DNA from: Elusimicrobia bacterium GWA2_51_34 | Lineage (GTDB): Bacteria > Elusimicrobiota > Elusimicrobia > Elusimicrobiales > UBA9959 | Assembly (NCBI GenBank): GCA_001799565.1 | Contig: MGTS01000032.1 | Coordinates: forward strand, 1 to 56,158 | Direction of reading: 5' to 3' | Length of the DNA stretch: 56,158 nt | Shown: piece by piece, positions 1 to 56,158 of the stretch | Layout: each line of letters opens with the position of its first letter | Numbering within the stretch: position 1 is the stretch's first letter | Translations under genes and position numbers: made by a program | The notes under the pieces: generated by a model | What the model was told of the DNA's origin: nothing | Databases searched by the model: none | Seen by the model: the letters and a program-made list of their open reading frames with translations, nothing else

Positions 1-2
1 TC

Positions 3-1769
3 AACACGGTGCGTGAACCCCTGATCTCGCTGGACCAGGACCTGCGGGTGGTTTCCGCCAGCCGCTCTTTCTATGAGGTCTTTAAGGTAAACCCCAAAGA
101 GACCGTGGGACAGCTTATCTACGATTTGGGCAATAAGCAGTGGGATATCCCGAAGCTCAAGGAACTGCTGGAAACCATTCTGCCCAAAAAGGCGACCTTT
201 GATAACTATGAGGTTGAACATGATTTTACCGCCATAGGCAGGCGCACAATGCTTTTGAACGCCCGGCAAATCCAGAGAGCGTCGGGAAAAGAGCGTATCA
301 TCCTGCTTGCCATCGAGGATATAACCGAGCGCAGGCGGTTTGAGACTGAACTGCGTCAGGCGAAGGAAGCGGCAGAGGTGGCAAACCGTTCCAAAAGCGC
401 ATTTCTCGCGAACATGTCCCATGAGATACGGACTCCGATGAATGCCATACTGGGCTTTTCCCAACTGCTGCGGCGAGATATTGAAGCTACCCCCAGACAG
501 AGACAGCAGATTGAGACCATAAACCGTAGCGGGGAACACCTGCTGTCGCTAATAAACGACATATTGGAGATGGCAAAGGCGGAAGCCGGCCGGACAACGC
601 TGAACCAGTCAGCCTTCGACTTGCACGCATTGATAGACGATGTGGAAAAGATGCTGCGGCCGCGGGCCGAAGCCAAAGGCCTGTTGCTGCAACTGCAGCG
701 GAGCTCCGGATTGCCGCGCTTTGTAACGGCCGATGAGGGTAAACTCCGGCAGATCCTGCTTAACCTGCTAAGCAATGCTTTAAAATTTACCATGAAAGGC
801 GCGGTTACTTTGCGCGTTGGCGCCCGGACCAGCGCGGGGCAGAGGTTTAAATTTACGGCGGAAATTGAAGATACCGGCCCGGGCATAACGTCCCGGGAGT
901 TAGACCGGCTGTTCCATCCGTTTGAGCAGGCGCAGGCGGGCAAGACGGGCGGTACCGGAACGGGGCTCGGGCTGGCCATAAGCCGCGGATATGCGCGCCT
1001 GATGGGCGGGGATATTACTGTCAAAAGCCAGCCGGGCCAGGGGAGTGTTTTCAGCTTTGACGTCGCCCTGAAGGAGGCGTCACCCGCGGCCGCGATCGGA
1101 AAGGTTCAGCCGCGCCAGGTGAAAGAGCTGAAGCCTGGCCAGCCGCGGTACCGGGTGCTGGTGGTAGACGACAAAGAAGACAACCGTGAATTTTTGGCCC
1201 AGCTGCTTGGACCTGTCGGGTTTGATATCCGCCAGGCGGGTAACGGGGAGTCCGCTCTTAAGGAGTTTGAAGAGTGGCTGCCGCAGCTCATACTGATGGA
1301 CCTGCGGATGCCGGTTATGGACGGCTATGAGGCCATTCGCCGCATTCGGGCCGGGGCCGGCGGCAAAGAGGTGAAGATTATTGCGGTGACCGCCAGCATC
1401 TTTGGAGAGATAAACCGGGATGCGCTGGGGGCAGGGGCCGACGCGTTGATCCTTAAGCCTTTCAGGGAAGAGGAACTGTTCGAGAAAATGCGGAATCTTA
1501 TTGGAGCGGAATATATTTACGAGGAAGAAACTCCGTTACTGATCGCCGCAGCGGAGGATATTGGAGCGCTGAAGCCGGGGGCCTTGGCCGGCCTGCCGCG
1601 GGAGCTGATTGCCCAGCTTCGCGAAGCCGCCATCAACGGTGACTTTCACCTTCTGATTGATCTGACCGGCCGAGTGGAAGCCCGGGATATACACCTTGGC
1701 GGGGCGCTGCGCGCGCTCGCCGGCAAGTTTAACACGCAGCGCATACTTGATCTGATAGGTAAGGATTGA
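3..1769 (+). CDS. Hybrid sensor histidine kinase/response regulator, 5' end outside the window
   Basis: The reading frame is open to the left edge, so the protein is cut. The first visible start is a GTG at position 9, but it falls inside a PAS domain, so the true start lies upstream. Residues below count from that GTG. PAS covers about 1-105 and a short coiled linker 105-125. HisKA follows with phospho-acceptor His138 in NMSHEIRTPMNAI, then HATPase_c with N box (NLLSNALKF), G1 (DTGPGI) and G2 (GTGTGLGLAIS). A receiver domain starts near 380 with acceptor Asp431 in MDLRMPVMDGYE and Lys in the KPF motif. The last 70 residues are a helical tail without a clear HPt histidine. Such PAS-kinase-REC modules often end large CheB/CheR-type fusions, but nothing upstream can be seen. 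The stop lies 4 nt before the REC-cyclase gene, so the two are probably co-transcribed. Family confident; ligand unknown. Confidence 0.93.
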   Translation, partial: NTVREPLISLDQDLRVVSASRSFYEVFKVNPKETVGQLIYDLGNKQWDIPKLKELLETILPKKATFDNYEVEHDFTAIGRRTMLLNARQIQRASGKERIILLAIEDITERRRFETELRQAKEAAEVANRSKSAFLANMSHEIRTPMNAILGFSQLLRRDIEATPRQRQQIETINRSGEHLLSLINDILEMAKAEAGRTTLNQSAFDLHALIDDVEKMLRPRAEAKGLLLQLQRSSGLPRFVTADEGKLRQILLNLLSNALKFTMKGAVTLRVGARTSAGQRFKFTAEIEDTGPGITSRELDRLFHPFEQAQAGKTGGTGTGLGLAISRGYARLMGGDITVKSQPGQGSVFSFDVALKEASPAAAIGKVQPRQVKELKPGQPRYRVLVVDDKEDNREFLAQLLGPVGFDIRQAGNGESALKEFEEWLPQLILMDLRMPVMDGYEAIRRIRAGAGGKEVKIIAVTASIFGEINRDALGAGADALILKPFREEELFEKMRNLIGAEYIYEEETPLLIAAAEDIGALKPGALAGLPRELIAQLREAAINGDFHLLIDLTGRVEARDIHLGGALRALAGKFNTQRILDLIGKD

Positions 1770-1773
1770 CTAC

Positions 1774-2886
1774 GTGAGAGATAACACGGTTAGTCAGGAG
1801 GACGCGCCGAATATCCTTATTGTGGACGATATCCCCGCAAACCTGGAACTGCTTTCCGGAATGCTGAAAGAACGCCGCTGTAAGATCAGGGCCGCTATCA
1901 GCGGGGAACTTGCGCTGCAGGCCGCCCGCAACGAAGCGCCAGACCTTATTCTTTTGGATATTAATATGCCTGAAATGGACGGTTACGAGGTGTGCCGGCG
2001 TTTGAAAGCGGATGAGAAACTTAAAGATATTCCTGTAATTTTTCTGAGCTCCCTGGATGAGATGAGGGATAAGGTTAAAGCTTTTAATGTCGGCGGCGTG
2101 GACTACATAACCAAACCTTACCGGTTTGAGGAAGTCCGGGCCCGCGTGGAAACACATTTGACGCTTAAAGCCGCAAGAGAGTACCTGAAAGATAAAAACC
2201 GGTTTCTGGAATATACGTTCTCCCGCTTTGTCTCGCCTGCAGTTGTGGAAACCATGAAACTCCGGCCGATAAGTGACTTTCTTAAAATGGAAAGGTGTGA
2301 AGTGACGGTACTATTCGCGGATTTGCGCGGCTTCACCACACTGGCAAATGAGCTGACTCCGGAAGAGATTCAGGAGACCCTTAACTCTTTCCTTGAAGTC
2401 ATGGTGGTCCGTATGGAGGAGGCAGGCGGGATGATGGACAAGTTTCTGGGAGATGGATTTATGGCTTTGTTCGGCGCGCCGTTCCGCCAGGTTGACCACG
2501 CGCGGCGCGCCCTGAACGCTTCAGTCTCCATTCAACAGGCACACCGGAGATGGATGGAGGAGCGCTCGGCCGTAGGACGTCCGTGCCGGCCGCTGGGCGT
2601 AGGAGTAGCCGCGGGGGAAACGGTAGTTGGCGCCTACGGAACGCATAACCGTATGGAGTATACGGCACTTGGCCATGTGGTGAACCTGGCCAGCCGTCTG
2701 TGCGGCGCCGCTGAAGCGGGTGAAATCCTGACCACTCCCTTTACCCGGGATGCGGCGCTGCGCAACATTCCGGCGGATGGCAGCCCCCGTTTCTTATCTT
2801 TTTTATCCAAAGGGAAGATGTGTTTTAAAAACATACAGGAGACGGTGGAAGTAATCTCAATCGCCACAGAGGAAATTAAAACATGA
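1774..2886 (+). CDS. Response regulator with class III adenylate/guanylate cyclase output
   Basis: A 370-residue cytoplasmic protein starting at a GTG 4 nt after the kinase stop. Residues 10-130 are a CheY-like receiver (IVDDIPANLE, acceptor Asp in LILLDINMPEMDGYE, KPY switch lysine). A short helix leads into a class III nucleotide cyclase at about 165-345. The first metal Asp is in LFADLRGFT and the second in DKFLGDGFMALFG. That motif also holds the base-reading Lys, which pairs with Thr in EYTALG, as in class IIIb enzymes. The transition-state Asn and Arg are kept in VVNLASRL. All catalytic residues are present, so phosphorylation-controlled cAMP (or cGMP) synthesis is the expected role. 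The stop overlaps the next ATG (ATGA), indicating translational coupling to the REC-kinase. Substrate choice cannot be settled from sequence. Confidence 0.93.
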   Translation: MRDNTVSQEDAPNILIVDDIPANLELLSGMLKERRCKIRAAISGELALQAARNEAPDLILLDINMPEMDGYEVCRRLKADEKLKDIPVIFLSSLDEMRDKVKAFNVGGVDYITKPYRFEEVRARVETHLTLKAAREYLKDKNRFLEYTFSRFVSPAVVETMKLRPISDFLKMERCEVTVLFADLRGFTTLANELTPEEIQETLNSFLEVMVVRMEEAGGMMDKFLGDGFMALFGAPFRQVDHARRALNASVSIQQAHRRWMEERSAVGRPCRPLGVGVAAGETVVGAYGTHNRMEYTALGHVVNLASRLCGAAEAGEILTTPFTRDAALRNIPADGSPRFLSFLSKGKMCFKNIQETVEVISIATEEIKT

Positions 2887-4022
2887 ATGAACCAATTTGT
2901 TCCAAAAACCCGCCGAATGTCCTGATGGTGGACGATATGCCCGCAAACCTGGAGCTGCTCTCCGGAATGCTGAAGGGGCGGGGCTATAAAGTGCGCGCCG
3001 CCGTCAGCGGGGAACTGGCGCTGCGGGCCGTTCGTAATAATCCGCCCGACCTTATCCTTTTGGACATCAACATGCCTGAAATGAACGGCTACGAGGTGTG
3101 CGAGAAATTGAAGTCCGATGAAAAATTAAAGGATATCCCCATTATCTTCCTGAGCGCCCTCAGCGAAACAATGGATAAGGTAAAAGCCTTCGGCGCAGGC
3201 GGCGTGGACTACATTACCAAACCATTCCAGTTCGAGGAAGTGGAGGCGCGCGTGGAGACTCACCTGGAATTGCGCCGGCAGAAACGCCAGCTGCAGGAGA
3301 ACTATGACAGGCTTCGCGAGCTTGAAAAACTGCGTGACAGCATGGTGAACATGATCATACACGATATACGCTCGCCGCTGGCGGGTATCTACGGTTATCT
3401 TGAACTTATAGGGGAAAACTCTGGGGAGACCCTTTCGGCGGATTCAGTCCGCTATAGCGCCGAGGCTATGAAGGCGGCAAAGCAGATAATCCAGATGGTC
3501 AGCGATGTCCTGGACACAAGCAAGATGGAAGAGGGGCAGATGAAACTGAAGCTGGAGGAATGCGATTTGAGCCGTATGCTGGAAGAGGGCATTTTGGGGC
3601 TTAAGTCACTTTTCGAGGGCCGCGTGGTCCGGTTTAAACCCGGAAAAATTCCGGTAAAAGTCCAGGCGGACCGCGACATAATTTTTAGAGTCATCCAGAA
3701 CCTGCTGGCTAACGCGATAAAGTTTGCCCCCAAAACCGGCGGTCTTATCCTGCTGGATATCAAGCCCGCAGGCGGCCGGGTGCGCGTGAGCGTACAGAAT
3801 AACGGGCCGAGTATCGCGCCTGAGTACCACCAGAAGATATTTGAGAAGTTCGCTCAGGCGGAAGCCGGAGCCGGCCGCAAGAGATATTCTACGGGCCTCG
3901 GTCTCACTTTTTGCAAGCTGGCGGTGGAGGCCCATGGCGGAAGCATCGGGGTTGACAGTGAGGAGGGAAAGGGAAGCTCCTTCTGGTTTGAACTGCCGGT
4001 GAACGGCCCTGGGGCGCGTTAA
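2883..4022 (+). CDS. REC-histidine kinase (soluble)
   Basis: A 379-residue protein with an N-terminal receiver (residues 10-130) almost copied from that of the preceding REC-cyclase: both read LLDINMPEM and both have GGVDYITKP. A coiled coil (130-150) leads to HisKA with the acceptor His in MIIHDIRSPLAGIYGY, then HATPase_c with NLLANAIKFA, a weak G1 box (NNGPSI) and STGLGLTFCK. There is no signal peptide or membrane span, so input must come through the receiver, for example from the upstream hybrid kinase. The near-identical receivers suggest a duplication and a shared phosphodonor. The start overlaps the upstream stop by 4 nt. The downstream OmpR-type regulator gene begins 45 nt later and is a plausible target. 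Confidence 0.92.
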   Translation: MNEPICSKNPPNVLMVDDMPANLELLSGMLKGRGYKVRAAVSGELALRAVRNNPPDLILLDINMPEMNGYEVCEKLKSDEKLKDIPIIFLSALSETMDKVKAFGAGGVDYITKPFQFEEVEARVETHLELRRQKRQLQENYDRLRELEKLRDSMVNMIIHDIRSPLAGIYGYLELIGENSGETLSADSVRYSAEAMKAAKQIIQMVSDVLDTSKMEEGQMKLKLEECDLSRMLEEGILGLKSLFEGRVVRFKPGKIPVKVQADRDIIFRVIQNLLANAIKFAPKTGGLILLDIKPAGGRVRVSVQNNGPSIAPEYHQKIFEKFAQAEAGAGRKRYSTGLGLTFCKLAVEAHGGSIGVDSEEGKGSSFWFELPVNGPGAR

Positions 4023-4067
4023 ATACCGAATTGCGCGCGATTTTAAAATAATAGGCTGGAGGCTTGT

Positions 4068-4760
4068 ATGCATAAAAAAATACTGCTGGTGGACGACGAC
4101 CGCAAGGTGCTTGAAACAATGCGGTACTATCTTGAAAATCATGATTTCTCAGTTATATTCACGGACAATGGTTCAGAGGCTTTACTGCTTACACGCGATT
4201 CAAAGCCCGATCTGGTTGTGACCGACGTGGAAATGCCCGGGATGGATGGTTTCACGCTATGTAAGGCTATAAAAGCTTCGGGCGGCGGCGCCGCGATACC
4301 TGTGATAATAATTTCCGGAAACAAGATTAAAGACACGGACATAGTGTCCGGTTACGACCGGGGGGCTGACGACTACCTTACCAAACCTTTCTCTTTCTCC
4401 GTGCTGGTGGCCAAAATAAACGCTGTCCTGCGGCGCTACAGCGCTAATTCAGGCTCCGCCGCGAACAAGATAAAAGAGCAGGGCATAGAATTGGACCCAG
4501 CCGCGCGCACGGTGAAAATTTCCGGCAAGCCTACGGCGCTCACCCGCAAGGAATTTGACCTGCTCACTCTTTTATTTGAAAAAAAAGGCCGGGTGCTGAG
4601 CGTGCCGTACATGCTGGAAACGGTTTGGGGCTATGATATCGCCACCTACAATAACCCGCATACCGTTGAAACGCATGTTTCCTCTTTGCGGAAAAAGATC
4701 GGCGCTAAACTTGCCGCGCGCATATTAAGCGTTACCGGCTACGGCTACAGGTTTGAGTAA
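4068..4760 (+). CDS. OmpR/PhoB-type response regulator
   Basis: A 230-residue two-domain regulator. The receiver (1-120) has the acidic pair in LLVDDDRK, acceptor Asp in LVVTDVEMPGMDGF, and KPF. The winged-helix Trans_reg_C domain (about 135-230) has the typical LTRKEFDLLTLLFEKKGRV helix and a recognition region ending VETHVSSLRKKIG...VTGYGYRFE. SD-like GGAGG lies 6 nt before the ATG. It is the last of four signalling genes on this strand and the only one with a DNA-binding output. An 11-bp tandem direct repeat just upstream of the following gene has the geometry that OmpR/PhoB proteins bind, so local control of that gene is a reasonable inference. The recognised signal is unknown. Confidence 0.95.
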   Translation: MHKKILLVDDDRKVLETMRYYLENHDFSVIFTDNGSEALLLTRDSKPDLVVTDVEMPGMDGFTLCKAIKASGGGAAIPVIIISGNKIKDTDIVSGYDRGADDYLTKPFSFSVLVAKINAVLRRYSANSGSAANKIKEQGIELDPAARTVKISGKPTALTRKEFDLLTLLFEKKGRVLSVPYMLETVWGYDIATYNNPHTVETHVSSLRKKIGAKLAARILSVTGYGYRFE

Positions 4761-4829
4761 ATTGCCGCGGTTTATAACCTGAAAAATTAACCCATTATCT
4801 GTTTTTTTAAAAGACATTTGAGGGAAACA

Positions 4830-4871
4830 TGAAGTCTTCCTGAAGTTCACCGTAATTCCGCCCCGTATGCT
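4830..4871 (+). promoter_or_regulatory. Putative OmpR-type operator overlapping a promoter
   Basis: Two adjacent 11-mers (4830-4840 TGAAGTCTTCC and 4841-4851 TGAAGTTCACC) repeat with the 11-bp period of OmpR/PhoB sites. The second copy covers the -35 position of a possible promoter with -10 TATGCT at 4866-4871 and 17-bp spacing. This is how PhoB-type activators replace a poor -35. The FlgO-like gene starts 18 nt downstream. The arrangement is seen directly; binding by the neighbouring regulator is inferred. Confidence 0.45.
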
Positions 4872-4888
4872 ATGAGTAAGGCGGAATT

Positions 4889-5794
4889 ATGAAAAACATA
4901 AATCTAAAAATTGCGGCGGTTCTTGTCGGCGCGCTGGCTTTGTCTGTTCCAGCATCCGGAAGTGAAGGGTGCCTGGAGCTTTCAAGGGAAATAGTCAAAT
5001 ACGCGAGGGCCAACAAGATCAATAAGATAGCCATGTTGTCTTTTACGGCTAAGGGGGGGGCGGAAAAAAACGAAGCGGAATATATTTCTGAAAAAATGGG
5101 CATCTATCTTGCCGGAGATAAAAAACCGGCTCTTATTGAAAGAGCCTTGCTTGAAAAAGTTCTGAAAGAGGCGAAACTTTCTTCCGCGGCCAACGACTCG
5201 CCTGATAGCGCTAAAATGCTCCAGAATATCCTTTCGGTTGACGCTGTAGTTACCGGAACAGTGTTCGCGGCTGAAAAAACGCTTAAGGTTTTGGCCAGGC
5301 TTATTGACATGAAAACAGGCAGGGTGCTTTTTGCCGCGGAAACTGAAACCGGGCGGGAATGGCCTGATTTCTCGGAAACCGCGTCGTTTTCCATGGAACC
5401 ATTCGGGATTTCAGGCCTTGACGCTCCCGCCGGATGGGAGACCGCGGCTCTGCCGACCCTGCCTCCTGATTTCAGGGACTCCGTTGCGAATTCTGAAGAC
5501 AATTCATGCTCCGGCAGAAAACAGTTGCTCACGAAACTTAATTCAGAGTTTGTGGACACGAAAGCAAGGTACTGGGCTGCTAGAATGAAAGAGCCCGGCT
5601 TCAACAGGCGGAGCCTCACAAAAAACCCGGGCAGCGAAATAGGCGACCCTGAAACTAAAGCCAGATTTTATAAGTTGCTTACTGCTTATTACGATTCCGA
5701 AGCCCCCGCACTTCTTGCCCCGGATAAGCTTGCCGGAGTTAAGAGTTTAATGGAAACGGAAACGCGGGTTTCAAACGAATGCGGGCTATATTAA
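4889..5794 (+). CDS. Secreted FlgO/CsgG-like protein
   Basis: A 301-residue exported protein. Residues 1-24 form a signal peptide (charged start, hydrophobic core, cleavage after SVPASG or nearby). Residues 30-165 follow the FlgO/CsgG pattern: a strand with IAMLSF, a helix facing ISEKMG, PALIERALLEKVLKEAKLS, then ILSVDAVVTGTVF and LARLIDMKTGRVLF. In this family that fold lies in the periplasm or outer membrane and is tied to flagella, curli-like secretion or general envelope roles. The C-terminal third is unrecognised. There is no lipobox Cys, unlike many CsgG proteins. The N-terminal half resembles the CsgG-like part of the barrel protein at 43.7 kb. It is the likely target of the OmpR-type regulator encoded upstream. 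Fold confident; function open. Confidence 0.8.
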   Translation: MKNINLKIAAVLVGALALSVPASGSEGCLELSREIVKYARANKINKIAMLSFTAKGGAEKNEAEYISEKMGIYLAGDKKPALIERALLEKVLKEAKLSSAANDSPDSAKMLQNILSVDAVVTGTVFAAEKTLKVLARLIDMKTGRVLFAAETETGREWPDFSETASFSMEPFGISGLDAPAGWETAALPTLPPDFRDSVANSEDNSCSGRKQLLTKLNSEFVDTKARYWAARMKEPGFNRRSLTKNPGSEIGDPETKARFYKLLTAYYDSEAPALLAPDKLAGVKSLMETETRVSNECGLY

Positions 5795-5823
5795 CCCGAA
5801 GTTTTGTAACTATTCAGGTTGCC

Positions 5824-5910
5824 GGGTTCACGGTTCAACGGTTCAGCGGTTGTGAAAGCAAGGAGTAAGCGTTTTTTCTTCCAACCCTTGAACTGTTGAA
5901 CCGTGAACCC
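5824..5910. repeat. Intergenic palindrome with GGTTCA-type tandem repeats in its arms
   Basis: The arms at 5824-5852 and 5882-5910 are 29-nt inverted repeats with only a few mismatches, around a 29-nt loop. Each arm is itself a degenerate tandem repeat of GGTTCAC / GGTTCAAC / GGTTCAG / CGGTTG. It lies 30 nt after the FlgO-like stop. A long hairpin could terminate or stabilise the transcript. It belongs to a class of similar elements in this window. Confidence 0.8.
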
Positions 5911-5965
5911 TTGAACCATCCACCTGAGCAGTTGCCCATCGGTCCAGTTTCCTCCGGAATCAGGT

Positions 5966-6040
5966 TTCCGTAATACTACCTATCAGGCCAGGCACAATTC
6001 CGAATAGATGCCGACCCGGAGATGGGATATACTTATTTCA
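5966..6040 (+). promoter_or_regulatory. Conserved 75-bp upstream block, copy A (before tamA)
   Basis: It aligns without gaps to 20356-20430. Shared parts are TTCCGTAATACTACC at the left, AATTCCGAATAGAT in the middle and TATACTTAT at the right (TATACT at 6028-6033 resembles a -10). The sequence between is variable but equal in length. This spacing conservation over otherwise unrelated intergenic DNA suggests a promoter plus an upstream binding site shared by two envelope operons. A short Met-to-stop frame (6038-6058) follows. Confidence 0.6.
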
Positions 6041-6170
6041 TGTCAGATCTGGGGTCATAAAAATTGGAGTGCTGCGGCTATTTGCCTTTCTTTCCACCCG
6101 CCTGGCCCGGCGCAAAATCTCTCTGCGCGTTTCTGTGACGACTTTTATGCTTTCTACTTACAATTCAATC

Positions 6171-7916
6171 ATGTGGGCGGCATTGAAGACCTTCGCGGTA
6201 CTCTCCGTGCTGGCAGCCGCATCCCCTGTTCCCGCGCGTGCCGGTAACAATTCATCCCCCTGCCCTCAAATCCGGTTTACCGGCAAGGCGAAGATAGCCC
6301 TTAACGATATGGAAATCCGTCTGGTCTGCGGCGATCCCCATACCGAAGGCTGGGGGCAGATCCCTTTCAACCAGGCAGAGCGCTTCCTGCGGGCATTCCT
6401 TCAGCAGAGGGGGTACCAGGAGCCCAGGTTCTACCCGGGCCGGGATATCCTTATGGTGGATCCCGGCGGGAAGATTCGTGTGGAATCTTTTATTGTTACC
6501 GGCCTGCCGCCCGAGATCAATCCCCGCAAGCTGCGAAAGATCAAAGGCCAGTTCCTGACGCCAAAACTGCTTGACACAGCCAAGGGCGCACTGCTTGGCT
6601 CTCTGCGAAACCGGGGCTATGCCTGCCCGGTCATTGAAATGCGGGGCAACGGAACCACGGGAGAGGTTTTGGCGGAGGTTAAGTCAGGCGGCCTCTATCA
6701 TTTCGACCACATAAACGCCCAAAAAACTGCCGATGTCGCCCCGAAGATCTTTTACCGCTACGAGGCTTTCAAGCGCGGCCAGCGTTTCGATTCCAGGCTT
6801 TTGGATCTGACCGCGCAGCGGACCATGGCCGACTCGCTGTTTTTAAACACCTACTTTGACGTCAGCTGCTCCACGGGAGGCATGGCCATCACCGAGCGGA
6901 TTGTCCCCGGCAAACCCCAGCTCTATAAACTCGGCATCGGCTTCGACACCGAGGGTTTGTTCATAGGCAAAGCACAGTGGAAGGATTCCCGCATCGAGGC
7001 GCGGGGCCATTCCATGGAAGCCTTGATCTACGCTTCCTTCCGTGAGCAATCTGCCATCGCGGATTTTCGCTACTTCATGGGGCCCGCCTCCAGGCTTTAT
7101 CTTATGCCGAAGCTGACACTTACGCGTCAAAACGAGCCGCAGTATGAATCCATCCGTTCGGAGTTCGCCCTGCTTCCGGCTCTGAGCTGGGACAACAGGA
7201 GCCTGCGCGGCGAGTTTTCGGCGGGTCCGGCGCTGGAATACGTTAATACCATCCGGGGGCTGGGGCCCGCTAAGGACGGTTACGTCGCCTTCCAGACCCG
7301 GTTGGAGCTTCGCCACCATCTGTTTGAATACTATGCGGGCGAGCCGCGGACCGGCTGGCGGGTTACCTTCAAGTCGCAATCGCAGGTCGCAGGGTTGGTT
7401 TCCTCCATAACAGCGCATCGCCTTGGCCTGCAGGGCGAGCATCTCTGGAACCTGGGCGGATATGACCCTCCCTTACTGGTGTTGGCCACGCGCTACCTCG
7501 GCCAGACCACGCTGGTCAAAAACGCACTCCTATCCGCCGGGAAGCTTCCCCTGGATATGCGCTTTTTCATGGGCGGCGACTCCAACCTGCGCGGGGCGGA
7601 GCTAAATGACGTGCCGGCCGACTCCGCGGGCCTGCTGACTACGATCTACGACGGAGTAGAACTGAGGCTGGGGGACGTCCTGCCTTACGGCGTACAGCCG
7701 CTGATCTTCGTGGACGCCTTAATGGCAGGACGGAGTTCTTTCCAACTGGATCCAAATGTTTATTGGTCGCCCGGGTTAGGTTTGCGATGGAACTCCCCTA
7801 TCGGTTCGCTTCGCACCACGCTGGCGCGCGGAATTGTGTGGCGGCGGGACCCTTCCGCCGAGGTCCTTCTTATCCCCCGGTGGCAGTTCTTCCTGAGCCT
7901 GGGTAAGGAGTTTTGA
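6171..7916 (+). CDS. tamA: Omp85-family outer membrane protein TamA-like
   Basis: The outer-membrane half of a TamA/TamB-type translocation and assembly module. From the ATG at 6171 the protein is 581 residues with a signal peptide (MWAALKTFAVLSVLAAAS... PARAG). The frame is open upstream to a GTG at 6069, which would add 34 residues before that signal, so 6171 is preferred although no good ribosome site precedes either. POTRA-like regions follow (for example VESFIVTGLPPEINPRKL), then a C-terminal beta-barrel. The barrel carries the Omp85 loop-6 signature (FFMGGDSNLRGAELNDV) and ends on an aromatic residue (SLGKEF). Its TGA overlaps the tamB ATG by one base. It could be called BamA-like, but the short POTRA part and the TamB neighbour favour TamA. 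Expression is probably driven by the 5966-6040 block. Confidence 0.85.
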   Translation: MWAALKTFAVLSVLAAASPVPARAGNNSSPCPQIRFTGKAKIALNDMEIRLVCGDPHTEGWGQIPFNQAERFLRAFLQQRGYQEPRFYPGRDILMVDPGGKIRVESFIVTGLPPEINPRKLRKIKGQFLTPKLLDTAKGALLGSLRNRGYACPVIEMRGNGTTGEVLAEVKSGGLYHFDHINAQKTADVAPKIFYRYEAFKRGQRFDSRLLDLTAQRTMADSLFLNTYFDVSCSTGGMAITERIVPGKPQLYKLGIGFDTEGLFIGKAQWKDSRIEARGHSMEALIYASFREQSAIADFRYFMGPASRLYLMPKLTLTRQNEPQYESIRSEFALLPALSWDNRSLRGEFSAGPALEYVNTIRGLGPAKDGYVAFQTRLELRHHLFEYYAGEPRTGWRVTFKSQSQVAGLVSSITAHRLGLQGEHLWNLGGYDPPLLVLATRYLGQTTLVKNALLSAGKLPLDMRFFMGGDSNLRGAELNDVPADSAGLLTTIYDGVELRLGDVLPYGVQPLIFVDALMAGRSSFQLDPNVYWSPGLGLRWNSPIGSLRTTLARGIVWRRDPSAEVLLIPRWQFFLSLGKEF

Positions 7917-10285
7917 TGCGCTTGCTCAATAAGCTTTTGTTTGTGCTCATTGCCTCAATCGGCGCGCTGCTCGCCGGCGCAGTGTTGGCGGCTGTCATGC
8001 TAATCGCCGAGCCGCAATGGTTCTTAACGGTCCGCACCGTCACCCGGGCCGCCCAGGTTTTTGGCAAGGCCTGCCACCCCCGTTGGAAAACTTTAGCCTT
8101 CAATATACGCTCCCTGAGTTTTACGGAAAAAGAAATCCACCTTCGGACACAGGGCCTCTGCTTTGAGAATGCGGATGCGGGGCTGGAGGGCTGTCTGAAG
8201 GACCTGGACGTACAGTTTAATATGCGCCTCTATTTTTTCGGCGCGAAGCTGACGAAGATCTCCAGGTTCATCGTTTCCGGCGATCATTTGATAATAGACA
8301 GGACTAAAAGCAAGCCGAACGCTAAGCCGAAAAAGAGCGCGGGCCTGCCTATCAGCCTGCCCAACCCGCTTCCGGCGGCCCTGCGCGGCCTTACGGTTGA
8401 ATTGCTGGAAGTGGATCTGCCGGCCAGCAGGATCATCCAGGCCGGCGGCTCAATTCTGGCCGGACTCCATTTAAAATTAGATCCCTCCAAGCCCAGGCCG
8501 CTGGCGCTAAAGGTGGAACTGGAACAAAGCTCCGGTACCTTTATCAGGCATTACCACGGCGAGGCCACCCTGGCCTCCGATCTTCTGAAGGGCCGGGCGT
8601 TGACCTGGCTTGATGCCCAGGGAAGCCTTAAGGCGGAGGGCATCAACGCTCAGTTTCAAGCCCGGGTGAAGCCAGGCGGGACCGGCGCTCTGGCCATCAG
8701 TCTCAGCGCCTCCGCCCGGCTGCCGGGGCGGCGCGTGGAGGCGGGCTTTAATGGTTCTCTAAAGGGGCGGGATTTTGTCCTGAACGGCTCGGCGGGGGTT
8801 TGGGAAACCACGGGCCCCGTCAAAAACGTCCAACTCAAACATTGCGCCCTGGACTTACGGCTGAAGAGAGATTCTGCCGAATGGGATACGCTCAAATTTG
8901 ACGGCCGCTTTGAGCTGGAACCCGTAACTTTCGGCGTTAAAAAGGAACTGCGCGGCCTGGTCAAAACACTAGAGGGCCGGCTGGCAATCAGCGCCCGTTC
9001 CACGCCGGGAATCCTTGAGAAGGACCATTTTGACGCGGAGGTGTCGGCTGCTGTCAAGCCCGTAAAGGACTGGTATGAGTTTTACGGCAACTTTGACGCC
9101 AAAATTTCAGGCCGCGCCGGCCAGCTTCAGAGGCTTAAAATAAGTCACAAGCTCGACTTCGGCCTCAAGGTGTTCAGGTTCGAGGACTTGGTTGAGTTCC
9201 TCTCCAACACCCCGTATTCGGTGCCTGCGCCGATTAACGTCCTCCGTGGGCCGCTCAGCGTCGCGCTTAAAGGCCTCGGCGACTCCCGCAGGGACATTCA
9301 GGATTTCGACTACGCGCTGGTAAGCGGCCTGGCCGCGGGCCGGCAGACTCTTAAGTTTGAAGTCAAGGGAAAGCTGGCCGCTGCCAGGCTCTGGGCTCCG
9401 GAGCGTTCCTTCAAGGACGAGACGGACGTGATCCTTCAGGACATTGCGCTCCAGCTTCCCCGGTTAGACCTAAGGGGTATGACCGCTTTAACCCCTGACA
9501 GCCGTATTAAAACCGGGCCGGAATCGGACAAGGAGGATCGGGCCCGGGATGAGGCGCGCAAGAGCCCCGCTAAAAGCTCCGCGGCTGTGATACAGGCGGA
9601 AGTGCGCGTCAAGACCGCCAAGCCCGTCATTCTCTACTCCAACCTGGCCAGGGACCCGATCCCGATCGGGCTGGAAGTAAATATTATAATCCCGCCCGGC
9701 GCCGTGGCGGGGACGGTGGAGATCAAGCCATTCCGGGCCGAGATCTTCCGCCGGGTCGCGTCCGTAGACCATATCAGGCTTTCCAGCCGCGCGGGCTCGT
9801 CCATTATGGGACTGGACGGCCTGATTGTCTATAAAGCGGCCGAGGCGAAGATCTTCATCCGCCTCCGGGGAACTGTACGGAAGCCGCGCATTGAGTTTGA
9901 AAGTTACCCGCCGATGAGCCAGGGTGATATTATGGCCATGCTGCTTTTTGGTAAATCGCCCAACGAGCTGGATTCCGATCAGCAGTCCAGCGCGGCTAAC
10001 GCGCAGACGGCAATGGCCAACAGCGCTTTCGGCCTGGCATCGCTTTACCTGCTGGCTTCCACGCCCGTGGATTACGTAGGCTATGAGCCCGTTTCCAGAA
10101 CCTACACGGTCAAATTCCGGCTTCCCGGCGGAGCAACGCTTCAGGTGGGCTCCGACGGGCAGAGCAACGGCGTACAACTCCGAAAACGTATCGCCTCCAA
10201 TCTGGCGGTACAAACTGAGCTCACCAACACCCAAACCCAGGGCAACGTAGTTACGACTCTCCTAGAATGGTTTGGCCGGCGCTGA
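7916..10285 (+). CDS. tamB: TamB-family (DUF490) inner-membrane-anchored translocation protein
   Basis: A 789-residue protein with one N-terminal membrane anchor (about 7-30, KLLFVLIASIGALLAGAVL) followed by repetitive beta-rich sequence typical of the AsmA/TamB superfamily. These proteins form long hydrophobic grooves across the periplasm and are implicated in outer-membrane protein assembly and phospholipid transport. The last 200 residues match the conserved TamB C-terminal domain: FEIPP-like core FESYPPMSQGDIMAMLLFGKSPNEL, then LPGGATLQVGSDGQ and a final aromatic strand ending LEWFGRR. It is shorter than E. coli TamB (about 1260 residues). TamB follows TamA with a 1-nt overlap, as expected for partners. 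A low-complexity charged patch lies near residues 535-560. Confidence 0.88.
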   Translation: MRLLNKLLFVLIASIGALLAGAVLAAVMLIAEPQWFLTVRTVTRAAQVFGKACHPRWKTLAFNIRSLSFTEKEIHLRTQGLCFENADAGLEGCLKDLDVQFNMRLYFFGAKLTKISRFIVSGDHLIIDRTKSKPNAKPKKSAGLPISLPNPLPAALRGLTVELLEVDLPASRIIQAGGSILAGLHLKLDPSKPRPLALKVELEQSSGTFIRHYHGEATLASDLLKGRALTWLDAQGSLKAEGINAQFQARVKPGGTGALAISLSASARLPGRRVEAGFNGSLKGRDFVLNGSAGVWETTGPVKNVQLKHCALDLRLKRDSAEWDTLKFDGRFELEPVTFGVKKELRGLVKTLEGRLAISARSTPGILEKDHFDAEVSAAVKPVKDWYEFYGNFDAKISGRAGQLQRLKISHKLDFGLKVFRFEDLVEFLSNTPYSVPAPINVLRGPLSVALKGLGDSRRDIQDFDYALVSGLAAGRQTLKFEVKGKLAAARLWAPERSFKDETDVILQDIALQLPRLDLRGMTALTPDSRIKTGPESDKEDRARDEARKSPAKSSAAVIQAEVRVKTAKPVILYSNLARDPIPIGLEVNIIIPPGAVAGTVEIKPFRAEIFRRVASVDHIRLSSRAGSSIMGLDGLIVYKAAEAKIFIRLRGTVRKPRIEFESYPPMSQGDIMAMLLFGKSPNELDSDQQSSAANAQTAMANSAFGLASLYLLASTPVDYVGYEPVSRTYTVKFRLPGGATLQVGSDGQSNGVQLRKRIASNLAVQTELTNTQTQGNVVTTLLEWFGRR

Positions 10286-10292
10286 GGGTTAG

Positions 10293-10464
10293 GAGTTAAG
10301 GTGACACAGAACTTAATTCCTGTCATGCAGAGCAGTTCCTCTTAAAATTAGAAGAAGTATGCAGCAAGCCGACAGTTCCTTGCCGGGGTACTGATCGGCT
10401 TGCTACCCCACGTCCAGGATCTAAGCTTAGAACAACGGAATTAAGTTGTGTGTCACCTTAACTC
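10293..10464. repeat. Long inverted repeat between convergent tamB and pldA
   Basis: Arms 10293-10320 and 10437-10464 match at 27 of 28 positions and contain AGTTAAGGTGACAC and AACTTAATTCC. The 116 nt between them show no gene. The same GGTGACACACAACT...AATT arms occur at 29082-29128. The pldA stop codon (TAG, 10464-10466) touches the right arm and tamB stops 7 nt before the left arm, so the element fills the convergent intergenic space. Confidence 0.85.
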
Positions 10465-11453
10465 TAATAAGAAAAAGAGAACCCGGCAAAACCCCTGCGC
10501 CCGAACTGATTGAAGCGCAGCAGGGTCTCTCCGTAGCCGTACCGGTACTGCAGGTAAAGCGCGAAGTTCATGTTCGGAAGCTGCTGGCGGAATTCTAATT
10601 CGTAGGAATTTTTTCGGCTATTACGGAATATCGGCGTTTTTATATCCAGTTGGTGGTTCTTTAAGCTTCCTCCCCAAAGAAAGTTCCTTGCGCTTATCCC
10701 GGCCTCGCCGCACCCCATGTAGTCCAGGAATTTATAACGGCTGCCTATGGATCGAAGATAGGCGTCCTCTTCGGAAAAACCGGAAGCCTGCCAGAACTTG
10801 ACATACAACAGCGCCTTATCCGCCAGGAAGGAATTGGCTATTTCAAGTTTTTCGTCCGATTCAAGGCCGAACTTGAGCATGATGTAGTGCCTGTTCCAGC
10901 TTCGCGACTGAGGGCCGTTGAGGCCGTTGGACTCGTGCTCAAGGGGGCATACAATTATATTGCGCAGTTTAATACGGCCTATGCTCAGCGCGTTAACCGG
11001 ATAATCCAGAAAAAATTCCGGGTTATAATTGCTTTCTTCAAAAGGCATTGAGCGCTGTCCCTCGTTCCAGAGCGATTTCTGCGTATAGCCGATATAGGCC
11101 GGAAAAAGGTTGTATTTAAGGACATACAAATTAGGTTCCAGGATCCGGAACTTCATGCTTATCTGGAACTTTACCTGCGCGCTGCTGTTTGCGGGCCAAT
11201 GATTTATGGAAAAATAATTCACCTTATGCGCTGAAACAGGCCTGTCCGTTTTTTTTCCAAAGTACTCGCTTTGCGGTGATTCCTGCTGTTGCGCAGTGGG
11301 CAGAGAGTTTTCAGGGTTATTAACGTCTTGGCCTTGGCTCGCCGTATCCGCCCGTGCCGCCATCGCCGATCCGTCCTGCTCAGGAGGCCAGCCCGCGTAG
11401 CCATTGGCGGAAAAAAACAGCGCGGCGCTGAAAACAATCATTATTTTTTTCAT
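10464..11453 (-). CDS. pldA: Outer membrane phospholipase A (OMPLA)
   Basis: A 329-residue exported protein with a signal peptide (MKKIMIVFSAALFFSANGYA) and a Gln/Ser/Asn-rich linker to about residue 75, then a 12-strand-type barrel ending in a C-terminal aromatic (FAGFSFSY). The OMPLA catalytic triad is visible in LEHESNGLNG...SRSWNRHY. His173 and Ser175 are two apart and Asn187 lies twelve after Ser, the spacing of E. coli His142/Ser144/Asn156. The enzyme hydrolyses acyl chains of phospholipids that reach the outer leaflet and dimerises with Ca2+. GAGG lies 7-8 nt before the ATG. It points towards tamB across a palindromic element. Placed beside TamAB it fits an envelope-lipid context. The N-terminal linker is longer than in E. 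coli. Confidence 0.93.
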   Translation of the reverse strand: MKKIMIVFSAALFFSANGYAGWPPEQDGSAMAARADTASQGQDVNNPENSLPTAQQQESPQSEYFGKKTDRPVSAHKVNYFSINHWPANSSAQVKFQISMKFRILEPNLYVLKYNLFPAYIGYTQKSLWNEGQRSMPFEESNYNPEFFLDYPVNALSIGRIKLRNIIVCPLEHESNGLNGPQSRSWNRHYIMLKFGLESDEKLEIANSFLADKALLYVKFWQASGFSEEDAYLRSIGSRYKFLDYMGCGEAGISARNFLWGGSLKNHQLDIKTPIFRNSRKNSYELEFRQQLPNMNFALYLQYRYGYGETLLRFNQFGRRGFAGFSFSY

Positions 11454-11669
11454 AATACCTCATATAATCCGCCAGGCTGATGAATGAAGCGACCAGTTAC
11501 CGCATCCTCACCGCCCGGAACCCCGCCCGCACAGCGGGACTTGGTACAATTTAATAAAAGTGACCCCGTTTTTGGCCGTTTGGCGGGCATAGACCCCGAT
11601 GCGATAACTGCCCTGTATTTCCTGCAGATAAGAAAGTAAACGGCGGCCGACGCCGTTTGGCGCAGGCTT
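11454..11669 (-). terminator. Hairpin after the REC-PilB-REC gene (11638-11658)
   Basis: This 216-nt gap between two minus-strand genes holds a perfect 8-bp stem, AAACGGCG (11638-11645) / CGCCGTTT (11651-11658), with a 5-nt loop, 12 nt after the REC-PilB-REC stop. On the minus strand it is followed by a pyrimidine-rich stretch, so it may terminate that operon. No other gene is apparent in the gap, which must also hold any separate pldA promoter. Confidence 0.5.
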
Positions 11670-14270
11670 TCAACCCTTTTTGGCGAAAATGTTTTTAAGC
11701 CGCAGCAGCAATATCTCCTTTTTGACCGGCTTGCGTATATAGTCGAGAGCGCCAAGCGCCAGCCCCCGCTCTTCTGCTGCATCATTCTTGTTTGGCGCGG
11801 TAAGGAACACCACATCTGTTGTTATGTTCTTCTGGCGAAGGATCTCAAGCAGGCGCAGCCCGTCCAGGTTCGGCATATCTATATCGGAAAGCACAAGGTC
11901 AAACTTCTGGACGCTGAGCTGCATAATGGCTTCTATTCCGTCTTTCACCGCCGTTACATCATAGCCTGCCGCAGCGATGATCTTTTTAGCGAGAATCAGT
12001 ATATCCGGATCGTCGTCCACCACAAGGATCTTTTTAGGCTTTTCCGTCTGAAGAGGCCCACGGGCCGGCTTCCGTGCCCCGATATACACGGGCTCTTCCG
12101 CGCGGATGCCATCGGAAAGGGCGGCAGGCCCGGTTTCAGGCGGAGTAAACAGAATTTTATCCTCAGGCTCAGCCGACGGTTCCTCCCCCAGGTCCTCGGC
12201 CAGGACTTTTTCATAGGCGTCCCGGAAGGAGGTAATCCCCTCGGTTACCTTGGCGAGCGCGGCGTCGGTTATAAGGGTTACATTACTGCGCCGCAGTGAT
12301 TCGCGTATGTTTTGAATTGTGTCTCCTAAACGTATCATCTCCGACACTTCAGGTGTCATTATCAGTATCTCATAAACAGCTTCCCGGCCGTTATACCCGG
12401 TATTATTACAGGCAATGCAACCCACGGGGTGCCCTGTCTGGCGCGGAGCGGGGGAGTTTAACCTGGAAAAAATATGAAGAATTTCTTCATCAGCAGGTTT
12501 CATTACCCTGCATTTAAGGCAAAGGCGTTTAATAAGGCGTTGGGAGACTACGGCCAGCATTGTGTAAGCGATCTGCGCCCGTGTGACACCCAGGCGCTCC
12601 AGGCGGAATACCGCCGTGGTCGCGTTGGAAGTATGTATGGTGCTTATGGTAAGGTGTCCGGTGCTGGCAAAATCCAGCGCTGTCTGAGCCGAAACTTTGT
12701 CGCGGATCTCCCCCATAAAGAGTATATCGGGGTCCTGTCGCACGGATGACTTGAGCAGGGCCTCAAATGTCGCACCGGCTTTTTCGTTTACCTGCTGCTG
12801 GTTCGCGTTGGGGATGCGATACTCTATAGGGTCCTCTACAGATACAAGGCTCCGCTTCTTGGAGTCCATACTTGACAGGAAGCTGTAAACGGTCGTGGTT
12901 TTACCGGAACCGGTGGGGCCGGCTATAATTATCATGCTCTGGTTTTTTGCCGAAAGCTGCGCCATCGTTTCCACCTGGGTTTTGTCCATGCCGAGTTCAG
13001 ACAGGGTCTTTGGTTTAGCATTGGGTTCAATGAGGCGTACAACCATGCTCTCGCCGTAATTAGTGGCTGTTGTGGCCAGGCGCAGTGTAAATCTTCTTTC
13101 GCCCATTGAGGCGACAAAAGCCCCGTCCTGCGGGCGGCGCCTTTCGGCTATATCCATGGCGCCGAGGACTTTAAGGCGTGTCAGCATCTTAACCGCCGAG
13201 TCTTTCTTAAGTTTGGTGAATTCCCTAAGGTCCCCGTCTATTCTGAAACGTATTGAGGTGAAAATTTCCTTGGGCTCTATGTGTATGTCGCTGGCCCGGC
13301 CCTGTATGGCCGATTCGATCAGTTTGGCGGTCATGTACTTAACAGAGCTTTCTTCGGCCTGCGAGAGCGCGACCCTTTTTTCGTTAGAATCGCCGACTTC
13401 CTCGGGTTTCATAGAGAGACCTTCCACTTTTGTCTCAGCTTCCCCGCCGGAATCCTGCCCGAAATGGTAAAGGTTTGCGATGGAATCCGGGTCTGAAACG
13501 GCGAGTGAATAGGGCTCCTGTATCAACTGCTTCAGGGCTTCTGTAAGCTCAAAATCGAAAGGGTTGGTCATCACCACAAGCAGGCCTTTTTCATCGTCAA
13601 CTATGGCTACAAGATTGTTGGCCCGCGCGAACTTGGCCTGAAATACGTCAAGCCTTATGGTGTCCGGATTTATTATTGAAATGAACGGCAGTTTCAGGAA
13701 CCCGGCTATGGTTTTGGCCGCCGCGGTTCCGGAAAAATTAAGCTGGCCGAGTACCATGTAAACATCGGCATGGGACATTTTTTTTACCGCTTCCGGATTA
13801 AGCTCTCCGGGGCCTCCCGGAACGAGCAGCGCCTGCCTGAACGCCGTTATGGACCTTGTGTTTCCGGCATGCGGTTTGGCCGCCGGGGTCGCCTCCCATT
13901 TAAGTTTTTGGGCAAGATGGTATCGGATTACGGAAACAAGCCGATCTTTTTCAAAAGGTTTTGAAATAAATTCCACGGCGCCCAGTGAAAGCGCTTTCAT
14001 TTTGTCGGAGTGCTGGTTTAAAGCGGTAAGGAAAATTACCGGCACTTCCAGTGTTTCCGGCTGCTTGCGCAGCAACGCGCAGACGTCGTAGCCGCTCAAT
14101 TCCGACATCATAACATCCAGCAGTATCAGGTCAGGTTTTAACTTGGCGGCGCTGGAAACGGCTTCTTTCGGGTTGGCGAGCGTAGTAACCTCAAACCCGG
14201 CCCCTAAAAGGATAAAAGTCAGTAGTTCCAGTATATCCTTGTCATCGTCCACGCAAAGTATTTTACTCAT
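11670..14270 (-). CDS. REC-MshEN-PilB/GspE ATPase-REC fusion
   Basis: An 866-residue fusion. The N-terminal receiver (1-125) has acceptor Asp52 in LILLDVMMSELSGYD. Residues 150-270 resemble the MshEN domain that binds c-di-GMP in some PilB/MshE proteins. Residues 300-690 are a GspE/PilB type II/IV secretion ATPase: Walker A GPTGSGKTTT at 451-460, Walker B DILFMGEIRD near 514-523, His box LTISTIHTS, arginine-rich SDIHIEP region, and the zinc-type cysteines CLKC...CIAC. After a linker, a second receiver (about 742-866) has Asp in LVLSDIDMPNLDG and Lys in RKPVKK. It starts 8 nt inside the HPt gene and ends an operon with a hybrid kinase. Pilus-extension ATPases are normally free of receivers, so direct phosphorelay control of a pilus or secretion motor is the natural inference. 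Confidence 0.9.
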   Translation of the reverse strand: MSKILCVDDDKDILELLTFILLGAGFEVTTLANPKEAVSSAAKLKPDLILLDVMMSELSGYDVCALLRKQPETLEVPVIFLTALNQHSDKMKALSLGAVEFISKPFEKDRLVSVIRYHLAQKLKWEATPAAKPHAGNTRSITAFRQALLVPGGPGELNPEAVKKMSHADVYMVLGQLNFSGTAAAKTIAGFLKLPFISIINPDTIRLDVFQAKFARANNLVAIVDDEKGLLVVMTNPFDFELTEALKQLIQEPYSLAVSDPDSIANLYHFGQDSGGEAETKVEGLSMKPEEVGDSNEKRVALSQAEESSVKYMTAKLIESAIQGRASDIHIEPKEIFTSIRFRIDGDLREFTKLKKDSAVKMLTRLKVLGAMDIAERRRPQDGAFVASMGERRFTLRLATTATNYGESMVVRLIEPNAKPKTLSELGMDKTQVETMAQLSAKNQSMIIIAGPTGSGKTTTVYSFLSSMDSKKRSLVSVEDPIEYRIPNANQQQVNEKAGATFEALLKSSVRQDPDILFMGEIRDKVSAQTALDFASTGHLTISTIHTSNATTAVFRLERLGVTRAQIAYTMLAVVSQRLIKRLCLKCRVMKPADEEILHIFSRLNSPAPRQTGHPVGCIACNNTGYNGREAVYEILIMTPEVSEMIRLGDTIQNIRESLRRSNVTLITDAALAKVTEGITSFRDAYEKVLAEDLGEEPSAEPEDKILFTPPETGPAALSDGIRAEEPVYIGARKPARGPLQTEKPKKILVVDDDPDILILAKKIIAAAGYDVTAVKDGIEAIMQLSVQKFDLVLSDIDMPNLDGLRLLEILRQKNITTDVVFLTAPNKNDAAEERGLALGALDYIRKPVKKEILLLRLKNIFAKKG

Positions 14271-14562
14271 ACACTACTTCCAGATTCTCAATATAGTCCT
14301 TAAGTTCTGCGAGGCGCGCGGTAATCCCCCCGGAGTCGCCGGCCTGGCACAGAATTTCAACCTGTTTTCCCAATTCAGAGATATGATCAAAGCCATAGCC
14401 GCCGCCGGAGCCGGCGAGCTTATGCACGGCTTTTCTTAATGACTCCAGGTCACCGGCTGAGTGGAAAGCGAAAAGCTCAGGTATTTCCCTGCGCCTTCTA
14501 TCAAGATAGCCGGGCACAATATCCTGCATATCCTTGTCTATAGAAACCCTGTATTTAGCCAT
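14263..14562 (-). CDS. HPt (histidine phosphotransfer) protein
   Basis: A 99-residue all-alpha protein matching the HPt domain, with phospho-acceptor His47 in KAVHKLAGSGGGYGF and a following helix containing LGKQVE. Such proteins pass phosphate between receivers. It starts 6 nt after the hybrid kinase stop and overlaps the REC-PilB-REC start by 8 nt. It is therefore well placed to carry phosphate from the kinase receivers to those on the pilus-type ATPase. The N-terminal extension (IDKDMQDIVPGYLDRRRRE) is typical of stand-alone HPt proteins. Confidence 0.9.
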   Translation of the reverse strand: MAKYRVSIDKDMQDIVPGYLDRRRREIPELFAFHSAGDLESLRKAVHKLAGSGGGYGFDHISELGKQVEILCQAGDSGGITARLAELKDYIENLEVVYE

Positions 14563-14568
14563 AGTGCC

Positions 14569-17340
14569 TCACGGGCGGATTACGGATTGTTTCCGCGGAC
14601 TCTGTAACCGGCACGCTTTAGACCGGCCGGCGGCGAAATCCACAAGGTATGTGTAGAAAGTATTCTTCCGTATCGGTTTGGTCAGGTAATCGTCGCAGCC
14701 GGCTTTTAAAGCCTTATCCTCGTCCTCGCGCGTGGCCATGGCCGTAAGCGCCACCACCCTGGTGCGAACGCGGTTTTCGGCGGTTTCCAGTACGCGCAGT
14801 TTTCCGGCGGTCTCAAAACCGTCCATCTTCGGCATCTGCATATCCATAAATATTATGTCGTAGGCCGCTGTCCTGAATTTTTCCAGCGCGTCAAATCCGT
14901 CTGTGGCCAGTTCTAATTTAACTTTTGACCCCTTCAGGAAGGAACTTATCAGTATCCTGTTGTCTTCAGAATCATCCACTAGAAGCGCGGAAAGCGCGGG
15001 CAGTTCTTCCTTCGCATACTCGGCCGCTTTCTGCGGCGCGGCGGACGGGTCAGTCGTGGACAGCGCCATAGGCCCACGACAGGCCAGTGTCACAGCTTCG
15101 CTTAACAATAGCTTCGCAGGACCGCGTCCCTCCGAAGCCCGGGCTAAGGAGGACGGGACGGCTTTTCCTGCGGTCAGCATTTCAAGCGCGCCGTCAAGCA
15201 CTGTCTGTTTTTTAACCGGCTTCAATATATGTGTATTTACTCCTATCGCATGAAAATCATCCCTTTTGAACCGCACAATGTCGGAGGTAACCAGCGCCAG
15301 GGCCGGCTTCGGGCTTATGGAAGCGTCCGCCATCAGGCGGCGGCAGAACTCGTAGCCGGCCATGTCCGGTATATTAAAGTCCACAAAAACCCCGTGAAAA
15401 GGCTCGCCTTTGTGCTGCTCTTTAAGAATTTTAGCCAGCCCCGTTTCCCCGTCAGCTGAGCCCTCACAGGAGGCGCCACAGCTTTGCACTATCTCTCTGA
15501 TTATGCTCCGGTTTACCGCATTCTCGTCTACCACCAGTAACCTCTGCCCCTTCAGCTCTTTTATGTCCGCTTTTGGAAGATAAAGGGTCTTCTTGTCTTT
15601 ATTGGAACAAAGGTTGACGGTAAAATAGAAAACCGTTCCAACCCCCGGCTCGCTTTCCGCCCATATTTTACCGCCCATCAGTTTTACCAGCATCTTTGCT
15701 ATGGGCAGCCCCAGCCCTGTTCCGCCGTATTTGCGCGTAGTGGATGAGTCCGCCTGCGTGAATTTTTCAAAAATAGTCTCCAGCTTGTCGGCTGGTATGC
15801 CTATGCCGGTGTCCCGCACCGAAAACAGCAGCTGCAGGAAGTCTCCGTCGGCTTTTAGTTTTTTTACATGCAGCGAAACATAGCCCTTTTCCACGAACTT
15901 TACGGCGTTACCCGTAAGGTTCATCAGCACCTGCCGGAGCCGGGTGGAGTCACCCTCCACGAATACAGGCACATCGGCCTCTATCCTGCAGTTGAGGTCC
16001 ACATATTTCCTGAAAGCCCGCACCGACATCATCTCCGAAACTTCCGACACAAGTTCCTCAAGGTTGAAGGGGGCCTTTTCAATCTCAACCTTGCCGGCCT
16101 CGATCTTTGAGATATCCAGAATGTTGTTTATCAGGGAAATTAGCGTGTCGCTGGCGGTACGCATGATTGAGAGGTACTGCGCCTGCTCCTTATTCAGCCC
16201 CGCCTCGTCTATAAGTTCCGACATGCCGACTATCGCGTTAAGGGGGGTGCGTATCTCGTGGCTCATAGCGGCCAGAAAATCGCTCTTGGCCTGGTTGGCC
16301 CGTTCAGCTTCGCGTTTAGCCTCCACAACCACGGCCATAAGCTGTCTCTCAAGGGTTACATCTTTATGCAGGGCCATGAAATTGGTAAGCCTGCCTTCGC
16401 TGTTGCATACCGGAGAAATAGTTGCCTTTACCCAAAGCAGTCCTCCGGACTTTGTCTTGTTGTGAAGCTCTCCGGTCCACGGGTGGCCGCCAAGGAGCAT
16501 CTTCCACAAGCTGTGATAAACAGGCAGCGGCGTCTCCCCGGATTTAAGGAGCCTGGGATTTTTGCCTGTCACCTCGGCGGGAGAATAGCCGTACATGGTA
16601 GTAAAAGCGGGGTTGACATATTCAATAGTGCCTGAGGTGTTTGTCAGTATCACACCCAGCGAGGACTGCTCTATCCCGCTTTTCAGTACCAGAATCTTAT
16701 CGCGCTGTTCAGTGATATCCCTGTTAAGGCGCCGTCGGTAATACGCCGCCCAGAACATCAGCAGGAGGATAAAGGTGGCTATGGCGGAGGTGGAGATGAT
16801 AAGCTCCGTGGTTTTTCCTTCCGCAGTTTCTGAGAGGCGGTTATTTGCTTCCAGCCGGGAGCGGGCATGGGCGGAAAGTTTTTTTCTCAGCCCGGACGCC
16901 GTATCATAGAAGCGGGCGAACTCCTCCTGCGCCGCTTTTTTATCCTGGAGCGACGGGGGAGGGGCTGTACAGCGTCGGATATTGTTCGCGAGGGAGGCGC
17001 GCAGCGAATCAATATCGGAACCGGTAAATTCAGCGGAAAAAACGCCGGCAGAAGCGGCTGCGGACGCCGCTTCATCAGCTTCCTGCAGAGCTTCGCAGTA
17101 GGCGACCCTGTTAGCGGAGGACGGATAAAACGCGCAGTGCCGGATGGACTCTTCGGCCCGGCGCACACCATTGGTCAATTCAAGCACCCTTATAAGTTTC
17201 ACATACTCCGCGCTGAACCGGCTGTTGATGGACTGCAGATTTCCCATTATAAGCAGGGCCCGCCCTATCATAACCACATGGATCGTTATTGCCGAAAACA
17301 CGAGCCACCATATAAAACGCAAATGTTTTTTTATCTTCAT
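14569..17340 (-). CDS. Membrane hybrid sensor kinase: TM-4HB-TM-PAS-HisKA-HATPase-REC-REC
   Basis: A 923-residue inner-membrane sensor. TM1 is at about 8-32 and TM2 at 177-200. The periplasmic loop between them is a predicted four-helix-bundle sensor with two cysteines. PAS (about 210-330) has FTTMYGYSPAEVTGKNPR. HisKA has the acceptor His in AAMSHEIRTPLNAIVGM, and HATPase_c has NLTGNAVKFV, DTGIGIP and GGTGLGLPIAK. Receiver 1 (about 595-715) keeps an Asp in VFVDFNIPDMAGYE; receiver 2 (about 790-910) has FMDMQMPKMDGFE. The linker between receivers carries a palindromic repeat element that is also found in queG (15099-15157). The gene lies 27 nt after the DUF4833-like gene and precedes the HPt and REC-PilB-REC genes, so a multistep phosphorelay towards the ATPase is likely. 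Confidence 0.92.
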   Translation of the reverse strand: MKIKKHLRFIWWLVFSAITIHVVMIGRALLIMGNLQSINSRFSAEYVKLIRVLELTNGVRRAEESIRHCAFYPSSANRVAYCEALQEADEAASAAASAGVFSAEFTGSDIDSLRASLANNIRRCTAPPPSLQDKKAAQEEFARFYDTASGLRKKLSAHARSRLEANNRLSETAEGKTTELIISTSAIATFILLLMFWAAYYRRRLNRDITEQRDKILVLKSGIEQSSLGVILTNTSGTIEYVNPAFTTMYGYSPAEVTGKNPRLLKSGETPLPVYHSLWKMLLGGHPWTGELHNKTKSGGLLWVKATISPVCNSEGRLTNFMALHKDVTLERQLMAVVVEAKREAERANQAKSDFLAAMSHEIRTPLNAIVGMSELIDEAGLNKEQAQYLSIMRTASDTLISLINNILDISKIEAGKVEIEKAPFNLEELVSEVSEMMSVRAFRKYVDLNCRIEADVPVFVEGDSTRLRQVLMNLTGNAVKFVEKGYVSLHVKKLKADGDFLQLLFSVRDTGIGIPADKLETIFEKFTQADSSTTRKYGGTGLGLPIAKMLVKLMGGKIWAESEPGVGTVFYFTVNLCSNKDKKTLYLPKADIKELKGQRLLVVDENAVNRSIIREIVQSCGASCEGSADGETGLAKILKEQHKGEPFHGVFVDFNIPDMAGYEFCRRLMADASISPKPALALVTSDIVRFKRDDFHAIGVNTHILKPVKKQTVLDGALEMLTAGKAVPSSLARASEGRGPAKLLLSEAVTLACRGPMALSTTDPSAAPQKAAEYAKEELPALSALLVDDSEDNRILISSFLKGSKVKLELATDGFDALEKFRTAAYDIIFMDMQMPKMDGFETAGKLRVLETAENRVRTRVVALTAMATREDEDKALKAGCDDYLTKPIRKNTFYTYLVDFAAGRSKACRLQSPRKQSVIRP
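15099..15157 (-). repeat. Coding palindromic element inside the hybrid kinase gene
   Basis: The 40 nt at 15099-15138 match 55343-55382 in queG at 37 of 40 positions; both are followed by AAGGAGGACGGG after a variable stretch. The core folds as AGCTTCG..GGAC-CRC-GTCC..CGAAGC. Here the gene reads the complement, giving the peptide SSLARASEGRGPAKLL in the linker between the two receivers, where an insertion should be tolerated. In queG it is read on the other strand, still open. Confidence 0.8.
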
Positions 17341-17367
17341 ACTTAATCAGGGGTTCCGCGAAGGACG

Positions 17368-18048
17368 TTATTTAGGGAGTATCTTTTCGCGGCAAGCTTC
17401 TCCTGTCTGCAGGTCTTTTCCGTACAGTTCTATATATTCAACTTTGGGTCCCAGCAGCCTGTCGCGGGCCTGGATGAACATTTTCGCTAAAATAGCCGGA
17501 CGGCCGTTGATGATAACCTCCGCGCGTACGGCCTCCCCTATCTTCTTCATAGTCAGCGGCATCCATGGGGCGGCTGCCAAAGTTATTATGTAGCCGTTCA
17601 GCGACGGGTCCCGCTCTTTTGGTTCGTCAACCCGGGCTTTGGATTTATGTCCGGCTTCCAGATCTTCTGTTTTGGGGCCAAAAGGGCGGGACGGGTCCGG
17701 CTTGATCTTGATGCCGTAGGCCTTCTTTTTTTCCAGCCAGTTGAGTTTCTTCCGGCTGCCGTCCCCGGCAAGCATCACCCAGTAAGCGACCACCGGCTCA
17801 CGGGGGTTCAGCTTTCCGTCGGCGGTAAGGTTGGCGTCGTAATGCACTACGTTAGCGTTCTTGTTTCGCTCTATCACGAACAGCGGCAGGGTGTTTTTAT
17901 GCGCCGCTATCGCGGCTTTTTTATCTGGAACGGACGCCGAAACCGGAGCGGGAACCGGTTCAATTTTAGTCAGGTACGCGCAGCCCGCGAAAGAAAGTAA
18001 CGCGGCCAGAAGCGCTGGAACGTAAACCCGGCATGTCGCTTTTTTTAT
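17368..18048 (-). CDS. DUF4833-like lipoprotein, apparent ATA start
   Basis: The recognisable core resembles DUF4833: FVIERNKNANVVHYDAN, PREPVVAYWVMLAGDG, KKKAYGIKIKPDPS and the C-terminal YIELYGKDLQTGE. The first standard start in frame is a GTG (17877) inside that core, which would remove its first strand. The frame stays open upstream and encodes a lipoprotein signal beginning at an ATA codon (18048): KKATCR, a hydrophobic run of Leu and Ala, and the lipobox LSFAGC, then a Pro/Val linker. A run of five G lies just before that ATA. The ATA overlaps the TAA stop of the upstream gene (ATAA), where ATGA would be usual. I therefore annotate 226 residues from 18048. A G-to-A error or mutation at the start codon is the alternative. 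It precedes the hybrid kinase by 27 nt in the same operon. Biochemical role unknown. Confidence 0.7.
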   Translation of the reverse strand: MKKATCRVYVPALLAALLSFAGCAYLTKIEPVPAPVSASVPDKKAAIAAHKNTLPLFVIERNKNANVVHYDANLTADGKLNPREPVVAYWVMLAGDGSRKKLNWLEKKKAYGIKIKPDPSRPFGPKTEDLEAGHKSKARVDEPKERDPSLNGYIITLAAAPWMPLTMKKIGEAVRAEVIINGRPAILAKMFIQARDRLLGPKVEYIELYGKDLQTGEACREKILPK

Positions 18049-18500
18049 AACGCCCCCTTGAAGTAATATCTCAGGCCGGCACTTGCCTCCAGCCCGGCGC
18101 CGCCGCCGTGAAACAAGCGCAGGACGGGAACGGCCTCAAGAAATATCTCCAGCGGATCGCGCGGCAGCCAGTAGGCAATGCCAGCTACCGCGCGCAAGCC
18201 AAACTCATTGGAAGACGAGGGCATGATCTTGGCGCCCAGTCCCAGATAGACGGGAAGTCTGCCTTTGGACGGCTGGGGCAGCGCCTTCCAGCTGTGCCAT
18301 AAATAGTCGCCATACAAGGCTAACTTAGTGTTGAATCCCACGCTTATATTCAGCGCCCGGCTGCTGTTAAGCCAAAACTTAGCTGTGCTGCCCGTCGGAT
18401 TGCCGAAAACAATCCCCGCCCCCGCGTCGCCCGCCTTCTGGGCCCGCAGCGGGCTTACCCCGTACGCGAGCACGCAAACCAGAACCAGTAGTGTTTTCAT
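18045..18500 (-). CDS. Small exported beta-rich protein, probable outer membrane barrel
   Basis: The ATG at 18500 gives 151 residues with a clear signal peptide (MKTLLVLVCVLAYGVSPLRAQ). The frame is open further to 18611, but the extra N-terminus has no signal-like character, and GGGAG about 8 nt upstream supports 18500. The mature part alternates hydrophobic and polar residues (NISVGFNTKLALYGDYLWH, LPVYLGLGAKI, FGLRAVAGIAYWL) and ends with an aromatic strand (ASAGLRYYFKGAL). This is the pattern of a small porin-like barrel of about eight strands. No family is assigned with certainty. It is the first gene of the operon that includes the DUF4833-like lipoprotein, hybrid kinase, HPt and REC-PilB-REC. 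An envelope sensor or target role is possible but unproven. Confidence 0.7.
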   Translation of the reverse strand: MKTLLVLVCVLAYGVSPLRAQKAGDAGAGIVFGNPTGSTAKFWLNSSRALNISVGFNTKLALYGDYLWHSWKALPQPSKGRLPVYLGLGAKIMPSSSNEFGLRAVAGIAYWLPRDPLEIFLEAVPVLRLFHGGGAGLEASAGLRYYFKGAL

Positions 18501-18689
18501 CGGTTTATCTCCCGGACAGGACCTCAGCAGCGTATCCGTACTTATAGAATACTCTTTCCGCGCATTAAGCGACAATACGGAGTTATACGCGCGTATATAG
18601 GTAATATTCACAAGTGTAGGGCGGGGTTTATATTTGCTATAGATATATTCTTCTCAAATCGGGCGGCATTCCGCGTATATGGAGATTTC

Positions 18690-19574
18690 ATGAAAAAGAT
18701 TTTTTCTCTCATTGTGGTGTTCTATGCGGCATCTTTAAGCGCGCAGGAAATAAGGAGCATCTCCGTGCACGGGCACCGCGGCACGCGCGGAACCAGGCCG
18801 GAAAATACATTGCCGGCTTTTGAAGAGGCTCTGCGCGCGGGAGTGGACGTGTTGGAATTGGATCTGGGCGTTACCAAAGACAACGTGGTGGTAATTTCCC
18901 ACGAACCCAAAATAACTCCGCAGCGCTGCCTCGGGCCCGGGGGCGGGAAAATTAAAAAACCGGAGCCTATACGCTCCCTGACGCTTGAAGAAGTGAAAAA
19001 ATACGACTGCGGCTCTATACCCGATTCTGAATTTCCGCGGCAGGTACCCGTGCCCGGCACAAAGATACCTACTCTGGGGGAAATGTTCGTTATGGTGGAG
19101 GCCTCCAGATATCCGGCGGCCGCTAAAGTAATATTCAATATGGAAACTAAGATCTTTCCGGCGGAACCGCAGCTTGCTCCCTCCCCCGCGGAATTCGCGA
19201 AAATGGTAACGGAAATTGTTAAAAAGTACGGGATGGAAAAGCGGACTATCGTGCAGTCTTTCGATGTGCGGACCCTGCGCGAAATTAAGAAAATAGCTCC
19301 GGAAATACGGACATCCCAGCTGACCGGCTTGGAGCTGGTAGACATAGTGCCGGCCCTGAAAAGCGCCGGGGCCGATATCTGGAGTCCCAATTACAAGTGG
19401 GTAACCGCTGATTCAATCAGGGAAGCGCATTTGGCCGGCATACAGGTGGCCCTTTGGACCGTCAATAGGCCTGAAGACTGGGATATGGCCATAACGGCCG
19501 GAGCGGACGCTATAATAACCGACTACCCGGCCGGTTTAATAGCCTACCTGAAAGCTAAAAAACTCCGCTTATGA
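18690..19574 (+). CDS. Secreted glycerophosphodiester phosphodiesterase
   Basis: A 294-residue exported TIM-barrel enzyme of the GDPD family, which hydrolyses deacylated phospholipids to glycerol-3-phosphate and an alcohol. It has a signal peptide at 1-19 (MKKIFSLIVVFYAASLSAQ). Family motifs: His29-Arg30-Gly31 in HGHRGTRGTRPENT, the metal ligands Glu56 and Asp58 in VLELDLGVTKD, catalytic His71 in VVISHEP, later VQSFD and the C-terminal WTVNRPEDW...GADAIITDYP. All catalytic residues are present. GGAGA lies upstream of the ATG. It overlaps the next gene by 4 nt (ATGA). With OMPLA encoded 7 kb away, the window can in principle degrade phospholipid in two steps, but the two genes are not co-transcribed. 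Confidence 0.95.
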   Translation: MKKIFSLIVVFYAASLSAQEIRSISVHGHRGTRGTRPENTLPAFEEALRAGVDVLELDLGVTKDNVVVISHEPKITPQRCLGPGGGKIKKPEPIRSLTLEEVKKYDCGSIPDSEFPRQVPVPGTKIPTLGEMFVMVEASRYPAAAKVIFNMETKIFPAEPQLAPSPAEFAKMVTEIVKKYGMEKRTIVQSFDVRTLREIKKIAPEIRTSQLTGLELVDIVPALKSAGADIWSPNYKWVTADSIREAHLAGIQVALWTVNRPEDWDMAITAGADAIITDYPAGLIAYLKAKKLRL

Positions 19575-20200
19575 AATATAAAATTCCACTGGCCGCCAAA
19601 CTGGCCGGCGCCGCGTTTCTCGCCGTTCTTGTTCCGATTTATTTACACACCTACGGACCCACCAATTTTTTATGGTTTTGCGATACCGCCCTTATTCTCA
19701 CGGTGGCAGGCATGTGGTTTGAAAGCCCGCTGCTGATCAGTATGTGCGCCGTGGGCATTTTGCTTCCGCAAGGTCTGTGGCTCGCGGATTTTGGCGGTAA
19801 CCTTTTTGGAATCAGCCTTTTTGGCCTGACCGGGTACATGTTTGACGCCCGGCTTCCGCTTTTTACCCGCGGGCTTTCTCTTTTTCATGGCTGGCTGCCC
19901 TTGCTGCTGGTCTGGCTGCTGATCCGCCTGGGCTACGACAAACGGGCTTTGGCTGCCTGGACCGGCCTGGCCGCGGCGCTGGTGCTCGTCTGCTACTTTT
20001 TTACTCCGCCCGCCGGCGCCCATCTGGCCAACCCAAACATTCCCTTCAACATAAATTATGTTTACGGTTTCAATGACCAGCAGCCGCAAACCTGGGTTAA
20101 CCAGAACCTTTACGTTATTGTGTGGCCTGGCGCGCTGTGGTTTGCCGTGTTTCTGCCCACTCATCTGGCCTTGCGCAAAATCTTTGCCGCGGCGCGGTAA
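19571..20200 (+). CDS. Polytopic membrane protein of unknown function
   Basis: A 209-residue protein with about six hydrophobic segments (near 10-27, 33-50, 53-72, 74-90, 103-120 and 125-142) and another near the C-terminus. Polar loops contain conserved-looking HTYGPTNFLWFCD and NINYVYGFNDQQPQTW. Very similar small membrane proteins occur in many Gram-negative bacteria without an assigned role. Its start overlaps the stop of the phosphodiesterase (TTATGA), so the two are translationally coupled and may act on the same substrate or its product. Transport of a glycerophosphodiester product is only a guess. Confidence 0.75.
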   Translation: MKYKIPLAAKLAGAAFLAVLVPIYLHTYGPTNFLWFCDTALILTVAGMWFESPLLISMCAVGILLPQGLWLADFGGNLFGISLFGLTGYMFDARLPLFTRGLSLFHGWLPLLLVWLLIRLGYDKRALAAWTGLAAALVLVCYFFTPPAGAHLANPNIPFNINYVYGFNDQQPQTWVNQNLYVIVWPGALWFAVFLPTHLALRKIFAAAR

Positions 20201-20355
20201 TAACGGCCGGTTTCCGCCCCTATACGATCCAGTTGAGTTCTTTAATCATTTTCCAAACGCGTCCGGCCTCATGCGCGGCGCTTCCGTTACGGCTATAATA
20301 ATTTTTTCTCCGTCGTGAAAAATACACGTGTCAGTAATTCCCGCCGGTTCGCGCC

Positions 20356-20430
20356 TTCCGTAATACTACCGAGCAAGCCCAGCATAATTCCGAATAGATA
20401 TGAAATCGGCAAAGGTCTATACTTATCACA
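20356..20430 (+). promoter_or_regulatory. Conserved 75-bp upstream block, copy B (before the SBBP gene)
   Basis: Gap-free match to 5966-6040: TTCCGTAATACTACC (20356-20370), AATTCCGAATAGAT (20387-20400) and TATACTTAT (20418-20426). If TATACT is a -10 element, transcription would begin about 35-40 nt before the SBBP ATG at 20467, leaving room for its AAAGGAG ribosome site. The conserved left block lies about 57 bp upstream of the -10, where an activator site would be expected. The rest of the 20201-20355 gap holds no gene I can support. Confidence 0.6.
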
Positions 20431-20466
20431 CGCCAACTGTGGCGAAACAAGAAAGGAGTACAAAAA

Positions 20467-23274
20467 ATGAGACTGATCCCACGGATTCTTCAGCTGAGCC
20501 GATTGTTCGCAGCTGCAACCTTGATAGCCGGGCCCATAGGTCCGGTCTGTGCGGGGCTTACAGGCGTGCCCGCACCCTCTTATAAGGAAGGGGCTGCTGT
20601 CCAGCTTGGGGGGGGCGCAAAGAAAACACTTTTAAGCGCGCAAAACCCGCCTGCCGGCAGTTTAAAGATTCCGAAGTATTTTGAAGTCAACCGCGGCCAG
20701 ACCGACGCTTCGGTGAAATTTTTTACCCGCGCCGCCGGCTATAACCTTTATTTGACCGCTTCAGAAGCTGTAACGGTCCTGCCCAGGGCCGTAGCCGATA
20801 AGACCCGGATACCCGTAGTGGTGCGTATGAAGCTGAAGGGCGCCAATGCCAATCCCACAGTCCGCGGCCTGGATATACTTCCCGGTCATACCAACTATTT
20901 TTTAGGCAATGACCGCTCTAAATGGCAGACCGGCGTGAAGCAGTACGCCAAAGTAAAGTTCGGCCAGGTTTATCCCGGTATCGACATGGTCTACCGTTTT
21001 AACAAGGGACAGGTTGAATACGACTTTATAGTGGCGCCGGGAGCTAACCCCGGGCGTATTCTGATAGGTTTTGAAGGTAATAAGGGCCTCCGGCTGGATC
21101 CCCAGGGCAATCTGGTCCTCAGTGTAGAAGGCGGCGAGATGACTTACAAGGCCCCCGAGCTGTACCAGACGCTGGGCGCCAAGAGGGTCTCCGTGAAAGG
21201 ACGCTTCGTGCTGGCGAGCAACAAGAATGTGCGGTTTGAAGTAGAAAATTATGTAAAGAGCAGGGAACTGGTGATCGATCCCACGCTGGCCTATTCCAGC
21301 TTTCTGGGCGGCACCGTAGATGATGAGGCCTATGCGGTCATAGTCGATGCCTCAAATAACGCTTATATTACCGGATCCGTTCTTTCTGATCCGTTCCCGG
21401 GGGCGGCAGCAACGTATGATACCAGCAAAGATATAGCCGTAGGAAGCGACATATTTGTTACCAAGATCACCGCGGCTGGAGCGATGGGCTGGTCTACCTA
21501 TTATGGCGGCGCCGGTATTGACATCGGTAAGGCTATTGGCATAGACGGTACGGGCAACGTATACGTTACGGGCTCAACTACCGATGGCGTAACTTTCCCG
21601 CAAAGCGCATTTTTCGGGACCAGGGCCGGAACAGACGCTTTCCTTATATCTCTTAATAACACCGGCACTGCCCGGAATTACGGTATTGTTTTCGGCGGCG
21701 CGGGCGGCGAAGAGAGCGGCAACGGCTTAGCCGTAAACGCGGCAGGCCAGGCCTATGTGACTGGAAACACCAATTCGGCTTCTTTCCCGTTCACTGCAGG
21801 CGCAGCCCAGGTCGCTTTTGGCGCCGGCGGTAACTCCGATGCGTTCGTGGCGAAGTTCAGCGCGGCAGGCGCCCAGTTATATGCGACCTATTTAGGCGGT
21901 ACGGGTATCGATATCGGAAACGCGATTGCTATTGACCTTACAGGCAATGCCTATATTACGGGCCAAACTTCGGCCAATCTTCCGGTGGCCCCTGTGGCTC
22001 CGCCGGCGCTTGCCGCCTTTAAGCTCACTGTTACCGGTTCCAACGACGCGCTTATAGCTAAATTAGATTCTACAGGAGCCAATTGGCTCTATGTGACGTA
22101 TGTAGGCGGCGGCGACCAGGACGAAGGCACCGGCATCGCCTTAGGCGCCGAGGACATCGTTTATATAACCGGCTGGACGCTTTCAGGAGATTTCCCCGGC
22201 GCCAGCTTTGTTACGGTCGGTCAAACTACCAAAGGAACCGCTGAAGATGCTTTTGTGTTTAAGCTTCATATAGGCAACGGCGGCTTAACCAACGATGGAG
22301 TGTATGCCACCTACCTGGGCGCTTCGGCCGAAGACAGGGGCACTGCTATCGCGGTAGATGGCGACGGCAACGCTTATGTGACCGGACGCACCTGGTCTGG
22401 GGACTTTCCCATGGTGGGGCCGCTCTCCGGAGCCGGAACGCTTGTAGGCGCCCCGGAAGCATTTGTGACGAAACTCGGTCCGACAGGGGCAACCATCGGC
22501 TTTTCGTCCTATCTGGGAGGAACCACGATGACCAGGGGACAAGGCATAGCCCTGGATACCTCAAAGAATATCTATCTGACCGGGTATACGAATTCCGATG
22601 CCGCAACTTTCCCCCTGGCCACGCCTTTCCAGTCGGCAAATGCGGGATCGTTCGACGCTTTCATCACTAAGATCGGCGCGCCCGCGGTGCCTGTCGCCTG
22701 CACGATCAACAGCATATCACCTGTTTCAGGGTTCAGGGTCGGGGGCACCACGGTCACCATTAACATCACGGACTTCACCGGTTTCTTAAGCACGACCACT
22801 GGTGTGACTTTTGACGGGACAAACGCCCAGAGATACAGCGCTAACTCTTCCTCAACCGTGATTACCGCGGTATCGCCCAGGCATCCCCTTACAGGGGATC
22901 TTTTGGCGGGGCTGGTGTCTTTAACGGTCACTACCCACGCCGGCGCGTGCTCGGTAATTTATAAGTATATCGCCGCGCCTGTAACTGACACCGGTGCATG
23001 CGGAGAAGACTTCTTATTCCCTTCGCCGGCCACCGGCGCCACAGCGGAGTTCGCATACTGCATGGACCAGCCCGGTACGGCTAAGATCAGAGTGTACAAT
23101 GTAATCGGGGATCTGGCGTCTAAGCTGGAGAATACCGTGTCGAAAGGCGGCCACATCGCGGCGCTCAATACGGCCAGGCTGGCTTCGGGAGTATACCTGT
23201 ACATCATAGAGAAGAACTATGATGACGGAACTTCCAACAAGTCGGGCGTTAAGAAGTTCGTGGTGAAGCATTAA
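20467..23274 (+). CDS. Secreted SBBP-repeat protein with IPT/TIG and type-A-like sorting domain
   Basis: A 935-residue exported protein. The signal peptide is about 1-29. An N-terminal domain (about 60-270) of the kind that precedes SBBP propellers contains FEVNRGQTDASVKFFTRAAGY and VYPGIDMVYRFNKGQVEYDF. Next come about seven to eight SBBP/beta-propeller repeats (275-740), each like GNVYVTGSTTDG...DAFLISL. An IPT/TIG-like Ig domain follows (about 742-840, INSISPVSGFRVGGTTVTI). The last 85 residues resemble the Por-secretion (type IX) type A sorting domain: FPSPATG, KIRVYNVIGDLASKL, LASGVYLYIIE and KKFVVKH. AAAGGAG lies 9 nt upstream. A PorV-like gene follows within 31 nt, which supports cargo status for a type IX-like system. 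No core type IX genes are in the window. Confidence 0.85.
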   Translation: MRLIPRILQLSRLFAAATLIAGPIGPVCAGLTGVPAPSYKEGAAVQLGGGAKKTLLSAQNPPAGSLKIPKYFEVNRGQTDASVKFFTRAAGYNLYLTASEAVTVLPRAVADKTRIPVVVRMKLKGANANPTVRGLDILPGHTNYFLGNDRSKWQTGVKQYAKVKFGQVYPGIDMVYRFNKGQVEYDFIVAPGANPGRILIGFEGNKGLRLDPQGNLVLSVEGGEMTYKAPELYQTLGAKRVSVKGRFVLASNKNVRFEVENYVKSRELVIDPTLAYSSFLGGTVDDEAYAVIVDASNNAYITGSVLSDPFPGAAATYDTSKDIAVGSDIFVTKITAAGAMGWSTYYGGAGIDIGKAIGIDGTGNVYVTGSTTDGVTFPQSAFFGTRAGTDAFLISLNNTGTARNYGIVFGGAGGEESGNGLAVNAAGQAYVTGNTNSASFPFTAGAAQVAFGAGGNSDAFVAKFSAAGAQLYATYLGGTGIDIGNAIAIDLTGNAYITGQTSANLPVAPVAPPALAAFKLTVTGSNDALIAKLDSTGANWLYVTYVGGGDQDEGTGIALGAEDIVYITGWTLSGDFPGASFVTVGQTTKGTAEDAFVFKLHIGNGGLTNDGVYATYLGASAEDRGTAIAVDGDGNAYVTGRTWSGDFPMVGPLSGAGTLVGAPEAFVTKLGPTGATIGFSSYLGGTTMTRGQGIALDTSKNIYLTGYTNSDAATFPLATPFQSANAGSFDAFITKIGAPAVPVACTINSISPVSGFRVGGTTVTINITDFTGFLSTTTGVTFDGTNAQRYSANSSSTVITAVSPRHPLTGDLLAGLVSLTVTTHAGACSVIYKYIAAPVTDTGACGEDFLFPSPATGATAEFAYCMDQPGTAKIRVYNVIGDLASKLENTVSKGGHIAALNTARLASGVYLYIIEKNYDDGTSNKSGVKKFVVKH

Positions 23275-23305
23275 CATAAGCATTAATACTAACTGGAGGA
23301 TTTTA

Positions 23306-24763
23306 ATGAAAAGATTATTAATCGGAATGGGGTTTATCTTCGCCGCCTTGCTCTGCGGCCCGGCCTCGGCCGAAGAAACATATTACGACGCAGGCACCAA
23401 GGCCTTGCCACTGCAACAGGCGGCTGGTACGGCCAGGGCCACCGCCATGGGGTCGGCCGTAGTAGCGGTACCCCAGGGGGCGGCCTCCCTGCTCTGGAAT
23501 CCGGCCGGTTTAAGCCGGATGAACTGCACTGAGATAGGCCTTCACCACAACTCAGGTCTCGGAGACACCGTTCAGGAGACTGCAATTATCGGGTGGCCTC
23601 TGGGCCCCGTAAAAAATTGCAAAGAGAATTGCTTTAATTGCAAAGAGAGTTGTAAAGGGGGGGCTTTGGGCGGTCTAGCCGCCTCCCTTGGCTACGTGAA
23701 CTATGGCAGTTTCAGCGGCACGGATGATCTCGGCTTCGATGCCGGAAGCTACCATGCCGGTGATTTTTCCGGCAGCCTTGGCTGGGGTGCTAGATTGTCC
23801 CGTGACCTTTCCGGAGGTATAGTCCTGAAGGGTAATCAGTCTAGCTTTGCCGGTAAAAATTATTCCGCCTTTAGCGGGGATATAGGGTTCTTGTATACCA
23901 TAATCCCTGCTTTGGACCTGGGCTTGACCTATTCTAACCTCAGCTTAGGAAGCCGGGGCGATGATATCCGCTTGGCTTCCGGTTTCCGCGTGGGTGCGGC
24001 CTGGACTATGGACAGGCACCTCATCCTGGCCCTTGCAGGCGAACTGCAAAATAAATCGGTTAACCGCCTGCAGATGGGCGCCGAATATTTGATAGGCAAC
24101 ACTGAAAACAAAGTCAATGTTATAGCTCTCCGCGCAGGCTACCAGGCCAACTATCCTAATCCCCAACTGAGCGGTCTGACCGGTCTGACCTTAGGTTTGG
24201 GCTATACTCTCACCCGCTCCGTTGCATTGGATTATGCCATGGTGCCTACCGGCGAACTGGGAACCTCGCATAAATTCAGCTTGAGCTACAAGTTTGATTG
24301 TCCGAAAAAGCCGCGGCGCCCGGCTGTGGTGGTCGCGGTTGCGGTCGCGCCCAAGCCGAAGCCGGCGTCGGCGCCAATAGCCGAGCCCGTTAAGTGGGTG
24401 CCCATCGTGTCCAAGGAGGTCATTCTGGAAGATTCACATTTTGATTTCGACTCAGCGATCCTCAGGCCCCAGGGTATGGCGGCGCTGCATGAAAATGTCC
24501 AGCTTCTGAAGGAGAATCCGAATGGCGTGGTGAGTGTAGCGGGCTACACTTCCAAGATGGGCACAGAAGAATATAATCAGGGGTTGAGCGAGAGAAGAGC
24601 GGCCGCGGTTGAGGCGTTCTTTGTTAAAGAAGGCATAGCGCCGGAACGGATAACCACTATCGGATACGGTGAGACGCGTCCGGCGGAATATGAAGCTACT
24701 TCGACGGAAGGCACAGACGCAGCCAAGGCTAACAAGCGGGTGGTTTCCACAGTAACTCCGTGA
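23306..24763 (+). CDS. PorV/PorQ-like outer membrane barrel fused to an OmpA peptidoglycan-binding domain
   Basis: A 485-residue exported protein: signal peptide 1-22, then a PorV/PorQ-type start (ARATAMGSAVVAVPQGAASL followed by LWNPAGLSR), where the first barrel strands and the amphipathic helix of the FadL-like PorV fold are recognisable. The barrel runs to about 335. A Pro/Ala/Val linker (KPRRPAVVVAVAV...PKPKPAS) leads to an OmpA domain (about 365-485) with HFDFDSAILRPQG, VAGYTSKMGTEEYNQGLSERRA and IGYGETRP. PorV shuttles type IX cargo on the outer membrane, and OmpA domains bind peptidoglycan. The fusion would anchor such a barrel. Between strands it has a cysteine patch, CX3CX2CX3C (about 106-117), made by a 21-bp tandem duplication. 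GGAGG precedes the ATG. Confidence 0.88.
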   Translation: MKRLLIGMGFIFAALLCGPASAEETYYDAGTKALPLQQAAGTARATAMGSAVVAVPQGAASLLWNPAGLSRMNCTEIGLHHNSGLGDTVQETAIIGWPLGPVKNCKENCFNCKESCKGGALGGLAASLGYVNYGSFSGTDDLGFDAGSYHAGDFSGSLGWGARLSRDLSGGIVLKGNQSSFAGKNYSAFSGDIGFLYTIIPALDLGLTYSNLSLGSRGDDIRLASGFRVGAAWTMDRHLILALAGELQNKSVNRLQMGAEYLIGNTENKVNVIALRAGYQANYPNPQLSGLTGLTLGLGYTLTRSVALDYAMVPTGELGTSHKFSLSYKFDCPKKPRRPAVVVAVAVAPKPKPASAPIAEPVKWVPIVSKEVILEDSHFDFDSAILRPQGMAALHENVQLLKENPNGVVSVAGYTSKMGTEEYNQGLSERRAAAVEAFFVKEGIAPERITTIGYGETRPAEYEATSTEGTDAAKANKRVVSTVTP

Positions 24764-24791
24764 AATAGCGGCGGATTATTGTTTTAAGATA

Positions 24792-24819
24792 AGCGCCCCT
24801 GCCTTTATGGAGGGGCGCT
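24792..24819 (+). terminator. Hairpin after the PorV-OmpA gene
   Basis: A perfect 9-bp stem, AGCGCCCCT / AGGGGCGCT, with a 10-nt loop lies 28 nt after the stop. It ends in GTTCATC rather than a full T tract, so it may be a weak terminator or an mRNA-stabilising hairpin ending the SBBP/PorV pair before the next gene at 24845. Confidence 0.65.
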
Positions 24820-24844
24820 GTTCATCGCGGATGAGGGAAAAACC

Positions 24845-25651
24845 ATGAAATTATTTTCAAAAAAACGTTTAAAATTCAGGCGAATGCTGGCGGCGGCTGT
24901 CGCCTGCGCGGCGCTGCTGCCGGCGGCGGCCCGGGCGGCGGACTGGAAATTCAGTTCTTCGGTCAACTATGACACCGGCAAATACGGTACGCCGGACCGC
25001 ACCGATTCGGTCTATATACCCTTCACGCTTAAACGCTATTACAGTAACGCGGATCTATCCGTAACGGTGCCGTACCTGCGCCAAAGTTCCACGGGGCAGG
25101 TAACCTGGGTGGGCGGCAACCCGGTGCGCTGGGCCAGGGGAAACGGGGCCGCTGTAACTTCCGCGGAGTCCGGCCTTGGCGATATAATGGTGCGGGGCGC
25201 CTACATGCTCAGGCGGGAAGGGCCGAATTCCTTCGACTTGTCGCTGGCCGGTAAGCTGAAGCTGCCTACCGCCGACGAAAAAAAGGGGCTGGGTACCGGC
25301 GAACTGGACGAAGGAGTGGGACTAGAGTTCGCCAAAGAGATCAATTCGCGCTGGACCCTGCTTGCCGACGGATACTATACCATCATAGGGGACCCGTCCG
25401 GCATGGATTTCAACAACCAGGTCTCGCTGGACGTGGGTTTTTACAGGCTGCTGAACGAAAAGCTGGCCCTGACCGTGCTTTACGAGACCCAAAACGCCAT
25501 AGTTGACGGGAACGCGGACCCGCGCAGCCTAAGCGGCGCGCTTTCTTACAGCGCTTCGGACGGCGTTCAATTTTCCGGCGGGCTGGCGCTTGGCATGTCG
25601 GACGGCAGCCCGGATATAGGCATAAACGCGGGTTTCAGCCGTAAGTTCTAG
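24845..25651 (+). CDS. Exported outer-membrane transporter-like protein (phenol-degradation meta-pathway type)
   Basis: A 268-residue protein with a positively charged start (KLFSKKRLKFRRM), a hydrophobic Ala-rich segment and cleavage near AARAADW. The mature part has barrel-like alternation: VYIPFTLKRYYSNADLSVTVPYLRQS, GLGDIMVRGAYML, LSLAGKLKLPTADEKKGLGTGE. The GLGD...LPT...LGTG order is that of the pfam13557-like transporter family, named from meta-pathway phenol-degradation operons but widespread. It ends on an aromatic residue (GFSRKF). GAGG lies about 9 nt upstream. Nothing nearby indicates aromatic degradation, so only the fold and location are inferred. The small Lys-rich protein gene follows 33 nt later. 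Confidence 0.8.
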   Translation: MKLFSKKRLKFRRMLAAAVACAALLPAAARAADWKFSSSVNYDTGKYGTPDRTDSVYIPFTLKRYYSNADLSVTVPYLRQSSTGQVTWVGGNPVRWARGNGAAVTSAESGLGDIMVRGAYMLRREGPNSFDLSLAGKLKLPTADEKKGLGTGELDEGVGLEFAKEINSRWTLLADGYYTIIGDPSGMDFNNQVSLDVGFYRLLNEKLALTVLYETQNAIVDGNADPRSLSGALSYSASDGVQFSGGLALGMSDGSPDIGINAGFSRKF

Positions 25652-25684
25652 CATAATTTGGAAGGAAAAATAAAAGGAGAAATA

Positions 25685-26227
25685 ATGAAAAACAAAAAAC
25701 TGCGATTGATGTTTATGGGGTTCTTTCTATGCGCGGCGGTTATTCCCGCCTTTGCCCAGGAAAGATCCCGGGAAGACAGAAAACTTGAGGCCAGCTCCGG
25801 GGAACTGGACAAAAGCGCCGCCAATCCTGAAGGGCAGCAGCGCGTGGCTGACAGGATAAAGACGGAGTTCGGAGTGGACGACGCCCGCGTGCAGGGACTG
25901 CGCGACAAAAACATGGGCTACGGGGAAATTTCAATAGCGTTGGGGCTAGCCCAGGGGCTTCCCGGCGGCATTACGGACGAAAATGTGCAGAAGATCGTAG
26001 CGCTGCGTCAGGGGCCGCCGGTCGTGGGCTGGGGCAAGATCGCCAAGGACCTTGGTCTGAAGCTCGGCCCTGTGCAAAGCAAGGTTCATAAGATGTCCGC
26101 CGGGGTGCGCAAGCAGGAAAAGGTTGACAAAACCAAAAAAGGCGAAAAAATGGAGAGGCATGAAAGACGTGAAAAGGCTGAAAAGATGGCGCGTCCGGAA
26201 AAACCCGAAAAGGGCGGCAAGCGCTAA
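25685..26227 (+). CDS. Small exported Lys/Glu-rich protein
   Basis: An in-frame TTG at 25658 exists, but the ATG at 25685 has AAAGGAG 7 nt upstream and begins a signal peptide (MKNKKLRLMFMGFFLCAAVIPAFAQ). The 180-residue product has a mature middle region with two similar helical stretches, MGYGEISIALGLAQG and VGWGKIAKDLGLKLGPVQ, and a highly charged tail of KAEK/RPEK repeats. The W/Y-G-x-I-A/S motif is seen in short exported proteins of unknown role. It sits between the outer-membrane transporter-like gene and a strong terminator. A polyanion- or metal-binding tail is possible but not shown. Confidence 0.75.
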   Translation: MKNKKLRLMFMGFFLCAAVIPAFAQERSREDRKLEASSGELDKSAANPEGQQRVADRIKTEFGVDDARVQGLRDKNMGYGEISIALGLAQGLPGGITDENVQKIVALRQGPPVVGWGKIAKDLGLKLGPVQSKVHKMSAGVRKQEKVDKTKKGEKMERHERREKAEKMARPEKPEKGGKR

Positions 26228-26262
26228 GTTTTTGTTCCAGCCGTAAAATACAGGATAAATAT

Positions 26263-26297
26263 AAAAGCCCCGTTCGCCTAAGGCGGACGGGGCTTTT
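26263..26297 (+). terminator. Strong intrinsic terminator
   Basis: AAAAGCCCCGT (26263-26273) pairs with ACGGGGCTTTT (26287-26297), extended by CGCC/GGCG around a TAA loop. The A-flank and T-flank make it usable on both strands. It closes the transcript of the two exported-protein genes. The inner CGCCTAAGGCGGA resembles short palindromes in queG and before nadC. Confidence 0.9.
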
Positions 26298-26412
26298 AAG
26301 AACGCTTTATATTATTGATTCAGTATACAACGAAAGCCAACCCGCCCTTTCCTGGTTAAACACAGGTTCAAATCTGCTGCAGCCAGAGGGTCAAAATCCC
26401 CTGCAGCTTAAC

Positions 26413-29073
26413 ATGCAAATGACAATACCCGCTGATTCCGCCAGAATTAACGACTGGCATAAAAAAAGCATAGAAGAAGTTTTAAAAGAACTGGGCTCCG
26501 GTCCGGCCGGGCTCAATACCGGCGAGACCGCGCTCCGCGCGGAGAAATACGGCAGCAACTCCCTTAAAGAAAAACCAAAACGCACCGCGCTGGCCATGTT
26601 TTTTGACCAGTTTAAAAACTTCATGATAGCGGTACTTATAGCGGCGGCCGTGGTTTCTGGAGCCATAGGGGAACTGCTGGACTCCGTAGTGATAGCGGCC
26701 ATAGTTATTCTTAACGCCGTACTGGGCTTTATTCAGGAGTATCGCGCCCAGAAGGCCATGGAGGCCCTGAAGAAAATGGCGGCTCCCGGCGCCTCGGTAA
26801 TAAGGGACGGGAAACCCGCGTCAATACCCGCCGCTGCGCTGGTGCCGGGAGATATTGTGCTGCTGGAGGCCGGCAGCGTAGTGCCGGCAGACCTGCGCCT
26901 TATAGAGGTGGCTTCGCTTAAAACCGAGGAAGCCGCGCTTACCGGGGAATCTCTTTCGGTAGAGAAACACGTCAACCCGATTGCGGAGGATAACCTGGCG
27001 CCGGGCGACAGGCGGAACATTGCCTACAGCGGCACGGCCGTGTCTTACGGCAGGGGCAAAGGCGTGGTTACGGCCACCGGTATGGATACCGAACTGGGTA
27101 AAATAGCCGGCATGCTGCAGGACGAGGAAGAGATGCAGACCCCGCTGCAGAAGCGGCTGACGGTCTTCGGAAGGAAACTGGTCTGGGCGGTACTGGCCAT
27201 CTGTACTACGGTGTTCGGCTTTGGCTTGCTGCGCGGGGAAGCCCCCGCGCTTATGTTTTTAACGGCGGTGTCGCTGGCGGTGGCAGCCATACCAGAAGCG
27301 CTGCCCGCGGTAATGAGCATAGCCCTGGCAATGGGCGCGCGCAAGATGGTTAAACAGAACGCGCTGATACGTAAACTTCTGGCCGTTGAGACTCTGGGCT
27401 CTATAACCTATATTTGTTCCGACAAAACCGGCACACTTACGCAGAACAAAATGACGGTGGAAGAAATTTACCTGGACGGCACGCTGTTAAAGGCCGGCGA
27501 GGCTCCGCCTCAGCCAGGTCTTTACGCGCAGTTGCTTACAGGTTTTGCGCTTAATAACGACTCTCTTCTTAAAGACGGCGGCTGGACCGGGGATCCAACG
27601 GAAACCGCCCTTTGCGCGTTGGCGTCGGCCGGCGGTTTCGAAAAGAAAGAACTGGACGCAAAGCATCCGCGCGCGGCTGAACTGCCTTTTGATTCGGAGC
27701 GTAAGCGCATGACAACCTTTCACTCCGGTCAATTGGCCGGCTGGGAAGGCGGGGCCTTTTTCTCGGTCACCAAAGGCGCGGCGGAAAGCCTGCTTGAAAA
27801 TACCGCGCAGATAATGACTTCCTCCGGGCTGAGCCCGGAAGGGAAGGACAAAATACGCGCCGCGGCTGAGACGATGGCAGCCAGGGGCCTGCGCGTGCTG
27901 GGCCTGGCCGCCCGGCAGTGGGACGCCCTCCCCGGGGCGCCAACTCCGGCTGAGGTCGAGAAAGATCTGGTATTTATAGGATTTGCGGGTATAGCTGATC
28001 CGCCCAGGGAAGAGGCTAAAGCCGCGGTAGCGCAATGCCGTATGGCGGGCATTGTGACGGTTATGATAACCGGCGACCACCCGGTTACGGCGCGCAATAT
28101 AGCGGAGCGGCTGGGGATAATAAAGCCTGGCGAACCCGATGCCATGCTGACCGGCGCGGAACTGGAAAAGATCTCACCGGAAGATTTTGCGCTTAAAGTT
28201 GAGCGCGTAAGGGTTTACGCCCGGGTGGCGCCGGAGCAGAAACTGCGCATCGTTAAGGCGCTGCAGGCACGCGGCCACTTTGCCGCCATGACCGGCGATG
28301 GCGTAAACGACGCCCCGGCGCTTAAGCGGGCGGACATAGGCATAGCTATGGGTATAACCGGCACCGACGTTTCCAAGGAAGCGGCCCATATGATACTGCT
28401 CGACGACAACTTCGCCACCATAGTTAAGGCGGTGGCTGAGGGCCGAAGGATCTTCAATAATATCAAGCGGTTCATTCTCTACATACTTGCCGGCAATCTA
28501 GGGGAAATATGGGCTCTTTTCCTCGCGCCTTTCCTTGGGCTGCCTATACCTTTTATGCCCATACAGATACTGTGGATAAACCTGGTTACTGATGGGCTGC
28601 CGGGGCTGGCACTGGCGACAGAGGCCGCTGAACCGGATATAATGAAGAAGCCGCCACGCAACCCGGGCGAAAGCCTTTTTGCGGGCGGGCTGGGGCTGCA
28701 TGTCTTATGGGTGGGCATGCTTATCGGACTGCTGTCTCTTGGCACGCAGGCATGGGCCATGAAGGCGGGCTTGCACTGGCAGACTATTGTGCTTACGGTG
28801 CTCTGTCTTTGCCAGCTAGGCCACGCGCTGGCTATACGATCAGAGACACGGTCGTTTTTCCAGATGGGAGTTTTGTCTAATAAGCCGCTGCTGTTTGCAG
28901 TGCTGCTGACCGTGGTCCTTCAATTGGCTGTTATTTATATGCCGTGGTTTAATAAAATATTTCACACCGCCCCGCTGTCGCCGCGCGAGCTGCTTATAGT
29001 TTTCGGGTTGTCTTCAGTGGTCTTCTTCGCGGTGGAGGCCAAGAAGCTGATAATCAGGCTCAGGTTAAGGTGA
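26413..29073 (+). CDS. P2A-type (calcium-transporting-like) P-type ATPase
   Basis: An 886-residue inner-membrane cation pump. The cation-ATPase N-terminal domain is at 10-75, M1/M2 about 58-105, the actuator has LTGES near 178, M4 carries IPEALPAVMS, and the phosphorylation site is Asp337 in SDKTGTLTQNKMT. The nucleotide-binding domain has KGAAE, and the hinge is MTGDGVNDAPALKRADIGIAMG. The C-terminal membrane half contains NLVTDGLPGLAL, matching the Asn/Thr/Asp of the SERCA M6 site, and the acidic M4 Glu is present. The residues fit Ca2+ (or Mn2+) export. An ATG two codons later is an alternative start, and neither has a clear ribosome site. Its TGA stop is formed by the GGTGACA repeat of the following palindrome. 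Confidence 0.93.
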   Translation: MQMTIPADSARINDWHKKSIEEVLKELGSGPAGLNTGETALRAEKYGSNSLKEKPKRTALAMFFDQFKNFMIAVLIAAAVVSGAIGELLDSVVIAAIVILNAVLGFIQEYRAQKAMEALKKMAAPGASVIRDGKPASIPAAALVPGDIVLLEAGSVVPADLRLIEVASLKTEEAALTGESLSVEKHVNPIAEDNLAPGDRRNIAYSGTAVSYGRGKGVVTATGMDTELGKIAGMLQDEEEMQTPLQKRLTVFGRKLVWAVLAICTTVFGFGLLRGEAPALMFLTAVSLAVAAIPEALPAVMSIALAMGARKMVKQNALIRKLLAVETLGSITYICSDKTGTLTQNKMTVEEIYLDGTLLKAGEAPPQPGLYAQLLTGFALNNDSLLKDGGWTGDPTETALCALASAGGFEKKELDAKHPRAAELPFDSERKRMTTFHSGQLAGWEGGAFFSVTKGAAESLLENTAQIMTSSGLSPEGKDKIRAAAETMAARGLRVLGLAARQWDALPGAPTPAEVEKDLVFIGFAGIADPPREEAKAAVAQCRMAGIVTVMITGDHPVTARNIAERLGIIKPGEPDAMLTGAELEKISPEDFALKVERVRVYARVAPEQKLRIVKALQARGHFAAMTGDGVNDAPALKRADIGIAMGITGTDVSKEAAHMILLDDNFATIVKAVAEGRRIFNNIKRFILYILAGNLGEIWALFLAPFLGLPIPFMPIQILWINLVTDGLPGLALATEAAEPDIMKKPPRNPGESLFAGGLGLHVLWVGMLIGLLSLGTQAWAMKAGLHWQTIVLTVLCLCQLGHALAIRSETRSFFQMGVLSNKPLLFAVLLTVVLQLAVIYMPWFNKIFHTAPLSPRELLIVFGLSSVVFFAVEAKKLIIRLRLR

Positions 29074-29130
29074 CAGGTTAAGGTGACACACAACTAAATT
29101 GCTTCTGGGAATTAAGTTGTGTGTCACCGG
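29066..29130. repeat. GGTGACA palindrome between convergent genes; provides both stop codons
   Basis: Arms 29082-29100 and 29110-29128 pair almost perfectly (one mismatch) around a 9-nt loop. The left side is a tandem repeat of GGTTAAGGTGACA. The TGA in the first GGTGACA ends the P-type ATPase; on the other strand the TGA in CCGGTGACAC ends the methyltransferase. The arm sequence is the same family as 10293-10464. It probably terminates both transcripts. Confidence 0.85.
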
Positions 29131-29897
29131 CCCAAATACTTTTCCGCCACAACAAGCATCTCAAAATCTTCGGTGGTCAGCTTATCGTTTCTTGAGTATG
29201 CCCCAAGCTTCGCGCCGAAGATGTCGATTTTCTTAAGCCCGAGCGTCTTTAAAAGCCACGTTATCTCGCTGGGCACGTAATAACGCTCGTTACACTTAAG
29301 CTCGCTTTTATCGCCGGAATCATCCTCTATAACAGCGGTGTTATAATCACGGAAAGTCATCAGATCAAAGGAGCACTCTTTACACTGGGACTGGCCTTCT
29401 TTCTGCGCCGACTTATAGAATTCGTTGACAGAATGAAACAGCGGGAACAATCCGTTTAATGTGGTGAAAATGAGCTTGCCTTTATGTTTCAGCGCTTTTG
29501 TTGCGTTCTTGAGGATCTCAAAGTTCATCTCATCTGTTTCCATAAGAGAAAACCCGCCTTCACATAGTATAATTGCCAGATCAAATTCACCGTCAAACGG
29601 AAGATTACGGGCATCTTGTGTTTGGAAGTCGATGGTCACCCCCGTCTCATGTGCCTTTTCCCTTGCCCTTTTGATCTGATTCTCGGAAAGATCAACACCG
29701 GTCACCTTATATCCCCTCTTTGTCAGTTCAATCGTATGCCGGCCGGTACCGCATCCGATGTCTATAATCTTTATAGATTTATCTCGCCCTGCCTCCTGCT
29801 CAATAAAGTCGCATTCGCCAACAGTCCCTTGGACAAAACATTCCTTGTCGTATTTATTGGCGTAATTCTCAAATAATGACTCGTACCATTGTTTCAT
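29124..29897 (-). CDS. Class I SAM-dependent methyltransferase
   Basis: A 257-residue soluble protein of the Rossmann-fold methyltransferase class. Motif I is IIDIGCGTGRHTIELTKRGY (about 48-67), the ribose-binding acid is in VTGVDLSENQI, and motif II-like QDARNLPFDGEFDLAIILCEG follows. The rest contains LKHKGKLIFTTLNG. The substrate is not evident. It lacks the DPPY/NPPY motif of DNA adenine methyltransferases, so it is not a Dam partner for the DpnI homologue 2 kb away. The closest general resemblance is to small-molecule methyltransferases of the UbiE/Methyltransf_11/25 type. It ends convergently against the P-type ATPase. Confidence 0.88.
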   Translation of the reverse strand: MKQWYESLFENYANKYDKECFVQGTVGECDFIEQEAGRDKSIKIIDIGCGTGRHTIELTKRGYKVTGVDLSENQIKRAREKAHETGVTIDFQTQDARNLPFDGEFDLAIILCEGGFSLMETDEMNFEILKNATKALKHKGKLIFTTLNGLFPLFHSVNEFYKSAQKEGQSQCKECSFDLMTFRDYNTAVIEDDSGDKSELKCNERYYVPSEITWLLKTLGLKKIDIFGAKLGAYSRNDKLTTEDFEMLVVAEKYLGR

Positions 29898-30452
29898 ATA
29901 TCCCTTTTTAACTACGACAGCAACAGCTTCTGCAAAATTCTACAAACTATTCCTGCCAGTTGTTTAATGCGTAGTCTTGTCAGGTAGGTCAAGCGCCGGC
30001 TACGAAGGGGCCGAATCAAGACCGAATTTGAACGATTTTCCCGCCAAATTGGAAGAAAAAACCCAGTTTTTGCCCGCTTTCACCCTTTCCTGGCGCCTAA
30101 ACTGGCCCCGGATCACCAACGGTGAGCGCGTTATAGAAGACCTTCCCGCCAGCCCGGAATTTGACCTTTTGCAACCCCAGTCGGCCGCCATCACCTAAAA
30201 TTACGTAACTCCCGCCGTTCAGGTCCGATAGGAGTAAACCACTAATCCCGGCGCCGATCGACCGCTTCAATCTCTCAATCTGCATAATATGCCAAGTAAC
30301 TAGGTATATTATGTTATGACCATCACCAGATCAGTAGGTAAATCATTGACGACCGACAGAAATGTGTTTTTTAGCCCTGCACAACTATTGCATTTATCCC
30401 TATATAAATATTGCAAACATCCCCATGTTTTGATAGCATATATCCTGAAAAT
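29898..30452. other. Gene-poor stretch with a dyad at 30283-30313
   Basis: No gene I can support in these 555 bases. A dyad, CATAATATGCC (30283-30293) / GGTATATTATG (30303-30313), has 10 of 11 complementary positions around 9 nt and could be an operator for the AAA/DUF4143 gene 140 nt downstream. A 62-codon minus-strand frame (30097-30285) begins in it but has no support. An AT-rich promoter-like tract (TATATAAATATTG near 30400) lies upstream of the gene. Confidence 0.4.
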
Positions 30453-31703
30453 ATGGCCTATAGAAAACGTATTGTTGAATCCGAACTAGCCAGGAAACTT
30501 GCATCCACGGGGGCGGTTGTCATCGAGGGTCCCAAGGCATGTGGCAAGACCGCCACAGCCAGACAAGTTGCGGCCAGCGAAGTGCTTCTCGATGTGGATG
30601 CGGCGGCGCGCCAAGCGATCTCCGTAGATCCGGCGCTTGTGCTCGGTGGAAAAACACCGCGGCTCATCGATGAATGGCAGATGGAGCCCACCATCTGGAA
30701 TCACATTCGCCGGACGGTGGACGACCGCGCCAAACCGGGCCAATTCATTCTCACCGGATCGGCCGTTCCCGCTGATGAAATTACGCGGCATGGAGGAGCG
30801 GGACGGCTTACCCGCCTTCAGATGCGGCCGATGACCCTGGCAGAGACCGGTCACTCCACTGGCGCGGTTTCGCTACAGGATCTGCTTAATGGGAAGGCCC
30901 CTCGGACTCCGGACCCGGGCCTTACGATTGCAGGACTTACGGAACGCATCGCGGCGGGAGGATGGCCCGGCCTGCTTGATCGGAGCCTGGACGAATCTCT
31001 GCAGGCTGTCCGGGACTATCTCGAAGAGATTTGCCGCGTAGACGTGGGGCGCGTCGGAGAACGGCGGCATGACCCTGAAAGAGTGAGCCGCTTGCTGCGT
31101 TCGCTGGCCCGAAACCAGGCGACCTACGCGTCGGTGTCCACGCTTGCGGCCGATACGGGCGGGGGGGAAGGGCCCATCAAGGAGGAGACGGCGCAGGAAT
31201 ATCTCGCTACGCTCGGCCGGCTGATGATCATAGAGGACCTTCTTCCCTGGGCCCCTCATCTACGCTCAAAATCAAGAGTGAGAAGCGCTCCAAAGCGCCT
31301 CTTTATTGACCCGTCACTGGCGGTAGCCGCTCTCCGCGCGACCCCTGAGCGCCTCTTGCAGGACCTTAATCTTCTGGGCTTCCTTTACGAGGCGCTCGTT
31401 ATTCGTGACCTGCGGGTCTATGCTCAGGCCGTCGATGCACAAGTGCTCCAATATCGGGACAATACCGGCCTGGAGGTTGATGCCATTGTGGAAACGGCCG
31501 ACGGCCGCTGGGCCGCCTTTGAGATAAAACTGGGATCCGGGATGGCCGCTGAGGGGGCGGCTAATCTGCTCAAGTTTTCGAAGCGCGTGGATATCGCTAA
31601 GCGCGGTAAGCCGAGCGCGCTTGCTGTGATCGTAGGTTCTGGCTATGGCTATGTGCGCCCCGATGGCGTTGCGGTAATCCCTGTCGGCGCTCTGGGTGCA
31701 TAA
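30453..31703 (+). CDS. AAA ATPase with DUF4143 C-terminal domain
   Basis: From the ATG at 30453 the product is 416 residues (an in-frame TTG at 30411 would add 14 unneeded ones). The family is the common bacterial/archaeal AAA_14-DUF4143 ATPase. Walker A-like VVIEGPKACGKTATARQ is followed by LIDEWQMEPTIWNHIRR (Walker B region), ILTGSAVP and the RMRP-like LQMRPMTLAETG. The C-terminal half has QYRDNTGLEVDAIVE...WAAFEIKLGSG, a PD-(D/E)XK-like nuclease fold core with Asp, Glu and Lys in place. These proteins are abundant, patchily distributed and suspected of toxin-antitoxin or defence roles, without an established reaction. It opens the accessory island. A possible operator dyad lies upstream. 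Confidence 0.9.
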   Translation: MAYRKRIVESELARKLASTGAVVIEGPKACGKTATARQVAASEVLLDVDAAARQAISVDPALVLGGKTPRLIDEWQMEPTIWNHIRRTVDDRAKPGQFILTGSAVPADEITRHGGAGRLTRLQMRPMTLAETGHSTGAVSLQDLLNGKAPRTPDPGLTIAGLTERIAAGGWPGLLDRSLDESLQAVRDYLEEICRVDVGRVGERRHDPERVSRLLRSLARNQATYASVSTLAADTGGGEGPIKEETAQEYLATLGRLMIIEDLLPWAPHLRSKSRVRSAPKRLFIDPSLAVAALRATPERLLQDLNLLGFLYEALVIRDLRVYAQAVDAQVLQYRDNTGLEVDAIVETADGRWAAFEIKLGSGMAAEGAANLLKFSKRVDIAKRGKPSALAVIVGSGYGYVRPDGVAVIPVGALGA

Positions 31704-31884
31704 GTTCTTATCGACCTGGCGATTATGAGCGTGGAAAGATTCAGTGTAGCGATCTGAATAGAACGGGGCAGCTCTCATTTCGTAGTAAAAAATCTCTTAA
31801 AAATTGCGTTTTCATTGCGGCAGGACGCTGGCCGCCTGATGCGGCAGGGTCAGAGGCCACTCGGGTTCGTGTGCTATGCTTTCA

Positions 31885-31915
31885 TTGTACTGCGATGGAA
31901 TATGTAGAATATAAT
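31885..31915 (+). promoter_or_regulatory. Promoter-like sequence before dpnI
   Basis: TTGTAC (31885-31890) and TATAAT (31910-31915), with a long 19-bp spacer, lie just before the ATG at 31920. Transcription from it would begin about at that ATG, giving a leaderless message or one translated from the GTG at 32001, which has GAGG upstream. Upstream to 31704 I see no gene. Confidence 0.35.
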
Positions 31916-31919
31916 TCAT

Positions 31920-32687
31920 ATGCAAATCCGGTTTGACCCACGGCTGGCTGATGGGTATAAAAGCGCTTCTCAAAGGATTCGGGTTTTAACCGAGGCTTAG
32001 GTGGGCCGGGAAATATTCTGCCCGGCCTGCGGGGATACGGTTACAAAATCCGATAATAACAGCCCCGTACTGGATTTTAATTGCTTGCGGTGTAGGGAGG
32101 AATACGAATTAAAAAGCTCCAAAATTATTTTCAGCAGGAGAATAGTAGATGGTGCCTACGCGACAATGATAGAAAGGCTCCAAGGGAGTAATAATCCCAA
32201 CTTCTTTCTGCTGAATTACAGCCCCAGGGATTATGAAGTTTCTAATTTCTTCGTTATCCCTAAGCATTTCTTTGTTCCTGAGATAATAGAGAAACGTAAG
32301 CCTTTGTCGGAGAGTGCCCGAAGAGCCCGGTGGGTCGGGTGCAATATCGTTTTACAGAGTATTCCGCAGACAGGTAAAATCTTCTATGTAAAGGATAAGC
32401 AGATACAGCAGAGGGAGGCTATTCTGCAAACATGGAAAAAGACTCTGTTCCTCCGGGAGGAAAAAGAGATATCAGCTAAAGGCTGGGTTCTTGACGTAAT
32501 GAGGTGCGTCGACAGCCTCGCCAAAAAAGAATTTACGCTGGATGAGGTGTATGGCTTTGAACAGGCCCTGCAAGCAAAACATCCCGGCAATAAACACATC
32601 AAAGACAAGATCCGTCAGCAATTGCAGCTTTTGAGAGATAAAGGCTATCTGGAATTTAAGGGCAAAGGGAAATACCGAGTCATATGA
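31920..32687 (+). pseudogene. dpnI: DpnI-type methyl-directed restriction endonuclease interrupted by an in-frame amber codon
   Basis: The product after position 32001 aligns closely to DpnI along its whole length: FCPACG and FNCLRCREEYELKS (zinc-type cysteines and the Glu-x-Lys of the PD-(D/E)XK site), DGAYATMIERLQ, NPNFFLLNY, RRARWVGCNI and the C-terminal winged helix KIRQQLQLLRDKGYLEFKGKGKYR. DpnI cuts Gm6ATC and protects unmethylated cells. The frame upstream from the ATG at 31920 encodes FDPRLADGYKSASQ and RVLTEA, which match the missing DpnI N-terminus. A TAG (31998-32000) then stands where DpnI has Trp. Readthrough would give 255 residues, the family length. A GTG immediately after the TAG, with GAGG upstream, could yield a 228-residue version lacking the first helix. 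So it is a recent nonsense mutant, a readthrough gene or a sequence error. The SIR2 gene overlaps its stop. Confidence 0.88.
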
Positions 32688-33625
32688 ATAAATCCGGAAT
32701 AAAAGTTATAAGACGGAAACAACGTCTTTTTGTGCTAGGTGCTGGGTGTTCATATGAGTATTTTAAATTGCTTACTAAGGATTTGTTTAGACGCGCTTAC
32801 TCGTTACATAAAAAGCATGTCAGTACGGAATTGATGCGATTCCTGAAGTACTTGTACCCCAAGAGTATTTCTGGACATTTTGTGCCGAACAGTGTTGATA
32901 TTGAAGATCTCCTGAGCACGATTGATGTTGCGATTAATGTTTCTGTTGCAAATGATGGAGGGTTGTTCTCCAAGGAAGGGCTTGAAGCAATTAAAAGGAA
33001 TCTGTTAGGGCTTGTGGTCAGACAACTTTGGGTTCCGGGGTATCAACATGATGAGTTGTATAAAAACTTTGTCGCGAATATTCTTCCTTCGGATTCAGTA
33101 ATTACCTTCAATTATGACACACTGATCGATAGAGAATTGGCCGAGCGGTTTAATATCCCTTTAGAACGCTTATACTTTAAACGTACTAACGGAGTGCCTC
33201 GTCTAATTAAATTGCATGGTTCGGTTAACTGGACGCTAAAGGACGGAAAGGTTTCCACTTTGGGTATTGGTGAAATTGCAAAGACAAACACTGACTACGC
33301 AATTGTTCCTCCAACTTTATACAAAAACCCCATGGCATTGGGGCAGCTTTGGAAGGAGGCACGTCAATTAATTCGAGTTGCTGATGAAATCTTTTTCATC
33401 GGATATTCAATGCCTCAATTGGATATCCCTGCGCGCTATATTTTTAGACGAGGAATTCGGATGAAAGAGCATGCGAGTGGGGATGTGAATATTACAGTGG
33501 TTAATCCAGATGCCAGTGTTTTAAACAAGTATTGTTGTATGTTGCATCCGGAAATTCGATTTGAAAAGGCTACCTTTAGAGAATATCTCGCCAAACATAT
33601 GGGATTAAAGGAGCGATATAAGTAA
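32684..33625 (+). CDS. SIR2-like (SIR2_2) protein, putative defence NADase
   Basis: A 313-residue protein with the SIR2 Rossmann signature: LFVLGAGCSYEYFKLL near residue 16 (GAGxS type), SVITFNYDTLIDRE (TxNxD-like, about 145) and KLHGSVNW (catalytic His, about 180). Near the end, IFFIGYSMPQLDIPARYIFRR is the second nucleotide-binding part. It lacks the CxxC zinc module of deacetylase sirtuins, as do the SIR2 domains of phage-defence systems (DSR, Thoeris, SIR2-Argonaute), which deplete NAD+. Its ATG overlaps the dpnI TGA by 4 nt, so translation is coupled to the nuclease. The gene is visibly AT-richer than the chromosomal genes around the island. Defence is inferred from family and neighbourhood. 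Confidence 0.82.
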   Translation: MNKSGIKVIRRKQRLFVLGAGCSYEYFKLLTKDLFRRAYSLHKKHVSTELMRFLKYLYPKSISGHFVPNSVDIEDLLSTIDVAINVSVANDGGLFSKEGLEAIKRNLLGLVVRQLWVPGYQHDELYKNFVANILPSDSVITFNYDTLIDRELAERFNIPLERLYFKRTNGVPRLIKLHGSVNWTLKDGKVSTLGIGEIAKTNTDYAIVPPTLYKNPMALGQLWKEARQLIRVADEIFFIGYSMPQLDIPARYIFRRGIRMKEHASGDVNITVVNPDASVLNKYCCMLHPEIRFEKATFREYLAKHMGLKERYK

Positions 33626-33668
33626 GTATGCGGGATTGCAAAATACCATCAAGTATTAAGCGAGCCTT

Positions 33669-34610
33669 TTACGGTCGGTAATCCCGGAACATCTGGTAGC
33701 GTTCTTCAAGGAATTGCTGCCGAGGGCGTAGGATATCCCGTCGTGGAATCCAGACAGGCGCATTGTTGAACTCTTGCAGCCCGTGGTGAAGCATTGGGCC
33801 GTCTTCCTCTTTCAACACATCTTCGCGTATCTCAACCTTTAGGTCCGGCCGAATTCCGACAATATTGCGGTCAAAAGCTGCATGATGCAGTTTGCATAGT
33901 GCCAAGCCGTTGGGTACTATGGGTGCGCCGTGCGGGTGCTTGTCCGGAAGGATATGTGCCGCATCTAATAGCTCTTCGTGGCGCAGTCGGCAAATCGCGC
34001 ATTGAGAGCGATATGCTGCAAGGACCCGGTATCTAAAATCCTGTTGATGCAGACGCTGGCTGACAACACTTGTTACATATTGCCGCCGTGCGTCTACCCC
34101 TGCGGCATCCCCGTCGCACACAAGCGAAAGCTTTGCGTCATCGACTGCTACGCTGAATGTTAAATTCGCGGGATCATCATGTGCCACATATACTGGCCAG
34201 ATCGGAATATATTTGCCCGGCACAACGCCATGATTGTAGATTAACGGAACGTTGCGCTGCATCGCAAGGCGAAGGCCAACATTATCTCGGTGTTGTGGGT
34301 TGGTTCCTCTGTACCTATATCTCAATAATCCATTGGAGCCGACCTCGTCATTGTAGGGCCTCTCTCGTCCGAGCACAACAGGCGCAGACGTTATGCTGAT
34401 GGGCAGGGGTATTATGGCTGGCCGGAAAATACCCTGTGGCCCTATCAGTGAAATCCTGCGGCCTTGAAATTCAAATCCAAGCTCCAAAATCCGCCGTGAG
34501 AGAACATCCCCATGCTTGTCCGTCTGGTCCTTTAAAAAACTGAACGCCAGGTTGCGAACCTGTGTGTCGATGTCGTCGGTTTTTTGGGGGTATGGCATCT
34601 TGGGTCTCAA
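33669..34610 (-). CDS. HNH endonuclease with conserved N-terminal recognition-like domain
   Basis: A 313-residue product from the TTG at 34610; an ATG four codons in (34598) is the likelier start. Residues 10-190 are a conserved module seen in a family of prokaryotic HNH restriction-type enzymes: GDVLSRRILELGFEFQGRRI, LIGPQGIFRP, LLRYRYRGTNPQHRDN, VPLIYNHGVVPGKY. The HNH domain (about 205-265) has zinc cysteines CAIC...C and the catalytic pattern AAHILPDKH, PNGLALCKLHHAAFD. The N-terminal module might read modified bases, as in SRA-HNH enzymes, but I cannot assign that. It begins 11 nt after the TIR-like ATPase stop on the same strand, suggesting one operon, and points towards the SIR2 gene. 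Nuclease assignment is firm; its trigger is not. Confidence 0.88.
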   Translation of the reverse strand: MRPKMPYPQKTDDIDTQVRNLAFSFLKDQTDKHGDVLSRRILELGFEFQGRRISLIGPQGIFRPAIIPLPISITSAPVVLGRERPYNDEVGSNGLLRYRYRGTNPQHRDNVGLRLAMQRNVPLIYNHGVVPGKYIPIWPVYVAHDDPANLTFSVAVDDAKLSLVCDGDAAGVDARRQYVTSVVSQRLHQQDFRYRVLAAYRSQCAICRLRHEELLDAAHILPDKHPHGAPIVPNGLALCKLHHAAFDRNIVGIRPDLKVEIREDVLKEEDGPMLHHGLQEFNNAPVWIPRRDILRPRQQFLEERYQMFRDYRP

Positions 34611-34621
34611 TCAACTCTTTA

Positions 34622-36991
34622 TTACTGCATATCTAGGTAGGGGAGAAATGGCGGATTAACTTTATAGCGGGGTTCTGCCTTTGTTTCATTTACATAAAGT
34701 TTTGCCATGACCTCATATTTTCTTAAATCAGATTTTTCATAAATAAATCGAAAATCATCTTTTTGAACTTCAAGGCCTAAAAAAGACAAATCAATCAATA
34801 ATGAAAGACATTTGGCATGGTTGCCTTCAAGGATTCCTGATGCCCGCATGAGACATGCCAAATCCGAATGTCCAATAATTGAGCTTTTGCCAACGAATGC
34901 AAAGCATAACGCCTCTAAATCAAACTCCTTGGCAACATACTCTGCAAGGATTGACTCCAGAGCATATTGAGAATATTTTTTTTCAGCACTAATTATGTCG
35001 GAGTCTTCCACTTGTGCATGGCCACGAGCAACAGCTTCAGAAATCGCATTTCTAAAAAGATAAATAATATCCCGCGGACGTGGTATGATTTTCCCTGCAA
35101 TGTAGTCTCTTATCGGTATGCTTCCGACGGATAAACAAAAATAGCGTGACCAAACTTGGTCTGGTCGTAAAGACTCGAGAGACGATTTAAATCTTTCGTC
35201 AATGATATTGATTAGCTTGTCTTTATCATTCCATGAGAGGGTTGAAAATGAAATCTTATCCTGTTCTCTTGCATATCCAGCTAAAGAATAAAAAATGTCA
35301 CTTCTAAGAAATAAGACGACTGAGAGTTTAATCTTCGCCACTTTGCGGTGCCTGTTGAGGTCATGTGATATCGATTGAATTACATTTAAGAGACCCCAAA
35401 GCAAATCACCGAGTTCAGTGCTTGGCTGCGCAATCCATGCTGAATCCAAATTATCGATAAGTAAAATAACTTTTTCCGTGCGTGAAAATATGGCGCATAG
35501 GATGTCGCGCATGGGGCCGATGTGTTTGGAGTGTAACAACTCGCTTATGTGCAGTTTTTTGTCTGTTGTTTTGCCTGAAGCAACATCAGCTAGTTGTTGG
35601 ACGGCAATATCCAATCTGGAGGAAAAATCAACATTGATTATGTCTGCGTGGTCGAGGCAGAAAGTATTGAGACGTTCTTCTTCGCTGGAATACTTATAGA
35701 AAGCAGGCTGCCCCTGGAGTTCATCGTAGGCTGATCGGATCAATTCGGTGTAGAGGAGATATTTCCAGAGACTTTCGACCAGGTATCCAGCTTCTGCGCG
35801 ATCTTGATTGGCTTTTAGGACTTGAATAAGGCCTTCAAAATCATACCCTTCTGGCTTAACTATGCATACATGATTCTCCTTGTTTTGCGTAAATTCGTCT
35901 GCCAGTTTAAATAAGGTTGCCGTCTTGCCTGTTCCTTTGCGCCCGATAAAAATTGTTTGTTGTGATTGCAATGCTTGGCTATAAGCTGCCGTGGGAACGA
36001 AGTAGTTTAATAACGTATCGGCTTCATTTTCAGCCACGTAGTCACCAATAGAAAGACTTTGCAGTCCTTTTTGTAAGTTTTTTGTCTCACGATATTTCTT
36101 CCAAGCAGATTCGTCCTGTAAATAGATCCCTTCCACTCCATTTAACCAACGGTCGACATATTGTTCGGCCTGTTTGCTTGTAGGCGCAACATAAAGCAAA
36201 TCGCGATAATCTATTGGGCTTTGAAATGGGGCATCTGCAACCATTAAAAGTTTTTTGTTTAAACCATGAGCAATCCCTGAAATAAGGGATAGCTTGGCAT
36301 TGTGGAGATTCGCGCCAGAACGATCCTTCGCAACGTAATTGGCTATTACTGCAAAAGCGGCAGTAATATTTTGGGCATACCATGCGGATGTTTGATGGAT
36401 AACTTCCTTGGGATCATCGGTAACCTGTGTTATGGCTGACTTTGTGACACGCCGACTTATTTTAACGGAAGTTTCTGTGGCATGCAGGTTCTTGAGATAG
36501 AAGAGAATGTTTTCTCCGGGGCTGGCATCAGCTGGGTAAGTTAATAATTGGTCATAAAGACGTTGTTTATTCCGGGCATCTTCTCCTAGCAGATTGGCAT
36601 CAAGGAACCTTCTTACTAATGTTCCTGTATTGCTGTATTCGGTGTAGCCTAAGGTCGACAAAATCTCAAGAGATTGGAATTCTTTTTTGGCATCTGCAAC
36701 AGTTGGATCAAGCATTAGCCAAATAATTCTCTTTCGTGCAATTGCATATCCCAACTCAAAAAGAACATTTGGATTAAGGTGCGTTAAGTCGCATAGAAAA
36801 ATTTCAGAATCGTCTATTGCCTCACATATGGATTTGATGATGATGTTGCCACTTACCGTCAAGTCTTGCCAAGTAATGATATCGTAGAGTTGTGTTTCAT
36901 TAATTGTGGCAGCGGCTTCCCGCATGATTTCTGATGCATGTGGTGGATCAGAGGGATAAGCGAGAAAACCTTTCATGCCCACACTAGCCAT
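34622..36991 (-). CDS. TIR-like domain fused to a P-loop (Sll1717/KAP-like) ATPase
   Basis: A 789-residue protein. The first 140 residues look like a TIR/nucleoside-deoxyribosyltransferase-type domain: FLAYPSDPP at the first strand, IFLCDLTHLNPNVLFELGYA (acidic loop and catalytic-type Glu), then IIWLMLDPT. Residues 145-355 are unassigned. A P-loop ATPase follows: Walker A FIGRKGTGKTAT near 370, Walker B KVILLIDNLDSAW near 510, sensor-like VVLFLRSDIF, and a helical C-terminus with a winged-helix look. The architecture resembles Sll1717-family and KAP/STAND ATPases, in which an NTPase senses infection and an N-terminal effector kills. TIR domains that break down NAD+ are common in that role. 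It is AT-rich and paired with the HNH gene. Domain boundaries are approximate; the TIR call is moderate. Confidence 0.78.
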   Translation of the reverse strand: MASVGMKGFLAYPSDPPHASEIMREAAATINETQLYDIITWQDLTVSGNIIIKSICEAIDDSEIFLCDLTHLNPNVLFELGYAIARKRIIWLMLDPTVADAKKEFQSLEILSTLGYTEYSNTGTLVRRFLDANLLGEDARNKQRLYDQLLTYPADASPGENILFYLKNLHATETSVKISRRVTKSAITQVTDDPKEVIHQTSAWYAQNITAAFAVIANYVAKDRSGANLHNAKLSLISGIAHGLNKKLLMVADAPFQSPIDYRDLLYVAPTSKQAEQYVDRWLNGVEGIYLQDESAWKKYRETKNLQKGLQSLSIGDYVAENEADTLLNYFVPTAAYSQALQSQQTIFIGRKGTGKTATLFKLADEFTQNKENHVCIVKPEGYDFEGLIQVLKANQDRAEAGYLVESLWKYLLYTELIRSAYDELQGQPAFYKYSSEEERLNTFCLDHADIINVDFSSRLDIAVQQLADVASGKTTDKKLHISELLHSKHIGPMRDILCAIFSRTEKVILLIDNLDSAWIAQPSTELGDLLWGLLNVIQSISHDLNRHRKVAKIKLSVVLFLRSDIFYSLAGYAREQDKISFSTLSWNDKDKLINIIDERFKSSLESLRPDQVWSRYFCLSVGSIPIRDYIAGKIIPRPRDIIYLFRNAISEAVARGHAQVEDSDIISAEKKYSQYALESILAEYVAKEFDLEALCFAFVGKSSIIGHSDLACLMRASGILEGNHAKCLSLLIDLSFLGLEVQKDDFRFIYEKSDLRKYEVMAKLYVNETKAEPRYKVNPPFLPYLDMQ

Positions 36992-37411
36992 CGGTGTCTC
37001 CTAGATGCTTCATCGTCTGTTTGCGAAAATTAGTCTATTTAAAGGGAGACAATCCCCGCCCTGTTATAAATCGGTAAAAAAAGGGTGGTATTTGGAGGCT
37101 ATGCGGTCGCTGAAAGAAATCGGAGGCGGTAGTGTAATTGCCGGGTGTGTCAAACGGCTTCCGATGATCAGATTCCCCCAATGACAGTAGAATTTAAACC
37201 TCCCCGACTACCCCTAAAGAACAGGCGCAATTGAACAACTTGCTAAAAACGGGACAAAAACTAACCTTACAGAGAAACAACCACCGAGCTATATAAAAAT
37301 TTGTCTTTTGGGGGGTGTGGATGTTTAGAAGCCTAGGGGCCAAAAGACAAAAATTTCCTAAAAAAGCCACCAAAAAACCTCCGAATCGGGTTTGTCGAAT
37401 TGGAGGTAAAG
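36992..37411 (-). terminator. Gene-free stretch ending in the tRNA-Asp terminator (37371-37407)
   Basis: About 420 nt without a gene. The right end holds a hairpin reading on the minus strand: ACCTCCAAT (from 37407) pairs with ATTCGGAGGT (to 37377), followed by six T. It begins 5 nt after the tRNA-Asp CCA end and is an intrinsic terminator. The left end must hold the promoter of the TIR-like ATPase gene; AT-rich sequence near 37030-37080 is suitable but no clear -35/-10 pair is visible. Confidence 0.7.
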
Positions 37412-37488
37412 TGGCGGGGTCGACGGGACTCGAACCCGCGGTCTTCGCCTTGACAGGGCGACGTGTTAACCAGCTACACCACGACCCC
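37412..37488 (-). tRNA. tRNA-Asp(GUC)
   Basis: A 77-nt cloverleaf on the minus strand. The acceptor GGGGTCG pairs with CGACCCC, then discriminator G and encoded CCA (37414-37412). The anticodon stem TCGCC/GGCGA encloses loop CTGTCAA, anticodon GTC. The T arm is CGGGTTCGAGTCCCG. It marks the right edge of the accessory island and could have served as its integration site, though no integrase gene or duplicated tRNA end is seen at 30 kb. Confidence 0.97.
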
Positions 37489-37607
37489 GAAGTGTACGAC
37501 TACTAGGATATCAAAAAACAAGAATAATTCCAAATTTCAGTTCCTGCTTGGAAAGTTGCAGGAACAATCGGTGTAATCGTTTTTTGAAATATGTGTAATC
37601 AAGTATT

Positions 37608-39566
37608 TCACATATGCGCCGCTATAAAAACCATGACTACGCCGAAAGCGGCCGCCATCATGGGCATCAGGGCTATAAAAACACCTACTATTGACTCGCC
37701 GGCTATCGCGCCAGCGCTTACCGGTATGATGTATTTATCGGCGAGTTTTTTGTTGTTTTTCTCAATTAAAAGGGCGATGCCCGCGCCTATGAACATGGAT
37801 AGCGAATTCCAGAACGGTATGACCATAGACAGGCCCAGGCCGATTGCCGAGGGGATATATTTTTTGCGTTTAGGGAATATAAGCTCAAGCGTCGGTATTA
37901 TTATCCCTATAAGCCCGCCTATTATAAGCCCCGCTTGCGCCGTGGGGTGAAGCGAATTCACTCCGTTTGAAAGGAGCCTTGCAACGGCGGCCCAAACCTG
38001 CGCCGAAGGAGCGGGCCACTTGTCGGAGCCCAGTACTGAAGCATCGGGCACCAATATATAGAAAGCCGGCACCACTACAAGCGTCCCCGCGAAAATGCCC
38101 AGGAACTGTGCGATAAACTGCTTTCTGGGGTTAGCGCCAAGCAGATAGCCGCTTTTCAAATCAGTCAGCAGGTCGGCGCTTGCGCCCGCCGCGCCCGCGG
38201 TAACCGAGGCAGTCATCAGGTTCGTGACCATGTTTGAGGGCGCCAACACTCCGAAGGTGAGCTGGGTGATCTTACCCATGGCTCCTATAGGCGTTATATC
38301 CGATTCGCCGGTGGCGCGCGCCGCTACTATGGCCAGGAAGAAAGTAAGCGCTACCGCGATAATGCCCATATACCAGGTGGTGCCGAAAGCGTAATAAAGC
38401 ACCGCAATACAGCCAAGGCCTGAAAGTATGGTGCCCGAAAGGAACCATGTGCCAGGCACTTCTACATGCTCCAGCGGGTCCGCTTCGGATGCTGTCCTTT
38501 TTTCAAAAATCCCCGTTACGCCTTTAAGCGCGCGCGCCACAGTTTTCCATTGCAGGGCGAACATAAAAAGTCCTGAAGTTACCATTATTGCCGCACCCGC
38601 CCAGGTGCTCCAGGCCACAATAGCCTTGTAACCCAGCTTACTGGGATTAATGGCGCCAAGCCCGACCATTTTCGGGGCCAGGTAACCGTAGTTTATAAAC
38701 GCGCCAAGCAGCATTGACCAGGCCACCTTCCAGCCCATAATAGCTCCGGCGGCTATCATTATGGCGCTGCACTCAAAGCTTATTGTCCACTTGTTCCAGG
38801 GTTGGCCGCACAAAAGCCCTTTTAATTCCAGCATAGAGGGAATAGGGGGGGTTCTAAATGGAAGACCGTTGTCCCTAAACCAGGCGATCGCGCCTCCGAT
38901 AACGCCGGATATTCCCAGTGCCCTGGCTTTTTGCGAGGCATCGCCGCCTTTTGAGTACAGACTTTTAAGGGTTTCCGCCGCCGCTATGCCGCTTGGGAAC
39001 CTTAATTGTTCAATGTTTATCATCTGTCGTTTCATGGGTATGGCGATGAAAACGCCAAAAGCGGCCAGGAAGAAAGTCCACCAGGCCAGCACGGGCCAGG
39101 GGATGTGGTGGCCGGTAACCAGCAGGTAAGCCGCGATGGCCGAGACCATGGTGCCGCCGGTGGAGTAGCCGGCCGATGACGCCGTTGACTGCATGCAGTT
39201 GTTTTCCAAAATGGTCATTTCAGTTTTAAACATGCCGGGGAAAATGGTCATGAGGGTTTTCCAAAGCGTGTAGGAAAGTATGCAGGAGGTAATGGCTACG
39301 CCAAGGCCCCAGCCGGTTTTAAGGCCCACATAAAGGTTTGACAAAGACATGAACCCGCCGAGGAAAGAACCCATTAAAACGGCTCTTAGGGTCAGCTGGG
39401 CCATGTTGTCGCCCTGGTAAACATTTTTATACCAGTCAAGTTCTATCTGTTCCGGATTTTTTCCGGCTATGCGCGGTTCAGCCTCCGGTTCCTGGATCAT
39501 TTCCACTCCTTCTTCGCTTATAATTTCTTCCACCGGCAGGTCGTCGCGGGTTTCATTATCAGTCAT
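37608..39566 (-). CDS. OPT-family oligopeptide transporter
   Basis: From the ATG at 39566 (AAGGGG 11 nt upstream) the protein has 652 residues; the frame runs upstream into repeat DNA, which is not coding. An acidic N-terminal tail (about 1-50) is followed by about 14-16 membrane segments. OPT features include LRAVLMGSFLGGFMSLSNLYVGLKTGW-like beginnings, NNCMQSTASSAGYSTGG, RQMINIEQLRFPSGIA, LTDLKSGYLLGANPRKQF and a C-terminal GSPIS-like IAGESIVG. OPT proteins import oligopeptides, or metal-chelate complexes, with protons. The neighbouring genes give no substrate hint. It reads away from the tRNA-Val/repeat region, and its upstream region is a palindrome (39611-39727). Confidence 0.93.
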   Translation of the reverse strand: MTDNETRDDLPVEEIISEEGVEMIQEPEAEPRIAGKNPEQIELDWYKNVYQGDNMAQLTLRAVLMGSFLGGFMSLSNLYVGLKTGWGLGVAITSCILSYTLWKTLMTIFPGMFKTEMTILENNCMQSTASSAGYSTGGTMVSAIAAYLLVTGHHIPWPVLAWWTFFLAAFGVFIAIPMKRQMINIEQLRFPSGIAAAETLKSLYSKGGDASQKARALGISGVIGGAIAWFRDNGLPFRTPPIPSMLELKGLLCGQPWNKWTISFECSAIMIAAGAIMGWKVAWSMLLGAFINYGYLAPKMVGLGAINPSKLGYKAIVAWSTWAGAAIMVTSGLFMFALQWKTVARALKGVTGIFEKRTASEADPLEHVEVPGTWFLSGTILSGLGCIAVLYYAFGTTWYMGIIAVALTFFLAIVAARATGESDITPIGAMGKITQLTFGVLAPSNMVTNLMTASVTAGAAGASADLLTDLKSGYLLGANPRKQFIAQFLGIFAGTLVVVPAFYILVPDASVLGSDKWPAPSAQVWAAVARLLSNGVNSLHPTAQAGLIIGGLIGIIIPTLELIFPKRKKYIPSAIGLGLSMVIPFWNSLSMFIGAGIALLIEKNNKKLADKYIIPVSAGAIAGESIVGVFIALMPMMAAAFGVVMVFIAAHM

Positions 39567-39610
39567 TTTATCGGTTCCCCTTACAGGTCTAAAGGTCCCA
39601 ACCCATAATT

Positions 39611-39727
39611 TTTGCCGTAAGCCATAGGCCGTAAGCAGAAAAGTTGTATAAAGTTTATCACGAGGGTAACAGTGCTGCAAGGAATTCCTTACAGGCTTAC
39701 AGCCTATGGCTTAAGGCTTATGGCAAC
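39611..39727. repeat. Intergenic palindrome with GCCGTAA/GCCATAG-type tandem arms
   Basis: The left arm (39611-39637) is a tandem of GCCGTAA, GCCATAG and GCCGTAAG. The right arm (39689-39727) is its reverse complement in the same degenerate form (GGCTTACA, GCCTATG, GGCTTAAG, GCTTATGG). The loop includes AAGGAATTCCTT. It lies upstream of the OPT gene and borders the tRNA-Val repeat units. Confidence 0.75.
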
Positions 39728-39736
39728 AGTAAATTT

Positions 39737-39895
39737 TGGTGCGCGGTACAGGATTTGGCCACAAGTTCCGGTTTCGCCGTCGCTCAACCGGACTCGCGGC
39801 CCCGGCTCCCGGACTCGCAAGCTTGCTCGTCATCGGTCCGCCTTTCAAATCCTGACGCGAGTCAAGCAGTTGACTCGCTTACCGCCTATAAAAAT
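39737..39895 (-). repeat. tRNA-Val 3'-end-bounded repeat unit 1
   Basis: The first 21 nt (39737-39757) equal the 3' end of the tRNA-Val gene (CCA, acceptor strand and half the T arm) on the minus strand. The unit continues with a hairpin, TCCGGTT / AACCGGA, around a 12-nt loop (39767-39792), a GCAAGCTTGC palindrome, and a hairpin, GCGAGTCA / TGACTCGC, around AGCAGT (39857-39878). A TTTCAAATCCTG stretch (near 39843) can pair with CAGGATTTG at the unit start, closing the whole unit into one long fold. Confidence 0.85.
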
Positions 39896-40056
39896 TGGTG
39901 CGCGGTACAGGATTTGGTCACGGGTTCCGTGTTCGCCGTCGCTCACACGGCCCCGCGACCCCGGCTCCCGGACTCGCAAGCTTGCTCGTCATCGGTCCGC
40001 CTTTCAAATCCTGACGCAGGCCAAGCAGTTGGCCTGCTTACCTCGCCTGTGAAAAT
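39896..40056 (-). repeat. tRNA-Val 3'-end-bounded repeat unit 2
   Basis: Second tandem copy, again starting with the tRNA-Val 3' 21-mer (39896-39916) and directly adjoining the functional tRNA gene. Stems differ from unit 1 but pair within themselves: CCGTGT / ACACGG around the identical 12-nt loop (39927-39950), and GCAGGCCA / TGGCCTGC around the identical AGCAGT loop (40016-40037). Loops are conserved and stems vary in a compensated way, which indicates selection for structure. Confidence 0.85.
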
Positions 40057-40131
40057 TGGTGCGCGGTACAGGATTTGAACCTGTGGCATCCTCTGTGTAA
40101 GAGAGGCGCTCTACCGCTGAGCTAACCGCGC
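40057..40131 (-). tRNA. tRNA-Val(UAC)
   Basis: A 75-nt tRNA on the minus strand. The acceptor GCGCGGT pairs with ACCGCGC, with discriminator A and encoded CCA (40059-40057). The D arm is TTAGCTCAGCGGTAGAGCG. The anticodon stem CCTCT/AGAGG encloses CTTACAC, anticodon TAC. The T arm is CAGGTTCAAATCCTG. Its 3' end is repeated twice more downstream (39896 and 39737). Confidence 0.97.
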
Positions 40132-40256
40132 GGTAATGTCAGATATTCTACCAATAGAAAGGGGGGGGCTCCAAATGTTTAAATTATGGCGGGGTAAATG
40201 GCCTGGCTTCACAGGGCGCAGGCCGGTGCGGGGTAAAGGCTTGGCGAGACACTACA

Positions 40257-41132
40257 CTAGAAGCCCTTGACCGGGTTTTTGGGTGTTATATTTCCCACAT
40301 CGCCGCAGAATTGCCAGATAGTTGGAGTAATTCCGCCGACTTTATATTTTGAAGAATCGCTGAACATCTGCCAGGATTCTGCCACAGCTCCCATACCGGT
40401 CCGAAGTTCCTGCCATTTGTTTGTCGGCCACTTTGCAGGATGATATTTATTTCCACCATATGTGCAGTCATTGCCATAATGGGCGAACCAAATTACGATC
40501 TTTCCTTTCAGGCGGGCGGGAAAGGTGTAATCCGAGCCCAGGAGCTCTTTCCAAATCCCGCCGGTGTAAATCCCTATCTTTTTTTTGGGTTCCCGGAAGT
40601 GCAGCCTGTTTAAGAATGAATTAAATAATTTGCGGTTCTGGACTATAGCGTCCTTAGAGATTCCCCAATCAGCGCATGAGCCTTCCCAGCGCTCAAAATC
40701 CACGAACATGGTGTTGCCCTGGAATGTTTTATAGTACCCGTTTTTAACGGCAGTGTTGTGGTCCCGATAGGTATCGGCGAACTTGTCGGCTTGCACGGCG
40801 CCGTTGTTGGTTGCGTTATTGCACAAAAACCAGTATACATACTGACTGGAGGGGGAACCGCTTAAAGTTGTTGACGGAAGAGAACCATCGCGACTATTGG
40901 TCCCGGCGCCGATTTTGGTAATGTAGAAATCCTCATAATTCTTCATGTATGAATACTTGGGATAACGCACATCCCAATCGGAGCCGAAATAATATTTAGT
41001 CGCGGCATCCACGGCAACTGGTCTCGGGGCAGCCACGGCAACTGGTTTGGGCTGTCCCATTGTCAGGGATGGAAGCAGGAACATTACGGCCGGCAAAACA
41101 ACTAACGATACGTTCCGGATTTTTTTAATCAT
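40257..41132 (-). CDS. Secreted GH25-like (lysozyme-type TIM barrel) protein
   Basis: The start at 41132 has AAAGGAG 7 nt upstream; a longer frame to 41183 adds an unlikely N-terminus. The 291-residue product has a signal peptide (MIKKIRNVSLVVL...LTMGQ) and an Ala/Pro/Val linker. The catalytic-type barrel then shows YYFGSDWDVRYPKYSY, FYITKIGAGTN, TMFVDFERWEGSC (Asp-x-Glu pair), KIGIYTGGIWKELL, KIVIWFAHYGND and a final IWQFCGDVG. This order (Asp-x-Glu, IYT, W-A-Y, WQ) is that of GH25 muramidases and related glycoside-hydrolase-like proteins. The overall match is distant, so peptidoglycan hydrolysis is a suggestion. Several cysteines (NN, GSC, CTYG, FCGD regions) may form disulfides. It precedes tRNA-Val on the same strand but is a separate unit. 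Confidence 0.7.
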   Translation of the reverse strand: MIKKIRNVSLVVLPAVMFLLPSLTMGQPKPVAVAAPRPVAVDAATKYYFGSDWDVRYPKYSYMKNYEDFYITKIGAGTNSRDGSLPSTTLSGSPSSQYVYWFLCNNATNNGAVQADKFADTYRDHNTAVKNGYYKTFQGNTMFVDFERWEGSCADWGISKDAIVQNRKLFNSFLNRLHFREPKKKIGIYTGGIWKELLGSDYTFPARLKGKIVIWFAHYGNDCTYGGNKYHPAKWPTNKWQELRTGMGAVAESWQMFSDSSKYKVGGITPTIWQFCGDVGNITPKNPVKGF

Positions 41133-41303
41133 AGTGGTCTCCTTTATAAATACCGGTATAAATACCGGGGGGACTAGTGACAATAAATGGGTTATTAACA
41201 GTCTTTTTACAGGATTTGCAACCCCCCCATTACAGTTACAAAGATTAGTAAAAACGCGTGCAGTTTTGCAATACTTAATTTTCGCAATATGTTTATTGCG
41301 GAT

Positions 41304-43592
41304 CTACTTTGAAGTGGCGGTGTAAGTGCCGTCCCAGTCTTTTCCGGGCGGCTCGGCTTCGTAAATCTTTATTCTTTCCTCATAAAGGTCATAAAGCGCT
41401 TTCAGCGTGAACGGCGTCCGGCGGCATTCTTCAAGCAAGGCGCGGGCTTCTTTCCAGTTCTGCCCCCTATAGGCGGCCAGCATTTTATTGTGCGCTTCTT
41501 CATGCAGCCGGAATTCAGCGCTCTGTTTCACGGCTTTTCTCCCCAGGAGCGTGAAAATATTAACCGGCACGGTCTTGCCCTTTACCTTAATAAGGTCCAG
41601 TTCAAGAACCGCGAAATCAGCCGCCTGTTCTTTTGTTTTGGGGCCTATCACGATCCCTACTCCGTAGGGCTTTGACTGACCCTCAAGGCGGGAGGCCAGG
41701 TTCACGTCGTCGCCAAGCACGGAATAGTTAAACCTCTGGTCGGACCCCATATTGCCCACGCAACAGTCGCCGGTATTCAATCCGACGCCTATGTTTATCG
41801 GGATGTGTTTGCGGTCTTCTTTAACAGCTTCTTTGCGCCAGGTTTCATTAAGTTCTTTCAGTTTTTCCTGCATTCTCAGCGCGGCTTCACACGCGTTTGA
41901 CGCATGGTGAGGGTCGTTAAGCGGAGCGTTCCAGAACGCCATTATGCAGTCGCCTATATATTTATCCACGTAACCCAGCCTGTCCATAATTATTCCGGTC
42001 ATAGGCGTGAGAAAGCGGTTTATGACTCTTGTAAGGCCATGCGCGTTATATTGCTCGGATATTGTTGTAAATCCCCTGATATCGCAGAAGAGTATGGTCA
42101 TGGCGCGGGTCTCGCCTCCAAGCTTCAGTTTTTCCGGATGTTTCGCCAGTTCTGCAACAAGTTTGGGATGCATGTAACGGCTGAACGCTGTGCGCACCTG
42201 CCTGCGCTCCGTTTCACTTTTAAGATAGTTTATGAGCGTGGAAGACATGTATATAAGCACTACGGTAAAACCCGGGAAAACAGGGTCCAGCAGATATCCG
42301 TACACGGAAAAGGCCCGCCATGAGGCATAAAGGGCGAAAGTCATGCCGGCCGCGCCCGCGAAAGCGCACCATAACGCGCCCAGACGGGGCAAAAGTGCAA
42401 TAAGCAGCCCGCCGAGGAACAGCATATAAAGAACCTCGGCGCCGGCGGCCCAGTCCGGCCTTTTGAGGTAATTATTGAGGAGTATCTGTTCAACCACATT
42501 CGCGTGCACTTCCACTCCGGGAATAGAGGGATTTAAAACTGTAACTCTAAGGTCTTTAAGTCCGGCGGCGCTGGTTCCCACTAGTGTAATAGCTCCGTTT
42601 ATCGGGGCCGGGTCAAAACCTTTTTCAAAGATCTTCCATACCGGAACAGTGCGCTCCAAAACAGTATCGGTGAAATACGCCCAGATCCTTCCGTCGGCGT
42701 CGGTGGGCACTATCAAACGGCCTATTTTCAATTTATTTATGCCGGTATGGCCCCCGCCCTCTCCGCTTGCGCCGGAGGATTTTACCGCGTATCCCGGCGC
42801 TCCCTGGGCAACCCGAAGGGCCTCGGCAGCCAGCGAAGGGATCAGCCTGTCTCCCTTACTGAAAAGAAGCGGAACCCTGCGGACCACGCCGTCCAGTTCA
42901 GAGATAAAGCTGAAGCTGCCGTTTCCTGAAGCGGCTTTCTCAATTCCGGGAAGATTGATTACAGCCCCTGAAAAACTGTACAGGTAATTTATCGGATTAT
43001 CGCCGGCATAGGAAAAAGCCGCTTTAACCTCCGGAACCGCGGAGTTTTCTTCAGAGGTAAGCGCAAAGCCCGTAACCACGCCGGCCGCGGCTACGGCTTT
43101 AGCGAATACTCTGTCATTGTCGGGCAGGTTTGCCAGATTGTTTTTTAGAGCTTTCACCGCGGGGATGGAAGGCCATGTTTCCATTACCCTGGCGGGAGAC
43201 GTTCGGTCAGGCTCGGCGAACACGGCGTCAAAAGCTATCACAGAGGCTCCCAGCTCATTAAGCCTGTTCACCATTTTTGCCAGCAGGGTTCTTGGCCAGG
43301 GCCACTGTCCCAGCTTCGCAAGGCTTTCATCGTCTATGTCAATTATTCTTACGGGGACCGGCTCATAAACACGGGGCTTGAGCGTTATCAGGGAATCAAA
43401 AGACCTGTGCTGTATCAGCTCTACCCATTTCCAGCCTGATACCCGGACAGCCGTTAAAGCCAAAAGCACGGCAAGAGGAACAACGATATGCGCCCAACCG
43501 TGAACAATTCTGCGCCTGTGGGAATACCATTTGGCGATAGTTTTAGCTTTTTCGTGCGCGTTGCGCATCTTGTGTTTAGTTTTCTGGTACAT
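41304..43592 (-). CDS. CHASE2-domain adenylate/guanylate cyclase
   Basis: A 762-residue inner-membrane protein. TM1 is at about 33-52. An extracytoplasmic CHASE2 domain (about 55-375) has FDSLITLKPRVYEPVPVRIIDIDDESLAKLGQWPWPR and VIAFDAVFAEPDR. Three TM segments follow (about 380-455). The class III cyclase (about 490-680) has the first metal Asp in LFCDIRGFTT, Lys and second Asp in VDKYIGDCIMAFW, and Asn/Arg in VNLASRLEG. A short C-terminal helical region ends it. CHASE2 senses unknown extracellular or periplasmic signals. It is divergent from the CsgG-like/TPR/barrel and FecR genes. CHASE2 cyclases are often encoded near FecR-domain genes, so a shared signalling unit is plausible. The ATG at 43592 is one of two close starts (the second at residue 9). 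Confidence 0.93.
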   Translation of the reverse strand: MYQKTKHKMRNAHEKAKTIAKWYSHRRRIVHGWAHIVVPLAVLLALTAVRVSGWKWVELIQHRSFDSLITLKPRVYEPVPVRIIDIDDESLAKLGQWPWPRTLLAKMVNRLNELGASVIAFDAVFAEPDRTSPARVMETWPSIPAVKALKNNLANLPDNDRVFAKAVAAAGVVTGFALTSEENSAVPEVKAAFSYAGDNPINYLYSFSGAVINLPGIEKAASGNGSFSFISELDGVVRRVPLLFSKGDRLIPSLAAEALRVAQGAPGYAVKSSGASGEGGGHTGINKLKIGRLIVPTDADGRIWAYFTDTVLERTVPVWKIFEKGFDPAPINGAITLVGTSAAGLKDLRVTVLNPSIPGVEVHANVVEQILLNNYLKRPDWAAGAEVLYMLFLGGLLIALLPRLGALWCAFAGAAGMTFALYASWRAFSVYGYLLDPVFPGFTVVLIYMSSTLINYLKSETERRQVRTAFSRYMHPKLVAELAKHPEKLKLGGETRAMTILFCDIRGFTTISEQYNAHGLTRVINRFLTPMTGIIMDRLGYVDKYIGDCIMAFWNAPLNDPHHASNACEAALRMQEKLKELNETWRKEAVKEDRKHIPINIGVGLNTGDCCVGNMGSDQRFNYSVLGDDVNLASRLEGQSKPYGVGIVIGPKTKEQAADFAVLELDLIKVKGKTVPVNIFTLLGRKAVKQSAEFRLHEEAHNKMLAAYRGQNWKEARALLEECRRTPFTLKALYDLYEERIKIYEAEPPGKDWDGTYTATSK

Positions 43593-43756
43593 ATGCGATT
43601 TTAAAAAAATCTTTTTAGACGGCTGATATTAAATTCTCCCCTTTTTAGACAACAAATGCAAGCTGTTTTCCAGAATGAAGGGGGGCTCTTTCGCATATAA
43701 TCACGGAGGCAGTTGAAGAATCAGGGTTTATTAATTTTGTAAACTAGTTGGCATAT

Positions 43757-45595
43757 ATGAACCGAATTCACTGGAAATTTCCGGCATTAACTTCTTTGCT
43801 TCTACTGTCAGCCCCCTTCCTTTTCGCGCTTGACTACGCTAAAGAAAGCCAAAAACCAGCCCGGGAAAACGCCATCCAGGCCGATACGGCTAAACTGGCC
43901 GCCGCTGCTCGACAGAAAATTGCCGTCTTAGATTTTAAAACCGTGGGGGACTCAACAAACCTGGGAGAAGGCGCCGCAGAAATACTTCGCACCACCCTGA
44001 TGGAAACAGGCAATTATACTGTGGTTGAACGCAGTATGCTTAAACAGGTGCTGGAAGAGCAAAAGCTTGGACTAAGCGGAGTGTTGGATCAGAATGTTGC
44101 CGTAGGAATAGGAAAAATTTTAAGGGTAAAGCTTGTCGCTGTGGGTAGTGTGGTGAAAATGGGCGAAACTTTTACTCTTAACGTCCGCTTTATAGACGTT
44201 GAAACAGGGGAAGCAGTATCCGGTAAAAAACTTACTACACAAAGGAGAGAAGAAATTCCCGGCTTGTGTGAGAAGATGGTGAAAATACTTTCAAAAGGAC
44301 AAACTCCGCAAGAAGTGGAAAAAGAAAGCCCACTGCTCTCAAAGGCAGTAACCGAGGATTCAAAAGAGATCACTTACAAACAGATACTTGAAAAGCCCGA
44401 CGACCCGGACCTGAACTACGCCTACGCGAAAACGCAGGTCGCAAAGGGAGATTTGAAGGGCGCGGCCGGAACGCTTGAAAGAATGCTGATGGTGAACCCC
44501 GGCCTGCACAATATACGGCTTTTTTACGCGGTGGTCCTTTACCGGCTGGATAACTTGGTGGAAGCCCGGAGTGAACTGGACAGCCTTCAAAAAACTGGCA
44601 TACCGGAACCGGTAAAGAACGAGGCGCGGTCGTATCTGAAAGCGATAGAAAAAAGGCAGAAACGCACGCATCTCGCCGGAAGCCTTAGCGCCGGCGCGCA
44701 GTATGATTCCAACAGGAACGCTTCTCCTACTTCGGAAACCATGCTTTTCTTCGGAACCCCGCTGGATCTCACCGGGGATTCGCTCAAACGGAAAGATACG
44801 GCTTTTCTCATGACAGGGACCGCTGAAGTGAAACGCGCTTTAGGCGCGGGCGGAAAGCATGAGGTGTCCGGCTCTGCCACATATTACAGGGCGGACCAGA
44901 CGCACGTTAAAACGATAAATCTTCAGGCCTGGTCCTACCGGCTGAACGGAACTTACAGGGCGTCCTTCGCGGAAATAACCCCCGGGTTCATATATGACCG
45001 TGTGCTGCTTGCGGGAGACAGATTCCTTAACAACACCGGCGTAAACCTGAAGCTTGCCCGAAAATTGAACAGGACTACGGACGCGTCCCTGGAAACTAAA
45101 TACGCTGACCAGAACTATCTCGCCACGCCGGATGTCGCTTCCAATCCGGAACGCAGGGGCGGGCTTTTCAGTGTTTCCGCGGGCGCCGGGCGGCTGCTTA
45201 ATCCCACAATGAAGCTTAACGCGGAAATCACGGGTTCAGCCAAGCGGGCCGGTAAGAAATACAACGCTTATAACGGACTATCCTTAGGGTTCAGGCATTC
45301 CTGGCTTTTGGGTAAAGGGATGTTCCTCCTGTCTTCCATTTCTGCGGAAAGCGACTCTTATCTGGAGGCCGACGCGGTTATCAGCGACAGGAAAAGAAAA
45401 GACACTGTTTTAAGAGGCGGCCTGCTTTACGGTCTGCCTGTTTCAATGCTCCATAAGAAGCTGAAAAACCTGACTGACCTCACCCTAACCCTGAATTGCG
45501 AGCACTTCCGCTCTAAATCCAATGTGCTGAACTACACTTATGTTAACAACAAGGCGGCGCTGCTGCTGACCTACAGATGGGAGCTGGGAATATGA
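43757..45595 (+). CDS. CsgG/FlgO-like N-terminus, TPR region and C-terminal outer-membrane barrel
   Basis: A TTG lies three codons upstream (43748), but the ATG at 43757 is preferred. The 612-residue exported protein has a signal peptide about 1-25. A CsgG/FlgO-like domain (about 55-190) has KIAVLDFKTVGDSTNLGEG, TTLMETGNYTVVERSML and LVAVGSVVKMGETFTLNVR. A TPR-like section (about 205-305) has DPDLNYAYAKTQVAKGDLKGAAGTLERML. The C-terminal half looks like a 14-strand barrel of the surface-lipoprotein-assembly-modifier (Slam) type: AGSLSAGAQYDSNRNASPTSE at its first strand and a final LLLTYRWELGI. Combining these three parts in one protein is unusual. It overlaps the FecR gene by 4 nt (ATGA) and is divergent from the CHASE2 cyclase gene. 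Confidence 0.82.
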   Translation: MNRIHWKFPALTSLLLLSAPFLFALDYAKESQKPARENAIQADTAKLAAAARQKIAVLDFKTVGDSTNLGEGAAEILRTTLMETGNYTVVERSMLKQVLEEQKLGLSGVLDQNVAVGIGKILRVKLVAVGSVVKMGETFTLNVRFIDVETGEAVSGKKLTTQRREEIPGLCEKMVKILSKGQTPQEVEKESPLLSKAVTEDSKEITYKQILEKPDDPDLNYAYAKTQVAKGDLKGAAGTLERMLMVNPGLHNIRLFYAVVLYRLDNLVEARSELDSLQKTGIPEPVKNEARSYLKAIEKRQKRTHLAGSLSAGAQYDSNRNASPTSETMLFFGTPLDLTGDSLKRKDTAFLMTGTAEVKRALGAGGKHEVSGSATYYRADQTHVKTINLQAWSYRLNGTYRASFAEITPGFIYDRVLLAGDRFLNNTGVNLKLARKLNRTTDASLETKYADQNYLATPDVASNPERRGGLFSVSAGAGRLLNPTMKLNAEITGSAKRAGKKYNAYNGLSLGFRHSWLLGKGMFLLSSISAESDSYLEADAVISDRKRKDTVLRGGLLYGLPVSMLHKKLKNLTDLTLTLNCEHFRSKSNVLNYTYVNNKAALLLTYRWELGI

Positions 45596-46884
45596 TAAAA
45601 ACTTTTTTTGGTTTTGTATTTGTGCTTGTTTCCGCCGCCGGTCCCCGCGCGTACGCGTTGGTTCCCTCGCGCATAGGCGCGGCGGGCGCCGTGAGCGGGC
45701 TTGTTAAGGCTACGGCAGAAAAAGAGACCGTCGGCCGCGTAATACAAAGCGGCAAACCGCTTTTTCTTAACGATCATGTGACCACGGACGCGAAGGGAAA
45801 GCTGCAGGTAATGCTGCTGGATGAGACCATTTTCACGCTTGGCCCCAACAGCGACATGGTGCTGGATGAATTCGTTTACGACTCAGCCTCCGATACCGGA
45901 AAAGTTTCCGCGAAGATAACAAAGGGCGTATTCCGTTTTGTTACGGGCAAGGTTGCCAGAAAAGATCCGGCCAATATGAAGGTAAAGCTGGCGGTGGGAA
46001 CTATAGGGATAAGGGGTACTATAGCCGCGGGCACTACCGGCGAGCAGGGGTCAACCGTTATACTGCTTGGCCCTGGAACGCAAAATAACGCGAATGAAAA
46101 GTCCGGCGCGATTACCGTTGATAACGGTCATTCCTCCGTTCTTATAGACCAGCCGGGCTTCGGCGTTACCATAACTCCGGGCCAGCAGACGCTTTCAGTT
46201 ACGGACATGTCCGCGCAGGCGGGCCAGATAACAAAGGCGCTTTCATCCGGGTCATCGTCAAAATCGGACAAAAAAGATTCCGGCCAGGGCAACGGGAGCG
46301 ACGCGGCTAAAAACAATTCGTCCGGCTTACCCGCAAATACGCCCTCCGCTCCTATTTCACCAACCCCGACATCCGGAGATACTAACAATCCGCCGCCCTC
46401 GGAACCCGATAATAACCTGCCGTCCGGTGGTGAAGAAGCCGGCCAGACTACCGCTTTGGGGGGCAGTTCGCTAGACATGTCCGCGGATATGGCGCTAATA
46501 ACGGAACCGCTTGTAGACACCGCCAATCTGGCGGTACAGGATATTGCCGCGGCCGCAACCGTGATAGTGGACGGCGTATCCACCTGGGACAATGTCCGCA
46601 GCATTACGACTGGCCTGGCGACCTATGCCCTGGATGCGCAGTCGAATAATTATACATGCACAGGACAAGACTGTCTTGGAGGTGCGGGAATAATGCAATT
46701 CCATCTCGGGGTGGATTTTGGCGCACGCACGTATGGCGGTCCGGGGTCAGAACTTACGCTGCTCACGGGTATCTATGGTCAATCCGCAGCAATAGGCCAA
46801 AAAGATTTCAGCAATCTGTCATTGCAGGCACTAATACCAATAATGCCAACTTCAATTATTCCACTATCGCATTCGAAAACCTGA
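45592..46884 (+). CDS. Exported FecR-domain protein, probable frameshift near its 3' end
   Basis: The start is the ATG overlapping the barrel gene stop (ATGA). Residues 1-22 are a signal peptide. The FecR domain (about 25-170) has GRVIQSGKPLFLNDHVTTDAKGKLQVMLLDETIFTLGPNSDM and the conserved KLAVGTIGIRGT. A Ser/Pro/Asn-rich linker (about 215-295) follows, then a C-terminal beta-rich region with TYGGPGSELTLLTGIYG. This frame ends in LIPIMPTSIIPLSHSKT, which does not fit. A different frame continues the expected sequence (GTNTNNANFNYSTIAFENL and VQVHLVYLDATSG...TAPRVE) to a stop at 46985. The shift lies about 46795-46830, near an A5 run. FecR domains normally regulate iron uptake sigma factors, but here no sigma factor is present. 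Association with a CHASE2 cyclase suggests signalling. Confidence 0.85.
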   Translation: MIKTFFGFVFVLVSAAGPRAYALVPSRIGAAGAVSGLVKATAEKETVGRVIQSGKPLFLNDHVTTDAKGKLQVMLLDETIFTLGPNSDMVLDEFVYDSASDTGKVSAKITKGVFRFVTGKVARKDPANMKVKLAVGTIGIRGTIAAGTTGEQGSTVILLGPGTQNNANEKSGAITVDNGHSSVLIDQPGFGVTITPGQQTLSVTDMSAQAGQITKALSSGSSSKSDKKDSGQGNGSDAAKNNSSGLPANTPSAPISPTPTSGDTNNPPPSEPDNNLPSGGEEAGQTTALGGSSLDMSADMALITEPLVDTANLAVQDIAAAATVIVDGVSTWDNVRSITTGLATYALDAQSNNYTCTGQDCLGGAGIMQFHLGVDFGARTYGGPGSELTLLTGIYGQSAAIGQKDFSNLSLQALIPIMPTSIIPLSHSKT

Positions 46885-47004
46885 ATGGCACCGCAGCTAA
46901 TGATGTTCAAGTTCATCTTGTCTATCTTGACGCAACCAGCGGTACTGCTGGAACTGGAACAATAACAGCTCCACGGGTGGAATAACCGGCAAAAATCCAG
47001 CCCT

Positions 47005-47114
47005 GGGCCCAAAGGCCTATCCGCGGCTAGGTCCTTTGGCCCTTGGAGCTCTAATTTTTATCAAGTATGATACGTTTAGATCAGTCACCATGTAATCCCC
47101 GGAATTGGCCGGGG
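47005..47114 (+). terminator. Two hairpins between the FecR gene and the metallo-beta-lactamase-fold gene
   Basis: The first stem is GGGCCCAAAGG (47005-47015) / CCTTTGGCCC (47033-47042) with one bulge. The second is CCCCGG (47097-47102) / CCGGGG (47109-47114) with a 6-nt loop. Neither has a clear T tract. They separate the FecR transcript from the gene starting at 47193, and no gene is seen in this gap. Confidence 0.55.
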
Positions 47115-47192
47115 AGTATCCACCTCCGGACCTTAATCTGGATTCGCCATGGAGATCGGCAGCGACAAAGATTAAGTTTTTGAGATGGATTC

Positions 47193-48689
47193 GTGAAAAC
47201 AAAAAAACCGCTCCATTCATCCGTGAGTCCGAAAGCGCCGCTTGCCGCCGTGCTTCTTTTTTCCGGACTTTTTTTTGCTTTTCCGGCCGCTGACCTTTTT
47301 GCCGGCGCGTTTTACGACCTTACCGCCGCGGCTTTCAACCTTGAAATTCCGGCTATCCCCAATCCCGCGCCCGCTAAACTCCTGGGCCCTCTTAAAGCCG
47401 CGCCGGCCTTGAACGCGTATTTTGTAAAAGTGGGGCAGGGCGACTGCGAATATCTAGAATTGCCCAACGGGAAGAACGTGCTTATAGACGGCGGCCCCGC
47501 CGACTACTCCGGCACGGGCATCCCGCCCGTAGCGCGGTTCCTGACCCAGCAGGGAATTACCCGCCTGGACCATGTGGTATTAACACATCCCCATGCCGAC
47601 CATTTCGCGGGCCTTCAGTATGTTTTTGACCATGTGCAGGTTGACAATTTTTATGACACCCGCGAGGACAATCCCGGCGCGTCCACCTTAAAAGCTTTGC
47701 GCAAACAGATCAGTCAGAACCCGGCCGTAACGGTAAACTATCCCGCGGAAGGCGACACACTGAACTGGGATCCGGGCGAAGTGCAGGTAAAGGTGCTGAA
47801 CAGCTGCTCCACTCCCGGCCAAAGCACATCGGGCGGCGTCCTCAACAACTGTTCCATCGTTTTAAAAGTCACGTACCAGGACATTTCCCTGCTTTACGGC
47901 GGGGATATGCAGGATGAATTGGAAGCCAGACTGGTCTCAAAATACGGCAGCGCACTGCAGGCTGACGTTCTGAAAGTGGGCCATCATGGCAGCGCGAACG
48001 CTTCCAGCACATCGTATCTTGGCAAAGTAAAGCCCAAGTTCGCCTACATAGAGGTTGGCGCCGGTAATCCTTTCGGGCATCCTACGCAGGCCGCGCTTTC
48101 AAGGCTGCAGGCGACCGGGGCTAAAATATATAGGACAGATCTTGATGGCACGCAGAAATTTACCGTAAGCGGCGGAAATTCCACGCTAGAGGCCGTTATT
48201 GACGACGCTTACGCGCAGCCGCCTGAAACAACGAACAGTAATATGGAAGTATTTGTGCCCCCCGTATTACTGGCCGGTTCCCGCGATATCTGGCTTGTTG
48301 ATATAACTGAAACATGCACATCCGAAGGCGAAGTGGTTTCCGCGTATCCCGCGGTATATAAAATGATCGTAAGTGAAGAAAATTCACGGATCCTGAAGGT
48401 ATTCCGTTTTACGGATCTGGAAGGGATTGAACGCCGGATAGAGGTTTATTTTACCGGCGGGGACTGGATGAAGTACGGATTGACCTATTTTGTAACTAAC
48501 GTAGGAGCGGATAAAGGCCGGGCTTATTTTATAAACGACCTTTCCACCGCCGACCGTGAGAACGGCCGCATAGCGCCAAGGATAGATCCTTTCGATTCCA
48601 AAAAACTGGCGGATTTCATCGCCGCTGATTTCCTGGACTCAAACGGCAGCGTGAAGGCCGTATTCAGCGGCCTGGCTGCCGGACAGTAA
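47193..48689 (+). CDS. Exported metallo-beta-lactamase-fold protein (ComEC-C-terminal-like)
   Basis: A GTG start gives 498 residues with a signal-like N-terminus (a charged start, then AAVLLFSGLFFAFPAADLFAG). Residues 70-335 are a metallo-beta-lactamase fold as in the C-terminal domain of ComEC/Rec2: YFVKVGQGDCEYLELPNGKNV, VLTHPHADHFAGLQYV (metal His/Asp), LLYGGDMQ, VGHHGSANASS and KPKFAYIEVGAGNPFGHPT. The metal ligands are intact. ComEC proteins carry a competence membrane domain that is absent here; stand-alone exported forms exist. Residues 340-498 are unassigned and have no visible membrane segment. A nuclease or phosphodiesterase activity in the periplasm or outside is likely from the fold. 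It is preceded by hairpins and probably has its own promoter. Confidence 0.82.
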   Translation: MKTKKPLHSSVSPKAPLAAVLLFSGLFFAFPAADLFAGAFYDLTAAAFNLEIPAIPNPAPAKLLGPLKAAPALNAYFVKVGQGDCEYLELPNGKNVLIDGGPADYSGTGIPPVARFLTQQGITRLDHVVLTHPHADHFAGLQYVFDHVQVDNFYDTREDNPGASTLKALRKQISQNPAVTVNYPAEGDTLNWDPGEVQVKVLNSCSTPGQSTSGGVLNNCSIVLKVTYQDISLLYGGDMQDELEARLVSKYGSALQADVLKVGHHGSANASSTSYLGKVKPKFAYIEVGAGNPFGHPTQAALSRLQATGAKIYRTDLDGTQKFTVSGGNSTLEAVIDDAYAQPPETTNSNMEVFVPPVLLAGSRDIWLVDITETCTSEGEVVSAYPAVYKMIVSEENSRILKVFRFTDLEGIERRIEVYFTGGDWMKYGLTYFVTNVGADKGRAYFINDLSTADRENGRIAPRIDPFDSKKLADFIAADFLDSNGSVKAVFSGLAAGQ

Positions 48690-48703
48690 TTGTAAGTTAA
48701 CCC

Positions 48704-48878
48704 GAATCCTGCAGTTCAGTTTTATTACCATAGATAAATCAGGCGAACAGGAATATTGCAGGATTCCCCGCCCCGCGGGTCGAAAACCAAGCGCTATGCG
48801 CGCCGGGTTTTCGAGGGTGTATGCCGCGCGCAGCGCACCTTGAGCACTGCGAAAGGGAAAGTTTCAACTGAAACTTTC
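48704..48878. repeat. Cluster of three hairpins in a convergent intergenic space
   Basis: There are three separate palindromes: GAATCCTGCA / TGCAGGATTC (48704-48713, 48757-48766); CGAAAACC / GGTTTTCG (48781-48788, 48806-48813); and GAAAGTTTC-aact-GAAACTTTC (48857-48878). They lie between the convergent 47.2-kb gene and the ispH fusion. Bidirectional termination is likely. No coding signal in 48690-48921. Confidence 0.6.
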
Positions 48879-48921
48879 AGGTTAATACCCCTTTTGAGCT
48901 CCGCACTTCCCGCTTAATCCC

Positions 48922-50637
48922 TCACCTGTTTCCCGCAAGCATGGCCAGCGCTATAAACTGTGTGTCAATAAGGGTTTCAGAGGTTACACGTTCAGGTATT
49001 TTACTGAAATAGAAAAATATTATCAGGGCCAGGTAATAGAATAAACCTGCGGCAAGAGCCGAGGCCAGCTCCGGCTTCCAGTTCATGCTTTTAAGCGTCA
49101 GCAATATGCTTTCAAGGAACAGGAATATGGCGAATACGGAAAGATATGTGATCCTGGGGCCAGCCGCCTTATAAAAATTTTCCTTGCCCACTATCATGTC
49201 GCTGTGGGCGTGGCTGACGCCAAAAAGCACCGAGCGCATAAAAACCAGAAGTACGGCGAATACCACCGCCAGATGCGTGGAGCGCTGCAGGCTGGTCCCA
49301 TACCAGAGCCCGGGCAGGTAAGCGCACATAAATCCCCAGCCAAGGGCTGTGACTATGTCTTTTGAAGCGGGGAAATTGGCGAATTTAGCAAAACCCAGCG
49401 GCAGTTTATAGGGATAAAGTATGCCCACTAGCCAGAAAAAAGCCGCGGTAAAAAATACTTTCAACCCCAGCGCCGCCGACAGCAGCACCGCTAGTGTTCC
49501 GGCTAAAAATGCCGTGAATTTTGACAGGGTTTTGAAGCGGGTAAAAAGCAGGCGCTTTGCCCGGTCCGGCTCGGAGGCGCCCTTTTCCTCGGCCCGGTTC
49601 ACCATGTGCAGGCTGAGCACGAAAAGCCCGGCCATCAGCAAAAGTTTTTTTGAAACCGGCACGCCTTCAAGACGCATGCACACGAAGGTAAGTGCCGCCG
49701 CAGCCAGCGCCGTGTAGGCGCCGCTGGTTACAAGCAGCTCCCACGCGAAAAGAAGGCGTTCTGTGAACCGACTTTGCCTTTCCCCGGCAAAATCGCGCGC
49801 CCGTTCAAACACTTTTTCCACCATCCAGCTGGGCGTAGAGGCCCCGGCGGTTATAAAAATTCTTTTCTTTCCGGCAAACAGTTCCTTTTCCAGGTCATCT
49901 TCTTTTTCTATATGCACGGCTTCCCCGGCAAGTTTCGCGCAGATCTGGAAAAGCCTCGCGGTATTGGCCGAGTTCTTGCCTCCAACCACTATTACCAGGT
50001 CGGAGTTTCTGGAAAATTCAACGGTTTCCTGCTGGCGCTGCCTGGTCGGGTTGCAGATGGTGTTTGAAACTATAAGTTCGGCCGCTTTTGCCCTTGCCGC
50101 TTCCGCGGTTTTTAAAAAAATTTCCTCTTCCTGCGTAGTCTGGGCCACAATGTTAGCCCTGTCCAGCTCCGGCAGGTTTTTTATTTCATCCGGGCCGCTT
50201 ACCACGAAGCCGCGTCCCAGCGCGCAGCCCATAAGGCCCGTAACTTCGGCATGGTCCTTGTCGCCTACTATTATGGTGGCGTATCCAAGCGCCGCGTGCT
50301 TTTTAATATTTTCCTGCACATGCTTTACAAGCGGGCAGGTGGCGTCCACAACTTCAAGCCCGAAGGCCCTGATGGTTTTTTCGGTTTCCGGCGGTATGCC
50401 GTGAGCGCGGATAACCAGTATGGCGTTTTTTTCTTTAACCTCAGCGGGGTCATTTACCGAGTAAATTCCCTTTTCACGGAGCATTTCTATAACCTGCTTG
50501 TTGTGGATAAGCGGGCCGAGCGTGTAAATAGGTTTTTTGCCGCGCTTTCCCAGCTCCAGAACCTTGTCTATGGCGTTTTTTACTCCGGGGCAGAAACCGG
50601 CGGTTTTCGCCACGGTAATCCGTGCTCGTTTGGACAT
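48922..50637 (-). CDS. ispH: IspH (HMBPP reductase) fused to a UbiA-like membrane domain
   Basis: A 571-residue fusion. Residues 1-285 are 4-hydroxy-3-methylbut-2-enyl diphosphate reductase, the last MEP-pathway step, giving IPP and DMAPP. The three [4Fe-4S] cysteines are Cys16 (GFCPGVK), Cys101 (DATCPLV) and Cys195 (NTICNPT). Substrate histidines are in LIHN (45), RAHG (79) and DHAEV (129), with catalytic-type Glu131 and the AQTTQEE strand; GASTPSWM closes it. Residues 295-571 hold about seven membrane segments with UbiA-prenyltransferase-like pieces (YPYKLPLGFAKFANFPASKDIV, FGVSHAHSDMIVGKENF), but the Asp-rich motifs are degenerate. Ordinary IspH is about 310 residues and soluble. The extension would tether it to the membrane, perhaps to prenyl lipid synthesis. 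A palindrome separates it from uvrB. Confidence 0.92.
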   Translation of the reverse strand: MSKRARITVAKTAGFCPGVKNAIDKVLELGKRGKKPIYTLGPLIHNKQVIEMLREKGIYSVNDPAEVKEKNAILVIRAHGIPPETEKTIRAFGLEVVDATCPLVKHVQENIKKHAALGYATIIVGDKDHAEVTGLMGCALGRGFVVSGPDEIKNLPELDRANIVAQTTQEEEIFLKTAEAARAKAAELIVSNTICNPTRQRQQETVEFSRNSDLVIVVGGKNSANTARLFQICAKLAGEAVHIEKEDDLEKELFAGKKRIFITAGASTPSWMVEKVFERARDFAGERQSRFTERLLFAWELLVTSGAYTALAAAALTFVCMRLEGVPVSKKLLLMAGLFVLSLHMVNRAEEKGASEPDRAKRLLFTRFKTLSKFTAFLAGTLAVLLSAALGLKVFFTAAFFWLVGILYPYKLPLGFAKFANFPASKDIVTALGWGFMCAYLPGLWYGTSLQRSTHLAVVFAVLLVFMRSVLFGVSHAHSDMIVGKENFYKAAGPRITYLSVFAIFLFLESILLTLKSMNWKPELASALAAGLFYYLALIIFFYFSKIPERVTSETLIDTQFIALAMLAGNR

Positions 50638-50662
50638 AAAGAGATTTTAACATTTATGGGGA

Positions 50663-50757
50663 AGCTGGTAGGCCAGTAGGCGTGTAGGCTGGTAGGCTAA
50701 TTAAGAAATCGCCCGAAAGCGCACCAGCTTACCCGCATACCAGCCTACTAGCCGGCT
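50663..50757. repeat. CTGGTAGG-type palindrome between ispH and uvrB
   Basis: Arms 50663-50698 and 50723-50757 are imperfect inverted repeats, each a degenerate tandem of CTGGTAGG-like 8-mers. The right arm contains GCATACCAGCCTACTAGCC, identical to part of the birA-queG element. It lies between divergent starts, so it is not only a terminator type. Confidence 0.8.
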
Positions 50758-50778
50758 ATTATTTGTAAAATCATCTTA

Positions 50779-52782
50779 ATGTCCGGAAAATTCAAACTTG
50801 TCGCGCCTTTCACACCTGCCGGGGACCAGCCCGCGGCCATAGACGCGCTTTGCGCGGGAATTCTTGCGGGCAAAGCGAACCAGACGCTTATGGGCGTTAC
50901 CGGTTCCGGTAAAACATTTACCGTGGCCTCGGTTATAGAGCGGCTTCAGCGCCCTGTTCTTGTTATGTCGCCGAACAAGGTTCTGGCGGCGCAGCTTTAT
51001 TCTGAATTCAAAACCTTTTTCCCGGAAAACGCGGTTGAATACTTTGTTTCCTATTACGATTATTACCAGCCCGAGGCCTATATGCCGGCGAGCGACACCT
51101 ACATAGAAAAAGACGCCTCTATAAATGACCATATAGACAAGCTTCGTCTGAAGGCCACAACCTCCATACTCAGCCGCAGGGACACGCTGGTGGTGGCTTC
51201 CGTTTCCTGTATTTACAGCATCGGCTCGCCGGATAATTTTTCAAAGTTCTGTCTGAATATAAAGAAAGGCGCGCCCGCGGACAGGAGGGGGCTTGCCCGC
51301 TCGCTTGTGGCCATCCAATACGAGCGCAATGAAATTGAATTTACAAGGGGCGCTTTCAGGCTGAAGGGCGCGGCGCTTGATATTTTTCCGGCGGATGGCG
51401 ACACCGCCTACAGGCTTACGCTGGGAGATAAAATTGAAAGCGTAAGTGAAATAGACCCGCTTTCCGGCGATACCATAAAGGAGCTCGATGAGGTGTGGAT
51501 CTACCCCGCCACGCATTTTGTGGCCGGAGCGGGGGAAACGGCGGCCGCGGTGAAGTCCATCAGGGAAGAGCTTGAAACGCGCCTGGCCGCGCTTAAAAGC
51601 TCCGGCAAACCGCTTGAGGCGGAACGCCTGGCCCAGCGCGTGGGCTACGACCTGGAAATGATAGAACAGGCGGGTTATTGCAACGGTATAGAGAATTACT
51701 CCCGCCATCTCTCGGGCCGTCCACCGGGGGAGAGGCCCGAATGCCTGTTTGACTATTTCCCGAAAGATTTCCTGCTTTTTATGGACGAGTCGCATGTCAG
51801 CGCGCCCCAGGCGCGCGGGATGTATGAGGGCGATCGTTCCCGCAAGCAGACTTTGGTGGATTTCGGCTTCCGCCTGCCGTCGGCCCTTGATAACCGCCCT
51901 TTGAAATTTGACGAGTTTGAGGCCATAAAACCCGCCACGGTTTTTTTATCCGCCACGCCCGGCCCTTACGAGTTTAAAGTCTGCGGCAGGGAAAATGTGG
52001 TGGAGCAGGTAATCCGCCCCACCGGCCTTGTGGACCCGCTGGTCCGGGTGCTGCCGCTTAAAGGCCAGATAAAAACCCTGAGCGCCGAGATAGAAAAAAG
52101 GGCGGCCAAAAAAGAAAGGGTGCTGGCGCTTACGCTTACCAAGAAGACGGCTGAAGATTTAAGCGAGTACTTAAGCGAAAAGGGGCTTAAGGCTAGATAC
52201 ATCCATTCTTCCATGGATACGTTGGAGCGCTTGGATATACTGGCGGATTTCCGCAACGGGCTTTTTGACGCCCTCGTGGGCATTAATCTGTTAAGGGAGG
52301 GGCTGGATATCCCGGAAGTTACTCTGGTGGCTATCTTAAACGCCGATAACGAGGGGTTTCTTAGAAGCGAAACGACTTTAGTGCAGATAGCGGGCCGCGC
52401 CGCCCGCAACCTTTGCGGCGAGGTAATACTGTTCGCCGACCGCGTTACCGGTTCCATGGAACGGGCAATGGCCGTTATGGACCTGCGGCGCGCGAAACAG
52501 CTGGCGTACAATAAAAAACACGGGATAAAACCGGAAAGCATTAAAAGCCGGAGTATGGAGTTCTCGGAGCTGCGCACCCAGGCAAAACGCCAGGCCTTGT
52601 CGGTGGCGGAACCGCTGCCGCGCGGTAATATGCCCAGGTCCTCCATGGTAACGCTGGCCTCGGAAATTGAGAGCCGCATGAAAGACGCCGCCGATAACCT
52701 TAATTTTGAACTGGCCGTGGAATTGCGCGACAGGCTTTTTGAGATCCGTGAACTGGCGGGGATAGGCAAGAAGAGAAAGTAG
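50779..52782 (+). CDS. uvrB: UvrB, excinuclease ABC subunit B
   Basis: A 667-residue nucleotide excision repair helicase-like subunit that verifies damage with UvrA and positions UvrC. Walker A GVTGSGKT is at 39-46. The beta-hairpin region is YYDYYQPEAYMP...TYIEKDASIN, then SVSCIYSIG and the helicase motif LLFMDESHV (Asp-Glu). Helicase motifs V/VI are GLDIPEVTLVAILNADNEGFLRS and QIAGRAARN. The C-terminal UvrC-binding motif is LASEIESRMKDAADNLNFELAVELRDRLF. Length and motifs are complete. Its TAG stop is embedded in a GTAGCAGGTAGTATGTAG repeat that begins the following intergenic region. Confidence 0.98.
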   Translation: MSGKFKLVAPFTPAGDQPAAIDALCAGILAGKANQTLMGVTGSGKTFTVASVIERLQRPVLVMSPNKVLAAQLYSEFKTFFPENAVEYFVSYYDYYQPEAYMPASDTYIEKDASINDHIDKLRLKATTSILSRRDTLVVASVSCIYSIGSPDNFSKFCLNIKKGAPADRRGLARSLVAIQYERNEIEFTRGAFRLKGAALDIFPADGDTAYRLTLGDKIESVSEIDPLSGDTIKELDEVWIYPATHFVAGAGETAAAVKSIREELETRLAALKSSGKPLEAERLAQRVGYDLEMIEQAGYCNGIENYSRHLSGRPPGERPECLFDYFPKDFLLFMDESHVSAPQARGMYEGDRSRKQTLVDFGFRLPSALDNRPLKFDEFEAIKPATVFLSATPGPYEFKVCGRENVVEQVIRPTGLVDPLVRVLPLKGQIKTLSAEIEKRAAKKERVLALTLTKKTAEDLSEYLSEKGLKARYIHSSMDTLERLDILADFRNGLFDALVGINLLREGLDIPEVTLVAILNADNEGFLRSETTLVQIAGRAARNLCGEVILFADRVTGSMERAMAVMDLRRAKQLAYNKKHGIKPESIKSRSMEFSELRTQAKRQALSVAEPLPRGNMPRSSMVTLASEIESRMKDAADNLNFELAVELRDRLFEIRELAGIGKKRK

Positions 52783-52976
52783 GTAGCAGGTAGTATGTAG
52801 TAGGTTGGGAAGAAGGGGAAAAGGTAACCAGGAGCCTTTTGCCTCTAATCCCTCCTGCTTGGGTGGGGGGAAAATGGTAAAATTGGGGGGATGACCCCAC
52901 CACCTGCTTATTGCCCGGAGGGCAATCATGGAGAACAAAAGCCCGCCTGTGGCGGGCAAGCAGGTGGTGGGGTGAA
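52780..52976. repeat. uvrB-nadC intergenic repeats, including a palindrome over the nadC start
   Basis: The stretch begins at the uvrB stop with degenerate 7-mers (AGGTAGC, AGGTAGT, ATGTAGT, AGGTTGG). A perfect 16-nt inverted repeat follows: ACCCCACCACCTGCTT (52894-52909) pairs with 52958-52973. Two smaller palindromes lie between (TTGCCCGGAGGGCAA and GCCCGCCTGTGGCGGGC). The right arm ends in the GTG that starts nadC, so the start codon would be in a stem. Confidence 0.75.
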
Positions 52977-53823
52977 GCGATTTGATTCTGTTGTTAAAGC
53001 GGCTTTGAAAGAGGATGTCGGCTCCGGAGACATAACCACGGAGGCCTTTATCCCAAGGGGTGTCCGCTTTTACGGGGAAATGCGGGCCAAGACATCCGGT
53101 ACCGTCTGCGGCCTGTTAGTGGCAAAAAGGGTTTTTGAGCTGGCCGCTCCCGGTTCAAAGGTAAAGATTTTAATCAAAGACGGGGCCCGCGTTAAAAAGG
53201 GCGTCGTGCTTATAACCGTTAAGGGCTTCCGCGCTATTTTAACCGCCGAGCGCACTGCTCTTAATTTCCTGCAGCATCTTTCCGGCGTGGCCACGAAAAC
53301 CGCCATGTTTGTTAAAGCTTTGAAGGGCGGCAAAACCCGTATCTACGATACCCGAAAAACCCTGCCTGGTTTGCGCTTACTTGAAAAATACGCCGTAAAA
53401 TGCGGCGGCGGAGTTAATCACCGCATGGGGCTTTACGAAGCCTTCCTTATAAAAGACAACCACATTGCCATGCTTAAGGGTGACGCCGGGCTTATAGGCC
53501 GGAAAATTTCGGTTTTGCGAAAAAAATACAGGGGAGTGAAAATTGAAATAGAGGCTCAGAGCCTTGCCCAGTTTAAAGCCTTTTTGCCCCTGGGGGCCGA
53601 CATTATAATGCTGGACAATATGAGTTCCGCTGACATGAAAAAAGCCATAGCGCTGGCGCGCTCTTTTAAAGGCATTAAACCGGAAATAGAAATTTCAGGC
53701 GGTATGAACCTTAAAACCGCCGCGCGCCTGGCCAGACTTGGTGCCGAAAGGATTTCCGCCGGCTGTATAACTAATTCCGCCGGAACGATGGATATTTCAT
53801 TCGAGGTGAAGAGATTACAGTGA
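52972..53823 (+). CDS. nadC: Nicotinate-nucleotide pyrophosphorylase (quinolinate phosphoribosyltransferase)
   Basis: The frame is open from an ATG at 52891, but its first 27 codons read through palindromic repeats (PPPAYCPEGNHGEQKPACGG), so the GTG at 52972 is chosen. This gives 283 residues, the usual length. NadC turns quinolinate and PRPP into NaMN, CO2 and PPi in NAD synthesis. Motifs: LKEDVGSGDITTEAF at the start, TAERTALNFLQHLSGVAT, the catalytic-core DTRKTLPGLRLLEKYAVKCGGG.NHRMGL, KDNH, then IEIEAQSL, IMLDNMS, IEISGGMN and ISAGCIT. All basic substrate-binding residues are in place. It lies between uvrB and birA on the same strand. Its TGA stop is the first TGA of the next repeat element. 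Confidence 0.97.
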   Translation: MKRFDSVVKAALKEDVGSGDITTEAFIPRGVRFYGEMRAKTSGTVCGLLVAKRVFELAAPGSKVKILIKDGARVKKGVVLITVKGFRAILTAERTALNFLQHLSGVATKTAMFVKALKGGKTRIYDTRKTLPGLRLLEKYAVKCGGGVNHRMGLYEAFLIKDNHIAMLKGDAGLIGRKISVLRKKYRGVKIEIEAQSLAQFKAFLPLGADIIMLDNMSSADMKKAIALARSFKGIKPEIEISGGMNLKTAARLARLGAERISAGCITNSAGTMDISFEVKRLQ

Positions 53824-53956
53824 TAAAATAAAACGATTACAACGATACGGCCCGGAGGTTAAAATAAAATAAATAAATTATTTCAGCGGTTCCTATTCTT
53901 ATCGTTGTAGTCTCTTCTCCATCACTGTAATCGTTTTTCTATCACTGTAATCTCTT
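53809..53956. repeat. GATTACAGTGAT-type palindrome between nadC and birA
   Basis: The left arm 53809-53847 and right arm 53900-53956 pair well. Both contain AAGAGATTACAGTGAT and AACGATTAC, and the right arm repeats ATCACTGTAATC twice. The left arm holds the last three nadC codons and its TGA stop. The arms therefore behave as degenerate tandem repeats, as in the other elements. Confidence 0.85.
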
Positions 53957-53971
53957 CCTAAAGGAGCTGAT

Positions 53972-54592
53972 ATGCCTCTTACTGTTTTCAATGAAGATAT
54001 AAAGCTGGAAGACCTGAGCGGGGTGCGCCAGCTGGTAAGGCTTGAGGAAATAGACTCCACGCAGAGCGTGGCGCGGGAACTTGCTCTTGAGGGCAACAGC
54101 GAGTGCACTCTGGTGCTGGCTGCCCGTCAGACATGCGGGAAGGGGCGCATGGGCAGAGTCTGGCAATCCCAGAGCGGCGGGGTTTACATGACGCTGATAC
54201 TCAAGCCGGCCATCGGGCTTAAGTATCTGCCGGATTTGAGCGTTTTAGGCGGAGAGGTGGTAAGCTCCACCTTAAGGGAACTGTACGGTTTTAAAACGCG
54301 GATAAAACTGCCGAACGATGTTTACGTTTTTCACCCGCGCAAAAAAAAGTGGCTTAAAATAGCGGGAATACTCACCGAATCGGCTTCTGTCGCGAAAACC
54401 CCGAATTGGATACTGCTGGGCATTGGTTTGAACCTGAACAATAAGGTTCCACTGGATTGCGCCGTAAGCGCGCGCGAACTGCTTGGCAGTGAAATGTCGC
54501 CCGCGGATTTTCTTAAGGCTTTTTTTGTGAATTTCTGGGCGCGTTACTCCTCGTGGGAATACTCAAGCAGAGCAAAAACGTCAAGAGCGTAG
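53972..54592 (+). CDS. birA: Biotin--[acetyl-CoA-carboxylase] ligase (monofunctional)
   Basis: A 206-residue catalytic-domain-only biotin protein ligase that adenylates biotin and attaches it to the carboxyl-carrier Lys. Motifs: LEEIDSTQSVAREL, the biotinyl-AMP loop in ARQTCGKGRMGRVWQS (GRxGRxW), GVYMTLILKP, IKLPNDVYV (KWPND type), KIAGILTE and WILLGIGLNLNN. There is no N-terminal HTH, so it should not repress transcription, and the C-terminal SH3-like domain is short or absent (the protein ends soon after FVNFWARYS). AAAGGAG lies 8 nt before the ATG. Genes on both sides are separated by repeat elements rather than by close operon spacing. Confidence 0.95.
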   Translation: MPLTVFNEDIKLEDLSGVRQLVRLEEIDSTQSVARELALEGNSECTLVLAARQTCGKGRMGRVWQSQSGGVYMTLILKPAIGLKYLPDLSVLGGEVVSSTLRELYGFKTRIKLPNDVYVFHPRKKKWLKIAGILTESASVAKTPNWILLGIGLNLNNKVPLDCAVSARELLGSEMSPADFLKAFFVNFWARYSSWEYSSRAKTSRA

Positions 54593-54596
54593 TTCT

Positions 54597-54723
54597 TGGT
54601 TGCTGGTAGGCTGGTAAGCTAGTATGCCGGTATGCGGGGATACAGCCGGACAACTTGGCGGCTAGCCGCCTATTAACCTACTGGCAAGAATTGCCTACTT
54701 GCATACCAGCCTACTAGCCTCCT
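54597..54723. repeat. CTGGTAGG-type palindrome between birA and queG
   Basis: The left part (54602-54640) is a tandem of CTGGTAGG, CTGGTAAG, CTAGTATG and CCGGTATG. The right part (54675-54722) carries the reverse-complement units, including GCATACCAGCCTACTAGCC, also found at 50734-50752. The element ends directly at the queG ATG, where CCTCCT replaces a ribosome site, so translation initiation of queG may be poor or controlled. Confidence 0.8.
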
Positions 54724-55620
54724 ATGTTACCGGAAGAACTCATAAAAAAAATAGCGCTTAAAAACGGCGCCTCGATCTGCGGATTTGCGCCGGCCGGGCC
54801 GTTGGCCGAACACGCGCGGTTCCTGCGCGCTTTGGAGGATTTACCGCCCTCGCTTGGCTACCTGGCGCGGAATTCCGGGGAAAGGGCCGATATCAGGAAC
54901 TGGTTTGCCGGGGCGCATTCGGTCCTTATTTGCGCTTTCAGTTACTGGCCTTCAGATGGCCTGACGCCCGGCCTTGATTATAAAAAAACTCTTGAGCGTG
55001 TTGGAGAGCCTGAAACCTTTCTTGAACGTTCCGGCAGGAAAATACGGCAGCCTGGTTTTTTTGAAGCTGGAAACCGCGCAATAGCCCGCTACGCTCTGGG
55101 ACCAGATTACCACGCGGCGGTAAAAGAGAAACTTTTAAAAATTGTAGAAAGTATGAAACCGTCTTTTCCGCTGATGGAGGGGCGGGCCTTTGTTGATACC
55201 TCGCCGGTGCTTGAAAAAGAGCTGGGGCGGCTGGCCGGGCTTGGTTTCAGGGGAAAAAATACGCTTTTGATAAACCCAAAATTTGGCAGTTATTTTGTGC
55301 TTGGCGGAGTGGCGCTTAACCTTAAACTGAAATCCGACGCTCCGCTTGACAATAGCTTCGCAGGACCACGTCCCTTCGAAGCTCCGTCCGCCTCAGGCGG
55401 AGGAGCGAAGGAGGACGGGTGCGGGGATTGCGATTTATGCATTAGAGCCTGTCCAACAGGCGCTTTAAAGGACGGCAGGCTTTTAGCTTCAAAATGCGTT
55501 TCATACCTTACCACCCAGGCAAAGGAGAAAGTACCGGCTGCGGCTGTTTTCAACAGCGGAGGCTTCGCCTATGGCTGCGATATTTGTCAGGAAGTATGTC
55601 CGTTCAATGGAATCCGGTGA
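54724..55620 (+). CDS. queG: Epoxyqueuosine reductase, C-terminus cut by a palindromic repeat
   Basis: QueG reduces epoxyqueuosine to queuosine in tRNA using cobalamin and two [4Fe-4S] clusters. Visible are SICGFAPAGPL, LGYLARNSGERADIRNWFAGAHSVLICAFSYW-type start, RYALGPDYH, FVDTSPVLEKELGRLAGLGFRGKNT (catalytic-type Asp), GSYFVLGGVAL, cluster motifs CGDCDLCIRACPTGAL and CDICQEVCPFN, and a Cys in SKCVSY. Two oddities stand out. About 23 residues between SDAPL and CGDC (DNSFAGPRPFEA...GGGAKED) come from a palindromic repeat that is also in the hybrid kinase gene. The protein stops four residues after CPFN, because the TGA belongs to a 21-bp palindrome arm; normal QueG continues for tens of residues. 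Activity is therefore uncertain. Confidence 0.9.
   Translation: MLPEELIKKIALKNGASICGFAPAGPLAEHARFLRALEDLPPSLGYLARNSGERADIRNWFAGAHSVLICAFSYWPSDGLTPGLDYKKTLERVGEPETFLERSGRKIRQPGFFEAGNRAIARYALGPDYHAAVKEKLLKIVESMKPSFPLMEGRAFVDTSPVLEKELGRLAGLGFRGKNTLLINPKFGSYFVLGGVALNLKLKSDAPLDNSFAGPRPFEAPSASGGGAKEDGCGDCDLCIRACPTGALKDGRLLASKCVSYLTTQAKEKVPAAAVFNSGGFAYGCDICQEVCPFNGIR
55343..55419 (+). repeat. Coding palindromic element inside queG
   Basis: The 40-nt core (55343-55382) matches 15099-15138 at 37 of 40 positions. It is followed by TCCGCCTCAGGCGGA, a second perfect palindrome, and AAGGAGGACGGG. The element is read in frame as LDNSFAGPRPFEA...AKEDG, immediately before the first [4Fe-4S] motif. The kinase gene reads its copy on the opposite strand. 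Confidence 0.82.
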
Positions 55621-55663
55621 CATAATACTTATATACCCTAATTAAGTATTATGTCACCGGATT
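55611..55663. repeat. Perfect 21-bp palindrome supplying the queG stop
   Basis: Arms 55611-55631 and 55643-55663 are perfectly complementary with an 11-nt loop, and contain CCGGTGACATAATACTTA. The GGTGACA core is shared with the elements at 10.3 and 29.1 kb. The TGA in the left arm ends queG. A TTGTTTTATTTTTT tract follows, so it can act as an intrinsic terminator for queG. Confidence 0.9.
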
Positions 55664-55666
55664 GTT

Positions 55667-56035
55667 TTATTTTTTGGTTAGGCCGTTTTTCACCGCTTCT
55701 ATCAGGTCGTCGGTATTAAAGGGCTTGGTGAGGAAACCCGCAACCTGCGAGAAACGCTGGAACATGGTCCTAGAGGGTTCCAGGGCGGAGAGCACTACAA
55801 TGGGCATCTTATTCAGTACGGGGTCTTCCGCGATTTGCGCGGTAAGCGAATAACCGTCTATGCCAGGCAGCATGACATCAAGTACTAAAAGGTCCGGCTT
55901 ATAAGAATGTAAAATCTCCAGTACTTCGCGGCCGTTGTCGCAGACTTTCACCTTATGGCCCAGCGATTCCAGCGTATACTGCAGTAGGCTCGAAATTTCA
56001 GGATCGTCATCCACTACAAGTATTTTATTCCCCAT
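55667..56035 (-). CDS. Stand-alone CheY-like response regulator
   Basis: The ATG at 56035 gives 122 residues; an upstream in-frame ATG at 56053 adds six unlikely ones. It is a single receiver domain: ILVVDDDPEISSLLQYTL, acceptor Asp in LLVLDVMLPGIDGYSLT, Thr/Ser switch in IVVLSALEP and Lys in FLTKPFN. No output domain is present, so it acts by protein contact or as a phosphate sink. It converges on queG across the 21-bp palindrome. It is separate from the phosphorelay genes at the left of the window but is of the same receiver subtype as those in the REC-PilB-REC protein. Confidence 0.95.
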   Translation of the reverse strand: MGNKILVVDDDPEISSLLQYTLESLGHKVKVCDNGREVLEILHSYKPDLLVLDVMLPGIDGYSLTAQIAEDPVLNKMPIVVLSALEPSRTMFQRFSQVAGFLTKPFNTDDLIEAVKNGLTKK

Positions 56036-56084
56036 AAATTCAATTAAACACAAATTCCGTGCCGCAGGTCAAGTGCGAGAATTA

Positions 56085-56142
56085 TCCAATGCAAGATGAT
56101 GGTGAAAATATCCCCATTTCCAACGCAACATGATGGTGAAAT
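56085..56142. repeat. Direct repeat upstream of the REC gene
   Basis: Two copies of a 24-nt sequence (from 56085 and 56119, period 34) share TCCAAYGCAASATGATGGTGAAA with three mismatches. They lie 50-107 nt before the REC start and could be regulatory or the edge of a larger repeat beyond the window. Confidence 0.5.
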
Positions 56143-56158
56143 TGGCGCAATCTTGAAA

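Follow-up and report, generated by a model that had tools for sequence, protein, structure and literature searches.

How did a hybrid histidine kinase gene and queG, which encode unrelated proteins and lie on opposite strands, come to share almost the same stretch of DNA? The 56,158-nucleotide window analysed here makes up the entire contig C32 in an Elusimicrobiota genome of 2.63 Mb and 43 contigs. As reported in an earlier note, positions 15099-15138 and 55343-55382 are identical at 37 of 40 positions. Only about 8e-10 pairs with this identity are expected in the window, and chance similarity was rejected for that reason. Both stretches extend to AAGGAGGACGGG, in QueG only after a 22-nt variant segment. 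The queG gene (+ strand) reads NSFAGPRPFEA and the kinase gene (- strand) reads SEGRGPAKLL; as claimed, neither reading of the element contains a stop codon. The described locations, in a linker between receiver domains of the kinase and before an iron-sulfur motif of QueG, both agree with Pfam ranges.

The extent given for the kinase copy, 15099-15157, proved too small. With target duplications, the element occupies 15046-15156, and this includes a second element of 42 nt at 15052-15093. We refer to the main repeat as E1 and to the nested repeat as E2. The features are as follows.

14569..17340, - strand: hybrid histidine kinase, with E1 and E2 (36 aa) between two receiver domains
15046..15048, no strand: 5' copy of the E1 target duplication (CGG) in the kinase, deduced from 31 copies
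15049..15051, + strand: first 3 nt of E1 (GTC), severed from the remainder by E2; uninterrupted copies read GTC^TGCTTCGC
15052..15093, + strand: E2, a second palindromic repeat of 42 nt nested in E1 (kinase peptide VTLACRGPMALSTT); the same variant is in an SMC/RecF-like gene at C20:43480 (L002)
15094..15153, + strand: remainder of E1 (form A, 63 nt in total); the kinase reads the - strand (ARASEGRGPAKLLLSEA)
15154..15156, no strand: 3' copy of the target duplication (CGG) in the kinase
54724..55620, + strand: queG, epoxyqueuosine reductase, host gene
55348..55415, + strand: QueG E1 copy, left end shortened or ambiguous (NSFAGPRPFEAPSASGGGAKED)
55383..55404, + strand: QueG-type variant arm TCCGTCCGCCTCAGGCGGAGGA, with a 15-nt palindrome TCCGCCTCAGGCGGA (55387-55401)

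The left end in QueG is ambiguous, with GCTCCGCTT resembling host sequence (relatives also code APL) and E1 alike. This end may therefore have formed by joining at a short match. Beyond the earlier note, our analysis identified a genome family of about 26 copies, the second element nested in the kinase copy, a 3-nt duplication, and length variants.

E1 is found in many unrelated genes of one genome

Using a 91-nt query, we found at least 26 E1 rows in the same genome at E < 1e-4, a lower bound obtained with 40 of 49 candidates scored. The 26 rows are distributed over 23 distinct ORFs, of which 22 are at least 280 aa long and open right through the repeat. Note that the share of E1 copies in ORFs (22 of 23) is not a significant excess, given that a fraction of 0.894 of the window is coding (P 0.28). 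Pfam matches were obtained for 19 of the 22 carrier ORFs scanned (L025 was left out of the scan, and L009, L021, and L026 had no match). The matched hosts are the hybrid kinase, QueG, SMC/RecF-like, radical SAM methylthiotransferase-type, beta-helix, glycosyltransferase, carbamoyltransferase, TatD, Mur ligase (MurE by context), methyltransferase, PASTA, GH57, alpha-amylase, M3 peptidase, TPR, VWA/TPR, PTS IID, PheT, and TMEM260-like proteins. Three E1 units lie head-to-tail in the TatD gene, the last one incomplete. A half-length copy is additionally present in an 820-aa ORF on contig C15, which by eye we take to be transketolase-like; this ORF carries an E2-E1 chimera (PVADNACPRPFEALAKEDD).

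E1 occurs at lengths of 63 nt (form A), 78 nt (form B), and 81 nt (QueG-like). In all 31 copies compared, including those from other genomes that lie outside long ORFs, the length is a multiple of three. Uninterrupted copies start with GTCTGCTTCGC and end with GCGAAGGAGGA, and four of the six frames are without stops. E1 appears to be parasitic DNA carried inside more than 20 protein genes, several of them for housekeeping enzymes, with reading frames unbroken.

Host reading frames are biased

The same E1 nucleotide sequence is read in three frames, using both strands. Counted by distinct ORF, and omitting L021 (a 112-aa ORF), 14 hosts read frame f1 (SASLNNSFAGPRPFEALAKED), seven read r1 (SSFAKASEGRGPAKLLLSEAD), and one reads f2 (L018). 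Every copy is open in the frame of its host, and finding 0 stops where 1.63 are expected is not significant (P 0.19). Third-codon-position substitutions are favoured in f1 hosts (16 of 27) and not in r1 hosts (5 of 25). The choice of frame is itself skewed: 21 of 22 carriers use just two of the four stop-free frames, compared with 62-69% expected from the phases of target sites in the window (P 4e-4 to 3e-3). This bias suggests that copies in bad frames have been removed. Since the hosts include essential-type proteins (PheT, MurE), the inserts are likely to be translated.

Relatives have empty sites

Homologues of several hosts are uninterrupted where E1 lies. For PheT, the insert is absent from 24 of 24 relatives, which align around the site, and both same-genus genomes have an empty site at the DNA level. 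For the M3 peptidase, all 18 homologues covering the site are without the insert, and one further homologue is truncated there. The two same-genus empty sites read AAAAACTCCGACGGCTCC and AAAAACACAGACGGTTCA, compared with AAAAACAAGGACGG-insert-CGGTTCC in the E1-bearing genome. Similarly, neurolysin, a solved M3 peptidase, is uninterrupted at this position; in the alignment, query residues 384 and 410 fall on the same chain residue, 404. The insert is also missing from 12 of 12 QueG homologues. Three kinase homologues from genome G005 (67-75% identity) are short by exactly 36 residues, corresponding to 63 + 3 + 42 nt. The MurE peptide was found in none of 22 homologues, and here the insert boundaries fall within a variable N-terminus. 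A synteny search for TatD in genomes G001 and G002 found no orthologue.

These comparisons support the proposal of the earlier note, that a palindromic element resembling those of Rickettsia has spread in frame into unrelated genes. The note had also asked whether homologues without the repeat conserve the peptide. In the two genes concerned, homologues lacking the repeat also lack the peptide (12 of 12 for QueG and all three close relatives for the kinase).

E1 is flanked by a 3-nt target duplication

On either side of E1 is a copy of a duplicated 3-nt target, CRN, mostly as part of GACGG. The first duplicated base is uninformative because it is nearly always C. The second is equal on both sides in 29 of 31 copies (23.9 expected, P 0.001), the third in 24 of 31 (19.8 expected, P 0.0075), and the whole triplet in 20 of 31 (14.0 expected, P 0.0004). 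Base 4 beyond the E1 ends has no covariation in the same 31 copies. Note that L025, for which the right end is missing, was excluded from this test, and that L007, L011, L024, L026, and L067 had no separate row. The test retained L001 and L002, in which E2 interrupts E1, as well as L022 and L023 with their odd left ends; these four add noise. The tandem units in the TatD and methylthiotransferase-type genes fit insertion into an E1 end, since that end itself offers GACGG.

A nested hairpin had been described for the element. This stands for the E1 consensus (z = -3.8 folded as DNA, -2.8 as RNA), with stronger RNA folding for form B (z = -3.6), and in weaker form for the QueG copy (z = -2.1). 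It does not stand for the kinase copy as folded (15095-15157): owing to mutations in the outer arm, this copy is no more stable than shuffled sequences (z = +0.45).

E2 and other repeats

E2, of about 42 nt, has about 42 matches in the same genome at E < 1e-6, both inside genes and between them. From fifteen long host ORFs, ten were scanned and all ten match Pfam; hosts include HypF, YidC, threonine synthase, M14 peptidase, patatin, and PPIase. The kinase gene and the SMC/RecF-like gene on C20 are unrelated, and in both the same E2 variant interrupts E1 at the same point. The simplest reading is that the E1 and E2 composite would itself have been copied. E2 is also embedded in longer repeats that run on into GATTGTCATTCC or GATTGTCATTGCGAG (L043, L045, L052, L059; G000). 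As a further module, copies of both E1 and E2 repeatedly contain the 15-nt palindrome TCCGCCTNAGGCGGA or close variants of it (55387-55401 in the window; L003, L026, L029, L035, L038).

The window contains other repeats. A further palindromic repeat (GTTAAGGTGACACACAACT and relatives) is dispersed beside genes, at 10293-10320, 10437-10464, 29077-29128, and 55611-55663. Tandem repeats of 159-161 nt with GCGCGGTACAGGATTTG, at 39716-40077, lead into a tRNA-Val gene (40057-40131, - strand) and are apparently repeated tRNA 3' ends. Finally, a 98-nt repeat (70% identical) is located at 5966-6063 and 20356-20453, upstream of long ORFs starting at 6069 and 20467.

E1 is narrowly distributed and one arm is more widespread

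Of 294 genomes sampled from the phylum, six carry E1 (E up to 1e-5), and these belong to a single family. Among 41 near relatives, seven have matches when E may reach 1e-3, some of them covering the right arm only. The exact E1 core was found in eight stretches from only two MAGs, both Elusimicrobia, in a named collection of 84,980 species that possibly does not include the genome studied here. E2 is in 9 of 294 phylum genomes. Both same-genus genomes have E2, with one E2 site common to the two, and are without E1. Hence, either the expansion of E1 is recent or E1 was lost in the same-genus genomes.

The right arm of E1 is a 28-nt palindrome, and a 26-nt pattern for it is present in 4 of 294 genomes. 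In G000 and in G015, a genome of the same family, this arm is mostly part of E1. It also stands alone, in frame, in an RHS-like ORF from another Elusimicrobiota family (L205, G180:C17). In IMG/VR, 12 contigs contain a 19-nt pattern of the arm and 10 contigs the 26-nt pattern; in one case it is in frame in an ORF matching a phage portal (L188:2561-4135, IMGVR_UViG_3300033150_002567). In several IMG/VR contigs, the arm directly follows a stop codon. With regard to a phage vector, the E1 core was absent from the viral contigs and E1 had no match in the phage collection. Peptides resembling FAKATEG are common in Patescibacteria proteins. Tentatively, and with more doubt than confidence, E1 might be one elaboration of a wider, modular class of coding palindromes. 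The 28-nt core (GTCCTCCTTCGCCAAGGCTTCGGAGGAC) would then cross phyla on mobile DNA and insert in frame alone, and in some lineages would join modules with lengths divisible by three (E2, the 15-nt palindrome) into composites that move as a unit.

A probable selfish element tolerated in frame

We consider it probable that E1 is a small, non-autonomous, selfish mobile palindrome (63, 78, or 81 nt) that prefers GACGG-like sites, duplicates about 3 nt (CRN) on insertion, and is tolerated in frame, working in the manner of Rickettsia palindromic elements (RPEs). Because element and duplication together are a multiple of three, and four of six frames are stop-free, insertion would add some 21-36 residues without destroying the gene. 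Hence, E1 could persist within unrelated proteins, in their loops and linkers and where domains meet. A trans-acting enzyme probably copies E1 by recognizing the hairpin, or the short terminal inverted repeats (GTCTGCTTCGC / GTCCTCCTTCGC), and the insert would be translated and mostly neutral. Among matches in the same genome, we found no transposase or longer partner with E1 ends. A 3-nt duplication points rather to a DDE-type enzyme. The genome has six Y1 transposase genes, and for five the frame is open over 216-333 aa. No E1 or E2 was found in the 2.0-3.3 kb loci around the six, and a Y1 link to E1 was rejected on this basis. Two Y1 genes, L177 and L178 (G000:C37 and C1), are near AAAAGGTACC-type hairpins, and these are possibly a separate RAYT/REP system.

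Conceivably, E1 could be REP-like and be moved via single-stranded DNA by a RAYT, an IS200/IS605-type Y1 transposase. E1 is a short hairpin-forming repeat, Y1 genes are present, and REPs within genes have been reported from several species (in sections of PMC3733652). However, the Y1 genes are without nearby copies and the E1 consensus is without the GTAG end. On these two grounds, E1 was rejected as a GTAG REP/RAYT element. To our knowledge, a 3-nt target duplication is not expected for the Y1/RAYT class either, and we regard such mobilization of E1 as unlikely. Alternatively, the insert might be retained because it is useful, for instance if it serves as a hairpin in the mRNA or as a peptide for interactions. 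The skew of 21 of 22 carriers towards two of four stop-free frames could be taken in this way, but removal of harmful peptides explains it equally well. Furthermore, the hosts are unrelated, both strands are used, no common function is apparent, and the hairpin of the kinase copy has decayed. A retained function is thus quite improbable.

Two other explanations concern the peptide itself. Ribosome bypass or RNA excision would leave the insert untranslated, with flanking GAC codons as matched take-off and landing sites around a hairpin. Many copies are indeed hairpins between repeated GAC or GACGG. Yet all copies have lengths divisible by three and are open in the frame used, which bypassing does not need, and opposite-strand copies are without matched GAC codons in phase. 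We judge this highly improbable. That the insert is ancestral protein sequence, or a convergent low-complexity linker, is hardly credible. While inserts do occupy variable linkers and loops, nucleotide identity is held over three frames and both strands. The empty sites in relatives of PheT, QueG, the M3 peptidase, and the kinase led us to reject an ancestral peptide.

Relationship to known elements

On the best reading, E1 would work like the RPEs. This is a likeness of kind, with E1 set beside descriptions of RPEs rather than RPE sequences. The marks of an RPE were found in E1: in-frame insertion in unrelated conserved genes, absence from homologues, and a hairpin-forming consensus. RPEs and the Wolbachia elements are likewise short palindromes, in frame, in unrelated and often housekeeping genes (parts of PMC2229807, PMC3767692, and PMC10969869). 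They also occur as several families per genome, at linker or exposed positions, with no known transposase, and pheT is a host in Rickettsia too (as PMC3767692 describes in part). Conversely, RPEs are about 100-150 nt, compared with 63-81 nt for E1, and belong to another phylum. Their duplication is marked '?' in the relevant portion of a review (PMC2229807), whereas 3 nt are measurable for E1, and E1 harbours another, nested family.

Other classes fit less well. GTAG and CGTC REPs are also small hairpin repeats, some in frame within genes, and the CGTC type is without a transposase in the account given by parts of PMC3733652. There, a CGTC-tagged REP has a CGTC (TGTC, CCTC) end, an 8-9 bp stem, a 4-5 nt loop, and a CCA tail. 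E1 differs in lacking the GTAG end and this stem, loop, and tail, and is mostly inside genes. E1 was also rejected as a CGTC-tagged REP; neither fold nor ends match, and part of the CGTC-like string at the E1 end belongs to the target. MITEs share with E1 a non-autonomous nature, short terminal inverted repeats, and target duplication (for E1, duplication and empty sites). However, the ends of E1 are short and imperfect, and no parent insertion sequence was found among matches in the same genome. PARCELs are palindromic and code in frame, but are described as tandem amphipathic repeats (PMC2996958, in part), while most E1 hosts are otherwise ordinary proteins with one insert.

Coding palindromes have been named for Wolbachia and Methanocaldococcus (parts of PMC2996958) and for nematomorph mitochondria (parts of PMC6649704). 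Among the papers listed in our literature searches, judged by title and the start of the abstract, none was on coding palindromes in Elusimicrobiota, and the core of the 28-nt arm was not found as a string. The term 'Elusimicrobi' is absent from the main text of PMC3733652. As far as these searches show, in-frame palindromic elements are mainly known from Rickettsia and relatives and are new for Elusimicrobiota. Within this known kind, E1 has unusually clear empty sites and nesting.

E1 bears on how such elements move, and on whether tolerance of them is confined to intracellular genomes in decay. Here, in a 2.6 Mb genome from a different phylum, enzymes such as PheT and MurE carry inserts, and same-genus empty sites are clean. 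The measurable duplication implies a defined insertion chemistry to seek, and the empty sites provide natural before-and-after pairs of proteins. If the modular class is real, free-living bacteria would keep gaining protein segments from selfish DNA.

What the first reader, a model, noticed from the sequence alone, without database searches (positions are those of the whole stretch)
39737..40131. Tandem structured units capped by copies of the tRNA-Val 3' end, with compensatory stem changes
The last 21 nt of tRNA-Val(UAC) recur twice downstream of the gene (39896 and 39737), opening two units of 159 and 161 bp. Inside each unit two hairpins keep identical loops (TCGCCGTCGCTC and AGCAGT). Their stems changed on both sides at once: CCGGTT/AACCGG against CCGTGT/ACACGG, and GCGAGTCA/TGACTCGC against GCAGGCCA/TGGCCTGC. 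Covariation in two copies is evidence for selected structure (RNA or single-stranded DNA). CAGGATTTG and CAAATCCTG can close the whole unit. Possible meanings: a tRNA-targeting mobile unit that restores the tRNA end at each insertion, or a trailer RNA processed at the repeated CCA ends. No known family comes to mind.
Basis: partly seen in the sequence, partly recalled or inferred. Interest (0 to 1): 0.88.

Follow-up and report, generated by a model that had tools for sequence, protein, structure and literature searches.

The report
tRNA-tail fold-back repeat elements
Behind many tRNA genes of two little-studied bacterial phyla sits a small folded DNA/RNA element that carries a forward and a backward copy of the end of whichever tRNA it sits next to; this looks like an undescribed family of tRNA-homing, non-coding mobile elements.

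Summary
The two window units fold as predicted. Nine units from the same genome give 95% paired cells and 35 of 53 pairs with two-sided changes. A covariance model finds units in 32 of 41 relatives, 133 of 341 Elusimicrobiota genomes and many Patescibacteria, up to 25 in a 0.8-Mb genome. They lie behind tRNA genes of 36 anticodons. Each carries its own host tRNA's 3' end twice: directly, starting exactly at C56 in 68 of 68 intact tails, and inverted, usually split by a hairpin. Nearly the same body sits at different tRNAs, with tails matching each. The window's tRNA-Val site is empty in four relatives.

The closing stem's covariation mostly reflects copying of the tRNA; its acceptor half shows no strand bias (G-U:A-C 71:70). 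The inner hairpins do (67:9 and 281:18), so they are selected as a folded sense strand.

Best reading: a non-coding mobile element that inserts at the tRNA T-loop by a fold-back process. No mobilising enzyme was found. No Rfam family matches. RNA versus single-stranded DNA is open.

The parts
40057..40131 (-). host gene tRNA-Val(UAC), complete with encoded CCA
   Evidence: ARAGORN; Rfam RF00005 73.9 bits
39896..40056 (-). unit 1 (161 nt), from the base after the tRNA to the end of the second tRNA 3' copy
   Evidence: R1 match 39896-40047, 168.6 bits
39737..39895 (-). unit 2 (159 nt), tandem
   Evidence: R1 match 39737-39888, 171.9 bits
40039..40046 (-). unit 1 acceptor guide GCGAGGTA (inverted copy of the tRNA acceptor 3' strand, P1a)
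   Evidence: sequence; fold; alignment
40016..40037 (-). unit 1 hairpin P0, GCAGGCCA ACTGCT TGGCCTGC, at the T-stem/acceptor junction of the inverted copy
40005..40013 (-). unit 1 T-arm guide CAGGATTTG (inverted copy of tRNA 56-64, P1b)
39963..40001 (-). unit 1 hairpin P2 with GGA/GA and tandem GA internal loops
39916..39960 (-). unit 1 hairpin P3 with conserved G-U pair and loop GAGCGACGGCGA; its last base is C56 of the tail
39896..39916 (-). unit 1 tail: direct copy of tRNA-Val C56-A76
39880..39886 (-). unit 2 acceptor guide GGCGGTA
39857..39878 (-). unit 2 hairpin P0, GCGAGTCA ACTGCT TGACTCGC
39846..39854 (-). unit 2 T-arm guide CAGGATTTG
39804..39842 (-). unit 2 hairpin P2
39757..39801 (-). 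unit 2 hairpin P3
39737..39757 (-). unit 2 tail: direct copy of tRNA-Val C56-A76

Best explanation
The units are copies of a small (about 110-160 nt) non-coding, non-autonomous mobile element that homes to the T-loop of tRNA genes. Its body (consensus AAAGSCGGAGCG-P2-GCGAGSCGGGGTCGC-P3-GTGAC, usually with P0) acts as a folded single strand of tRNA sense. Each insertion joins the body to the tRNA 3' end (C56 onward) in both orientations, so an inverted and a direct copy of that end flank the body and the resident tRNA stays complete. Shown: anatomy, exact joints, host-tRNA specificity, presence/absence at orthologous sites, spread of similar bodies between tRNAs, and sense-strand selection of the inner hairpins. 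Inferred: that one fold-back (template-switch or hairpin-capped end) event at the T-loop makes both copies, that an unidentified host or element factor recognises the folded body, and that tandem copies then arise by recombination. Whether the active molecule is RNA or single-stranded DNA is not known.
For: Units follow tRNA genes on the same strand: 148 of 176 full-length units have a tRNA within 420 nt upstream; 128 lie directly behind one, covering 36 anticodons. Own-tRNA tail match within 2 of 17 nt: 79/128 against 52/2560 for other tRNAs. T-arm guide within 1 of 10: 90/128 against 116/2560. All 68 perfect tails start exactly at C56; in 94 of 95 guides with an exact 8-nt match the complementarity ends at T54. 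Bodies at different tRNAs are often closer than bodies at the same tRNA in other genomes, e.g. G000 Met and G002 Val(CAC) 0.93; G022 Gly(GCC) and Gly(CCC) 0.98. At the orthologous tRNA-Val(UAC)-transporter site, units are present in G000, G001, G002, G003 and G013 and absent in G004, G005, G010 and G015. G000 tRNA-Val(CAC) is empty but filled in G002 and G004. Truncated remnants occur. Inner stems favour G-U over A-C: P0+P2 67:9, P3 281:18, against 71:70 in P1a. P0/P2/P3 stay 99/96/91% paired where the tail is lost. The family spans Elusimicrobiota and Patescibacteria.
Against: No mobilising protein was found. Y1 transposases and reverse transcriptases are absent from many unit-rich genomes, and tyrosine recombinases are everywhere. 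No copy was caught transposing, and no closely related strains could be compared. Maintained body structure after tail loss could equally mean a cellular RNA function in place. P0 inside the inverted arm is not explained by a single fold-back step. The tool-based fit leans towards the modelled structure and misses decayed copies.
Confidence: 0.58

Rival explanations
1. Processed trailer RNA with a cellular role: the tRNA transcript reads through, the unit is released as a structured RNA with a tRNA-like acceptor/T-arm helix and a 3' CCA, and it acts in tRNA maturation or regulation. Copies are kept because they are useful.
For: Inner stems and conserved G-U pairs are selected on the tRNA-sense strand and kept after tail loss. 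The whole unit folds very stably, about -72 to -89 kcal/mol. Orientation is always that of the tRNA. It is abundant in 0.5-0.8-Mb genomes.
Against: About half of the units lie behind a terminator-like hairpin following the tRNA (56 of 62 long gaps). Copy number swings from 0 to 16-18 between genomes of one order, even one genus. Many copies lack the tail or acceptor guide. P1a shows no strand bias. Orthologous sites are often empty.
Confidence: 0.22
2. Miniature tRNA-integrating islands made by a tyrosine integrase: the direct repeat from the T-loop to the 3' end is attL/attR and the body is what remains of the element.
For: Direct repeats of 18 to more than 40 nt start in the T-loop and run past the tRNA end, as in tRNA-integrated islands. 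Tyrosine recombinases are present in 40 of 41 relatives.
Against: Units fit 36 different anticodons with matching ends, whereas an integrase usually serves one site. An inverted copy of the same end is present, which integrases do not make. No larger parent element was seen; long-spaced tail copies enclosed no common gene.
Confidence: 0.08
3. Local template-switch artefact: replication slippage and fold-back at tRNA hairpins creates and corrects palindromes, so that the apparent compensatory changes need no selection (mechanism of PMC8794818).
For: The guide follows the adjacent tRNA, not the tail, at 86 of 92 discordant positions. P1a has symmetric G-U/A-C counts. A gap hairpin often lies on the palindrome axis.
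Against: The body has a specific consensus shared by two phyla and a strong sense-strand G-U bias, which palindrome correction alone does not give. It probably explains the guide but not the body.
Confidence: 0.1
4. Plain tandem duplication of one tRNA tail, as at E. coli tyrT, with nothing mobile.
For: Two tandem units in the window; perfect tandem pairs in other genomes.
Against: The same body is found at tRNAs of 36 anticodons and in two phyla.
Confidence: 0.02

Closest known systems
E. coli tyrT 3' repeats / rtT RNA (Rfam RF00391; recalled, no source paper found in the held library)
   Same: Tandem units of about 160-180 bp behind a tRNA gene, each ending with the tRNA 3' end.
   Different: Known from memory for one locus. 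No Rfam match here. The present units occur at 36 anticodons, carry an inverted tRNA copy and share a conserved multi-hairpin body across two phyla.
REP/BIME palindromic repeats with RAYT transposases (cf. PMC3733652)
   Same: Small non-coding hairpin repeats in many intergenic copies, non-autonomous.
   Different: Here the site is a tRNA T-loop, the arms copy the host tRNA, and unit-rich genomes lack Y1 transposase.
tRNA-integrated genomic islands (tyrosine integrases)
   Same: Direct repeat of the tRNA 3' part flanking the insert; tRNA stays intact.
   Different: No integrase in the unit, about 150 bp, ends fit any host tRNA, inverted copy present.
IS200/IS605-type elements with guide-pairing ends
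   Same: Hairpin plus short guide complementary to the target, single-strand specific.
   Different: No Y1 gene linked; the complementarity spans the tRNA T-arm and acceptor and is copied from the host site.
tRNA-derived SINEs
   Same: Short non-coding repeats containing tRNA sequence.
   Different: Bacterial, no reverse transcriptase required to be present, tRNA part always that of the host site.

Membership tests
rtT RNA (RF00391) | match to the Rfam covariance model | tested here: not met
   No RF00391 match at gathering score in the window or in ten further loci, nor at E<=10 for 39700-40160
rtT RNA (RF00391) | tandem units behind a tRNA, each ending in the tRNA 3' end | tested here: met
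rtT RNA (RF00391) | restricted to tRNA-Tyr | tested here: not met
   36 anticodons, 18 amino acids
REP/BIME mobilised by RAYT | Y1 transposase (PF01797) in genomes that carry the repeat | tested here: not met
   23 of 41 relatives have Y1; unit-rich G028, G030, G031, G032, G034 and G035 have none
REP/BIME mobilised by RAYT | short hairpin with GTAG/GGAG tag | not tested
   no systematic tag search was run
Retroelement / bacterial SINE | reverse transcriptase present in carrier genomes | tested here: not met
   RVT_1 in 13 of 41; none in the window's own genome, G030, G031, G032 or G035
tRNA-integrated island | direct repeat of the tRNA 3' part at the far end | tested here: met
tRNA-integrated island | integrase gene inside | tested here: not met
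   No conserved gene in the units; ORFs over the window units are only small antisense frames
tRNA-integrated island | integration activity of a cognate recombinase | not testable with these tools
   tyrosine recombinases are ubiquitous
Structured RNA (any) | covariation beyond phylogeny and sense-strand G-U bias in the body | tested here: met
Structured RNA (any) | transcript of the predicted ends | not testable with these tools
   no RNA-seq available

The most novel reading that the evidence does not exclude
A new class of bacterial mobile element: a bare structured RNA or single-stranded DNA, without a protein gene, that targets the universally conserved T-loop of any tRNA gene and on insertion writes both a direct and an inverted copy of that tRNA's end around itself, shared between Elusimicrobiota and Patescibacteria.
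Probability: 0.4. Interest if true: 0.93.

Novelty: categorically new. Interest (0 to 1): 0.86.

Why it matters
If true, a previously unnoticed non-coding element has colonised the ends of a large share of tRNA genes in carrier genomes of two phyla, including ultra-small Patescibacteria genomes. It would give a tractable case of site-specific mobility in which the target's own sequence is copied into the element in both orientations. It also affects genome annotation (spurious antisense frames and false second tRNA ends). It is a good system to separate selection on folded strands from mutational palindrome correction, because one stem in each unit serves as an internal control.

Tried and rejected
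Rfam at the gathering threshold and at E<=10: nothing relevant but tRNA and chance hits. Y1 transposase, reverse transcriptase and tyrosine recombinase families: no association with unit content. Search for a larger autonomous version through distant second copies of tRNA ends: four loci (L153, L210, L012, L013), none with a common gene in between. Phage and plasmid collections: no match; one IMG/VR contig only. Hammerhead-like core (TGATGA...GAAA) seen by eye: dropped because the core letters are not conserved between units. Literature searches found no description of such a family and no held rtT paper; that library lacks most subscription journals. Pattern hits in Hymenobacter and Sphingomonas were chance (no covariance-model match). 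The Hydrogenedentota hit L224 has an Elusimicrobia-like tRNA-Val and is probably a mis-binned contig (inference).

Full report
1. Check of the observation. The tRNA-Val(UAC) gene lies at 40057-40131 on the minus strand. Read in tRNA direction, two units follow, 161 and 159 nt, 88% alike over 154 nt. Each ends with the last 21 nt of the tRNA. The complementarity that 'closes' the unit runs through the whole tRNA 3' end: a first part complementary to the acceptor strand, then hairpin P0, then a part complementary to the T-arm.

2. Not two copies but a family. In the same genome the unit recurs behind tRNA-Met, Arg(UCU), Glu, Ser, Tyr, Leu and, truncated, Arg(UCG), in the intact cases with that tRNA's own 3' end. 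Nine units were aligned. For the hand-drawn structure, 95.3% of cells are standard pairs and 35 of 53 pairs have two-sided changes; no shuffle of 500 reaches this and slid controls fall to 32-44% paired. The covariance model R1 finds 17 matches at E<=1 in the genome, matches in 32 of 41 relatives and in 133 of 341 genomes of the phylum at E<=1e-6, mostly in the window's order. The model confirms these at up to 131 bits. Nineteen such genomes hold 1 to 25 units each, and 33 of 287 sampled genomes of the phylum of G350 have at least one at E<=1e-6.

3. Site and joints. Of 176 full-length units, 148 have a tRNA within 420 nt upstream on the same strand; 128 are directly behind it, covering 36 anticodons and 18 amino acids. 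In one Parcubacteria genome most tRNAs in the stretches fetched are followed by one or more units. The direct copy starts exactly at C56 in all 68 perfect tails and runs on for -3 to +120 nt relative to the annotated tRNA end. The inverted copy's complementarity ends exactly at T54 in 94 of 95 guides; because T54-T55 are universal, the AA may belong to the body, in which case both arms end at C56. About half of the units (66) start within 22 nt of the tRNA. Of the other 62, 56 have a stable hairpin in the gap, usually terminator-like. In some Patescibacteria P0 is missing and the inverted copy is uninterrupted, so that tRNA 56-76, terminator hairpin and guide form one fold-back.

4. What the covariation means. 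Both strands of the closing stem P1 are copies of the same tRNA, so its covariation follows from the way units are made. Where tail and tRNA differ, the guide agrees with the tRNA at 86 positions and with the tail at 2. In P1a, G-U and A-C mismatches are equally frequent (71:70), as expected without strand-specific selection. In P0 and P2 they are 67:9 and in P3 281:18, or 31:13 without the two conserved G-U pairs. P0, P2 and P3 keep 99, 96 and 91% paired cells even where the tail is gone (decayed bodies could escape the model). Template switching can create and maintain hairpins without selection (PMC8794818) and may keep guide and tRNA alike, but it does not predict the strand bias or the core consensus shared between phyla. 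The body is therefore a selected folded sense strand, either RNA or single-stranded DNA.

5. Mobility. The orthologous tRNA-Val(UAC)-transporter locus carries two units in the window's genome, one in G001, G002 and G003, one with a decayed tail in G013, and none in G004, G005, G010 and G015. tRNA-Val(CAC) is empty in the window's genome and filled in G002 and G004 (upstream flank shared, downstream flank not). Bodies at different tRNAs can be nearly identical (0.93, 0.98) while those at the same isoacceptor in other genomes are often less so. Genomes of one genus range from 0 to 16 copies. Truncated copies, mini-units without P2/P3, and 'type 2' copies with a tRNA 3' fragment only on the 5' side exist. 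This is turnover and spread, not simple inheritance.

6. Mechanism. The simplest scheme that gives the exact product is a break or template switch at the T-loop of the tRNA gene, with the body bridging the two strands of the tRNA 3' end (hairpin-like cap); replication then yields inverted copy-body-direct copy next to the intact tRNA. This is inference. It does not explain why P0 sits inside the inverted arm, and it needs a factor that recognises the body. No such factor was found: Y1 transposases and reverse transcriptases are missing from many unit-rich genomes, and tyrosine recombinases are present in 40 of 41 relatives whether or not they carry units.

7. Known relatives. No Rfam family matches. 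The E. coli tyrT/rtT repeats (own knowledge) share the tandem arrangement with a tRNA 3' end but not the generality, the inverted copy or the model. REP/RAYT, retroelement and integrase explanations each fail at least one tested feature. Literature searches found no description, with the limits of the library in mind.

8. Verdict. Observation confirmed and much extended; interpretation partly supported; most likely a new kind of tRNA-associated structured mobile element, with a cellular trailer RNA as the main rival.

Noticed in passing
window 47085-47155 (+): 2dG-II purine riboswitch aptamer, 76.1 bits, complete.
   Followed up: no
window 39614-39717: Inverted repeat GCCGTAAGCCATAGGC... just downstream of unit 2; the same roughly 47-bp motif matches many other places in this and related genomes, a second dispersed repeat family.
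   Followed up: no
L065, L066 (G002), L071, L072 (G001): 'Type 2' copies in intergenic sites without a detectable tRNA gene: a tRNA 3' fragment preceded by CTGTGCAGTGCGGGCGGGG lies only on the 5' side and there is no tail.
   Followed up: partly
L025, G000:C31:6311-6470: Two tandem mini-units with only the fold-back stem and P0; P2/P3 missing exactly at the T-loop (GGATTCGAATCC), beside terminator repeats.
   Followed up: partly
L013, G000:C18 86176-86657: Rearranged array behind tRNA-Arg(UCU) with an inverted partial unit and a third tail copy about 470 nt downstream.
   Followed up: no
window 39644-40078 (+): Antisense open frames of 126-144 aa over the units, likely to be annotated as spurious proteins.
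   Followed up: no
L060 861-921: Fluoride riboswitch shortly downstream of the unit behind tRNA-Val(CAC) in G002.
   Followed up: no
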